NCBI GenBank assembly: GCA_024345305.1
Contig: BRON01000012.1
Span: forward strand, 1,240,001-1,304,000
DNA: 64,000 nucleotides
Direction of reading: 5' to 3'
Origin: Mrakia gelida
Taxonomy: Eukaryota; Basidiomycota; Tremellomycetes; Cystofilobasidiales; Mrakiaceae
A program made the position numbers and the translations under genes. Of this stretch, positions 1-64,000 are shown in pieces. The first letter of the stretch is position 1, and every line of letters begins with the position of its first letter. The notes beneath the pieces are model-generated. The model saw nothing but the letters and a program-made list of their open reading frames with translations. It had not been told where the DNA came from and searched no databases.

Positions 1-1480
1 GAAGTGCTCTACCTCCACGTCGAACAGGTAGATCTCTGCCTTCGCCTCATCGACCACCACGAGCTCTTCCTCGTCCCGAGCATCAGCAATGATCGCGACG
101 ACCTGCTCCTCCACGACGGGCTCCTCAAGCTTGACGGGTGCACCGAGAGCCGGTGAGGATGGCTCCTGCTTGGCGATGGGAGTCTTGACTGGCGACTTTC
201 CCTTGGAGGAAGAGGAGGAAGCTGCTGGTTTGGAAGTGGGAGTCGAAGTGGAGGAAACGGAGAGAGCGTTGAAGGAGTCGGCGAGGGAGTTGGAGTTGGC
301 TCGAGTGGGCTTGGAGGGAGTGTCGGTGGAGTAGGATTGGGAGAGGGATTTGAGAGGGTGACGAGGAGGTCTGGATAAGATGGAGATGCGTAGAGAGTCA
401 GCTCCGAGCGAGGAAAGGAAGAGGAAGGAAAGGGGTCGAGCTCACTTGTACTTCAAGTCCTCGAGCTCAGCGTCGGTGGCCTCGTCGTGGCTTCGGTTGA
501 ATTTCTGGAGTGCAAGAACGCGACAAGGTCAGACTCTAGCACTTCCCAAGTAAGCGAAGATGATGCACTCACCCTCTCGAACATGCAGTGAAGCATGGTC
601 AACTCGAAGACGGTCAAAGTCGCGGTGTCGACAGCCTTGGAGTCGACGACGAACTCGAAGAGCTCCCCTTCGTCCGCGTCTGATTCCTCCTCGTCGTCGT
701 CGTCGTAGTCGATGTCCTTCCAAGCGAAGGAAGGATCTCCCTCGAAGGAAGAAGGTCGGAAGTTGAGGGAAGCGTCGATGAGGAAGGATCGTTCGTCTTC
801 AGCTGGAGGAGGAAAGGGTGGGGAGGGAGGGAGGAAGGAAGGAGAGCAAAGGTCAGAGAGGTGTTGAGCTCACAAGAAAACGAGCTCTTTCTTCGAGCGA
901 GACAGGATGGAAGGGGCAGAGATCACGATGTACTCACTCTCAGCATCTCCATCTAGAAGTTCAGCCTCCCCTTCCTCGTAGGCTCGAGTGATGACGAGCT
1001 GATACTGATGCTCCGCGGTGGTTCTTCGAACGGTGGCGACAGCGTCTTTGAAGCTGAAGAGCGAGCGAGTTCAACAAGGATGTCAGTTGTTGAGTGGAAT
1101 ACAATGAGAAGCTGACAAGGATGTTGTTGATACTTACATGCACTCTCTAGACCCTTTGATTGAGTCTGGACGAACGAGGAACAACATCCCAGCTTTCAAC
1201 TGCACAATCTCCGGATTCTGAGGATCCCCTGCAGACAGAGAAAGGAAGACAGGAAGGAAGGAGGTAAGCGAGAGGAGCGTATAGAGGCGAATAAGGATTC
1301 GACTCACCCCACATCTTGCCGAAAACTGTATAGGAAGGGAAGGGAGAGGCGAGGGAAGGAGGGGCAACGGAGGGAGGAACGAGAGGTGTGAGCTTGGGAG
1401 AGAGAGGGAGACGAGCTCCACCCGATACGATCCAGGACGACCTTCAGAAGCGATTACTCACGACTCTTGATCATAAACAT
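1..1480 (-). CDS. VID27: VID27 family protein, N-terminal part (3' end outside window)
   Basis: Multi-exon gene read right to left and cut by the left edge. The start ATG (1478-1480) opens a 19-nt exon (MFMIKS), followed by an 18-nt exon around 1310-1328 (FGKMWG) and then exons giving VQLKAGMLFLVRPDSIKGSREC, FKDAVATVRRTTAEHQYQLV and YEEGEAELLDGDAE. Further exons give DERSFLIDASLNFRPSSF, a very acidic DIDYDDDDEEESDADEGELF stretch, and TLTVFELTMLHCMFERKFNR. This order matches the N-terminal and PH-like domains of fungal VID27, a protein linked in yeast to vacuole import and degradation of gluconeogenic enzymes. The leftmost exon looks Ser/Lys-rich and probably begins the linker; the beta-propeller half would lie beyond base 1. 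Start chosen because MFMIKS is typical of the family. It is divergent from SCO1, 166 bp away. Confidence 0.82.
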
Positions 1481-1646
1481 GTTGGTAGCAGTGACCTCTT
1501 GAGAAAGGAGAAGAAAAGTGATGAGGGGAGGGGTGGAGGTGAAGGAACGCAAGAGGTCGAGCTCGAAGCTCGATGGATCAGTTTCGAATCGGGGAGAGCG
1601 AGAGTCGACCTCAACTCCTTCCCTCCCTTCGCCTCCCCAAACAAAA
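1481..1646. promoter_or_regulatory. Divergent intergenic promoter region between VID27 and SCO1
   Basis: Only 166 bp separate the two start codons, so both core promoters and 5' leaders must lie here or overlap the neighbouring coding DNA. No clear TATA box is seen. The SCO1 start sits in an A-rich context (acaaaaATG). Inference from gene orientation and spacing. Confidence 0.5.
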
Positions 1647-3356
1647 ATGTCGCACCCTTCTAGCAGACTCGTATCGACCACGGTCCTGGCTTCCTTCTCT
1701 CGATCTTGCTTTTCTCCTCGGATAACGTCGATCCCTTCGAGATTCGCTTCAACCTCAACCCCTCCTGCTCCTCCTCCTTCTTCGACACCTCCTCCCCCCT
1801 CCCCGTCCACTCCTCCCCCTCCAACGGAACCCTCGACTCCTCCCCCTCGCGTTCGAATTCCTGCCACAGCCAAGAAGTCAGGTTTCTTCAGTGGATCTAC
1901 CAAAGTCCAGTCTCCCGAGGAGGCTCGTAACAAGCACAACGCAGGAGTGAGTTCACCTTCGTCCCTTTCGTCCCTTCCTTCTTACCTCTTCTCTGAAACG
2001 TCCCTTCTCATCGCTGATCCTCTTGCTCTCTCTCCGTGTTCCTTCGGCGATCAGCTCTTCAACCTCCGAAGTGCAGGGATCTTCCTCGCAGCAGGAACAG
2101 GTCTCTACTTCTACTTCGAAACAGAGAAGGCAAAGATGGACGAGATCAAGCGTGAGTTCGACCTCTCCCTCTCTTTCAGCCCACCTCCTCCTCTCTCGTT
2201 ATTCCTCCTCCGTCAGATCGAGCTCACTCAACCTCACCTCTCTCCTTTGCGCATATCGTATGCAGGCAAACGAGCTGCCCAAAAATCCGTCAAGACCGGC
2301 AAGCCTCTGATTGGAGGACCCTTCTCTCTGCTCGACCAAGATGGAAACACCTTCACCGAGGCCAACCTCCTCGGCAAATGGACCCTCATGTACTTCGGAT
2401 TCACCAACTGCCCTGATATCTGTCCTGAGGAGCTCGATAAGATGAGTGACGTGGTGGATATCTTGGGTGAGTCGCTTGAACCTGGGAAGAGGAAGGAAGG
2501 GAGGGAGGACGAGACCGAAGGAGGAAGATGGGAGAAGAGCCGAGCTGACTGATGGTCTTCCTTTTTTCGTGTTGGTCTGTGTTGTGTTGGGGGTTGGGTA
2601 GACGCGAAGCATGGACCTATCGCTCGACCTATCTTTGTCTCGGTGGATCCTGCGAGGGATGATATCCCTCAGGTTAAGGCTTACGTGGGAGGTGAGTCGT
2701 CGCGTCGTTTTCTTTCTTCGCTCGTGTCTCTCACCTTCCGCAACACCACACCCGACCCCTCGCTCGCCTTTCCTCCCTTTCCTTTCACTTGACCCTCCGA
2801 CACGCCATCTTGTCCTCCTCGAACCTCTCCGACCCCTTCGCGTCGCGTCCTCCCTCACGAGTCCAAACTGACTCTGCCTACGTTTCGGACGCTAGAATTC
2901 CACTCCCGAACCATAGGACTCACCGGACCCTACGACGCTATCAAACAAATGTGCAAGGTCTACCGAGTCTACTTCTCTACTCCTCCCAAGGCTAAGGCAG
3001 AGGACGATTATCTCGTGGATCACTCGTGAGTCGTCTCGTCCCGTCGCGCTTCACTCCAATCCCTTTCCCTCAACCTCTCTTTTCCACACCTCTGTCCCAA
3101 CACACCCACACTCTCTCCATTTTTCTCCCCCTCTTCCTCCTGTCGAACCTTCTCGCTAACCTCTCCTCGCCTTCCCTCCGCTTCCGTCCCTTCTTCCGCT
3201 CGCAGCATCTACTTCTACCTCCTCGACCCCGACGGAGCCTTCGTCGAGGCCTTCGGGAAGGACGTCACAGCCGAGGTGGTAGCGGAGAAGGTGGAAGGCT
3301 TTTTGGAGGAGTGGAAGGAGGCTGCCAAGTTGGCGAAGAGGTTGGGAGAGTACTAG
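1647..3356 (+). CDS. SCO1: Mitochondrial copper chaperone Sco1 (cytochrome c oxidase assembly)
   Basis: Inner-membrane protein that passes copper to the CuA site of cytochrome oxidase subunit 2. Exon 1 gives a Ser/Arg-rich presequence (MSHPSSRLVSTTVLASFSR) and a Pro-rich linker. The next exon carries a membrane helix (LRSAGIFLAAGTGLYFYFE). The thioredoxin-like SCO domain follows (GGPFSLLDQDGNTFTEANLL, MYFGFTNCPDICPEELDKM) with the CPDIC copper-binding CxxxC. Later exons give PIFVSVDPARDD, EFHSRTIGLTGPYDAIKQMC, KAKAEDDYLVDHS with the copper-ligand His, and IYFYLLDPDGAFVEAFG. It ends KRLGEY and TAG at 3354-3356. At least five introns are needed. Length and motif order fit the family; all metal ligands are present. 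Confidence 0.95.
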
Positions 3357-3777
3357 ACGTCGTCGAGACGCGATTGATGAAGCAATCCCCCTCTACTCTG
3401 CGTGTTTCTGTGCGTGTGCAAGAGGAAGAAGTTGTGAAGGAGTGGAGCTTGGGAGTCAGAAGGGATAAGCAGGCTGGCGAGGAGGGAGGGACCGAGAAAG
3501 GAGAGACGCGTCGCGAGCCAGAGAGGGAACGCGCAAGGAGCGACGAAAAAAAGCCTAGTGAAAAACGAGATTCCCTCCACTCGTCCCGAGTCCGACACAT
3601 TGCTCAGACCTGATCACCATCCCAGCAGCTTCTTCAAACTCGCGAACCCTGCCCTTCCCTTCGGTCTCTCGCTCTCCTTTCCAAACTCGTCGAGACCTCG
3701 TCCTTGTCCTCCCTCCTTCGTTGTCACCTCCCCAACACCCACCCTTCTCTCACCGTTCCCTTCCCTCCCCCTGCTCG
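3357..3777. other. Intergenic region between SCO1 and the PDI gene
   Basis: About 420 bp of SCO1 3' flank and promoter of the next gene. The second half is pyrimidine-rich on the + strand, as is common upstream of fungal start codons. No conserved coding segment was recognised. Confidence 0.5.
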
Positions 3778-6700
3778 ATGGTGAAACTCCTTTCCCTCCC
3801 CACTCTCCTTCTCTCCTTTCTATCTCTGAGCTCGTTAGGGCTTGCGAGCGATGCTCAATCGACGACGGAAGGAGGGGCCATGCCGTTTGAAGCTCGACAG
3901 CTCACGACGGATTCGTTCAAGCTCAGTACTTCGTCGGGATTGTGGTGAGTCGGTAAAGGAGCTAGCAGAGGGGTTGAGGATGTATGCTGATGAGTTTGGG
4001 CTGGGGTTTTGAACAGGCTGGTTGAGCATTTTAGTCCTCAGTGTGAGTTTAGAGACGAGGAGGGAAGGAGGAGGAGGAGGAGCGAGCTCGTCGAAGGAGG
4101 GGAGGGGAGGTCGGCTTGAGCTTGGAGGGAAAGCCAGGGAGGGATGAGGCAGGAAGGAGTGTGTGAGGTATGGTAGGGTGGATCGTGCGGGGAGAGTGTA
4201 TAGAGGGAGGATGGTGACGGGGAGGGGCAGCGAGAGAAGGAGCTCGAGCTCACCTCGACGATGGGATCATTCTCCCTCTTTCCGCCTTCGTCTCGCCTTA
4301 AAACGAGACTGATCTTGCTTTGTCTTTCTCTCCTCGTTAGGTGGACACTGTAGGGAGTTCGTGAGTGTCGTTCTCTCGCTTCTCGCGCTCTCAGAGAGTG
4401 CGGAAATCAGCGAAAAGGAAGCTCAAGCTGACCTCCCCTCCTTCCTTCCCTTCTTCCCTTCCGTCCCCTTCTCGTCGTCCGCACAGGCTCCAACATGGTT
4501 CAAGATCGCTGAGGAGAAGAAGGATCTAGAGAAGATTACTGGGTTCCATATGGCTCAAGTCAAGTGAGTAGACCGAACAACGAGCAGCTTGAGCTGGAAG
4601 ACGAAGAGGTTGTCGAACAGAGCTGACCTCGACCTCTCCTTCTTCCTCTTCGTCCTCGTCCTCTAGCTGCCTGGCGCAGGGAGGTGAGTCGACGCTTCGC
4701 TCGTGATCCCAGTAGAGATCAAGCTGAGAGCTTTTTTGTCGACTCAGACCTCTGCAACTCCAACGGTGTCAAGTTCTGTTCGTCCTTTCCCCTCCGACTC
4801 TCGAGTCGAACGAAGCTGACCGATCCGCCTGTTCCTTCTCTCTAGACCCCGACATCCGCTTGTTCGTCTCTCTTCCCCCATCTTTCCATCTAGCAGACAC
4901 TGATGACCTCTTTCTCTTCCTCCAGATATCAAGACGGAATCGAACTCGACCCCTACACCCTCTCTCGCTCGCCTGGCGTCCTCACCGAGTACATCGAGAC
5001 CATCTCGCGTCGCTACGCCAAACGAGCACCCGTCGCAGCTCCCGTGACTGCTGGAGTAGGAGCCTTGGGTGCTCAAGATGTGAAGGGACGAGCTGGGTCG
5101 GAGGTCGTCAGTCTCGATAAGGCTGGGCTGGAGAAGGTCAAGCAGGATGGGGGTTTCGTCAAGTTCTTCGCGCCTTGGTGAGTCTCCGAAGCGAATCAGC
5201 TGTGAACTGCGAGACGAAGCTGATCGTTTCTTCCGTTGTACCTATAGGTGTGGACAGTGAGTACTTTCCCCTACCTCAAACACCCTCGGTTTCGTGAGCT
5301 GATTTGTTCGTTGCTCGTCTTTCCAGCTGCAAGAAGCTCGCTCCCAGTTCGTTCCCTTCCTCATTCATGTTTCCCCGTCGCTGTGCTCGATGCTGACCAT
5401 CGCCCTCTTCATTCAGTCTACGCCGAGCTCGCTTCTGAACTCGCCGGTCAGATCACCGTCGCTGAGGTCAACTGCGAGGACCTCCCAGCCGTCTGCAAGA
5501 GCGAAGGAGTCCTGGGCTACCCACAACTCTTCTTGTGCGTTCGACTGTCTCTCTCGTCTTCGATCCCATCCCGACCGAGACTGACGCGCTCTTTGCCTCA
5601 ACAGGTTTGCCAACGGACAGAAGTACGAGCACACCGGAGCCAGGAGTCTCTCCTCGATGTCTGCTTTCGCCAAGAAGGCTATCGCGAGGTTCGTCGACGC
5701 GTCGTCTTTGTCGTTAGTTCTCGAACTCGACTGACCTGACCTTCGCTTCCTCCTCGATAGTGGTGACCTCGAATACGTGAACGCCGACAACATCAACGAC
5801 ATCGCTCAGAAGGAGGAGGTCTTCTTCATTTACCTTCACTCGTTCTCTTCGTCGCCGGACGATCTCGTTCGTTCAACTCCTCCCTCTTCGCCTTTCGTTA
5901 TCCAACGAGATCTGACCCTCTTCCTTCTCCTCCAGAAAACCGTCATGGACGCCTCTCGCTCCCTCATCGGCTCAGCAACCGTCTTCCAATCTCGCGACCC
6001 AGACATGTTCAAACTCACCGGCGTCTCCCCTCTCTCCGGACCCGTCCTCCTCTCCTTCAAAGACCACACACCCTCCACCCCTCTCCTCACTCTCGCCTTC
6101 ACCACCACTCCCAAAACCCTCTCCGTCGAGAAGGTTGCGTCTTTCCTCGAGGAGAACAAGCTTCCTACGGTCGTGAAGCTCGACAGCGGGAACTTTGGAG
6201 ACGTGATGAAGAACAAGCGAGGGAGTTTGGTCGTCCTCGCTGGGTTGAGGGCAGCGGATGATAAGGGGCGGGAGAAGCTTACCGAGGTGGCTACTGCTTG
6301 GCGGAGAGGAGGGAGGAAGTTCGATCAGGGAGTTATCTTCGCGTGGATGGACGGGGATAAGTGGGGAAAGTGGTTGAGCTCGAACTACGGGTGAGTCGAT
6401 CTCGTCGCGTCTTGAACGCGCCTGCTCTTCCCTTTCACCTCGCTGACTACCTTCGGACCTCTTTCTCTCTTCCCTGACAGAATGAGCAAATCCAAAATGC
6501 CTCAAGTCGTCGTCGCAGACCCCTCCGTGCGTCCTCCTGTCGACCTCCATTCGTGCCCTCGAACTCGATGCGTCTTGAACTGACGGCCTCCCTTCCCCTT
6601 CCCCATCTCTTTCCTCTACAGAAAATGGAGTACTACGACATCACCCTCGAGCTTGAGAAGATCGAGTTCGAAGGAGCGTCCATCTTCTCGACCCTCGAAG

Positions 6701-7132
6701 GAGTTTACCAACATTTCCTCAAGCCGAGAAGCGTCGAGAGCTGGGGAGAGCGAGCGATGCGAGCGTTTGGGCTTAAGATGCAGGGATGGCAGGTTCGTCT
6801 TTCATTCTCTCTCCTTCCGGACCATCTCGTTTCCCGAAGGCGTTCGTTCGCCTTTCAAACTCGAAACTGACGGGTCGTCTTCCCTTCCGCCGTTCTCTCT
6901 TTGCAGGATCGAGCGACGTCCCACCCAGTCATCTCCGTTCTCGCCTTAGGAGCTTTCACTCTCGTTGGACTGTGGGCGATCAGGACGTGTGTGAGGTAAG
7001 CATCGCGTTCCCTCGCCCGCTCTTCCCTTTGACGGGACGACGAGCTGACTCGCCTCTCGTCTCTTTTGCTCGGTCTGTAGGTGGGATTTCCCCGAAGTGG
7101 GTCACCAAAAGCTGACGGAGAGGCTGGATTGA
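3778..7132 (+). CDS. Membrane-anchored protein disulfide isomerase with two thioredoxin domains (TMX3/PDI-like)
   Basis: An ER oxidoreductase is inferred. The start ATG opens a signal peptide (MVKLLSLPTLLLSFLSLSSLG). Domain 1 has the active site FSPQCGHCREFAPTW, with Q where most PDIs have W. Domain 2 has KFFAPWCGHCKKLAP followed by VNCEDLPAVCKSEGVLGYPQL. A long b-type region follows, then a membrane helix (VISVLALGAFTLVGLWAI) and a short polar tail ending KLTERLD. No KDEL is seen, so membrane anchoring would replace ER retrieval. The gene is cut into many very small exons (26, 20, 17 and 16 nt in domain 1). The second CGHC is assembled from a 9-nt microexon. Stop TGA at 7130-7132. It lies tail-to-tail with MEMO1. 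Confidence 0.9.
5248..5256 (+). other. 9-nt microexon of the PDI gene
   Basis: The exon before it ends TTC GCG CCT TG with donor gtgagtctcc. The sequence ctatag, then GTGTGGACA, then gtgagtac supplies the last base of Trp, Cys, Gly and two bases of His. The next exon starts CTGCAAGAAG after tttccag. Joining the three gives APWCGHCKK, the universally conserved PDI active site. Without the 9-nt exon the site is destroyed, so the exon is strongly supported by the protein. Confidence 0.88.
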
Positions 7133-7447
7133 TTACTTAAAGCTGGAGTTCTCGTAGCTTTCAGTCTCTATCTTGGGCGATTCGATCTGTTTCGAAGACG
7201 AAGTGTCGGAGGGAGGAGAGAGCTCGAAGCCGCCGAGAGGAACGCGGTTCTTTCATCCTTGGGCTCGTAGATCTCTGGTTCGGTACCATCTTTACAGTGA
7301 GGCTTTCGTCGCCAGGTCTAGTACCCATTGGGCAAAGGAGGCAACCAACACTCGTTGGAAGTCCATCGATCCAAAGTCGTGACGCGAAGAACCAAACCTC
7401 AACCCAGCGAAACTAAAGTACAAAAGAAACAAAGAGACGCTACGAGA
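7133..7447. other. Convergent 3' intergenic region, PDI gene and MEMO1
   Basis: 315 bp holding the 3' untranslated ends of two converging genes. Nothing else was recognised. Confidence 0.5.
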
Positions 7448-9239
7448 TCACCACCTAACGAAAGCAGAAGCGTAAGAGACACTGCTATCTCGGACCTTGA
7501 CGCATGGAGAACTCTGTTCGTAGTGAACGAAGGAGATCTCGCCGGCGGGAGCTGGAGTGGGAGTCGACGCGTCGTTGGACGAGGAGGTTGACTTGAGGTG
7601 GGTGAGAGCTCCGAGGAGGACGCCGATTGGGTGGCGACTAATTGAAGAGGTAACAGATGTTGAAAGGGGAGTTAGTCTGCGTTTCGAGAGAGGGAAAGGA
7701 GTACGAGAGGAGAGGAACAGGAGAGGAGACGACGCACCCGCAGATCGTGTTCTTCGTTCCTTCGAGAGCGAACGGACAGGCTTTGAGTCAGCTCTTCGTT
7801 TGACGGTTCGAGTCAGAGAGAAAAACTCACTCTTCAAATAGCTCTCAAAATTTCCATGAACCTCTCCCCAGTCCTTTCCCTCCGACCCTCCGCTCTGCAG
7901 GATCTCCATCGCCTCTCGATCGAGAAGCTCGATGCTGATGTGGATGGGCTTCTCGGGACTGGGTTGGACCGCTGAAGAGAGGTTGACGGCAGGTGAAGTA
8001 GGGGTGGGTGGTGTGTAGTAGGTGTAGGAGAAGCGAGATCCCCTGTGCGAGCGGCGAGAGGCGAGAAAGAGTTCAGAGATCGTTCGAGACGCGACGAGGA
8101 GTGAAGGAGAGACGCGAGACGTACCAGTGGCAGAAGTCAGAGGAGACGATGGTGAGAGTCGAGGGATCGTTGAGGTCTGTGATGAAGAGTATCGAAGGTT
8201 AGGGGAAGAAAAGAAAAGATGGACGCGGTGCGGCGGAGGAGAGGGAGAACGAACATGGCGCGATGAGCTCCCCGAACGATGCCTCCTTTGTCTTGGAGAT
8301 CGATCCGACGAGGATGGGGATGATCTTGATGTCCTTTCTAAGTATCGCCACTTCGGGTCAGTCATCAAGTCTAGAAGAGAGGCGGAGAGATACTACTGAC
8401 CCGTCGAAGATCTTGCGAACGAGAGGGAGATGCATCTCGATGGAGTGCTCTTCCTCGTCCTGGGAGAGCGTCATCGTGGTGAACCGACCTGTGTTTCGAA
8501 GCTCGGCGATGACTGAAACGAAGCAGTAAGGTCAGTAAGGACAAGAAGGATGAAGGGTCGAGACGCGTCGAGGGAGGGAGACGAACGGTCGAGATCGAGA
8601 TCGAGGGAGCCGATGGGTGTTTCGTAGACAGAGCAGGCTGAGAGAGCGCAACCATCGAGGTACACGTGATGAGAGGGTCCAAGGATGAAGACTCGAGTGC
8701 TACGGGATCGAAGGGATCAGATTTGAACGAGAAACGAGTGAAACGAGGGAGAGGGAACGAACATCGCGGACGTGTCGACAGATTTGTACGCCCAGGCAGC
8801 CTGAAAGAGGCAGAAGCGATCAGCGAGTGTTTGAGCCTTCTAGATAAGAGGGCGATGGCTCACCGTAGGGCCTGAGTAGCTGAATCCAGCATGACTGAAG
8901 CGAGGAGACGAGACGACCGGATGCGGAGGGTCATCATTCCGCCGTCTTCTTCGAACGATCTAGGAAGGATGAGTAGCTCAACTCACGGTGCGATGATAGC
9001 CTTACATCCCTTGATGGGAGGTTCGAAGGTCTTGGTCCAAGGAGTTGAAGCTGAGGAGGTTGGGACGGCGGCGAGGTACGAGTCGAGCTCGGATGAGAGC
9101 GTCGAAGCTGAGGGAGGGAAGGATCTGAAGGTCAGAATCCGACTTCTTCGTGGTTGCGAGATCGCCCTCATGGGATGGGAGAACACCTACGAGAGTCAGA
9201 GTACCAAGACCCAGCGTGGGAAGCTTTGCGAGAGGTCAT
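7448..9239 (-). CDS. MEMO1: MEMO1 family protein
   Basis: Conserved MEMO-like metal-binding protein of the class-III extradiol dioxygenase fold, reported in animals to act in cell motility and redox control. Start ATG at 9237-9239 gives MTSRKASHAGSWYSDS. Exons then give KAIIAPHAGFSYSGPT, AAWAYKSVDTSAM, a RVFILGPSHH-type segment, VYLDGCALSACSVYETPIGSL and VIAELRNTGRFTTMTLSQDE. Later exons give EMHLPLVRKIFDG, KDIKIIPILVGSISKTKEASFGELIAP, SSDFCHWGSRFSYTYYTPP and GRHPIGVLLGALTHL. The HAGSW, PHAGFSYSGPT, GPSHH and CGRHPIGVLL-type blocks are diagnostic. The stop TGA is at 7448-7450 after SAFVRW. The family is about 300 residues and this model agrees. Confidence 0.9.
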
Positions 9240-9528
9240 GTCGAGCGTCCCGGAGGAAAGCCGGAAGAGAGGAGGAGGAGGAGGTGATGGGGGTGGGAGT
9301 CGGTTCAGAAGCGAGGTTTGAAGCCTTATAGAGCACTGGTGGAGATGGGAGCTGCTGGAAGGTCGATGAAGGCTGGTGTGAGATGTCTTGAGCGAGTTAA
9401 GGATGTGGTGGTCGATGGATAAGAGGTGGAGAGGACGAGGGAAGCGAGATGGGCGGAATCAGTTTCGAGAGTTGAGCTTCAGAGCTCCTTCCCTTCCTTC
9501 CTTTGAGACCCAACCACGAGGACGAGAT

Positions 9529-11997
9529 ATGCGAACAAGCCCCCAAGACGTTCAGAAGGTGAGAATTCAGTCTCTCCTCCCAGTGTAATATCCAAAGCTG
9601 ACCTCTTTGTCTCGCAGGGTCGACTGCACCTCCTAGGAGTGCGTTTCACCTCGAGCTCACCTCTTTCTCCCTTCCTTCCTTTGCTGCTCTTGACCCTCTT
9701 CTTCTTACACCCCTGCTCGGGCTCAACGGCTTCCTACGGAGATCGTTCTTCGCTCGCTGAACTTCCTTCGAGACTTTGAGCTCGTCCCAATCGCTTTGAC
9801 TTGCAAGGCTCTGCGAAAGGTGAGCTTTGATTCTGCAACGAGGTCCCCCCTTCGAGCCTGCAACCTCCTCTCTTCTCGTTCCACGAGTCGTTGCTGATCT
9901 GCTTCGTTCTCTTCCGAACCAGGCTACATCTATCATAATGTACACGGAGATCGAGGACTTCCACTACGACTTGCAGACCAAGAGCGAGATCAAGCTTCTT
10001 CTGGCGCGAACGGACGACCAGTGCGTTGCTCCCTACACCAGGTGAGTCTCTCTGCTTCTACTTCTGCCCCGAACGGAAACAACACTTAGCTTATCCATTG
10101 TTATAACCCTCCTCTCTATCCCTCTAGGACACTTCGATTCTCTATCTACGAGATGGACAACCCCCCGCCCGAAGAGCTCGAGTCGTTCTTCCCTCCCGTC
10201 CTCAAAGCCATCAGGAAGATGACGGGTCTCCTGAGGATCTCGCTTCCTCCCTGGCTTCTTACCACGGAGGTCTTCTCCGCCATCCAAGCCAACCCCTCCA
10301 TCAGCCACCTCAAGATCTACGGGGCGGTCAACTCTCATACTTTCCCTCCCTTCCTTCTCTCCCCCACCTCGCTCGCCCTCCCTCCTCGATCCCTCGTCGT
10401 CGATCTTCACCTCAACCACACCCCGACGTCGCAGCAGCAGATTCCAAAGCTGCTTTGAAGCTCGCAACGCTCAACACCGTCGTCGAGAAAATCTCCCTCT
10501 GGACAGACGAGTCGGTCCCGTCGTTCCTCCTCAACTCCACCTGGCTCACCTCCCTTCGCTCCCTCAAGATTCAGGTCGAACCCGCGTTCACCTCAACAAT
10601 GGTCCCTTGGGTTGCTTCGGTCTCAACCCTTCTTCCTTCGGTCACCTCGATCTCAACCGTCGTTCAAGGACCCCCGTTCTCTCTCTCCTCCTCCAACTGG
10701 ATTCGCCTGGAAGGATCGGACGACGTGGCGGTGGCGAACTTCGTCAAGGAGTGGAGCGCGGCCACAGTATACGACTTCGAGCTCGTACAGGAGGTCGATA
10801 CATCTCGCCTCTCGTTCCTCGCCTTCACAATCACCAACTCCACCGTCACTCGCTCGATGATCACCTCCCTTCGAACCGTCGTCGGATCAGTCGTCTCGAA
10901 TCCATCCTCTCGCACGGTATCGATTGGGACGATTGGGTGAGCTCGGAGTCGGATTCCGTCTCTGTAGGGGGACGATTGCGCCAGCTGATCAACTCGGTTC
11001 GCTTCGTTTCTCGTCGCAGGAAGGAACGATCTCCGCCTTCGACGCGTTCGAGTCCCTCCAAAGGCTTCACCTCGGAGGAACCGTCACTCCCTCCCAGACG
11101 CTCGACATAACCATCGGATGTAGTCTTCCATGTGTCGAGAAGGTTTTCAAGGAAGTCCCTTCGTTGCCAGCCGACCTCGCTCTCATCGGTGGACTTCAGA
11201 CCCTCCGTCCTCTTGAAACTCGAATCAACGTCGCTCGACTGGAACTCCTTGCTCCCCATCTACCTCCCTCGACCACCGTCACCTGGCGCGCTGGTTTGCC
11301 TGGAGAGCCGGTTGCTTCCTACGTCGGCAACGTCGCTGTCGACGTCGGAGGTAGGAAGAGCTTGACGTTCTTCGAAGACGAAGAAGGGGCGGAGGAATGG
11401 CCGTCATCTTCGATAGGGCCTGCGTGTTTTGAGTGCCAGCAGTCCTTGCTACGAGAAGAAGTGACTCATCCACTGCAACCTCTGATGGCTTGTCCTATCG
11501 AGGAGGTACGATCAGCTCTCGCTCACGGGGGGTTCGACCTCGACGCGTTCAATTCACTGTTCGTTTCTCTCACGATCTTTCGTCTTTCTGCGCCGAGAAC
11601 TTTACTGACATTACTTCTTCTGTCCTATTTGACATCTCAGTCCGGTCACTGGAGACAGAACTCCGTTCGAACTCTTCCTTCGGTTCGTCCTCCCCTTCGC
11701 GTCGGATCGCTCTTCTCGTTCTGTACGCTGGCTGAGCCGTTCTTCTCTCTCTTCCTCTACATCGACAGATCTGGATCTTCCACCGTCACTCATCCTCCGG
11801 ACCAAGGACCCTAGGTCGTCGTCGTACGGGTTCTCGAGAGGGGAGGACGAGGTGTGGGTCTCGGTTCGAGTGAGTTCGGATCCGATCTTTCTCGATCTGT
11901 CCTTTTTCGAGTCGAGCGAGATTTCGGAGCGCTGACCTTCTCTCTCTCTCTGTCGTTTATCCAGGCTGGTGATCGTGGGTCTGAGTTTGAGGTTTGA
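9529..11997 (+). CDS. Probable F-box/LRR-like protein, with a frame break
   Basis: Exact function unknown. A stretch around 9737-9825 reads RLPTEIVLRSLNFLRDFELVPIALTCKALRK, an F-box-like opening (LPTEI...L...L...ALTCKALRK). Leucine-rich segments follow, such as ISLPPWLLTTEVFSAIQANPS, SLWTDESVPSFLLNSTWLTSL and FESLQRLHLGGTVTPS. Start ATG at 9529-9531 (MRTSPQDVQK) is tentative; the join to the F-box exon is not clean. At about 10420-10450 the frame carrying SLVVDLHLNH closes (QQQIPKLL stop), while the frame carrying DVAAADSKAALKLATLN stays open. No intron of the right length bridges them, so this is a sequencing indel or a real frameshift. The C-terminus is also uncertain: TGA at 11995-11997 is used, but splice-like signals continue downstream. 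Might be a pseudogene. Confidence 0.5.
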
Positions 11998-12704
11998 CGG
12001 GGGGTTGAGGCTAAAGGGAGTCGTCGAAGGTTCGTCGCTCGCTCATTCTCCTCCTCGACTCGAGAAACGAAGCTGACCTTTCTTTCTCCCCTTCTTCCGC
12101 TCCAACAGTTATTAGGGACTAGCAAGATTTTGAGACGGGATCGTTCGAGCCTGTTGTGCGAGTTGGGAGAGGTGCGCTCGTCTTTCTCTCGTCGAGTCGA
12201 GTGGAGACGCGTCTCGTTTCCGCTTCTCGGAGAAGACTTCGAACGTGCCGCTGACTTATCTTATACCTCTTCTCGATCAACCCCACAGACCCGAGTGTCG
12301 CATCGTCGCATCAAGAAGGGAGGACGAGCAGAAAAGAAGGGACGAACGGACGAGTGTTCGGGTTTGCACGTCAGCTTTTGCTGCTAGTCTTTGTTAACGA
12401 AACCTTTACGACTTTGTTGCGAAAGAGTCTGGAATTCCTTCGCTCGAGAGAAGGCTTTTAAATGAGTCTCGTCGTCGTCGAACGCGAAGCTGGCTCACGG
12501 TTCTCTTCCCAAACCTTTCTTCTCCTCTCGCGTCGAGGCTCTTTCCCTCCTCCTCTCCTTCCCTTCCTCCCAGAAGATTCAACTTGCTCATTAAAGTAAA
12601 TCCAGAGCAACCGAGCAAGCATGATCAACATCCAGAAGAAGAGGAAACGAAAGCGAAACCGAACAAAAACGAACAAAGCGAAAACGAAAACGAAAAAGCT
12701 TCCA
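11998..12704. other. 3' region with intron-like segments
   Basis: Splice-like signals continue after the modelled stop: a ctgacc branch and ccaacag at about 12070-12110, then an open segment, gtgcgc, and ctgactta with ccacag before 12290. They could be 3' UTR introns, an alternative C-terminus, or decay of a longer gene. The rest (12300-12700) is the 3' flank of the converging CDC14 gene. Confidence 0.4.
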
Positions 12705-15446
12705 TCACGCAACGACCCCTCCCCTCGACGCACCCAGCATCCCCAATCCTCCCTCCCCTCCACCTCCTCCCAGAGCACCCATCAAACTCTCCACGTTACT
12801 CATAAACGTCCCCAACAAAGCCTTCTTCTCCTCCACGCTTCGCGTCGTTCCCGACCCTCCTCCTCCGAATGGTACTCGTTTCGACGGAGACAGATCGAAT
12901 GGTTTTGAGGACTTGGCTTTTCGTTGTTTGGTAGGAGTGGAAGGGTTGGGTGAGGGCTGTTGGTATGAGGAGGAGGAGGCTGAGAGTGCTGGGGACGCGA
13001 TGGGGAGGAGAGGGGAGGGGTGTTGGTGTGAGGAGGTTGAGGAGGATGGACGACGGGGTGCGAGGGAGGAAGATGATGTAGTTGGGGGGGTAGGGGAGTT
13101 GGAGTGGTGCTGGTGGGAGGGAGAGGGTGGGGGAGGAGGTTGAAGGTGGAAGGAAGGAGTTGAGGATCTTGGTCTTGAGGAGGAGGAGGAGGAGGCGAGG
13201 ACCTTTCGAGGGGAGGACGAAGAGGACGAGGAGCTGGTTGAGGCTGAGCGTTGATGGGAGGAGGACGAGGGGTTGGGAGGAGGGAGCATGAGACCGCTCT
13301 CTCTTCGGGAGGAGGAGGAGGAGGAGGTCTTAGCCACGGTAGGCGAGGAAGAGGCTGAATCGGTTCCTCCTCCTTCGCAACTCAGCGACGCGACTCTCCC
13401 CTTGCCTAACATTCTCTGCTCGCTGGGCGGTGTTTCCTCGTCTTCCCTAATCCTGTATCGACTCGGTGTCCTTGGAAGACCATGGTTCAAGAGAGGGCCG
13501 TCCGATCCGTCTCGTCGTTTGGTTGGGGTCTGAGGGACGAAGGTTTCGAGGGAGGGACTGGTGGTCGCGTTGGAGGTCGATGAGGGTTGGAGAGGTCGTG
13601 AGAGAGATGAAGACCGCGAGTTGGTTCGAGTAGAGGATGGAGTAGTAGGATGGTGGGAGTGAGAAATCCCGAGGCCGTGAGCTTGGTGGCGGGAGGGAGT
13701 CCGAGGTTGTTTGGGAGCGGAGAGCGCGGAGGTGGATTGGGAGGAAGTGAGAGGTCGTCGCGATGGACTTGGAGGAGGGATGAGGTTTTCGGCGTCCGAA
13801 CTGTTGGAGACCTCCATCGAGCGAGAGGAGGATGAACGGCGAGGAAGGTGAGGCTGGGAAGAGGGCGAAGGGTGAGAGGAAGGGATCCTGGAGGTTGAGG
13901 GGAGGTGGTCGAACGACGAGGAGATCCCGAGCCCGTGAGCTCGATGTTTCGACGACGATGGTGTCCGAGGAGCAGGTTCAGGAGCTTGAAGACCAGATGG
14001 ATCGCGTCGGGAGGGAGTGCGAGGGATCCGAGCGACGGGTTGGACTGGCGATGGAAGAGGGGTAGGATCCTGATGAGGTGTGGGTGTTCGAGAGCTCGAG
14101 GAGGAGGGCGATTGAGGGAGAGGTGAGTGGGAAGTTGGCGGAGTGAGCGACGACGACGAGAGGGATGGCGACGACGGAGTTGTTGGTTCTGGGAGGAGGT
14201 AGAAGATGAGGAACTCGAGGCATTTCATCCTGAAGCAAAAAGAGAAGATGAGACGTCAGCGAAAGCAAGGGAGGGAAGAGCAGAACGAGCGCGAGCTCAC
14301 CGGACGTCCTTCCTCACGCCATGCTTCTTCAGCACCCTCATCACCGTCTCCAGGCCACCAGCTTCTTCAAAGACTCGTGTGTTGATAGGAGAGTCTGCCA
14401 GTGCGCAAAAGAGCGTATCGAGGAGGCTTGAGGCGAGCGGTGTAGGGAGATGAGGGGAGGAGAGGGAGGAGGAGGAAGGGATGGGCGAAGCTTCCGGTTG
14501 AGTTGACGAAGGAAGGTGACGAGTGAGGAGGAAGAGATCCAAGATGACCTGAAACGATGAGACGAATGAAGAAGAGTATGATGATCAGCTCTCGGAGTCA
14601 GAAGAGTTACCCAACGAGACGGGAACGAAAGCCAAACCGCAAAGGGAAACGTGAAGCTCACCTCCATCGAGGACCTCTTCCCAACGAGATCCCTACTTCC
14701 AGCATGCAGCAAACTCAACCCCTGAACCACTTGAAGGACAGCTGACAGCTCCGTGAGAGTCGTATGGATGGCATCGTCCGATTCTGTGAAGAAGAACGAG
14801 TCGAAATGAGCTTTGGATGGACGAGAGCGAGGAGGGAAGGGAAGGGCAACGGACGAAGCTCACCTTTCTGAACGAGCTGGGTGTGTAGGATCGGTAGAAG
14901 TCGAGCAATCAAAGGGAGCAGTCGACTGACCACTAGCAGATCCAAGGAGACGTCCGAGAGATAGAGTCAGTATCTCGTCCTGACCCTAGATGGAAGGACG
15001 AAGGGAGCAAGACGGTAGACGTTGTTCCAACTCACCGTTCCCATCCATCCCTTCTTGCAGCTTCACAAACACCCTCAGCACCCTCGTTCGTTCCGTAGTC
15101 TCCTCCCGGGTCTCATGAGGTTTAGGGATGCACAGAGTAGCGAGGAGTCCATCGAGGTGGTGGAGAGCTCGAAGCTTGCGAGCGGAGGAGGACCGAAGGG
15201 AGGCGAGCTGAGTTCGTTCGAAAGGAGAGCAAGTCAGCTCTCGTTCGTCTTATTCTCGTAGAGATGGAGGGAGGAGGAGGTGGATGGAGGACGTACATCT
15301 TCCAGTATAGGAGAAAGGAAAGCTGGAAGGTCGCTCATTCGAGAGGGAGAGAGAGTGGATGCAAGGGAAGGGAGCGAAGGGTTCGAGCTCGTCGAGTGTT
15401 GTTCGATTTCAGCTGCGCCGGAAGAAAAAGAAATCAACGCATCCAT
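12705..15446 (-). CDS. Cdc14 (septation initiation network) family protein
   Basis: SIN-type Cdc14 (not the phosphatase), in fission yeast the partner of Sid1 kinase in septum initiation. The N-terminal helical domain is built from exons ASLRSSSARKLRALHHLDGLL, a VFVKLQEGMDGN segment, VVSRLLPLIARLLPILHTQL and ESDDAIHTTLTELSAVLQVV. It continues with LSLLHAGSRDLVGKRSSMEV, ILDLFLLTRHLPSS, TLFCALADSPINTRVFEEAGGL and ETVMRVLKKHG. MKCLEFLIFYLLPE joins the last two blocks of the domain. A tail of over 400 residues, very rich in Ser/Pro/Thr, ends KALLGTFMSNVESLMGALGG. The start ATG at 15444-15446 (MDALISF) is one choice; the internal MSDLPAFLSPILED is the alternative. Stop TGA at 12705-12707. The long disordered tail probably carries phosphorylation sites (inference). 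Confidence 0.82.
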
Positions 15447-15974
15447 GACGCGACTCTCTTCACTCGTTTTTCTCTCGAGTCTTGTAGCAGCCTACTACGA
15501 GGATGCAAGATGAAAAGTGACTCGCAAGTGTCTTCGTATAGGAACTCTCTCCTCGCCTTCGTCCCAACGACGGCACCCGTTTCGACACGTACGACGCGGT
15601 TCGACTTTTCATCATCTGCCACCTCACTCTTTCGATCTTTCCAACGCTGCCGAGCTCGTTTGAAACGCGTTACTGTACAGAAAGTGATACTGATGCTACT
15701 ACCACTCGATCTGCCTTCCCAGCGCCGACTCAACCAACGACCCAAAGCTGATCCGTCCGTCACGACGACGAGCGAGCTTCCGGAACGACCTGAGGAGAGA
15801 GAAGAGGGAACGAGTCAGGATGATCGCGACGAGAGTGAGGACGAAGGCAAAGTCTGATGAGGAAGGAGGACTCACGTGAGAGATCTGGGAGAGGGAGAGG
15901 AAAAGGAAGTCAGTTCGAGACGCGTCGAAACGAAACGAGAAGAGAGGGAGGGCGCGACGACTCACTCGGCTAGA
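15447..15974. other. Intergenic region between CDC14 and the second F-box-like gene
   Basis: About 530 bp serving as promoter of CDC14 and 3' flank of the upstream gene on the same strand. It holds a few splice-like motifs (gtgagtcg, ctgac, cag on the minus strand) just after the stop of the F-box-like gene, perhaps a 3' UTR intron. No protein was recognised. Confidence 0.4.
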
Positions 15975-17362
15975 CTAGAGATAGATGACGTCGATTCCTC
16001 TCTTGACGAGGTCGAGGGAGAGGCGAGCCCAGCTGAGGAGGAAGATAACCGGAAGGGATCAGTCGAGGAAGCGAAGGAAGGGAAGACGAGACGAAACAAA
16101 AGAAGTGCGAAAACTCACACCGGCCAGATGAGATCGTTTGGCTCCTCCGTCAGGTAGTAGACGCGACGCAACGAGGAGAAAGCGGTTTCGGAGAAGCGTT
16201 TCGATAGATGAGCGAAGATTGCCGCACCCATCTCTGCGTCTCTGGGGGTTCCGGAGGGCGCCTGAACCAAGATCAGGGAATGAAGGGTCGACATTCCCGG
16301 CTGCTCCTCGACGACGACGCTGAGCCACATTGGATCGTGGGAGAGATGGAAGGCGAGGATCCTTAGATCGACGGCGTATTGGAAGATGGGACGGAAGAAG
16401 CCTGGTCCGACAAGGTAACGCATCGGAAGGGTGAGCTCTTGGAGGGACGGCGCGACCGTCTGGACGAGCTTTGGCATGTTGTCCGCTTCTCCCATGAACC
16501 TGTCCGATTCCATTCCAGCCAGTACGACGCGAGTCCGGGATGCGAACCATCCTGTGGCGAGGAGACTATCGAGTTCATCGTCTTCCTGGAACTGGACGAG
16601 GTTCAGGCGGAGGAGGTGGGGCAGGACGACGGACGGTTGAGTGGTTCGATTGAGTACAACGTCCAAAGAAGCGACTTCAACGATGCTGATGTTCTGCAAC
16701 GTCTGATCAAGTGAGGAAGCGGCGCCAACGACTGATCTGTAGTTGACGGGGTCGATTCCGAGGCCGACGAGGGAGAGAAGAGGGGTCGTTCCGTGACCAA
16801 GGCGAGGAGGACGCTGTTTGTGGCCGCGATTTGCCCTCCAAGGTTGAGGTAGCCAAGCCTGGGAAGACATACGAGGATGCTGGCGACGGGTTCCATTCCA
16901 TCGACGAGGGTCGTGCACGTTTGAGTGCTTCCTCCTAGAGTGAGACCGACGATGAGGGAAGGGATGGGAGAGGAGGCGTCCGTCCAGACTTTGAGCTGCT
17001 TTGCGAAGGCGAGGCAAACGTCGACGTCTTGAACGGCGACGTAGGAGTAGAAGGCTCGATCGGAGAGAGCCTGGGACGTGTTGAGAAGCGAGAGGAGTGG
17101 AGTCAGCGTCTTGGAGGGCGCGCGAGACGAGAAAAGAAACGACCGGAGTTGATGGCGAAAAAAAATGGAAAAGGGAGTACTAGACTGACCTTGAATCGCT
17201 TGGACGCCATCCAGAAGCTGGTGAGATCCTTCCTTGACCTGTTGGGAGGTCTCCATCGTTCGAGGACGTCCGAGAGAAGGGAGGGAGGGGAGGAGGAGGA
17301 GCGATCAAGCTCACGATCTCGGCGAGGATGTCGTCGGGGAGGAAGGGGAGAGGAGGAGGCAT
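15975..17362 (-). CDS. Probable F-box/LRR-like protein
   Basis: Start ATG at 17360-17362 gives PLPFLPDDILAEI, an F-box-like opening, followed by KDLTSFWMASKRFK and then ALSDRAFYSYVAVQDVDVCL. A long exon gives leucine-rich sequence, including LLRLNLVQFQEDDELDSLL, TVAPSLQELTLPMRYLVGPG and FSSLRRVYYLTEEPNDLIWP. The large reading frame ends at 16115, but GTGTGAGT there is a good donor. Splicing to the exon after cctcctcag extends the protein with VWARLSLDLVKRGIDVIYL and TAG at 15975-15977, a more natural LRR-type end. The phase at the first intron is not perfectly resolved. The F-box domain suggests an SCF ubiquitin ligase adaptor (inference). Substrate unknown. Confidence 0.6.
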
Positions 17363-17589
17363 TTTTGGGTGGAAGTAGGGAGAGCTGATAGAAGAGGAGA
17401 TGGGAGCGGTGTGGGTGCCCAGAAAGTCGGAAGCGTTGCTGATGGTTGGAGGAGAAGGAGAGGGAGGAGGGGAGCAGAGGAGGTCGAAGCTCGTGCGACC
17501 TCGCCTCGAGGGCACATTCTTTTTCTGGTTGGTTTGCTTTGAGTTGAATCTACACTCAGGCTCTGGATATCCTTTCTCGATTCTCAAAA

Positions 17590-19524
17590 ATGTCAACAAC
17601 AACAATTGATCTCTCGGCTCTGCCCCAACGAAAGCTCGCTCCGGCTCTGGCCTCCCCTCTTTACCCACCAACGCTCAACATCTCTCCTCCCTCCCTCCCT
17701 GCCCTCCTTTCAGCCTTCTATCTCTCGCCCATCATGCCTTGGCGCTCCGTGCTTCAGCCCTCTCTTCTTTTGACGTCGATAACCTTGTCCTTCCTGGCTC
17801 TGGTTCGATCGAAATCGTGAGCTTCCCTGCCAACTCCGTCCTCCTTCCTCCCCTTCGTTCGCCAGCTGACTCGCTCTGGCTCTCTTCTTGTCGTTGTTGA
17901 ACTCTCCAAAGGCAAAAGGCTCGCTACTACATCAACCTGAGCTTGTACATTGGATCCATGCTCGCTACGAGTTTCTGCGCTCTCGGAGTAGCCGTCTTGC
18001 TCTCCCTCGCTGGAAAGGTCAGCAAACACTCCTTCCTCTTTCCCTCTTGTCCTTCTCTTTCTCTTCACCCTTCCCATCTTCTCTCACCTAGTCCCTAAAG
18101 ACTTCCCAAAACTGACTCTTCCATCCTTCTTTTGCCACGATCAATTTCAGCGTCTGAACACCAACTTTGTCGTCGGACGACTGTTCTACCTCATGGCTGC
18201 TCCTCTTACCGGAGTTCACCTCAAGGTCGAAGGAGCAGAGCATCTCGAGAACATCAAGGGTCCAGCTATCATCATTGGGAACCACCAGAGGTTAGTTTCC
18301 ATTCCCATCCATGGCTTCCACGACGGACTGAGCTCGAAGGAAGGAAGGCAGGAGCGGCGGAGGAAGGACGAGCAGCTGATCGCCTTTTCTTCCTTTTCTT
18401 GATCCCTCCGAACACGACTACTTCCAGCTTCCTCGACATCCTCTACCTCGGAAAAATGTTCCCCAAGAGAGCTTCCATCATGGCCAAGAAGGAACTCGCT
18501 TGGACACCCTTCCTCGGATGGTGGAGTGCGTATTCAGACCGTCTTCCCTCTTCGTCGAGCTCACCACGCTCGCTCCCCTTCCCCTTCCTTTCCCGCTCAC
18601 GAGCTGACCCTGTTCGTCCACGTTCGCGTTTCGTGACTTGTAGTGTCCCTCTCCGGAGCCGTCTGGATCGATCGAAAGCGAAGCAAAAACGCTCTGCAGG
18701 TTATGGCTAAGGCGGGAGATGACATGAAGAAGAAGGGAGTAAGTCCGAGTTCGACGTGTCGTCTCTTTCTTCTCTCCTTCCCTTCCATCCTTCCAGCCCT
18801 CTTCGCCCCTCCACAGCTCAGAACTGACTCTCGCTCCCACTCTTCGCAGGTCTCCCTCTTCATCTTCCCCGAAGGCACCCGAACGAGCAGCGCGACTCCT
18901 CTTCTTCTCCCTTTCAAGAAAGGTGCCTTCCACCTCGCCATCGACGCTCAGGTCCCCATCATCCCCGTTGTGTGCGAGAACTACCACCATCTCTTCGACG
19001 GGAAGACGAGGTTGGACGGTGGAACTCTTACGATTCGAAGTGAGTCGCCTCGGTTCTCGTTCTCCTTCTCGACTCGAGCGAGCTCAACGCGTCCAGCCTC
19101 CCAAAACAAAACTCGACCTGACCTCGCATCTCCGTCTCCTCCTTCGTTTCGTTTTCGTTCCCTCGCAGTCCTCCCACCCATCCCAACCACCTCTCTCACA
19201 GCCGACGACGTCACTTCCCTCGCCGAATCCACTCGTCTCACCATGCTCGCTACCCTCCTTGAAATCTCCACCTCCGCTCCTCCTCCTCCCGCCTCGTCTT
19301 CCACCACCACCGCCGCTCTGCCTTCCTCCTCATCCAACGAAGAGACCCAACCCCTCCTCTCCACTGGCACTACTACCAACGACGAAACCTCTTCCTACGG
19401 AACCACGGCAGTTGAGGCGAGGGAAGGGTCGGAGAAGGGTTTGAAGAGTGACGCGGAGGAGAGCGGAGAGGACGGAGCGGTGTTGGTTCCCAGGGGAGGG
19501 GGAGGGGGAGAGGAGAGCAGCTGA
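17590..19524 (+). CDS. SLC1: 1-acyl-sn-glycerol-3-phosphate acyltransferase (Slc1/PlsC family)
   Basis: Makes phosphatidic acid from lysophosphatidic acid in the ER membrane. Exons give an N-terminal extension, hydrophobic segments (SVLQPSLLLTSITLSFLALV and LYIGSMLATSFCALGVAVLL) and EHLENIKGPAIIIGNHQSFLD with the HX4D catalytic motif NHQSFLD. Further exons give LGKMFPKRASIMAKKELAW, GAVWIDRKRSKNALQVM, SLFIFPEGTRTS with the substrate-binding FPEGTR, and IDAQVPIIPVVCENYHHLF. All four PlsC blocks are present. A Ser/Thr/Glu-rich tail of about 100 residues follows and ends with TGA at 19522-19524. The ATG at 17590 is used; an internal ATG at 17733 (MPWRSVLQPS) starts directly at the first membrane helix and is a credible alternative. 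Confidence 0.92.
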
Positions 19525-19953
19525 CAGTTACGGGATAGGAAGGGGAAAGGGAAGGGGAGGGATTGAGTAGGCGCGTGCGGGCGACGATGGGGTGATACGT
19601 GACGAGGGCCTCGTTTTGTTTTGCTCTTTTCTCTTCTCTTTCGGTTAGAAACTAGACTGGATCGGGGACTCTACTCTGTTTTCTTGGATTTGGTGCTTTT
19701 GATCTTCAACACCCTTCTCTCTCTACGCTGTCTCCTCTTTTGCTGGCTTACTCCTCGTTCAGTTCGTTTTGAGATACCCCTTCCCACCCTTCTCGCAACC
19801 TTACCCTTCTTCAATGCCTTCCTCGGTCGCTCGTTCGAACCGCGGAAACGAAATAATCATCCTCCAGTACAACGAAGACGTGTCTACAAACCGTCAAACA
19901 CCAAGAGAAGCGAAACGAAACGAGCCAGGTGGTGAAAACGACGACGCGAGAGA

Positions 19954-21163
19954 TCAAGCCGACGACGTAACAGCCTCGACCAAGATCTCCTGCAGCTCCT
20001 TCGGTAAAGAAGGAACAATCGTCATAGCTGCCGCTTGACCTTCAGGGGACAATTTCTTCCAGGTCCTGTTCGAGACGAAAACGAGCACCCAAACAGAGGC
20101 GAGTCAGTTCGCGTTCGAGTATGTCTCGACCTTTCCCTCTCTCCCCTCCCATCCCTCCCATCAAACCTCCCAACCCCGACCCCACCCACCTCCCCCACCC
20201 CCACCCACACACACCCTCCCACCTCGCTCATTCGTTCCTTCCCGCATACTCACTTCCTCATAATATCCACCCACTTCTCCCTCTCCCAACCCTCATTCCC
20301 CCCCACGAACCCCAACAACTCCCTCTCCAGGAAAACCAACACCGCCGCGTCCTCCAGAACCTGCGTCCCTTCCTCCACTTGTTCTCGCTTGGCAGGATCG
20401 GAGGAGTTCTTGAGGGAGAGGTTCTCTTTGGAGACGTATCGACGGACGGAATCGGCTTCGGAGGGGGAGACACCGGAGGAGAGGAGGATAGATTGGGCGG
20501 CGAGGGATTGGGTGGTGTAGAGGTCTCGTCCTGGGGTGGGAGGCGGGAGGTGGAGGAGGGTGGTGGGGAGAGAGGGGGAGGGAGGGTTGGGTGGGGGGGT
20601 AGGGGTAGGGAGGAGGGAGGAGGGGACAAGAGGGGACGAGGTCAGTTGGGGTTGAGGATGGGTTGGGAGTTGGGAAACGACAAGCGAAAAGCTGAACCCT
20701 CAACTCACTCCATTTCAGATAACCTGCTTTCCCCTCCGGATACGAAGACCTCGGCGTCGAGAACCTATCTAGATGCTGGCATCGAGCGGCGAGAAGGAGA
20801 GACGGCGAGGCCGTGGGTTGGAGCTTCAACGTCCTGAGGACCATCGAAAGCCACGATAACGACGACGGTCAGCTTCAGCTGGCCACGCTTCTCGGTTCTC
20901 GGTAACGTCAGGAAATGGGAAGGAATCTGAGCGTACCAAGACTCCATAGCGTCCGCGTAGCCTAGCTCGAGCTGTAGGTGGGAGCGGGAGCGAAGCGAAG
21001 CGGAAGGAGGGAGGGGCAGGAGGTGAGCTTGAGCTCGAGCTCAACGAACGAGACGATAAGAGATTTGGCTGAGAGCAAACAAAGAGCTCACCGAAGCAGG
21101 ATCTCTGGAGTGGACTTCATCGATAAGTTTGCGGGCCTGGGAATAGGATTCGGGAGTGGACAT
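19954..21163 (-). CDS. DUF4202 family protein
   Basis: Function unknown; the family is widespread in fungi and some bacteria. Start ATG at 21161-21163 gives MSTPESYSQARKLIDEVHSR. The following exons give LELGYADAMESWYAQIPSHF, then LLLAARCQHLDRFSTPRSSYP and EGKAGYLKWSE (the diagnostic AxRxQHLxRxxxPRSxYPxxxxGYLxWR block). They continue with GRDLYTTQSLAAQSILLSSG, LEDAAVLVFLERELLGFVGG and EKWVDIMRK. A last exon after cgaacag gives TWKKLSPEGQAAAMTIVPSL and ends VEAVTSSA with TGA at 19954-19956. The penultimate exon seems to stop at AAGTGA, but gtgagt there is a donor, and splicing restores the family's RKTW end. The intron before that exon is a long CT-rich run. Confidence 0.85.
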
Positions 21164-21723
21164 GCTAGGTGAGGGAGAGGGGAGAAGGAGATGGTGAGGG
21201 AGAGAAGGGGACAGTTCGAAGACGAATCGGCGGTTGTCGAGCTCGCGATCTCTCCTCCTGCGCCGTCTCCTTTCTTTTTCATCTCTGAGATGATGAGATG
21301 AGATGGCTCGAGAATACAGACAAGGAGCGACGGTGTCTTTGCTCGTCTTGTTCGTTTGAAAGGCGAGATTGGAATGCGTGGAATTTTAGCGTGGAGGGAG
21401 AGGGAAGTTACCAGCCGAGTCGAGTCGAGTCAAGTCAGTCGACGCGTCCGTCCCTCCGTCCTTCTCGTGTGTGTCTTGCACAGAATGAGGTGAGTCGCGG
21501 GACCTCCCAAAGATCTGTACTAGCTAGTAATGTCAGTCTCCCCCTCTTCCCGCCCCATCTTCTCTCCATCCAACAAGCAAGTCCGTCGCAGGGTCATCAA
21601 AATCATTACCGAGACCACGAGAGTCTCTCGTGTGTCTCCCTCTTTATCTCGCCCTCCCCTCCCTTGCTCTCCCTCTCCCACCCACCCACCCACCCAACCC
21701 CAGCCCTACCACCCCTCGAGACC
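21164..21723. other. Intergenic region between DUF4202 gene and TRS23
   Basis: About 560 bp. The part near 21660-21720 is a C-rich run (cccacccacccaccc). No coding segment was recognised. It is the promoter of the DUF4202 gene and the 3' flank of TRS23. Confidence 0.45.
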
Positions 21724-22746
21724 CTACGCACCCCCGAACGTCGCACTCCTCACCAACGCCTCCACCCTCGCGTCGAACCCTTCGTTCCGAATCGGCATCT
21801 CAGGCGTATGGAACGGGTTCTTCATCACCGAATCGCTGTAGGCTTCGTAGATCCGTCCTAGGAGGACTCGGCCTGGGGAGAGGAGGAAGGAGGAGTTGGC
21901 GCTGGGGCTGAGGGAGAGGCTGGAGGGGAGAGGGAGGGGGGAGAGGGAAGAGGAGACGGTGGTTGGGTAGGAGGGGGAGACGAGGAGGACGAATTTGGTT
22001 CCTGAAGAGTGGGAGGAGAGGGTGGGGAGAATCAGGGGGTGATTAGTGAGTCGGAGGGAGGAGGAAGGAGGGGGGAGGGAGATGCGAGATGCGAGGACGA
22101 AGGGGAGGTGAGCTCGATGGGAGGTTCGAACGACGAAGGGTGAGCTCGTTGAGACGAGGAAGGATTTGAAAGTTGTACGAGAAGCTGCGCTCTCTATCAG
22201 CTACCATTCCCTCTACCAGTACCGAGCTGACGTGCTTTCTCTGAGACGAGAAGGATCGACGCAGGGAGGGATGGGAGAAGAGAGATGGGTTGAGCTTCGT
22301 CCCACCCTTCCTTCCCAGGCTCCTTCTGCCTCCCACTCCTCCCTCTACAGCCGCAAGATCCCCAGCCACACGAGAAGAGATAGCGCATCTTCACTCACCT
22401 GTAGCAGTCAACAGTATGATCATCTTGACTCCATCTCCTTCTATGGTTTCCACTCCATCCTGAGCTCCATCCACGGGCGAGAGTTTCCCTGTGATGGCGT
22501 GGATCCCATGAAGCGTTCCGGCTAGGATGAGAGCGTCGTTCTGTGAGATTGGAGGAAGGCCAGCTACGAGGGACAAAGCGGAAGTAAAACAAAGATAAGA
22601 TAAGACAGAGGAGGTGGTGAGCTCGGGAAGAGAAGGAAGGAGAGAAAGGAAGGAGGAGAAAAGGCGAGCTCACGGTTGAGCTGTTTGTCGTAGACGAGAC
22701 CTCCTGCTTTGTTGATCACCCAGAGAGAATACACGATCGCGCTCAT
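21724..22746 (-). CDS. TRS23: TRAPP complex subunit Trs23 (TRAPPC4)
   Basis: Core longin-fold subunit of the TRAPP tethering complex that activates Rab GTPase Ypt1 at the Golgi. Start ATG at 22744-22746 gives AIVYSLWVINKAGGLVYDKQ, a typical family start. Further exons give LPPISQNDALILAGTLHGIH, AITGKLSPVDGAQDGVETIE and GDGVKMIILLTATG. The last exon gives LGRIYEAYSDSVMKNPFHTP and EMPIRNEGFDARVEALVRS, ending with TAG at 21724-21726. YSDSVMKNPFHTPEMPIR is diagnostic. A Ser/Pro/Leu-rich insertion seems to lie in the middle, between the ATG(T/V)K and IYEAY blocks, longer than in yeast; its splicing is not fully resolved. Confidence 0.9.
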
Positions 22747-22972
22747 ATCGATGGAAAGAAGGAAAGGGGAATATTCTTCAAAGGGTCGTGATGGTTGGTC
22801 GTGAAGGAGATGGTCCGGAGAGTTTGGTTCGAATTGAAAGAACGGAAAGGAAGGGATCGACGAACGAACGAGGTCGCGTCCAACTACTCCCTTCTCTCTT
22901 CCCTCGTCCTACCTTCTTCCAGCCCTCGAGGCACGGCTTCCCCCCTTCAGCGCCTCTCCAGGACCCTCTCTC

Positions 22973-22981
22973 TATATATAC
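22973..22981 (+). promoter_or_regulatory. TATA-box-like sequence upstream of the WSC-GH16 gene
   Basis: tatatatac lies only about 20-27 bp before the start ATG at 23000. It is the clearest TATA element among the promoters here. Its closeness suggests a very short leader or an actual start downstream of this ATG. Confidence 0.4.
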
Positions 22982-22999
22982 ATACTCCTCTCGCGCGAG

Positions 23000-25900
23000 A
23001 TGCTCTTCAGCAATCCCCTCTCCTTCCCCATCCTTCTCCTCCTCGCCCTCGCCTTTCCCTCCTTCACCTCAGCCAACAACATCCACTCGTCCCCTTCTCG
23101 AGATCGTCGACATCGCTCCCTCTCCCTCAAACATCGTGCAGCATCCAGCGCTGGAGGTTGGTCCTCCTTAGGATGCACTCAAGACGGTCCAGCTAGAGCT
23201 CTCACAGGGTTCTCGGTCGATCTGGGAAGCTCAGCGACCGTCGAAGCTGGCCTGCTTGTTTGCCAGAAGAAGGGATACTCGATGGCTTCCCTGCAGTAGT
23301 GAGTGCTCCTTTTTTTTCGCGTCTTCGGAGACACTCGAGACTATACTTCAAGCTGCTGACTTTCGCTGTCTCTACATTTCTCGCTCGTTCCAGTGGGAGC
23401 CAGCTCTTTTGCGGCAACTCCTTCTCCAACTCGCTCGGTCAGGTCCTCTCGAGCTCGCAATGCAACTCTCCTTGTCAAGGTCAGGCTCTTCCCACTCTGC
23501 ATACCCCCACGCTCTTCCGTCCGACCTTCTAAACTAACTCTACTACCAGGCAACCCTTCGGAAACCTGTGGAGGAATGTACACGTCAACGAGCTTCTCCC
23601 TCTCCTCCTCGACCTCTTCCCTCCCCGCCAACTGGGCTTCGTTCGCATGCACTCAGGACGGCTACCCGCGAGCTCTCAACGGATACGACTTCGAGGATGG
23701 ATCCAAGATGACGGTGGAGCTGTGTCTGTCGACCTGCGAGGGGAAGGGATTTGCGATCGCCGCTCTAGAGTGAGTGCTTTCGTTTTGATCGAAAGGTTGA
23801 GCTTAGGCTTTCCGCGTCGGCGGTTGCTGATCTTTCGTTTGCGCTCGCTCCTCTGCCTTCTTTTGAAGGTACGGATCTCAGTGTCGGTGTGGGAACTCAT
23901 TTGAGAACGGGATGGGAGGAATTTTGGATGGATCGGTTTGCTCGATGCCTTGCTCTGGTGAGTCGTTCGCGTCTCGTTTTGCTTCCCCTTTCGTCGCGCT
24001 CTCCCGCGCCGCTCTTCTCTTCCAACCTCTCATTATTCACACTCATCTCCATCTCTTCTTCTTTCACCTCCCTCCAGGCAACTCCGCCGAGACCTGTGGA
24101 TCCTCCTACGTCGCGTCGACTTACCTCCTCCTCTTCGGCTCCTCCTCCGACGGAACCTCGACAGTATACAGCACCCGAACCACCACCGTCACCACCACTC
24201 TTACCACCATCACTACCGCCTCGACTTCCTCTGCCGCCTCACCCTCAGCCTCCTCGATCGTACCAGGATGGACCTACCTCGGTTGCTCGCAGGATGGAAT
24301 GTCCGCTCGAGCGCTCAACGCGTACTCGACGGATCTTGGAGCTTCAGCGACCATCGCTGGGTGTTTGAACGTGTGTGCTGGGAAGGGATACGGGATGGCT
24401 GGGATTCAGTATGGGAGCCAGTGAGTTTGATCTCCTTTTCGATCCTTGTTTGGACTCGAGTCAACGACCGAGCTCGAGCGAAACTGACGCGTCGTACCCT
24501 TCTTCTTCTCACCAACCCAACCCTTCTTCTTCGAACCAACCTGCCCAGATGCTACTGCGACTCTGCCTTCCGAAACTCCCTAGGAGCTATCGTCTCGGAC
24601 TCTCAGTGCTCTTCCCCGTGTTCAGGTTCGTACTCCTCCCTTCCTTCGCCGTCACCCTTCGTCGTCGCCCACACTCACACCTGCTTCCCCTCTGATCCCA
24701 CTCGCCAACTTTCCAGGCGCCGTCTCTACCAAATGCGGAGGAAGCTACGTCAACTCCGTCTACACCAACGCCGCTCTTCTCTCCTCCTCGTCAGCAACGT
24801 TGACCTCCTCAGCGGCTGCTTCAAGCTCGGTGGCCGTCGGATCATCAGCAGGTCTTCCTTCAGGCTGGAGCGCCGTTGGATGCACGCAGGACGGAGACGC
24901 TCGAGCACTCATCGGAAGCTCTACAGATCTGGGAGATTTGGCGACGGTTGAGAGCTGTTTGGCGTTCTGCAAGACGGGCGGCTTCGTGCTTGCGGGTTTG
25001 CAGTGAGTTTTTTGTCGTTTCGAGGTCGTTGGTTGGTCGCGAGAAGGACAGAACGTGTGTGGCTAACTCGATCGCTGTACGACGCACATCTCCTGCAGAT
25101 ACGGAAGCCAGTAAGTCGATTCTGCTTCGGACGAACGAGACCGGACGCGTCGAGACTGATCCATTCGTTCTTCCTTCCTTCTTCTCTTCGTTCTCGTTCT
25201 CGCTGCTGCAGGTGCATGTGTGGCTCCTCCTTCTCCAACAACCTCGGAGCCGTCATCTCGTCAAGCTCCTGCTCGACACCTTGCAAGGGTTCGTTTTTCA
25301 CTTCCAGCTCCGTGCGAGCTCGTCTTTCTTCACGCGACTGACAATCTTTCTCGCCTTTTCACTCTCCACCCAGGGAACTCGCTTCAACTCTGCGGAGGTT
25401 TCTACACTACCACTACATACCGCTACACTCCCTCACTTTCGTCGTCGGCAACTCCCACCTCGACCTCGGTTTCCGCCTCAGCTTCAGCCTCCTCCGTCGT
25501 TCTTCCCACTGGTTGGACCACCGTCGGATGCACTCAAGATGGAGATGCTCGAGCCCTCACTGGTAGTTCGGTCGATCTGGGAAGTTCAGCAACGGTCGAG
25601 GCTTGTTTGGCGGTCTGCTTGAGGGGTGGTTTCGTGCTTGCGGGTTTACAGTGAGTTCTTTCCTCGCTCTCGTGCTCGTCGATCCCGAGACCGATGGCTG
25701 ATCTAGACTTTTACTCGTTCATTTTCCAGGTATGGGAGCCAGTGAGTTTCTGCGAAGACTGGAGTTCGTCGCGTCGAGAAATCTCGACTCTCGAAACTGA
25801 CGCGTCTTCCCTTCCCCTTTCTCTCCCCCTTTTCTCGCGTTATAGGTGCATGTGCGGCTCGACCTTCTCGAATAACCTCGGCGCAGTCATCTTGTCGAGC

Positions 25901-28230
25901 TCGTGCTCTACTCCTTGCAAAGGTTCGTCTCGCTGTGCTTCTCAAGGCGCGTCGTCGCTTCGCTCGAGCTGACCGTCCCACCCTTCTTTCTCGCTCAGGG
26001 AATTCCCTTCAACTCTGCGGAGGCTTTTATACCACCAACGCATATCGATACACTCTCTCACTCTCTTCCTCTCAACCCTCCTCGACTCGAGTCTCGACTC
26101 GAATCTCCTCGTCATCCGTCGCCTCCTCCACCACGTCGTCCTCAGCGATCGCCAGCCCCTCCCCAACCTACGTCTACCAGGGATGCGCGAGCGACTATCC
26201 TTGGGATCCCATGGCCGGACGAACCCTCACTGGATCCTACACTCAGGACGCGAAGATGACGAACAAGATGTGTTGGTCGATCTGCGCGAAGGGAAACTTC
26301 GCCCTGGCGGGTACTCAGAGCACCAACGAGTGTTGGTGTGGCAACTTCTTGGATAACGGGAATGGAGCGACGGCGCCGGAGGGAGATTGTGGACAGCCCT
26401 GCGTCGGGGATGGGAGTCAGATGTGTGGTGGTGAGTCGCGTCTCCTCGTGCTCGATTTTGCTTCAGTCGCTTCGATTCGAACAGCTTCCTCCTTTCGAGA
26501 CCTCGGGGAAGTATGGTCAAACTAACTGCTTCTTCCATTCTCATCGGTTTGATCTCAGGTGGTTGGCGGTTGAGCATCTACCGATCTCCTTCGTTCCCTG
26601 CTTGGAAGTTGACTCAGTCGGCTGTGAGCTTCCCTCCTTCCCTCCTTCCCTCCTTCTCCTCCTCGTACCTTCCCTCTCGCTGATCGATCAATTCCGTTGT
26701 GACCTTTCTTCCTTCTCGCAGGCTGGTAACTCGTTCTTCGGTCAGTCGAGCCGCGTCTCGTCCTTTTCCTTCACGTCTTCCCTACTGACTCCCCTTTTCT
26801 GTTCTCCTCCCTCGTTTCAAAGACAACTGGAACTGGTACGATGGAGTCGACCCAACCAACGGCTTCGTCGACTACCTCTCCGCCGCCGACGCCTACAAAA
26901 ATGGACTCGCCTACGTCGCTTCGAACGGGAACGCCGTGATGAAAGTCGAGACGACGCCCGTCGTGGACGCTGCTGTTGGAAGGAAGAGTACGAGGATTGG
27001 AACGAACTGGAGGTAAGTGGTTAGATCAGTCTATTCAGAACAGGGGAAAACAACCCCATCTTGGATGGAAGAGATCTGAGACGAGAGCTGACCTTTCGCG
27101 TTCCAGGTTCAACGCGAACTCCCTTCTCATCGCCGATATCGTCCACATGCCGATCGGGTGTGGATCTTGGCCTGCGCTATGGACGTTAGGGGGTGGAGCT
27201 TGGCCCAGTACCGGCGAGATTGACATCTTGGAGGGGATCGGAGTGAGTTTTGGCGCGAAATCGCCCGCTCGACGACGCGTCGAACGTTCTTTCTCCCGCC
27301 CTCCTCCCCCTTCCCGCCTCGACGCTGACTCTCTCGCCCTTCTTCTCGGTCCTCTTCTCTCTCAGTTCTACTCCAACAACCAGGCTAGCGTCCACACCGG
27401 ATCAGGATGCTACATCCCCAAGATCTCTGGAGGAACCGGCTCGCTCTCGATTACCAACTGTGCTGCCTACGAGACTGGGAATCAAGGTTGCGGGATCGTC
27501 GACAACTCTGGTTCAGCCAACTATGGAGTCCCTTTCAACAACAACGGAGGAGGAGTATACGCCAGTTCGTCGCGCTTCCGATTTTTCTCCCTCGTCTCTT
27601 CCCCTCGTCGCGTTCTCGGCGTCTCTCTCCCTTTCCTTTGTCTGACCATCTCTCCTGCTTCTTCCGTTTACCTCTCCGCAGTGATGTGGACGGACGCCGC
27701 CATCTCAGTCTACTTCTTCCCTCGGAACGGCATCCCCGCCGACATCACCTCTGGCTCGCCTGATCCCGACACTGGAAAGTGGGGACGACCCGTCGCCCGT
27801 TACCCAGGGACCTACTGCACGCTCTCAAACTTCTTCAAGAATCACAATGTGATCTTCGATACTACTTTCGTGAGTCTTTCTCTTTCCCTCAGCCACGACG
27901 AGGATGGATGAAGGGAGACAGGACGACGCGTCGAGAGTTTCGAACTGACACGCATCCTCTTTCTCGCAGTGTGGAGATTGGGCTGGAAGCGCTTGGACGA
28001 AAAGCGAACCTCTCGCTGGTCAACCTCAATCGTGCGCTGCTCTCACAGGCTTTGCGACGTGTTCGGAGTACGTTCGAATGAGGGGAGCAGACTTCTCTGA
28101 AGCGTATTGGGAGGTCAAGGTTCGTAGCTTCTTTCCTTCCTTCTTTTCCTCGTCCCTCGGATAGAAGAGCTGACCTCGTCGTCCTCGTTGTCGGTGCTTC
28201 CTTCAGTCCGTCAAGCTCTACTCGAAGTAG
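23000..28230 (+). CDS. Secreted protein with six WSC domains and a C-terminal GH16 beta-glucanase domain
   Basis: Signal peptide MLFSNPLSFPILLLLALAFP, then six WSC domains beginning near 23150, 23620, 24260, 24860, 25510 and 26160, with Ser/Thr-rich linkers. The repeats share the pattern W..(V/L)GCTQDG..RAL.G.S.DLGS.ATVE.CL..C...G...A.LQYGSQC.CG and end in a CGG(F/S/M)Y block. WSC domains bind carbohydrate. The GH16 part (26820-28225) gives NWNWYDGVDPTNGFVDYLSA, PIGCGSWPALWTLGGGAWPS and GEIDILEGI, with the E-x-D-x-x-E catalytic centre, then KWGRPVARYPGTYCTLSNFF. It ends KSVKLYSK, TAG at 28228-28230. No GPI signal or membrane anchor is seen, so it is likely secreted to the wall to cut or remodel beta-1,3/1,4-glucan (inference). 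The WSC exons have nearly the same intron layout, showing internal duplication. Confidence 0.92.
25099..25110 (+). other. 12-nt microexon in WSC domain 4
   Basis: ATACGGAAGCCA lies between tcctgcag and gtaagtcg. The previous exon ends GGT TTG CA and the next begins GTGCATGTGTGG, so splicing yields LQYGSQCMCG, the conserved WSC core. The other WSC domains encode the same peptide at the same place. Confidence 0.85.
25730..25741 (+). other. 12-nt microexon in WSC domain 5
   Basis: GTATGGGAGCCA lies between ttttcca+g and gtgagtttc. It has the same phase and peptide (QYGSQ) as the 12-nt exon in domain 4, so the microexon and both flanking introns were copied with the domain. Confidence 0.85.
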
Positions 28231-29068
28231 ATCATCGACCGTCGCTCCTGTTTTTCTTATCCTCTCTCTTGCTCGTTCTCTTTTGGGTTTCAGTTCCGTC
28301 CAAGTCTCAGTCGCATCAGTATCTATTTATCTATTTATCTATCCTCATATCTATCAATCTATACCTCTCGAACAGTCAGACCTGTCTCGGCGTGCATCTC
28401 TTCAGAGATTCGTTCGTCGTTCGTTCGTTTCTTCGTTCTTTCCTTTTGGACCCGAGGTCACCGATGCGGCTCCAGAGAGAGGGACAAGGGCGCTTAGAGT
28501 AGTCAGACGTCCAAAGGAGCTTTCCCGTTGAGCAGAATCTCTGCATGCATGTCGCGAACCGTCGGATGGACGGGAAAGCGACGCGTCGCGACGAGTCCGG
28601 TTTGTCCCTTTTGCTTCCACTCCCTTTGCCCCTCGCATCTTACCGACCTCCTCCGTCTGCAACTTGGGTTTTTTGAGATCATACCGGAGACCGAGCGACA
28701 TCAAGTCGGGCATCGAGATCGAAGCAGAGGGTGGGCGAAGTTCGTCAGGGAAATCAAAGGGTTCACTGGGTAGAGTTCTAGAAGAGGTATGGTTCGTTAA
28801 GAGAGTATCCGAGAGGGAGATGGAGAGGGTAAGAGCTAGAGAAAGTCGTCCAAGAAAGGGGTTATTGAGCAAGGAGAGTGGGAACTAACGAGAAAGAGGG
28901 TAAAAAGCGAAGGAGAGCGATGGGCATGCAAAGCAAAAGCGAGGAAAAAGATGCTAGAGGAGGGTCGTTAAGTGAAACAGAGAGCATGCAATGCGTAGTG
29001 GTCGAAGACAAGCTCGGGAACGCGGCGAGGAGAAGGGAGGGCGAAAGACGAGGGAGAGAGAGAGGGAA
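28231..29068. other. Convergent 3' intergenic region with ATCT/TATT repeats
   Basis: About 840 bp between two converging genes. An imperfect tetranucleotide run (atct/attt/tatc) spans about 28317-28365. No conserved protein was recognised; the short frames on both strands look like chance. Confidence 0.5.
28317..28365. repeat. Imperfect tetranucleotide repeat (ATCT/ATTT type)
   Basis: Repeated atctatttatct units, visible directly, in the shared 3' flank of the WSC-GH16 gene and the kinesin gene. Confidence 0.7.
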
Positions 29069-37453
<8,385 letters not shown>

Positions 37454-37855
37454 GGCCCTGCTCGAACCTGATTACGACGAGATTAGGAAAGCGCGCTGTA
37501 GAGACTATAGGAAGAACCAAGGCGAGTTGAAGGAGAGAAGGTGGCTGTTGGGGAGAGGAGAGGAGGAGAGAGGGGGAAGGAAGGAGAGGTGAGCTGACAC
37601 GAGTTCCCCTTCGCTGCGCTTATTTTGCTTTATTTTCCGTGACTTGTTTCGGAGAAAGTATATGTTGGGAGATGTGAAGATCTACGAACTCGGAAGCGAT
37701 GATTTTATCTGCTGCTAGAAGGAGGAGGAGGAGACGGCAACGGACGACGCGCTGGCCCTCTCGATTTCCAGCCCCTGGCGAGCTTCGACTCCTTCGTTCA
37801 TCTCCAACTGCATCTGGCCTCTCCTCTCCCCTTCTATTAGATATCGACACTCATC
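37454..37855. promoter_or_regulatory. Divergent promoter region, kinesin-3 and the disordered-protein gene
   Basis: About 400 bp between divergent start codons. No strong TATA box. A gap of this length must hold both promoters. Confidence 0.45.
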
Positions 37856-39802
37856 ATGTAAGCATCGTCTCTTTCTCCTCTGTATATACACGAACCCTCG
37901 CTGACTCGATGCTCACCTTGTATCAGGCCTCTCCCTGTTGAAAAGAGTCAAGGCTCTGTTGCTTCCCTGCTCGCTCGCTTCCAATCAGCGGACGATGCCT
38001 CCAAGAAGGAGTCTCAGAGGGAGGAAAGAATGGCTTCAATGAAGTCTTCAATGGGGAACAGAGTCAGTGGGGGACCGTGGCAGCAGAGAGCGAGCTTGGG
38101 AGTGGAGACGGAGGGAGGGAAGAGGGATTGGAAGGCGGAGAGGGTCGCTTCCACCTCCTCGAGCTCGTCCGTCTCACCAGGGAAGAAGGTTCTCGAACTT
38201 CCAGGAGGAGAGAAGGTGCCAGGGGAGCTGGAGAAGCTATGGGGGATCAAGGGAGGAGGAGGACCTACTCCAGCAGTCGAAACCGTCGTCGCGAAGGAGG
38301 AGGCAACCGAAGAAGGAGGATCAGGTCGAGCTCAACAACCGGACCTCCCATCCACTCAGATTGTCCCTCCGACTCCTACAACCCTCAACTCGGACTTCAT
38401 ATCCAGCTCGGACGTCCTCCCTTCGGTACCCTCTCCCAAAGTCGAACAGGTCAACGCATCACCCTCGCTGGAGAAGAAGGACTCGTGGCTCAAGTCGGAG
38501 CAACCTCGACGACAACCCTCGACCTCCTCCTCCTCCGATCCATCTCCTCCTCCTTCCTTCGCCTCTCCCATCCCCAAGGTCCCTCTTCCAAAATCCGCCA
38601 CTCCCACTCCCACCACCACCTCCTCCAAACCATCCAAAGAGGCCACCGCTCCCACTACCAGTCCCACCGTCCGAGAACGAACCGGCTCAACCCTCTCCGC
38701 CTCGACCTCCTCAACAAACAAGATCACCGTCGCCCAGTCCGCAAAGAAGTCTACCACCACCACCAACACTCCTTCCAAACCCACTCCGACTCCAACCTCT
38801 TCCTCTATCCGATCCCCACCTCCCACTTCCTCGTCCTCTTCAGCAGCAGGTCGACTCACCTCCAAACCACGCTCAACACCACCCTCCACGACCTCCTCCT
38901 CCTCCAAAGCTCACCCTCGCTCCTCAGCCATCTCTCCTTCCCCTTCCTCCACCTCCACTTCCACCACCAACAAGAAGACTACCAGCAGCGTCCCTCGTCC
39001 CTCCCCATCCAAAGCCTCGAGCTCCCCCGCCGCTCATCACCCACCCAGACCTCACACCTCCAACGCGCAGAACCACACTCCTCTTCGATCCTCCCTCGCT
39101 CGTCCTCCCCCTTCAGCCACCACCACTACCACGCCCACTCCAACTCGCCGACCCACCTCCCGCACCGCGAACCACACCTCCTCTCCCTCAGCATCGACCA
39201 CCACCTCCCGACTCTTCGCACCCACAGCTTCCTCGCTCGCAAAGACGAGATCTCCCCCTCCTCCGTCCACTTCGAGTCCAGCAGGACTAGGGCGAGCCTC
39301 GTCGCTCAGTCGAGTTAGCGGAGGTGGGGGGTCGCCTGCTATGAAGAGGATTGGGAGGGGAGGAGCAGGGGCGAGTCCTGTTGGGTCGATTGGGAGGAAG
39401 GCGGGTGCTGGTGCTGCAGGGCCTCCGTCTTCGTTCAAGTCAACGCCGACGAAGGCGGTGGAGAAGGTTTCGAATTCGGATCGATCGTCGTCGTCGTCGT
39501 TGAACAAGGAGGAGGACGTTTCTTCCCTCGTCGCGTCTCCTCCTCCCTCCTCGTCGTCCGGCGTCGTCGTCAATCCTCAACCCACCGCCAAGGCTCAATC
39601 CCAACCCGAACCCACTCCCGAAGTCGAGAACGAGAACGAACAGGAAGGCGAAGGGAGCGAACGAAGTGCTACGAAGGTTGAAGGGTCACCTGTTGTTGCT
39701 CAGACCAAGGGAGGAGAGGTGGTTGAGGAGGGGGAGAAGGACGTCAGGATGAACGTAGAGAGAGAGGAGGAGACGGAGGGGGAGATCCCGGATGAGGAGT
39801 AG
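37856..39802 (+). CDS. Long disordered Ser/Thr/Pro-rich protein, function unknown
   Basis: The start codon is split by an intron: AT at 37856-37857, donor gtaagc, acceptor tatcag, then G from 37927. It gives MPLPVEKSQGSVASLLARFQ. An internal ATG at 38030 (MASMKSSMG) would be the first unspliced start. The N-terminal SVASLLARFQSADDASKKES segment looks ordered and could bind a partner. After it come SPGKKVLELPGGEKVPGELE and LEKLWGIKGGGG, then about 400 residues dominated by Ser, Thr and Pro with scattered basic residues, and an acidic end ERNVEREEETEGEIPDEE-like. TAG at 39800-39802. I do not recognise a family; an actin-patch or cytoskeletal scaffold is a guess from the composition only. Confidence 0.7.
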
Positions 39803-40333
39803 TCGCTCTAGTCTACTGTAGTTCCGTTCTCGCTTCGTCGCGTCGTCGCTTTCATTTTTCGTTTCGTTTCATTTCGTTTTCGTTCTTGCTTTGCCCCCCT
39901 CCTCTCCCCACCCCCCTCCCCACCGCTTCTTCTCTTCTTCCTCTTCCCGTCTCCTTGCATAGCTAGCACTTATCATACGCACCTCGGGATCCCCTTTCAT
40001 AGCTGCTGCTGGTCCAGCCGGCTCGCATTCACCTCCCTTTCGTTTCGTTTTTTTCGTTGTTTCGCTCTCGCACCTCACGCACCTCGGCTCTCCTACGTAC
40101 TTCTCTCTCCCTCTCGCTCTCGCTCTCGCCTCGATCATAATCACGATGGATCCGTACGCAGGGCAAGGTACGTCATCATCATCAAAGCACGGAACCGAAA
40201 AGAAAGCAACGAAGAGGGGAGGGAGAGAGACGACGCGTCCGACCGACCGAGCGAAGACGAACAACGAACGGACGAACGAAACAACGACGACGAGAGGGAG
40301 AGGGAGAGAGGAAAAGTAACGTGAAGGGAGGAA
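39803..40333. other. Convergent 3' intergenic region
   Basis: About 530 bp between converging genes. It holds a T/C-rich stretch with repeated ttcgtttcgttt motifs (39850-39890, 40040-40070). No gene recognised. Confidence 0.45.
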
Positions 40334-41749
40334 TTAAGCAGCAGCGGTGTCCTTCTTAGCCTTCTTGCTAGCAGGTTTCTTGTTCTCCTCCTTGTCCTTC
40401 GAGGCGGGTTTGCGCTTCGTCCCGGCGGCGGGCTCGTCGTCCTGTGAAAAAGGGAACCAACGAGAGAGTGGGACGGGGGTGGGTGAGGGAGGCGGAGTCA
40501 GTGGTTGAGCTTGACGGGAACGACGGCGAGGCGAGGCGAGGCGAAGGAGAGCTCGACGTGGGAGATGAGAACAAGATAGTTGGTTGAAAAGTACGCGTCG
40601 ACGTCCGTGGTCGCGGACTCACCTCCTTAGGAGCACTGTGAGTGCCCTTGTTGGATCGAGAGGATTTACGAGTCCCTTCGGCTGGAGGAGCGTCCTCCTT
40701 GGGTTCCTTCTTCTTCGAGGCGGGTTTGGCGGCGGGTTTGGCTTTGGAAGCTGGTTTGGCTGAGGCGGGTTTGTCGGCTGCTGCTGCTTTCTTAGAGGTG
40801 GGCTTCTTGGACTGATGGTGAGGAGAGAGAAGAGAGGGAAGGAGAAGGTGAAGGCAGGTTAGATCGCACGTTGAGTGAAGCTCGATCGAGACGACGCGGT
40901 CGCTGCGTTGAACCAGATAGAGCTACAGAAGGCGACGAAAGACGTACCTTGGAAGCAGGCTTCTTAGAGGTCTATTCAGTCATCATAAGAAGAGGGAAAA
41001 GAGTCAGCGATGCCGATAAGACAAGGGAATGACGCAGAACGAGCTTGGAACGAGTCAACGAAAGAGGCGAGGGAGGGAAACTCGAGCTCACCTTCTCCTC
41101 CTCCTCCTCGTCTTCATCTTTAGCCTCCTCCTTGTCACCCGATCCTGAGGCTTCAGGGTCCACTCCATCCAGTTCGTGGGCCAGCTTGATGACAGAGTTC
41201 TAGCGAGAAGAGGCAAGCAACGGGCAAAGGTCAGCGACGACGATGGATCGTCCGTCGAGATCGAGACCGAGCTCAACAAGCCTCCCTCCCTGCCTACCTC
41301 GCCCTCCCCGTCCTCCTTCGCCATCCATCCACCCTTCCGATGAGCTTACCTTTCCCTGCTTGATCTTAACAGCTGGATCTTCCTCGTCTGAGAACCAAAA
41401 TCGACCCGAAAACGTCAAGACCTTCCCTTCTCTCGTCTCGATCTCCTCCGCCCTTCGCTCGTTCTTGAGCTCACCTCCGTGTCTGTTGACGGTGTTGCCG
41501 TTCTTGGTAGAAATGCTAGCGTCTCCTTCGACTACAGAGTCGACTTTACCAGAAGGATGAGAGGCACCCCATTTCCAGCTGAAAAACGAAAGGGCGCGAG
41601 GGAGAGAAGGAGGGGAGGGAACGAAAGGAAGGTCAGGCGGGAGAGTCGAGCTCGAACGAAGGAAGGTTGAGGGAGAATCGAAGGTATAGAAGGGATGGAA
41701 CGAACGAGACGTCGTCGCCTTTCTTGAGATCGGATGGAGCAGTAGGCAT
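40334..41749 (-). CDS. Hva1-TUDOR domain protein with Lys/Ala-rich tail
   Basis: Start ATG at 41747-41749. Exons give MPTAPSDLKKGDDVSWKWGA, SHPSGKVDSVVEGDASISTK, NGNTVNRHGDEEDPAVKIKQ and GKNSVIKLAHELDGVDPEAS. This is the hypervirulence-associated TUDOR fold (DUF2945), a small domain named from a rice blast factor but common across fungi and bacteria; a role in DNA or chromatin binding is plausible, not shown. After an acidic linker (EEAKDEDEEEEEK), short exons repeat KKPASK/KPTSK units, which resembles a histone H1-like tail. It ends AKKDTAAA with TAA at 40334-40336. Small in-frame exons such as TSKKPASK suggest the tail grew by repeat expansion. Confidence 0.82.
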
Positions 41750-43083
41750 GGCTTGGATGGGATGGGTTGAGAGGTCGGGTTTGAGTGAGTGAGAGTTGAG
41801 GGAAAGGGAGGGAGAGAGGAGGGAGGGGCGCTTGAACGAAATGACGCGAGAAGATCGAGCCGTTCCATCTCGGCCGCTAGGCTCGAAGGTTCGAAGGTTT
41901 TCTCGATCTGACGCGAGGTGATGGGTAGGCCGTGCTGAGCGCTAGGACACGAAAGGAGCTGAATTGTGAGAAAGGTGAAACAGCGACGACGATCAAGAGA
42001 GAGAAGAAGGAGGTCGATCCGTCGACAACAACGCGTCCTCAAACGCGAGTCGAGATAGGTCTCTGGTGTCTATGTCCCGTCAACAGGTCAAGGATGAGCA
42101 ATGGGAACCCTCTCAATAAGGTGTGGGCTTACACATTGACGGGTGCAGCTGTTACAGAGGAAGAGCAGATCATGTCGACGCGTCGCGTCGGGTCTGATCT
42201 TAAGTGTCGTCTAGTGCTGTTCCCATCTCGTCCGAGCTTCCTCTGTACTCTTTTCTTCTCTACCGCACTTCATCTCAAGATTCATCCGATGTTGGGTAGA
42301 GAATGTCGTTCGGCAGGACCGAAATGCTCAACAAAAACCACTCGCGTCAAGAAAGCTACCCTGCGTCGAAAAGCCACCCTCCTGAGAAAAGCCACTCGGG
42401 GGAGAGAAGTCACCGTGCCATCGAAAGCAATCAGGCTGAAGTCGTATTTTTCCTCGTGAGCTGGCGCTGGAGCGCAAGAGGAACTCGATCACAGTGAGCG
42501 ACAAAGAAGAAAGAAAGCTGAAAGCCAACTCGCGTCGCCCGAGGAAGAAGAAAGACTCGCTCGCCTGTCCTCGCGTCGCCTTCGCATCTCCGACTGACAC
42601 AGCACTTGACCTCATTCTGTTAGTGCTTTCCCAAAAGTCATCACAAGCGCACGAGCAGGGCCCATGCGAAAGGGAAGCAGCCAGCTCTTTGAGTCGAATC
42701 GCCTGTCTGTCTCCCGTTCGACAGGTCTCCTCTACTCTCGTCTTTTCCTCTTGAACTCGTGCTTGTACAGCCTCGAGTGCTTCACGCCTTACATCTGTGT
42801 CTGAGCTTCTCGCTATCACAGCGGACAGAAGGGGAAGGAGGTGAAGCAGCGTCGTGAAGTTGGTTGCTCTGCCATCCGATTTGACGCGTCTCGGTTCTCC
42901 CTACCTCTTGTTTCGAAGACCCTTCCTCCCGAAATCTCCCACAAGAGTCTCGGGAACGCACCGAGATCGGTCTCTACCTTCCAGACCCGCCAGGTCTCGA
43001 GGAATCACGCTCCGAAACCCGTTTTCCCAGGTCGCTGATCGGTTTTAAACTCCGATTTCGTTGTACAATAACCTCACTGTTGG
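41750..43083. other. Gene-poor stretch, about 1.3 kb
   Basis: No conserved protein or clean splice series was found on either strand. The open frames here lack motif support. A patch around 42340-42450 has repeated gaaaagccac-like units (ctgcgtcgaaaagccac, ctgagaaaagccac). Confidence 0.4.
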
Positions 43084-43239
43084 GTTGGATAGTATAGTTG
43101 GTTAGTACACACGGTTCTGATCAACATCAGCAGCTTCCGCTTCTTCTCGTTCCTCTTCTCAACAAGGCAGGAAGAGAAGGAGCAAGTTGCTTCAACAAAT
43201 CGTCTCCGTGGGACCTGGGTTCGAATCCCTGTCCGACCT
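43084..43239 (+). tRNA. tRNA-Gln (anticodon CTG) with an 83-nt intron
   Basis: Acceptor stem GGTTGGA (43084-43090) pairs with TCCGACC (43232-43238), with one G-U pair. The D arm is AGTATAGTTGGTTAGTACA-like. Anticodon stem CACGG/CCGTG encloses loop TTCTGA+T, anticodon CTG. The intron lies after base 37 (43122-43204), its canonical place. The T loop is TTCGAAT with stem CTGGG/CCCTG, which has one T-T mismatch. A TTTTT Pol III terminator follows at 43242-43246. The intron-containing tRNA-Gln(CTG) pattern is known in fungi. Confidence 0.85.
43122..43204 (+). other. Intron of tRNA-Gln
   Basis: 83 nt between anticodon-loop positions 37 and 38, as for eukaryotic tRNA introns removed by the tRNA splicing endonuclease. 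It is long for a tRNA intron. It contains pyrimidine-rich (ttccgcttcttctcgttcctcttct) and purine-rich (aggaagagaaggag) halves that could pair with each other. Confidence 0.75.
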
Positions 43240-44302
43240 CACTTTTTGTCGCGTGTCTCCCGCTTGAGCGGAGAGTTGATTCCTCGGGTGCAAGAGACAT
43301 GCGCAGGTTCTGGCGAAATTCGTTTGGCGAGATGTGTCGTCGTTCAAGCGGGGTGACACGAAACGTCGACGAGGAAGATGCGACGCGTCGGTTTGGGGGT
43401 CGGTTCATCGGCTTGTGCTCGTTTTCTCTAGCCCCAGGGCACCTCGAAAGCGAGCTCGTTGGAAAGGTCAAGTCGTCTCGCATTGGCTAAAGATATCCTC
43501 CTTCGAAAATCTGCCCTCTTTGGTCCTGCCAGCCACAAAACTCCATCAACTTGAGGAAGCAGTTTTGACGCGACGCCTTTCCTCTTCTGCTGCCTCCTTT
43601 TGTCTGCGCTGGTTTCCACAGCATCAATACGGCTGTGAGGTAGGTATGCACGAAGATCCGAGAGCTTTGTTTGAAGGCTCAGTGAAGTTTGGCTCCTTCG
43701 TGGAGTCTGCAAAAGAGATTGAGGGTGAGCTGTCAAACCATCGCCTCTCGTTGACCCTTTTACCTCGCTCAGATCCCTTCCAACCGACGCTGTTTGTTCC
43801 AGTGAGACGAGGTTGGACCTGTCTCGAATGGGCGATACCAAAAAAGGCACCAAGGTCCATTGGACGAGGACGGCCGTGAAACGACGCGCTGTTTGATTAC
43901 TTCCCTCCGTCTCTGTTGGAAACTCCCAACTCGCGCCTCTATTTAGCTCGCATCAAGACTGACGCGATATGAACCAACGGGAAACATTGATCAGGCGACG
44001 CAAAGATAACCCCGAACGCGACTCGTCGACGCGCTTCGTTCATCTCATCTCTTACTTCTCCGTCTCCCTCTTTCGTCCGTCTTCTCACCCAACGAAACTT
44101 GTACGACGTCCTTCCTTCTCTCTCTCCTCGCTCCCACACACCGCGTATCCCGCTCTTGCAGTAGCTCCCAAGAAGCACCGAGAAATAAAGCAAGGTCATC
44201 ACGAAAATCGCGTCGTCCAACCTCCTCCACTTCCTCTCATCCTCCTCCCGTCCTCCCAGAACGGGCACAACGGATGCAACCACTCTGCCTCCTCTTCCTT
44301 TC
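43240..44302. other. Gene-poor stretch, about 1.06 kb
   Basis: Between the tRNA and the twinfilin 3' end. No conserved protein was found; the open frames overlap each other and lack homology. It may hold the twinfilin 3' UTR near its right end. Confidence 0.4.
43242..43246 (+). terminator. RNA polymerase III terminator (T5)
   Basis: Five T residues three bases after the tRNA 3' end. Confidence 0.75.
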
Positions 44303-46247
44303 TTAAGCACTCCCACTCCCATTCCTCTGCGCCTCAAACGCCTCCTTCGCAGCCGCGACCCTTCCTCCTCCAGCTCTCCTCCCTCCCGGTCCTTTAGGCT
44401 TCGCGAACGCCTCCCTCGTAGGAGCGTCCAACGGCGCACTCGCACTCGCGCTGGGCGCATCGTCGACTTGAGGAGAGGAAGGGTTGGAAGTCGAGTGGGG
44501 AGCGGTGTTGAGCGACGATTGTCGAGAGGTAGCGGGAGTGTTGTTGGTTGAGACGGTAGGGAAGGGACCTGGTCCGAGTTCGGAGAGGATCTCGGAGGAG
44601 GTGAGAGTGGAGGGTTCGGAGGATTCGATCTGAGGGAAGGGGAGGGAAGGGTCGCGAACGAAAGGGTGAAGGAGAAGTCAGCGAGCGATGAGGCGCGGTC
44701 AGTCGACGCGTCGTTCGCCCCTGTCTCTTTCCCTCCCAAACCGAACCCATACAAGCAGAAGAATACACCGAAGGTCGGACGACTTACCTTCTTCCCAACA
44801 ACCACACCCGTCCTCTCGGCGACCACCCGGATCAAGCTCCCTACGCTGGAGGAGTAAACCATTCGCATCCGGATGGGCGATTTGGACGGGCAGGTGTAGA
44901 CGAAGAGGACGACGGGGTGGGATGAGGAGGGAGGAGTGAAGGAGAAGAAGGTGTACTGAGGAGAGGTGGGAGGGAGGTGCCTGTGAAGGTCTGCGAGGGT
45001 TGAGGACGTTGGTGGCAGGGAGAGGATGAGGAGGGTAGGTGTTTTAGAGTCGATGGACTGAGGAGGGAGGAGGCGAGGAGTATCAGTCAGTTTCACCGTC
45101 GTCTTGAGCCTCTCCAGTCGGTATCCTCATCCCAGTATCTCCTGCTTCATCATCTCTCCCAGTCTCGACCGAATAATGAAAGAGCGTCGAGCCGTCGAAC
45201 TCACCAATCCAACGACCTCGCCTTCCTTGCCCGCCAGACCCTTCAGTGCCTCCTCTACTCCCTCTCCCCACGTCAACCCTCCTCCCACACCCATCTGACC
45301 CATCGGTCCACCCCGCCCAGCACTCCCTCGCATGCCCTCCTCCTTGGACGCCTCGAACTCTGCCTGCTTCACTTCGGCGAGAGCTCGTTCTCGCTCGGTG
45401 AGAGGATGAGGAGCGGCGTTGGCTGCGAGATGTTGAGCGTAACCTCGAGGAGTGAGATCCGAGGCGGAGGTGGCGTGTAGGGAGTCGGTCTGGGAGAGCG
45501 AAAGAGAAGTGGAGAGAAGGGGATGAGCTAGGGAGAAAAGGGCGAGACAGGGAAGAGGGAGGCGAGGAAGCGAGGAGGAGATGGAACGAACAAAGTGGGA
45601 TTCCGAGAGGGCTTTGGTGAGACGAGATTTGGAGGAGGAGTAGAGCATCTGAGGAGTGGGATGGTGCACGTATCGAGTCAGCTTCCATGGAAGGAGGAGG
45701 ACAAGGGAGGGGAATGGAGGGAGAGGGCTCGAGCTGACCTTCTCTCGAACCTTGGCTCCGTCTGGGACCTGCGAAGGGGAGGAGGGAAGAAGTTAGATTA
45801 GCATGGAAGAGACGTGGAAGAGGAAGCTCGAGTCGTCATCCTCTCTAGAGATATATACGGATCGCAGAAGAGCTAGCTCTCTCGCTCGAACCATCTCTCT
45901 CGAGCTCCCCTCCCTTCCCATCTCCTTCTTCCTCCTCCTTCCCTCCAGCCTTCTCCTCCCTTCGGACCTCCCTCCGAGCTCTTCTAGTATAGACTTACGT
46001 AGGTAATGAAACACCATCCTTTCCCCTTATCGAGCTTGTAGAGGATGTAGCAAGGCTCTGTTGGTGAGATCTCTCCCTTCTCCTCGACGAGAGCGAAGTC
46101 GTCCTTCGCCGAGGTCGAAGAACGCTGAGGGACGGAGAGGGACAGGACAGCCTGCTCGTCTTGGATGGAGATTTTGAGGAATCGAGTAGTAGAGTTCGGC
46201 TCCACGGCGGAAGACCAAGCGGAGAGGAGCGATTGAGCGATACCCAT
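44303..46247 (-). CDS. TWF1: Twinfilin (actin-monomer-binding, two ADF-H domains)
   Basis: Binds ADP-actin monomers and capping protein, acting in actin patch turnover. Start ATG at 46245-46247 gives MGIAQSLLSAWSSAVEPNST. First ADF-H domain: TTRFLKISIQDEQAVLSLSV, EPCYILYKLDKGKGWCFITY, VPDGAKVREKMLYSSSKSRL and TKALSESHFTDSLHATSASD. After ERERALAEVKQAEFEASK, the second domain gives IDSKTPTLLILSLPPTSST, QYTFFSFTP and MRMVYSSSVGSLIRVVAERT. The tail ends AFEAQRNGSGSA with TAA at 44303-44305. KMLYSSS and RMVYSSSVG are the actin-binding blocks typical of both repeats. Confidence 0.9.
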
Positions 46248-46249
46248 TG

Positions 46250-46374
46250 CTGAAGAGAGGAGTCGATACGAGGAAGGAGGAGGAGGGGAGGAGAGCCGAA
46301 TGGTCAGCTTTCGTTCGACCTCAGGCTCGGATCCGGAGTCGAATCGTGCCAGAGATAAGATAGAGGACACTCAC
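46250..46374 (-). other. 5' UTR intron of twinfilin
   Basis: On the minus strand the donor gtgagtgtcc follows ATCAAAGCT, with branch gctgacc, and the acceptor cttcag is two bases before the start ATG. No ATG precedes the donor in the visible leader, so the intron is inferred to lie in the 5' UTR. Confidence 0.6.
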
Positions 46375-46560
46375 AGCTTTGATAAATCGAGATAAAAAAA
46401 TTGAGTGAACGAGGTGAGGGTTGGTTGGTAGACGATCAAGAGGCGAGCAGCTCGAAACGTCACTGCCGTTCCCCTCCCCTCAGCCCCGACGACTCTTCTT
46501 CGTCCCTCCTGACGGCCATCATCGATTCTTACACCAAAACCCAAGAAGGACTATAGAAAC
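46375..46560. promoter_or_regulatory. Divergent promoter region, twinfilin and FAR-17a gene
   Basis: About 190 bp between the twinfilin leader and the divergent start at 46561. No clear TATA box. Confidence 0.4.
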
Positions 46561-47961
46561 ATGTCTCTTATACGACCAGTGATCCAAGGGGTACGTACCT
46601 GGGATCCCTCTTTCGGTTCGAGGAGGAGGGGAAGAGCGAAGGAGGAGGAGTTCGAGGTCGAGCTCGCTCCCTTCTCCCGCTCCTTCAGCAACGTTCGAGC
46701 TCATCGATTATGGATGGATCGAAGGGAGGTGAAGACCAGAGGATGAGTGGCATATGTAGCGACTGTCCCTAGAGCGAGAAGCAGAAGGGCATCAAAGTTG
46801 CTGAGCTCGAAGTGACGTCCTCCCTCCGACACTTCTCGAGCCACGTTCGACTCAGGACTCGATCTCTCCTCCTTCTGTTGTTCAAGTGTAGAACTGTAGG
46901 CTGACCTCTATGGTTCATCCGCCTCTCCTATTCAGGCAGCTGCTTCCTACATGTTCGTCCTGGCCTTCCCCTCCTCTTACGACTCCAACTCGACTCAACC
47001 TCGACTCTCGCGGCGCCCTTCGCTCGCTGACGCTCCTCTCGTCTCTCTTCCTATCCCCCAGGTACTGGGGCTACCACAAACTTCATACAGCAGACTTCCT
47101 TTCCGACATCGACAACCAGTACGGAGGACACTGGCAGTTCCTGACCATCCTCGTTCGTCCATTTGAACTCGCCTCCTCTCCTCTCCCCCTCCCTCCTCGA
47201 GACGCATCGCTCACCAACCTTTCTCCCATCCCTCCTTTCCCACAGGGCCTCTGGACCTCCCTCCTCTACCTCTTCATCTCCATCCTCACTCCTCTCCTCC
47301 CCTCCGTCCTCCACCCTCTAAAACGAATCATCCTCCTCCTCGCCCTCCCCGTCGAAACCGTCATCACCTCCATCTACTGGTGTCTCATCATTCTCGCACC
47401 CTCCCTCATCCTCCCTCCCGCTACTCCCGTCGAAGGCGAAACTCAGCCGGAGGAACCCAACCTCTTCAGGATCCCACTGAGCATGGATCTCGCGCTTCAC
47501 GCTGTTCCGGCGGTGGTGCTGCTGTTCGACTTCTTCGTGTGGGAGAAGGCCTACAGAGGGTGGAGAGGGAGTTGGGGAGCTGCGGGAGTGGCGGCGTTCG
47601 CGGCTGTTGCTTATGGGACTTGGAGTGAAAGGTGAGTTTGAGCAACGCTGTTGTCGGTCGACTCGACGCGTCGTTCTCGCTTTCGTTCGTTCGTCTTGCT
47701 CACGCGTCTCTCCTTTTTGCTCCTCCTCTCCTTTCTCCTACGAACAGATGCGGTGCAAAGAACAACGGTCTCTTCCCCTACCCTTTCCTCACCTTCAACA
47801 CCTACCAAACGCGAGTCTACATCTACGCCGGAGCTACCACCTTCGCGCTTTTCTTCTTCTTTGGGTTGAACGGGCTGAAGAAGAAGGTGGAGAGGAAGGT
47901 GAAGGGGAAAGGGAGGGAGATGAACGGAAGTGGGCGCGTAGGAGGGAAGGGGAGGAAATGA
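46561..47961 (+). CDS. FAR-17a/AIG1-like multi-pass membrane protein
   Basis: Relatives of human AIG1/ADTRP hydrolyse fatty acid esters of hydroxy fatty acids with a Thr and a His as catalytic residues. Exon 1 is MSLIRPVIQG. Later exons give RYWGYHKLHTADFLSDIDNQ, YGGHWQFLTIL (conserved Thr), LLYLFISILTPLLPSVLHPL, LLLALPVETVITSIYWCLII and IPLSMDLALHAVPAVVLLFD (conserved His). Membrane segments KAYRGWRG...AAVAYGTW and TTFALFFFFGLNGLKKKVER follow, then a basic tail ending GGKGRK and TGA at 47959-47961. The part between GAAASYMFVLAF and RYWGYH is unclear: one frame reads through without an intron, and no good GT donor is seen. The intron after exon 1 is long (about 340 nt). Confidence 0.75.
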
Positions 47962-48641
47962 GGAGGAGAAATGGGAGTGAGGGGAAGGACGAGAGAGAGA
48001 GTTGCGATATGGGAAATCAGCTGGTTGGGTGTGTGCCGCGCGTGTTCGATCTTGTGTCCTTTCTTGGTAGGTAGTCTAGCATGTTAGGTAGATGACACAT
48101 CTTGAGATCCTAGTTTGATTAGTTGTCTGAGAACCCTGAAGAGAAAGGAAAAAAGGGAGAAGGGAGCGAGTGAGCCGAGAGGGAGAAGAGTCAGGTCGCG
48201 GTTCGAGTCGCGCGTGTTTTGGACTTCGATTTACGACAGCCACTCAGTGCTTCCGTCTCGTCTGAGAAGACAGCTCGGAGGCAAAGCAGTGAGATGGCGT
48301 TACTGATGCTCAGATTCTAGTGGAACGACCGACGCCTGACCACTCAAACCTGGTTCGGATGATCCAACTCGAACCGAACGGGTCCTGAGCAACCCTTTCA
48401 AAAGCGAGAGTGGGTCGAATCTCTTAGCGAGGCCGACCCGATACCGCCCAACTACCATGGGCCTTTCCTTCCCCAGACAACCGCTTACAGAACCGCCGTC
48501 GCAGAGACTTACAGAGCATCCCTCCGTGCCTCTTTCGCTTCCACTCGCTCCTTCGTTCGTTCTCGCTCGCGTTCTCGTTCACACCTCCCTCGCCGGGTCT
48601 GGTCTGATCCAAAGCATCACATCTCCTCCTAACCCCCGTAT
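47962..48641. other. Convergent 3' region, about 680 bp
   Basis: 3' flanks of two converging genes. At about 48400-48445 the minus strand holds a hairpin with stem GGGTCG/CGACCC. No gene recognised. Confidence 0.4.
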
Positions 48642-50447
48642 CTACCACCTCCAGTGGGTGTTCCGAACCCTCTCGATCCGAGCCTTGGTGTTGTGGTAGA
48701 TCGGCCCGTGCACGGTCACTCCCTTCCTTCGGATGATGTCCAACACCTTCAGGTGCATCGCGTGTTCCTAGAGGAAGAAAGAAGAGCGAAAGCCGAAGAA
48801 GAGGAGCGGTGGGGTTAGTACTCGAAGAGGGAAGGGATGATGGGAGGGGAGGAGAGACGGGCGGGGAGAGGGAGAAAGAGACGGGAGATGGGACGACGAG
48901 ACGAGAAGCGAAGAAACGAGAACGTACCCTCTCCATGTAGGTCTTTCCCTCGACGACGTTGAAGTACATTCGAGCCGATCGATGATGTTTCTAAGATGGA
49001 GCGAGGGAAGGAAGGAGGGGGACAGGTCAGCGACGGTCGAATAGGCGAGAGCGAGCAGGGAATCGAAGACGTCGAGAGAAACTCACGATTCCCATTCGAC
49101 CTCGACCCTTGATATCGAGTCGAGAGATCGTAGGTCCCTTTCCAACCCAGACAGCCTCTGTATCCGCACAAGAGCGAGCAAGGGAACGAGGGAGGGGGTC
49201 AGTCAGCGGCTCGTCGTCCAGTCCAACCTCTGAGGTCGGTCGAAGCTCAACCCTCCCTCCTTCCCTTCCCCTCCGAAAAATAAGACGACGACGACTCACG
49301 CAAGAAGAGCTTATCCCCATCCATTCCGAGAGCGATAGCCGAGTTCCTTCCTTGAACGATGGAATTCTTGAGTCGTCTGGAAGCTCTCTTGACGGAGAAC
49401 TCCATCTGGAGGATGGCCTCTCCGATCGGACGACGCGAGAGTTGACGTCCGATCAAGGCGAGTCTTCGAGGGGAGATTTTGAAGCAGGCGGTTTTGAACT
49501 TGTACTGAGAGGGGGTAAGGATGAGGTGGTCGCGGTGAGGGCCGAGATGGAGGGAGGAGAAAAGAAGAAGAAGGGACAGAATGATCAGCTTCGACTCTCC
49601 TTCCCTTCCTTCCTTTCCTTGGATGAACGCTGGCTTGAACGACTACTAACCTCGATAGGAACCTTCCTGTTAGCGGCCAGCCTGTCCATCTTCTTCCAGT
49701 CTACGTCCTTGGGGAAGACGGTTGCCTCGAGGTTCCTTCCGTTGAGAGATTGATCGTCTATCCTCTGTTGAACGCTCTTCCTGAGGGAGGCCTTCTTTTG
49801 GGCGACGGCGTCTTCGTTCGTCTCCTCTCCGACCTGCTGCTCGAGAGCATCTATCGAATCAAGAGTCTCGACGGGTTTCGAGGGTTTCTTCTTGGATCCG
49901 AAGATGTTCCACTTGCTTTTAGACTCTTGAGGGGGAGGAGAGGTTGAAGAAGAGGAGGAGGTCGAAGGGGAGGTCTGTTCGTCGGCTTGAGTTTGAGTCT
50001 CGACGATCTTGAGATGGTTACGGGTGATCCAGGAAGCGGCTCGGTAAGGAGTGGAGAGGGAAGTAAAGAAGGAGCGGGTGGAGGGGAAGGAGGAGGATGT
50101 CGAAGAGGGGAGGGAGAGGGGAGACGACGAGCTTGGAGAGGAAGGGAAGGGAAGGAAGAGAGGTCAGCTCGACTCGCAAAGGATCGTCCCTCTTCTATTA
50201 CAACCTCCTTCCCAGACTGCTGCAAGAAGCCGCCCCTTGAGATCGAGAGAATAGGTCACTCACCTTCTGCTAGAGGAAGCCAACAAAGATGCTAGAGGCG
50301 AAGTCCGAGGGAAGCCAGCTCGACTCGCTGCAAACGGAGGAAGGGAGGAGCAGAGAGGTCAGGGTCAAAGAGACGTCTCCACAAGAAAACATGCAGAGGG
50401 AACTACTCACGTATCGATCTGAAAGACGAGCTGCAGGATCCGCGCAT
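48642..50447 (-). CDS. MRPL22: Mitochondrial large ribosomal subunit protein uL22m
   Basis: Start ATG at 50445-50447, found by joining two introns: exon MRGSCSSSFRSI, exon PSRAGFPRTSPLASLLASSS, then SFFTSLSTPYRAASWITRNH. Together these make a Ser/Arg-rich mitochondrial presequence. The mature protein gives ESKSKWNIFGSKKKPSKPVE, QQRIDDQSLNGRNLEATVFP and KFKTACFKISPRRLALIGRQ. It continues with LSRRPIGEAILQMEFSVKRA, GRNSAIALGMDGDKLFL, EAVWVGKGPTISRLDIKGRG, RMGIVKHHRSARMYFNVVEG and VLDIIRRKGVTVHGPIYHNT. TAG at 48642-48644. The uL22 fold lines the peptide exit tunnel of the ribosome. The order and the beta-hairpin segment fit fungal uL22m. Confidence 0.9.
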
Positions 50448-51467
50448 CGGTTTGAAGAGAGAGAAGGTGAGGAGGAGGGAGGAAGGAAGGAAGATGGAGT
50501 CGAGGTGAGGTTGGATGGACTCCTTCGAAATCGAGAGCGAAAAGTCAGGTTAGCTCGCTCGTTCCCTTCCCTTTCTTCCCTCCCGACCGCCAGCGTCGAG
50601 AGATGCATGTTTCCCCCTCCATCTACTGCTCCCGCTCATCTTCCCAAAGCTGCCAGAAGCAGCGCCTTCTTACGAACTTCCTCGCTGAAACGCTCCTCCC
50701 AGGACAGGACATTCTCCTCGCTCGACGCTCAACCACTCACTCATCGGACGATCTCTCCCCCTCTTGCCCCTTGTTCGCCTTTCTACTTTCCAAGATACGT
50801 CGCTCGCTTCGCTGTGGTGATTCTTGCTCACTCACCTCCAAGTGCATCCTCTCGACGACTGACCAGGCGATCCCGCCCTTGATTCGGTCGCTCTCGCCCC
50901 GAAAAACTGGCTTTCGTGTGCCCAGGTGGTCTGATCAAAAAGATATGAACGTGCCTTCCCCGAAGATCACCAGCGCTTTGAAGTTTGGACTAAGAGAAGA
51001 CAGGGCGGTCGAAGATCGTTTCCTTCGTCGTTTGCAGGAGAATCTCGTCGCGCTTCCTACAGGCTCCTCTTAGGGTCCAATCCCACGAGATATGGGACTG
51101 AATCATACGGTAGCGGAGCTGTTTTCGTCGACGACTCGTCTTCATCTTCTGAGGGTCCTATCTCGTCGAAGGAAGAGTGCCAGACGGACGCGTCCGTCCG
51201 TCCTCCTTGAACCACCCTCGCCTTCATTCCAAAGGGCGAAGAGGACTTTCGCATCTTCCGTTGATGCAGATACCTCTCTGGTGTCCAGTACCTTCTGGAA
51301 GGGGAGAACATCAGTGAAAAAGTTCGAACAGCAGCAGCGAAGAAAAAAAGAAAGGAGAAGAAGAGGAGGAGGACGCGTCCACGCGTCTTTTCGTCGAAAG
51401 CTGAGCTCCCCTTCCCTCCCATCCTCGACCCTCCTTCTCCCTCCCCTCCTCCCCTTCCTTCCCAAGG
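50448..51467. promoter_or_regulatory. Divergent intergenic region upstream of SMC5 and uL22m, about 1 kb
   Basis: No conserved coding segment was recognised on either strand. It contains two GACGCGTC/GGACGCGTCC palindromes (about 51187-51196 and 51372-51381) not far before SMC5. Palindromes with the ACGCGT core are MBF (MCB) sites in yeasts, which would fit a DNA-repair gene, but the motif is common all over this window. Confidence 0.4.
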
Positions 51468-54400
51468 ATGTCCTCTTCTCCTACTCCTTCCTCGTCAAGG
51501 AAGCATCCTCTCAAATCCCAACAGCAGCAGCAACAACCCACCCCTGAGGAAGAAGAAGAAGAAGACGTGAAACCTTTGAAGAAACGAGCTAGGAAAGCGC
51601 CTTCGCCTCCTCCCTCTCAAGGTGAAGACGACGACGACGAGGAGGAGGAACCCGCTTCTGCTTCTTCACCTTCCAAGGGACGCGGAGGAGGAGGAAGAGT
51701 CAACGGACATGCTGAGTCTTCGAGATCTGGAGCTGGAGGAGGAGGAGGGGGAGAGCAGGCCGAGGATCAAGACGAGGAGGAGGACGAGGATGTGGTGGAG
51801 GATGGGAACGGGACGATGAACGATCTCAGCGATGAGTTGAAGGCCAGGTTGGCTCAGAGGGGGGAAGATGGGTGAGTTCAGTCTCTTCTATCTTTCTTTT
51901 TGAGCAGAAGAAGGGGCGCATATAATATTCGGGGTCGAGGAAGAAGGGAGGGAAGGGAGAGAGCTCAAGGTGGAGGGAGGGAGGAGGGAGAGGGGAGGGG
52001 GAGTCGATCCCCTCGTTCATCTCCTTCTATATGTTTCTCGATTTCGAGGGCGAAGAAGGATAGATATCCTTCTCAGCTTTCTCTGGTAGAAATTTGAAGC
52101 TTTTGGATGGCACCAAGCTCGATATATCGACGATTGGAAGACGAGAACCTCAAGCTCACCTTATCTCCCCTTCCCTCCTTCCCCTCTTCAAGATACCTCC
52201 CTGGAGCTGTCGTTCGAGTCGCCTTCAGGAACTTCCTCACTTACGACTGGGCAGAGTTTTACCCTGGACCTCATCTCAACATGATCATCGTGAGTTGGAA
52301 TCCCTCTTCGTCGCTCTCTCTTCCCCTCCTCGTCTCGAGCTCGAGCTCACCACACGCTCGACTTCGCTTCCCTTCCTCCCCTCTCTCCCTTCTCCTCTTC
52401 AACTTCCAGGGCCCCAACGGAACTGGAAAATCGACGATCGTCTGTGGAATCGCCATCGGACTCGGGTGGTCTCCCAAAGTGCTCGGTCGAGCGGACCTGA
52501 TCCAAGCGTTCCTCAAGTACGGAGCCACCAAAGGTCACACCGAGATCGAGCTCAAGAGTCCCTCTGGTCCGAACGGGGAAGTAGGAAGGAACGTCATCAT
52601 CAAGAGGGAGATCATCAAGGAGAGTGAGAAGACGAGGTACTGGTTGGACAGTCAGTTCCTTCAAGCGAAGACGAGCGAGGTTTCTCTCTCCCTTCAGCGA
52701 GTCAAAGCTCACCGACGTTTCCCTTCCTCTTTCTTCTTCAGGTGAACTCGCTACGGCCAAGACGATTCGAGAGAAGGTCATCGCCTTGAACATCCAGATC
52801 GGTAACCTCTGGTGAGTTCAGTTGTCCCACCGTCTCTCTCTCTCTCTCCCTCCTTCACTCTCGCTCGAGCTCACCTCGTTCCCTCCCCTCCCCTCAGCTC
52901 CTTCCTCCCTCAAGACAAAGTCTCCTCCTTCGCTACCATGACTCCCCAGGAACTCCTTCGTCAGACTCAGAAGGCTGCTGGTCCCGCTAAGATGACGGAG
53001 TGGCACGAGAACTTGATCAAGCTAGGGAAGGAGTGGAAGGAGATGGATCATGTGAGTTCGACGGACGACGTGACGTGAAGAGAAGGCCGAGAAGGCACCT
53101 CGAACCGAACCCTGACGCGTCTCTCTTCTTTTCTTTTCTTTCCTTTGTCGACGACGAACAGAATCTCGAAGTCAAGAAGGCCGAACTCGAGAGGAAGAGA
53201 GCTCAGAACCAGAGGTTGGAGGGAGACGTGAACGACGCGAGGGAGAGGGAGAGGTTGGCCACCGAGGTCAGTCGCGTTTCGCTGCTCTTCCCCCTACCTC
53301 TGAGCCCGGATGAAAAAAAACTCTCGGGACTGACGAACGAACGAACGCGTTTTTTTTTTTTTTTTTTCCTTCCTTCCTTCCTCTCAGATCCTGTTCCTCG
53401 AGCGCATGATCCCCTTCGCCGAATACAACTCGAACCGGATCATCTGGGAGGAGTACAAGAAGGAGCGAGCTGCCGCTCATCAGGAGCACAAGAAGGCTGT
53501 GGCTATGACGGAACCGTATAGGGTGTTGTCTGGGTGAGTTCTCCGACCTCGATGTAGATGTGCGAAGAGAAGAGGGTCGCGAGATCGAGTTCTGAAGCTG
53601 ACCCTCCGTCGTTTTGCTTTCGTCGTCGTCGTCGCAGAGCCCTCCAAGATCGAGAGGAAGAAGCTCGCGTCAAAGTCAAGGACATCCAGTCGCATCAGAC
53701 CAAGATCGACAAGAGCCAGATTCAGTTGATGGATCAGATCACGAAGCAGGTTCGTTTGCGTTCCTCTTTCCTTGCGAGACGAAGAGCCTGGACGCGTCTC
53801 TGACTTGTCATCCCTTGCTCCTCGTCCTTGTATCGCTCTCTAACAGGAAGACGCCAAGGAGGCACTCAACTCCAAGATCGACAACGTCAAGAAGAAGGCT
53901 TTGAAGAGGGTCGAGGACATCGTCACTCAGAAGAGGACCATCGAGAAGCTCGAGAACGATTGGGAGCAGAGGGTTGAGCCTGGGTCGAAGGAGCAGTTGG
54001 AGGAGCAGAGGGTACGTCTCGAGTCTTCTCGTGCGTCGGTGTTCGCGCTCTGAAGAGTGGATGCTGACTCGTCGCGTTCGCTTTTTTGTGGGGACGATCA
54101 GAGAAAAGCCAAGAGGGACGCCGCTGAGCTCGACGACCAGTACAACCGAGAGGTCCAGAACGAGGATCGAAACATCAAGAGGACGATTCAGGACAAGCAG
54201 AACGAGGTCGGACGACAGAAGCAGAAGTGAGTACGCGTCTTCTATCTGCGACGCGGAACGCGAAGTTCGACGACCGGCTGACTTCGACGCGTCCCTCGTC
54301 TCCTCCTCTCCTAGGATCGAGCAACTCTCCCAAGTCTCCTACCGTCGGTTCCAGAATCTTCAGCAGTGGCCCGACTCCCACGACATCGTTCGCCTCGTTC

Positions 54401-57400
54401 AGGTCATCCGACAGGACAAGGAACGAGTCGCTCAAGGTCACCCCTCGATCTTCAAGATGGAAGTCTTCGAGCCTCCTTGTCTCTCGGTCGACGTCACGGA
54501 TCCCAAGATCGCTGGTCTCGTCGAAGCTTGCATCTCCGGAACTCAGATGAGGGTGAGTTGAGCTCTCTGCGTCGCTCTTCGGGATCGAACTCGAACTCGT
54601 CGAACTGACGTGCCCCTCTTTCCCCCTCTCTCTCTCTCGTGCTTCGCTAGACCGTCGTCGTCCAGTGCGAGGGGGACTACCAGACTATCGGATCGTTCAC
54701 CGACGGACCGAACAACTGCATCAAGACTCAACTCAACAAGCTTCACTACACCAAGATCGACAAGCCGTATCGACCTCAAGCAGGACCTGTCGACCGTGCT
54801 CAGGTTCGTTGGCGCTTCCTTCCACTCTCGAACAGAGCGAAGTCCCAAACTGACCTGTCTCTCTTTTCGCACCTCAGCTTCAAGACCTCGGATTCGACGG
54901 TTACGCTATCGACTTCGTCAAGGCTCCGGATCCCATCAAGTCGTTCCTCGAGATCCACTGCAACCTCCATCGTTCGGTGAGTCTCTGCCCGTCCCTGTTC
55001 TCGTTCTTCGAACACCCACTCTCGCTACAGGATAGACGCTGACCGAGATCTTCTTCTCGTTTCACAGGCTGTCTCGCGAAGGAAGATCGGAGACGGAGGG
55101 ATCAGTTGGGAGAGGGTCAGCCAAACCGACCTTCGAAGCTACGTCGCCGGAGACACCAAGTACGCGACCTCGGTCTCGAAGTACGGAAACCAAGCCAAGT
55201 CGAGTGGAACGACTCAGATCAACCCTGCTCGAAGCTTTGCTGGAACTGGTCAGTCTCTCCTCCGCTTCTTGAGCTCGGGGGGCTCGAACGCGAACTCGAC
55301 GCGACGATCTGACGAACCTCGACTTTCGCTTGCCTTTCAGTCGACGAGAACGCCATCGCCGAAGCCAACCGACTCATCGACGCTGCTACTAAGGACATCG
55401 ATCGAACCAACAAGATGCTTCACGAACTCAGGGCTCGAGGAAACGAGTTGATCGCCGCGAAGGGTGCCGTCGAGGCGAAGTTGGTGAGTCCTTTCTCGCC
55501 TCCCTTCGAACACGTCTCGAGGCTCGTACTGATCGTTTCGCTTTTCGCTTTCGTTCTCGTTCTCGTAGGAGGAGATCAGGCAAGAGCTCGAGATGATCAA
55601 GAAGGTCGAGGTCAAGAACGCTACGATCGCTACGAAACTCGGTGAGTCGCGTCGAGGGACCAGTCGAAGAGACGATTTCCCGCTGACCCTCATTCTCACT
55701 CCCTTCCTCTTCGTTCCAGAGGATGCCAAGAGGAAACTTCGAAATCTCCAGAATGCTCCCTCGGAAGAAGACCAGAAGGCTCGATACCAACGAGAACTCC
55801 AGGAGGTGATCAAGTCGATGCTGAAGCTGGATCTCAAGTTCAGGGTTCGTCGTCCTCTCCATTCACCTCTCTTCGTTCCTTTTCGTCTCTCGTGTTCGCT
55901 GATCTGGGATTGTTCGCTTTCGTCCCATCGTCCCACAGGACGCCAGTCTGAAAGCCACCAAACTCTACCACATGCTCGTCGATCAACAACTCGAGCTTCT
56001 CCAGGTCGAGGCCAATCGACACGCCGTCAGCGAGCTCTGCGAGATCGAGCAGGAGGCGGAGGAGGCTGCTGCTAAGGCCTTCAATGCTGGTGAGTCTCAG
56101 CTTTGCTTCCTTTCTCTCCCCTTCGACCTCGAGCGCCGCTGTTGCTTTTCAGCGTCGATCGATCTCACGTCCTCGTCGTCGAAGATTGCTTTCTGACGAA
56201 TGCTTTTCTCTCTTACCTTTCCCAGCCGAGAAGAGGTACAAGACCCAGAAGGCCACGACTACGGCCCTTCTCCATGCAGCTTCCGAACAGCTCGAGGCGT
56301 TGGACGACGAGACGAGAGCGGCGTTCATGAGTCGAAAGGAGGTGAGTCGCGCCGTTTCTAGCTCCCTCTCCCTCTCGCTCCCCTTCCTTCCCTCCCTTTC
56401 CCCCTTTCGGAAGGGGACTCTGAATCTCGAAATGGGATGCTGACTCGTCGTTCTCTCTCTTTTGTTTCGCTCTCTCAGGATCTCACCGAACTCAACGGAG
56501 GAACGATCCCGGAATCGAATCAACTTCAAGACGAGAAGACCCAACTCGAGGTGGAGCTCGACGGTCTTGGAGGAGAGGACCCTGCTGTGATCCAGAAGTA
56601 CGAGAGGGCGAAGGCTGAGGTGCGTTTCGTTCCTCCATGTCTCCCCCTCCCTCGCGTCGAGTCGAGCGAACGCCCTGTCAAATTCGATGCTGACCTCCCC
56701 CCCTCTTTATCTCTTCTCTTTTATCGCGATAACAGATCGCTCGAGTCGAGAAGGACCACGCCGACATGGAAGAGAAGGAACGAACCGTGAACAAGGCGAT
56801 CAAGTCGTTCAGGGTAAGTCTCGACGTCTCTTTGTTTCCTTCTCTCTCGCGCGACGAGTCTGACATCGTGATCTTTCTTTTTGCTTCCAAACATACAGGC
56901 CAAGTGGGTTCCCGAGCTTCAAAAGCTGGTAACCAACTTCAACAAGAAGTTCTCTGCTGCTATGGATTGTGAGTCGTCGTTCGTTTGCTCTTCCTCGTTT
57001 CGCGACCGTTCGACTGACTGGTCCGCCTCCACTTCTCCTTCTTCTCCCAGCTCTCGACGACCGAGGAGAGATCCGAATCAAGGAGCACGAGGGTACGTTT
57101 ACCAACCCCATGCCCAAGCTTTCCCGCACCAACGGAGAGCTGACTTCTCATCCCCCTCGTCGCTTTCAGACTACGCCGAGTGGGCCATCGAGATCCTCGT
57201 CTCTTTCCGTGCCACCGACAAGATGCAGCTCCTCACGGCGACTCATCAGTCTGGAGGAGAACGATCCCTATCGACCATCATGTACCTCATGTCTCTCATC
57301 GAACTCAGCAACGCTCCTTTCTCCCTCGTCGACGAGTGAGTCCTTCGTTCCTTTCGAGTTGGTCGACGGCGCGTCGTCCGTCTCTTTGTTCACCTCGCTG

Positions 57401-58135
57401 ACCTTCCCTTTCTCCTTCCTGTTCCTTTTCCTTTCCACTTCCATCTCAGGATCAACCAGGGAATGGATACCCGAGCCGAGAGAGCTGTTCACAACCGAAT
57501 GGTCGACGTGAGTTCGCTCTTCCTCATGTCTTCGTTCAACGACGCCTTTGCTGATGGTCTTGCCCTCTTCGCTTCTCAGGTTACCTGTGCTGCCAACTCG
57601 GGCCAGTTCTTCCTTCTCACCGTGAGGCTCACTCGGTCCATAGAGTCGGCTCGAGAGACGCTCGAAAGAACAACAAACTGACGCGTCTCGGCCCTCCTTC
57701 TTCTTCCCTTCGCTTTCCGAACCACCAGCCCAAGCTCCTCACCGACCTTCATTACCACGACAACATGCGAGTCCTCGTCATCTGCAACGGAGAGGTACGT
57801 CTCATCTTCCCTTTTGACTCGCTTCTCCGTCTCGTCGCGTCGAAGCTCGAAGCTGACCTCGTCGATTCCGACTCCCTTCCCTCCTCCCCCTCCTCTTCTC
57901 CCTTATTTTTTTCCCCGGTTCCTCATCTACCAGTGGAGTACGTCTATCCTTCCATCTGCCTCATCCTTTCCTCGCCTACATATCCCTTCTCTACTCGCGC
58001 TCTCGAAACTGACCAACGCACCCTCCCTCCCTCCCAACAGTGCCCGAACGAGAACCCAAGGATACCCGAGGGAAGAAGTACCTCAACTACGTTCTCGATA
58101 GGTACAAGAGGAAGAACCAGATCGCTCCGAGATGA
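51468..58135 (+). CDS. SMC5: SMC5, structural maintenance of chromosomes protein 5
   Basis: Subunit of the Smc5/6 complex for recombination repair and replication fork stability. The N-terminal acidic and low-complexity segment is long. The ATPase head gives GAVVRVAFRNFLTYDWAEF, Walker A GPNGTGKSTIVCGIAIGLGW and GNLCSFLPQDKVSSFATMTP. Two coiled coils flank a hinge (QTIGSFTDGPNNCIKTQLNK, RSAVSRRKIGDGGISWERV). The C-terminal head gives YAEWAIEILVSFRATDKMQL, signature ATHQSGGERSLSTIMYLMSL and Walker B PFSLVDEINQGMDTRAERAV, then GQFFLLTPKLLTDLHYHDNM and RVLVICNGEW. The last join uses a 4-nt microexon and gives NGEWMPEREPKDTRGKKYLN, ending NQIAPR, TGA at 58133-58135. More than 20 introns. An intron at about 53277-53390 has 18 T residues as its pyrimidine tract. 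Confidence 0.94.
53350..53367 (+). repeat. Run of 18 T in an SMC5 intron
   Basis: Lies between the branch region (gggactgacgaac) and the acceptor ctctcag, so it acts as an extended polypyrimidine tract. Length could be unstable. Confidence 0.8.
57934..57937 (+). other. 4-nt microexon of SMC5
   Basis: Reads tctaccag, TGGA, gtacgtct. Upstream exon ends AAC GGA GAG (57794) with donor gtacgt; downstream exon starts TGCCCGAACGAG (58041) after caacag. With TGGA the protein reads NGEWMPEREP and runs to a stop at 58133; without it the frame shifts into low-complexity sequence. SMC5 proteins end with a W-x-P block here (for instance SWIP in budding yeast). Both flanking introns (139 and 103 nt) have their own ctgacc branch sites. 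Confidence 0.8.
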
Positions 58136-58560
58136 TCGCCCCTTGCCCTTTCGTCGCTTCTTGCTTTCGAGTTTCTTGCTATCTTTGCTTCCCACCTCTG
58201 TTCTTCTGCTTCTAGTCCACCAGCCTACTTAACGACCGTTCTCTCTGCCTCCCTTCATCTCTCTTTCTTCATGTCTTTCTCGATCGGTTCCTTGCAGTCC
58301 TTCGGTTTCGTCTTTCGTTTTTCGATTCGCTTTTCGTTGTTTCTCTCTTCCCGCTCTTTCTTTCGCTCTATCACTCGTGCCTGGATTTTGATCCGCCAAT
58401 GTAGCTGAGAGTAGCCGGAAGGGATCGTTTTCGTCCTGACCAGGGTTGACGAGCCTTCGGACGAAGAGAGAGAGAAGAAACGGCGGGACGGGGACAACGC
58501 GAAGTCGACGACGCGGCGGCGTTGGTTCGAGACGATCTTGAAGCAACGAGGGGATGATTG
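58136..58560. other. SMC5 3' flank
   Basis: About 425 bp, T/C-rich in its first half with repeated tttcg motifs, probably the SMC5 3' UTR and end of transcription. Nothing else recognised before the SMC5-like copy. Confidence 0.4.
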
Positions 58561-58814
58561 TGCGAGGGGATTAACTTTGAAGCAGGAATCCGAACCTCCG
58601 TGGTCTTCAACGCACAGTGGTGTGAGTTTAACCCTCTTCGACGTCTCGTTCTCGCGCCGAGCGAAAGCTGACCTCGCTCGCAAGCTGTCTCCTCGTCCTC
58701 GTCTCCCCTTCCATTTTTCGAACAGTGCCCGTCCGAAAGACAAGGAACGACACCAACGGCAAGATGTACATCTCTCGTCTCCTGAGCGAGACTAAACGAC
58801 TTCGTGGATACTAA
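58561..58814 (+). pseudogene. Partial, diverged copy of the SMC5 3' end
   Basis: Two exon-like pieces joined by a normal-looking intron (58622-58725, with gtgagt, agctgacc and gaacag). The joined reading gives GINFEAGIRTSVVFNAQW and LPVRKTRNDTNGKMYIS, ending RLRGY with TAA at 58812-58814. This aligns with the SMC5 end YHDNMRVLVICNGEWMPEREPKDT: R, V, N, W and P identical and most others conservative. The DNA also matches, 20 of 30 bases over ATGCGAGTC...GGAGAG, and both last exons begin TGCCCG. A frame stop lies upstream and no start codon or other SMC5 exon is seen. It could be a dead duplicate or an unused alternative terminal exon. Confidence 0.5.
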
Positions 58815-59260
58815 AAGATCGGATCGCGTCGCGTCGCGTGTCAACTACTCTCTTCTCCCCCTTCGTTTCTTTCTCGCTTGTCTTGATCTCCGTTCGTTTT
58901 CGATATCCATTCACGTACCTTAACAATTTCCTCATACCTTACCTACCCTTGTCCTAAGTTTCAATTCTCTTTCTTCGTCTCTCACAGGATGCCCGTTCAG
59001 CCAATCGACCGAAACGCACGAGCATTAAGACAGCGCTAGTCTAGTAGTACCGAGTACACAGCAAGAAAAAGAGAAAGAGAGCACATGAAGCAGTTCCGGG
59101 GGTCGTGATTATCGTTGAAACGTAAAGGTATGCAAAGAACGAAGGGGAAGAAAGATGAAGAAGGGGGAGAAAGTCCGTGCGTGTGTGGTTTTGGTTGTTT
59201 CGTGTTTCGTATGAGAAGCCGACTCCTTCCTTCCTCCTCCCTATCCGACTGACTGGCCGA
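58815..59260. other. Intergenic region, about 450 bp
   Basis: T-rich and comparatively AT-rich around 58880-58980. It is the 3' flank of the converging unrecognised gene. No coding segment recognised. Confidence 0.4.
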
Positions 59261-61444
59261 CTAGTTCTCTCTCCTCCCTCGAATCGCGCCACTCAAGATC
59301 CTGACTCGATCTCCCCGGGGGGAGAGAGGTCTCCAGATCCCCGTCGCGTTCGGATGGTTCCCGTTCCCCTCGAAGCACTCGTAGCGGAACGAGGAGGGTT
59401 GGAAGGCGATCTTGGGGACTTGAGCTTCGGAGATGAGGATGGGGGTGGTGGGAGGAGAGGAAGTGATGGAGGATTCGGAGGAAAATGAACTTTGGCCGAG
59501 GGAGGAGATCCGAATCGAGGGTCGACCTCGCGCGTCGGTGGGGAGGGAGGGAGACGACGAGGAGGAATCTGAGGTTGGGAGGGGAGGAGGGGTAGAGGCC
59601 GTGTCCTGGATGAAGGGAATAGCGAGCCGAGAGAAGGATCGACGAAGAAGTTTTGATCCTCGGTCGTAGACCGATTCGTTCGAAGGAGGAGGAGGAGAGG
59701 GCGAGGAGTCGATGGACGCGCAGGAGGGGGAGAAGATGCCGTGGGAATCGAGGAGGTTTGGGAGTGGAATGGGAGTGGATGCCTTGAGGGCTGAGGAGGA
59801 GGGAAGGAGTGTGTCGTTCCGATGGTCTCGAGGGAGGGAGGTGTCGGCTTGGGGAGGGGAGGCGACCATGTTGAGCAGGTGGATGGACGGTTTCTTGTTG
59901 AGAGAAGGGAGGGATGTGGTCGACTGGGTCCTTATGGACCGATTCGAAGATGAGAGGAAAGTGAGGGAGGTAGGGTCGCCGTGGGAGTGGTGGGGGAAGG
60001 GACAGCCGACGAGTTGGAGAGACGCGTGCGTTCCTGTCGGGGTCGTGGGACCTGAGCTTGAAGCCGTCGAGGATCCACTCGAACGAGTGTACGTCCCTCT
60101 CCTCTGGTCGACAGAGATCTTCTTCCCTTTCAATCGTCTCGGGGCTGCGATGAAAGAGGTGAGACGCAGGGTCAGCGACGAATCAAAAACCAAACGGACG
60201 ACGGATTCAACTCACCATCGAGCAGATCCCCTCCTTCGTTATCCATCCTACTCTCATCTAACCGACTTAAGCTCCTCCTACTTCTCACCGCAGCCTTCTC
60301 CTCCCCCACCTTTCGGACCTTCTCCTCAGCAAGACGCGCTCGCTCTCCGGCTCCTCCGTCCCATTTCTCATATCCACTGCTCGAGGGGAGTCCAAGGATT
60401 GCAAGCGAAGTATGGCCAGATAGTTCGAGTCTCTTCCGGGATTTCCAAACGAGCGAGGACGCGTGGGAGTCGTGAGGGGAAGGGAGGGAGGGTGTCGAAG
60501 GGGACGCGCCGACGAGCGAGATTGAGAGTCCGAGGTCGATGCATTTGGCGAAGAGGGACTCCGTGGTCGACAGACGAGAGGAGGCTTTGGTCGATCCTGT
60601 GGAGGAGGAAGTGGTGGAGGAGGCGAGGAGAGCGAGGAGGTAGGTGGTGGTGATTCCGATCCGCACTCGACGGCGACGCTCTTCCTCCGATGAGACTGAG
60701 CCCTCGGATTGCTGCATCTCGATGATCCGACTCTCCAACCTCTCGACGACGACTCTAGACAGCTCCCAAGCTGATCTCGATCCACATCTGGCCCTTGTCT
60801 CGTTCCCTCGTCCGAGGATGGCGACTGCGATCTCCTCCTCGAGATCGGACGACTTCGCACACCCGGCTGGCGGCGGTCGTACCCCTCCCTTCACGAAGAT
60901 GCCCACGAGAGACTCCGCGAGTTCTTCCAGACGATGCTCCTCGTCTTCGCGAATCGAAGGTTGGGAGAGGAGAGAGGTGATTCCGAAGAGCAAGGCGACG
61001 GCTGCTCGAACCGACTCGGGTTTCGTTCGAGTGTGAGGTTTTGGCGAAGAAGCAGGGGAGGAGGATGCTGAGGACGGCCGAGGAGGGTTGAGGAGGAAGG
61101 TGGCGATCCTGAGGGTGAGCTTGGGGTCACTTGTCGGAGGGCGAAGGATGGCGAGGAGGTATCGAAGGGAGGTCGCGACGTCGGGAGAGAGGAGCAGCTG
61201 AGGTTTCCCAGCAAAAGTTTCGTCAGCAAACAAACGCTCTACAGAACGAGATCTAGAAAGAGCTGCATACCTGTAGATCTGCTTCCCTCCCATCCTCGAG
61301 AAGAAGAATCTCCTGGGATCCTTTATCGAGATTGGGCTGAGTCGAATTCGACGACGGACTCGACGAGGTTGATAGGAAGGCTGCCGTGAGGGTTGACGAC
61401 GATCGAACCGGTCGTAGGAGTAGAGAAGCCAGTCTCTGGGCCAT
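59261..61444 (-). CDS. Unrecognised protein, probably mitochondrial
   Basis: Start ATG at 61442-61444 (MAQRLASLLLRPVRSSSTLT) gives a Ser/Arg/Leu-rich, acid-free leader like a mitochondrial presequence, and it keeps phase across the first intron: EADLQ joined to LLLSPDVATSLRYLLAILRP. A longer frame starting further upstream (MDIFRSRSF) does not keep phase at that intron. The protein then has helical segments (LTLRIATFLLN, SVRAAVALLFGITSLLSQPS, LEELAESLVGIFVKGGVRPP, RRVRIGITTTYLLALLASST, ESLFAKCIDLGLSISLVG), possibly a helical-repeat domain. After another intron a Ser/Pro-rich part ends NGNHPNATGIWRPLSPRGDR with TAG at 59261-59263. No family is recognised. Confidence 0.65.
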
Positions 61445-63587
61445 GAGATGCGGGAGTGCGATGCTGGAGGAGAGGAAGCAGAGGCATATGAGTAGGTCAG
61501 CGACTCCGACTTTGACGACAGAGGCGAGAAGGGGAAATCGTGATTCGGGCTCTTTCGACTCCTGAAGGAGGGGGTGGAAGACGAGCGGGCGGCGAAAGAT
61601 CTTGAACGGAAGATGTCCATCCGTAGAGTGAGGAGGAGATGGAAAACCTTCCTCCTGCTACGACAAGGTCAGGGCAGAGAGTCGACAACACGACTCGACA
61701 GGTCGGATCGATTCACTCCGCCCCCCCCGCGTTCCCTTCGTTCTCCCTTCGAGCAGGATTGCATCCGTGAGCTCCCCTCCTTCGGATTCTCTTCTCCCAG
61801 CTGTAGACTCGATAGCTGCGACTCGTCTACGAGCTTGGAAGAGGAGCCTCGCCGTCTACAACACTCTGCTCGATAAGAGACGGATCGTCATGAGCTTCAT
61901 CGAGCCCCTCCCTCCCTCCCTCCCTCCTCAGACCAATAGCTTATCCCCTCCCCTTCTACACCACTCAGCATGTCACTGAGCGTCAAGAAGACGGTCTGGC
62001 TATACGAACAGCGAAAGAGGAACTCACTGGAAGAAAGATCGATAGCAGGAAGAGCCTCGAGAGGAAGGGGGAGGTGTTGCGCCGAGGTAGGAGGGAGGGA
62101 GGGAGGGAAAGGGGGCTGGTCGTCCGCTCGTAGATACTTTTTGCTTCTTCTGACTGTCCGAGAGGGTAGAGAAGACGGTAGGGGTGATACGGAAAGAAAG
62201 AGAAGAGGAGTGGGAGTCGTGGTTGGTGAGATACAGACAGTCGTGTGAGCAAAATCGTTCAAGAATCAGCTGTCGCTTCCCCCCTTTCCCCCGCTCGATG
62301 TTTGTTTCCCTGATCCGCCACCAATATCATTGGAAAGTTTTTGCTTCCTTCCTTGCTTAGGTAGCTCTCTTTCATGGACTATGCATTCGGTCTGGGAAAA
62401 AACTTCCGCTGGCCCTGGAGCCGAACGAGGAAGATCGGAAGGCACTGCAGAGGTCGATGGCGAGCGAAGACGCGTCGTTCGCTCTCCCTCTCGTTTTGCC
62501 AGGCATCACGAAGTGCTATAGACTTTTGAAGGTTTTGAGGAATCGTACCGAACAGACGGTGCTCGCGTCCGCTCGCAGACATTGCGCAAATGAACCAGGT
62601 TCCGGCTGAAATCCTCGAATCTTCGGATCTCGCTGCTTGACCGACGCTTCTTCCTCTGCCTGCTGAGGGCGGCCTTCTCTCATCTTTCATCGCCTACACC
62701 ACTCTCAGCGCGTACAGAAGAACAGAACAATGTGTACACCTAAGACTTGGCTTCTGGTCCGTGCTGGCACTCGTACACGGTCGCATCGACCTCTCGACGC
62801 GCGCGTCGCTCGTGTTTTTTTTCTTCTATCTCCGTCGTCCTCGCCTCGTTACCTACTCTTGAACTCTCCGACCGCTTTTTCCAGTTACCCGCACTACCCT
62901 CGAAGTATCAGCTTGAAAGACAGCCCCGATCCACATCGTTGTTCCTTCCTCGCTCCTCCCACTTCGCTCGACGCGTCTCTTTTCTTCTCTTCCCTTTCCC
63001 GCATCTTTTTACTCCTCATCTCTCCGACTTCAGAGTTCTCGAACGACTCTCACTCAGATCTAGCTCTCTGTCGTCTCGCCCTCGTGTGATATACCAAAGT
63101 TCTCCAGCCTTTACCCTTCAGCGCTCTCGTTGATCCGGTTGGTTTCGTTTTTCGTCTGTTCGTTCCCTCGTTCATTCTTAATCGCTCGCTTCACATCCTC
63201 ACAAGATTTTCCCAAAGCAAGCGAATCACCTTTCGAGCTCCCCGTCCTCATGGACCGAACGACTGGTCTCAGTAAAGAGTCGAAACCTCTTGCGCTCGCC
63301 GCTCAGGGTGTCGGTCGTTCGAGCTCACCCTCCTGACGTTCCTCTGTCGAGTCCTCCTCGTTCTCGTCTCCTCGATCGCTCGAAACAACAGCACCCACCA
63401 CAACGCTCTCGGACCCTCCATTTGCGAGCAGATGATTCATCAAGGAAAGGAACTCCCAGTAACGCGTGCTCGACGTCGCGTGTTCTTTCCTTTCCTCCTC
63501 GCCCCATTCATCCCCCGAAACACCCAACTCAACGTCCATCTCATTGGCCCCCCTCCCCTTCTTTCTTCTCCCTTCTCCCCCATCCCA
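61445..63587. other. Gene-poor region, about 2.1 kb
   Basis: No conserved protein, tRNA or convincing exon series was recognised. It holds simple repeats: ccctccctccctccc near 61908-61927 and gggagggagggaggg near 62087-62106. Several GACGCGTC palindromes are present (for example near 62470 and 62970). Confidence 0.4.
62087..62106. repeat. (GGGA)n simple repeat, matching a (CCCT)n run at about 61908
   Basis: Two complementary short tetranucleotide runs about 180 bp apart, seen directly. They could pair as an inverted repeat. Confidence 0.6.
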
Positions 63588-63911
63588 TCACGGGAACCCC
63601 CTCGCCAAATTCCCCCCCAACGTAATCCACCACCCCCTCGCCAGCACCCTCCCCCCTTCCTCCTCCCACATCTTCCTCGCACAATCCATCAACCCCTCGT
63701 ACGGCTCGTCCTCCGACCTGAACCCTACTACGTCCTCCCCCTCTGCGAAGTACGGGAGATCGATCGTTTCTGACCCCGAGGAGGGAGGGGGAGGTGTGGG
63801 TGAGAGGGTAGAGTAGTACGGGATCAAAGGGGTGGTGTGGTTTCGCTGGAGGGAGAGACGGGTGGAGATGACTTCGAGGGGGGTTAGGATGAGAGAGGAT
63901 AGGGCTTGGAA
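63588..63911 (-). CDS. Mitochondrial carrier family protein, last exon (5' part outside window)
   Basis: Exon opens after ctcccaccag at 63911 with FQALSSLILTPLEVISTRLS, containing the carrier signature Px(D/E)xx(K/R) as PLEVISTR, and continues LQRNHTTPLIPYYSTLSPTP. Further on it gives EPYEGLMDCARKMWEEEGGR and VLARGWWITLGGNLARGFP, the usual end of a Slc25 repeat (YxGLxDCxxKxxxxEGxxxLxRGW). TGA at 63588-63590. The rest of the gene runs past base 64000. The substrate cannot be told from one repeat. Between the signature and the YEGL block is a Ser/Pro/Glu-rich insertion, longer than usual. Confidence 0.8.
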   Translation of the reverse strand, partial: FQALSSLILTPLEVISTRLSLQRNHTTPLIPYYSTLSPTPPPPSSGSETIDLPYFAEGEDVVGFRSEDEPYEGLMDCARKMWEEEGGRVLARGWWITLGGNLARGFP

Positions 63912-64000
63912 CTGGTGGGAGAGGGGAGGGGAGGGATGGGTGAGAGGAGGGGAGGGGAGGGACGCGTCGGGTGAGTTTTCGGTTGAGTGGAAAGGAGGGA
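63912..64000 (-). other. Start of an intron of the mitochondrial carrier gene
   Basis: Pyrimidine-rich on the minus strand, ending ctcccaccag at the exon edge. Its donor lies outside the window or is not visible. Confidence 0.5.

What the first reader, a model, noticed from the sequence alone, without database searches (positions are those of the whole stretch)
57795..58040. 4-nt microexon (TGGA) in SMC5 completes a conserved W-x-P motif
Seen: donor gtacgt after AAC GGA GAG, then a 139-nt intron with aagctgacc branch and atctaccag acceptor, then TGGA, then gtacgt and a 103-nt intron with gaaactgacc branch and caacag acceptor. Only the 4-nt exon gives ICNGEWMPEREP and a clean stop. SMC5 C-termini carry a W-x-P at this point. 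A 4-nt exon is at the lower limit of known exon size and cannot be recognised by normal exon definition, so it must depend on intron definition.
Basis: partly seen in the sequence, partly recalled or inferred. Interest (0 to 1): 0.8.

Follow-up and report, generated by a model that had tools for sequence, protein, structure and literature searches.

The report
Four-base exon in fungal SMC5 gene
In a basidiomycete yeast related to Mrakia, the chromosome-maintenance gene SMC5 appears to contain a protein-coding exon only four bases long that supplies a tryptophan found in nearly all the fungal SMC5 proteins examined; it is a convincing, easily missed example of something already known elsewhere (exons down to one base), not a new kind of thing.

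Summary
Held-out splice scores are acceptable for both introns. Only this splicing gives NGEWMP, and the tryptophan is in 149 of 150 fungal SMC5 proteins read. A spliced aligner (intron cost 20) picks exactly this exon with 116 of 120 homologues; 0 of 1500 shuffles of the interval score as well. The genome's second SMC5 gene, about 65 kb away, encodes the same tryptophan contiguously with its upstream exon and has only the downstream intron, so one extra intron 4 nt from a shared one makes the microexon.

Corrections: the organism is Mrakia-like, not a red yeast of the Microbotryum kind. Four nt is not the lower limit (1-nt exons are published). A donor shifted by 4 nt also gives a clean stop, with V for W; the public Mrakia frigida model reads exactly that, probably an annotation workaround. 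Tiny exons occur elsewhere in this window: a disulfide-isomerase-like gene has seven of 9-30 nt, one supplying the catalytic C-G-H.

No RNA evidence was available. Verdict: very probably real, new member of a known kind.

The parts
51468..58136 (+). SMC5a gene model, 29 coding exons, 28 introns, 1219 aa
   Evidence: joined exons open throughout; Pfam SMC_N and AAA_23; 94% to Mrakia frigida P0002 over the last 180 aa
57729..57794 (+). exon 27, PKLLTDLHYHDNMRVLVICNGE, ends ..GGA GAG
57795..57933 (+). intron 27 (139 nt), GTACGT...CTGACC...CCAG; no counterpart in SMC5b
   Evidence: held-out score 21.4 bits, inside the range of introns 1-26 (17.3-30.1); absent from SMC5b
57934..57937 (+). 4-nt microexon TGGA (codon W plus first base of M)
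   Evidence: exactly this exon and both introns chosen in spliced alignment with 116 of 120 homologues at intron cost 20; 0 of 1500 shuffles as good
57938..58040 (+). intron 28 (103 nt), position and phase shared with SMC5b intron 29
   Evidence: held-out score 17.0 bits, just under the lowest training intron; same aligned position and phase in SMC5b
58041..58136 (+). last coding exon, (A)TG CCC GAA CGA ... TGA
   Evidence: closely similar tail in Mrakia frigida P0002
58558..58977 (+). relic of the 3' end of an SMC5b-like gene: LCEGINFEAGIRTSVVFNAQW|LPVRKTRNDTNGKMYISRLLSETKRLRGY* with intron 58622-58725, plus similar 3' flank
   Evidence: DNA alignable to SMC5b from 58583 to 58977, 73%; protein match 58722-58811; translation

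Best explanation
TGGA at 57934-57937 is a constitutive 4-nt coding exon of SMC5a. Two short introns flank it. Each is removed by pairing of its own donor with its own CTGAC branch and the first AG after it (intron definition). They are probably removed one after the other, since U1 on the second donor (3 exonic bases) and the 3'-splice-site factors on the first acceptor cannot well share 4 nt. Inclusion supplies the nearly invariant tryptophan of the SMC5 C-terminal NGEWxP motif and keeps the frame of the last 31 residues. It exists because SMC5a carries an intron (27) exactly 4 nt upstream of an intron (28) that the Mrakia-lineage paralogue SMC5b shares; intron 27 was either gained in SMC5a or lost from SMC5b. 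Shown: sequence grammar, frame, homology and the paralogue comparison. Inferred: actual splicing, order of removal, constitutive use, and gain rather than loss.
For: Splice elements and frame. Held-out scores: intron 27 = 21.4, intron 28 = 17.0; the alternative donor 57799 scores -12.5 against 7.9 for the donor of intron 27. CTGAC occurs exactly twice in 57795-58040, once in each intron, with no AG between branch and acceptor. W in 149 of 150 homologues. Spliced alignment at cost 20: 116 of 120 homologues pick both introns exactly, the W-lacking M. frigida model among them; 3 of the other 4 still use the 57933 acceptor; over 8 longer queries this was the only exon under 25 nt among 126 internal exons called. 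0 of 1500 shuffles. SMC5b reads GGA GAG TGG C|gtaagt...|TG CCC: W contiguous, intron only at the position of intron 28. The public Mrakia frigida SMC5a model reads NGEVLPEREP, exactly the product of the 4-nt-shifted donor in this DNA, as expected if its gene predictor could not place a 4-nt exon. Another gene in the window has exons of 26, 20, 17, 30, 16, 9 and 20 nt.
Against: No RNA data. Donor 28 has poor exonic bases (GGA), and intron 28 scores just below the lowest training intron (17.0 against 17.3); SMC5b introns, not used in training but chosen with the same scores, run from 6.4 to 25.4. Intron 27 has a long branch-to-acceptor distance (77 nt against 24-54 in introns 5-26). At higher intron costs the aligner often stops early: cost 24, 55 of 120 pick both introns, 64 take intron 27 and end in the microexon, 1 ends upstream; cost 28, 5 of 120 pick both and 115 end before the microexon. 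No other exon of SMC5a is under 42 nt and none listed for SMC5b is under 49, so tiny exons are not typical of this gene family. The Mrakia frigida record lacks the W; whether RNA supports that model could not be checked.
Confidence: 0.93

Rival explanations
1. No microexon: the donor lies 4 nt downstream (57799, GTAC^GTCTCA), one 242-nt intron is removed and the protein reads NGEVLPEREP, as the public Mrakia frigida model says. The tryptophan has been lost in this lineage.
For: Gives the same frame and stop; matches the annotated Mrakia frigida P0002.
Against: Donor GTCTCA scores -12.5 bits against 7.9 for GTACGT just upstream. P0002 is the one homologue of 150 without W. It leaves the acceptor, the second branch site and the second donor around TGGA unexplained. 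SMC5b and its relic keep the W.
Confidence: 0.04
2. A single 246-nt intron (57795-58040) is removed and the 4 nt are skipped, as main or regulated product; the frame shifts and the C-terminus becomes CPNENPRIPEGRSTST...
For: The outer donor and outer acceptor are both good (19.5 bits). Skipping of artificially shortened tiny exons is described in the discussion of PMC4674806.
Against: Destroys the conserved NGEWxP motif and the tail shared with M. frigida and Phaffia. 246 nt would exceed every other intron of the gene except the first (median 93 for introns 1-26).
Confidence: 0.02
3. A stwintron (D1,2 type): removal of intron 27 joins G to TGGAGT and creates a donor GTGGAG, so that TGGA is then removed with the rest.
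For: The junction GA|G-TGGAGT does form a GT (sequence). Stwintrons are established in fungi (PMC5639578, abstract and passages seen).
Against: Product reads NGDARTRTQGYPREEVPQLRSR* and loses the conserved tail; the new donor was not scored but departs from the GTRNGT seen in most introns here, and GTACGT lies four nt later.
Confidence: 0.005
4. SMC5a also uses an alternative 3' end: the microexon (or exon 27 through TGGT at 58618) is spliced to the SMC5b relic downstream, giving NGEW[M/L]PVRKTRNDTNGKMYISRLLSETKRLRGY.
For: The relic keeps an open last exon with a donor GTGAGT and an acceptor, and a CAG before TGGT; both joins are in frame. Microexon to 58726 scores 16.0 by site quality alone (intron 57938-58725).
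Against: That intron would be 788 nt, far longer than any other in the gene; acceptor 58617 has no good branch (score 9.1, 823 nt); exon 27 joined directly to 58726 loses the frame. The relic has a stop just before its open stretch and 6 nonsynonymous against 3 synonymous codon differences from SMC5b in the last exon, as for an unconstrained fragment.
Confidence: 0.01

Closest known systems
1-nt exon of CYP621A in Fusarium (PMC12940212; abstract, introduction, results and discussion read)
   Same: Fungal gene; ultra-short exon deduced from a conserved motif, frame and an intronless relative; unusually long apparent intron as the clue; easily missed by annotation.
   Different: 1 nt rather than 4; Fusarium; confirmed there by RNA reads, not here.
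1-nt exons of APC11 and VPS55 in plants (PMC4674806 abstract and discussion; PMC8831610 passages)
   Same: Tiny exon between two introns; in flowering plants VPS55 likewise has one paralogue clade with and one without the microexon; widespread misannotation.
   Different: Plants; experimentally supported.
Microexons of 2-10 aa in Phanerochaete chrysosporium P450 genes (PMC1184071; passages)
   Same: Basidiomycete genes with many tiny exons.
   Different: Shortest reported there 6 bp.
Stwintrons (PMC5639578; abstract and passages)
   Same: Two introns packed into one apparent long intron, needing consecutive splicing.
   Different: Here 4 nt of coding sequence are kept between the introns; a stwintron keeps none.

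Membership tests
SMC5 | SMC head domains with Walker A, signature and Walker B, SMC5-type C-terminus | tested here: met
   GPNGTGKST, QSGGERSLST, SLVDEINQGMD in the translation (motif names recalled); Pfam PF02463 and PF13476; the five best of 13 solved sequences are Smc5
Microexon (coding exon under about 30 nt) | Flanking introns with donor, branch and acceptor within the gene's norms | tested here: met
   intron 27 has a long branch distance and intron 28 is at the low edge
Microexon (coding exon under about 30 nt) | Needed for the conserved protein and frame | tested here: met
Microexon (coding exon under about 30 nt) | Present in mature RNA | not testable with these tools
   no RNA reads available
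Stwintron | Removal of the internal intron rebuilds a splice motif of the external intron and no coding base is kept | tested here: not met
   product loses the conserved tail
Recursive splice site / RS-exon | Joining to the upstream exon regenerates a good 5' splice site at the junction | tested here: not met
   exon begins TGGA; only GTGGAG would form (sequence)

The most novel reading that the evidence does not exclude
The Mrakia lineage runs an extreme intron-definition genome in which constitutive exons of 4-30 nt are common and often sit inside catalytic or invariant motifs (SMC5 W-x-P, PDI C-G-H-C), and after an SMC5 duplication one copy acquired a new intron only 4 nt from an old one, so that inclusion of the 4-nt exon can act as a frame switch for SMC5a.
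Probability: 0.1. Interest if true: 0.6.

Novelty: new member of a known kind. Interest (0 to 1): 0.36.

Why it matters
It is a clean test case for how the spliceosome handles exons too short for exon definition, with a built-in control about 65 kb away: a paralogue with the same downstream intron and no microexon. It also shows how a public gene model can silently replace a nearly invariant tryptophan by valine, probably because the software could not place a 4-nt exon, and it suggests this intron-dense yeast lineage as a place to survey ultra-short exons.

Tried and rejected
First spliced-alignment runs used an intron cost of 8, which rewards introns: they chose the microexon with 5 of 6 and 118 of 120 queries, but also called other, spurious tiny exons (for example 6 nt at 54547 and 0 nt at 54804 in 7 of 7 queries), so they were set aside and repeated with costs 20, 24 and 28. 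In one search the sixth query, the paralogue P0004, was drawn into the relic. The intron-position comparison was shifted by a dropped stop sign and was redone. Tandem-duplication origin of intron 27 from intron 28: similarity ranks 161 of 378 intron pairs, so not supported. Dispersed copies: introns 27 and 28 each match only themselves in the genome at E up to 10 (the search skips simple repeats). Alternative last exon from the relic: see rivals. A grammar scan for exons of 15 nt or less gave 5 candidates on both strands and none in 20 block shuffles of the + strand, but 3 of the 5 (6519 on +, 29475 and 32150 on -) lie inside ordinary exons on reading, so that shuffle control is too easy. Protein searches added homologues but no further Mrakia SMC5 in the lists shown. 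A search of solved structures with exon 27 alone gave only weak Smc5 matches. Literature: searches (open-access library only); none of the listed titles and abstract openings reports this SMC5 exon or the Mrakia SMC5 duplication. Not surveyed: how frequent tiny exons are in the whole genome; gene structure of SMC5 in Phaffia or M. frigida (no DNA at hand).

Full report
WHAT IS THERE. The stretch 57795-58040 reads as described: donor GTACGT after AAC GGA GAG, a 139-nt intron with AAGCTGACC and ATCTACCAG, the four bases TGGA (57934-57937), donor GTACGT, a 103-nt intron with GAAACTGACC and CCCAACAG, then TGCCCGAACG. A complete model of the gene, 29 coding exons from 51468 to 58136, is open for 1219 codons (one search had an error in intron 4). 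It is SMC5: Pfam SMC_N and AAA_23; of 13 solved sequences matched, the five best are Smc5, and the four shown aligned read GSWIP at this point (budding yeast by recall). The nearest protein is from Mrakia frigida (94% over the last 180 residues), then Phaffia rhodozyma. The host is therefore a Mrakia-like basidiomycete yeast (Cystofilobasidiales; the order is named for Phaffia in the listing and recalled for Mrakia), not a red yeast of the Microbotryomycetes: Phenoliferia and Microbotryum are distant in a 19-row tree.

ALTERNATIVE SPLICINGS OF THE SAME DNA. Microexon used: NGEWMPEREPKDTRGKKYLNYVLDRYKRKNQIAPR*. Donor shifted 4 nt (57799): NGEVLPEREPKDT... with the same stop. Microexon skipped: NGECPNENPRIPEGRST..., frame lost. 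Stwintron reading: NGDARTRTQGYPR..., frame lost. Either intron kept: frame lost. So two readings keep the tail, and only the microexon gives the tryptophan.

HOW CONSERVED IS THE TRYPTOPHAN. Two searches found 2505 and 644 proteins and listed the best 120 each; together 150 different homologues were read. By a pattern search 147 have W, and two more (P0128, P0141) by eye; the one exception is P0002, the public Mrakia frigida SMC5a model, with NGEVLP. W-x-P is complete in 146 of 150 (P0071, P0073 and P0110 have W without the P two on). P0002 is exactly what the shifted donor gives in our DNA (GAG GTA C|TG CCC). The simplest reading is that the annotation of M. frigida hides the same microexon. 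I could not see M. frigida DNA or whether RNA supports its model.

SPLICE-SITE STRENGTH. Matrices were trained on introns 1-26 of the gene only. Intron 27 scores 21.4 and intron 28 scores 17.0; introns 1-26, scored on themselves, run from 17.3 to 30.1. The shifted donor scores -12.5 against 7.9 for the GTACGT of intron 27. Introns of the paralogue, not used in training but placed with the same scores, run from 6.4 to 25.4. CTGAC occurs exactly twice in the 246 bases, once in each intron, and no AG lies between branch and acceptor. Against: the exonic bases of donor 28 (GGA) are poor, and the branch of intron 27 is 77 nt from its acceptor, against 24-54 for introns 5-26.

SPLICED ALIGNMENT. I wrote a protein-to-genome aligner that allows exons of any length. 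With an intron cost of 8 it chose the microexon with 118 of 120 homologues but also called spurious tiny exons elsewhere, so I raised the cost. With cost 20, 116 of the 120 homologues chose introns 57795-57933 and 57938-58040 exactly, the M. frigida model without W among them; of the other four (P0071, P0073, P0110, P0111) three still used the acceptor at 57933; for the 116, forbidding the microexon lowered the score by 5.7 to 21.9 bits (median 10.7). Among 126 internal exons called for 8 longer queries, TGGA (8 of 8) was the only one under 25 nt. With cost 24, 55 of 120 kept both introns, 64 took intron 27 and ended inside the microexon, and 1 ended upstream; with cost 28, 5 of 120 kept both and 115 ended before the microexon. 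With the Phaffia tail as query and cost 20, 0 of 1500 dinucleotide shuffles of 57801-57998 reached the observed score; 32 of 1500 used any exon of 12 nt or less there.

THE PARALOGUE. The genome holds a second SMC5 gene, SMC5b, on the other strand about 65 kb downstream (C12:1363696-1370092, with SMC5a ending at 1298136), the counterpart of Mrakia frigida P0004. The duplication follows the split from Phaffia (SMC5a and SMC5b clades 100/100 each, together 98/97). SMC5b encodes ...GTC TTC AAC GGA GAG TGG C|gtaagt ... acag|TG CCC: the tryptophan is contiguous with the upstream exon and only the downstream intron is present. Of the 28 introns of SMC5a, 24 lie at the same aligned position and phase in SMC5b, intron 28 among them; intron 27 is one of four without a counterpart (19, 22, 26, 27). 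So the microexon exists because intron 27 lies 4 nt from a shared intron. Gain in SMC5a or loss from SMC5b cannot be told apart without outgroup DNA. Intron 27 does not resemble intron 28 more than other introns do (rank 161 of 378 pairs), and neither has another match in the genome.

THE NEIGHBOURHOOD. Downstream of SMC5a lies a fragment of the 3' end of an SMC5b-like gene, with the same contiguous W and single intron (58583-58977 alignable). It mimics the TGGN|GT pattern but reads as a relic; splicing of the microexon to its last exon would be in frame but over 788 nt. Elsewhere in the window a protein disulfide-isomerase-like gene (3778-7132; two thioredoxin matches) has 18 exons in my model, seven of them 9-30 nt long (26, 20, 17, 30, 16, 9, 20). 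The 9-nt exon GTGTGGACA (5248-5256) supplies the C-G-H of FAPWCGHCKKLAP; the annotated Mrakia frigida orthologue reads the same WCGHCKKLAP, and 113 of the 120 homologues listed contain WCGHC at least once, a loose count since such proteins can have two domains, as this one does. Tiny exons are therefore not unique to SMC5a here. They are also not universal: no other exon of SMC5a is under 42 nt and none listed for SMC5b is under 49. How common they are genome-wide was not surveyed.

MECHANISM. Each intron has its own complete set of signals within the usual length, so intron definition is the natural account, with removal one after the other, as the authors argue for the 1-nt exon of Arabidopsis (PMC4674806 discussion). 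That U1 and the acceptor factors cannot share 4 nt is an inference. Regulation is possible but nothing here points to it.

KNOWN OR NEW. Exons of 1 nt are published for Arabidopsis and other plants (PMC4674806, PMC8831610) and for Fusarium (PMC12940212), the last also stating that exons of 2-5 bases are known in Arabidopsis, Drosophila and humans. Basidiomycete P450 genes have microexons down to 6 bp (PMC1184071). This is a new, well-supported member of a known kind, in a new gene and lineage, with a paralogue as control. No RNA evidence was available.

Noticed in passing
3778-7132 (+): PDI-like gene with 18 exons in my model, seven of them 9-30 nt; the 9-nt exon 5248-5256 supplies C-G-H of the WCGHC active site; skipping it would keep the frame and give FAPCCKK.
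   Followed up: partly
G000 C12:1363696-1370092 (-), L022: Second SMC5 gene (SMC5b), 46% identical to SMC5a over 1181 aligned residues; the duplication is shared with Mrakia frigida (P0002 and P0004, equal contig lengths) and later than the split from Phaffia.
   Followed up: partly
G000 C12, about 1369268 (-), L022: In-frame TAG at codon 198 of the SMC5b model, where M. frigida P0004 has none; it is the only stop in the modelled frame. Recent pseudogene, assembly error or unrecognised splicing not resolved.
   Followed up: no
58558-58977 (+): Fragment of the 3' end of an SMC5b-like gene just downstream of SMC5a, as if SMC5b once stood next to SMC5a; 6 nonsynonymous and 3 synonymous codon differences in the last exon against SMC5b.
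   Followed up: partly
43083-43239 (+): tRNA match of 157 bases (Rfam RF00005), long enough to suggest a sizeable tRNA intron.
   Followed up: no
protein P0002 (Mrakia frigida public model): The public SMC5a model reads NGEVLP where the other 149 homologues read have W; probably a gene-prediction workaround for the missed 4-nt exon.
   Followed up: partly
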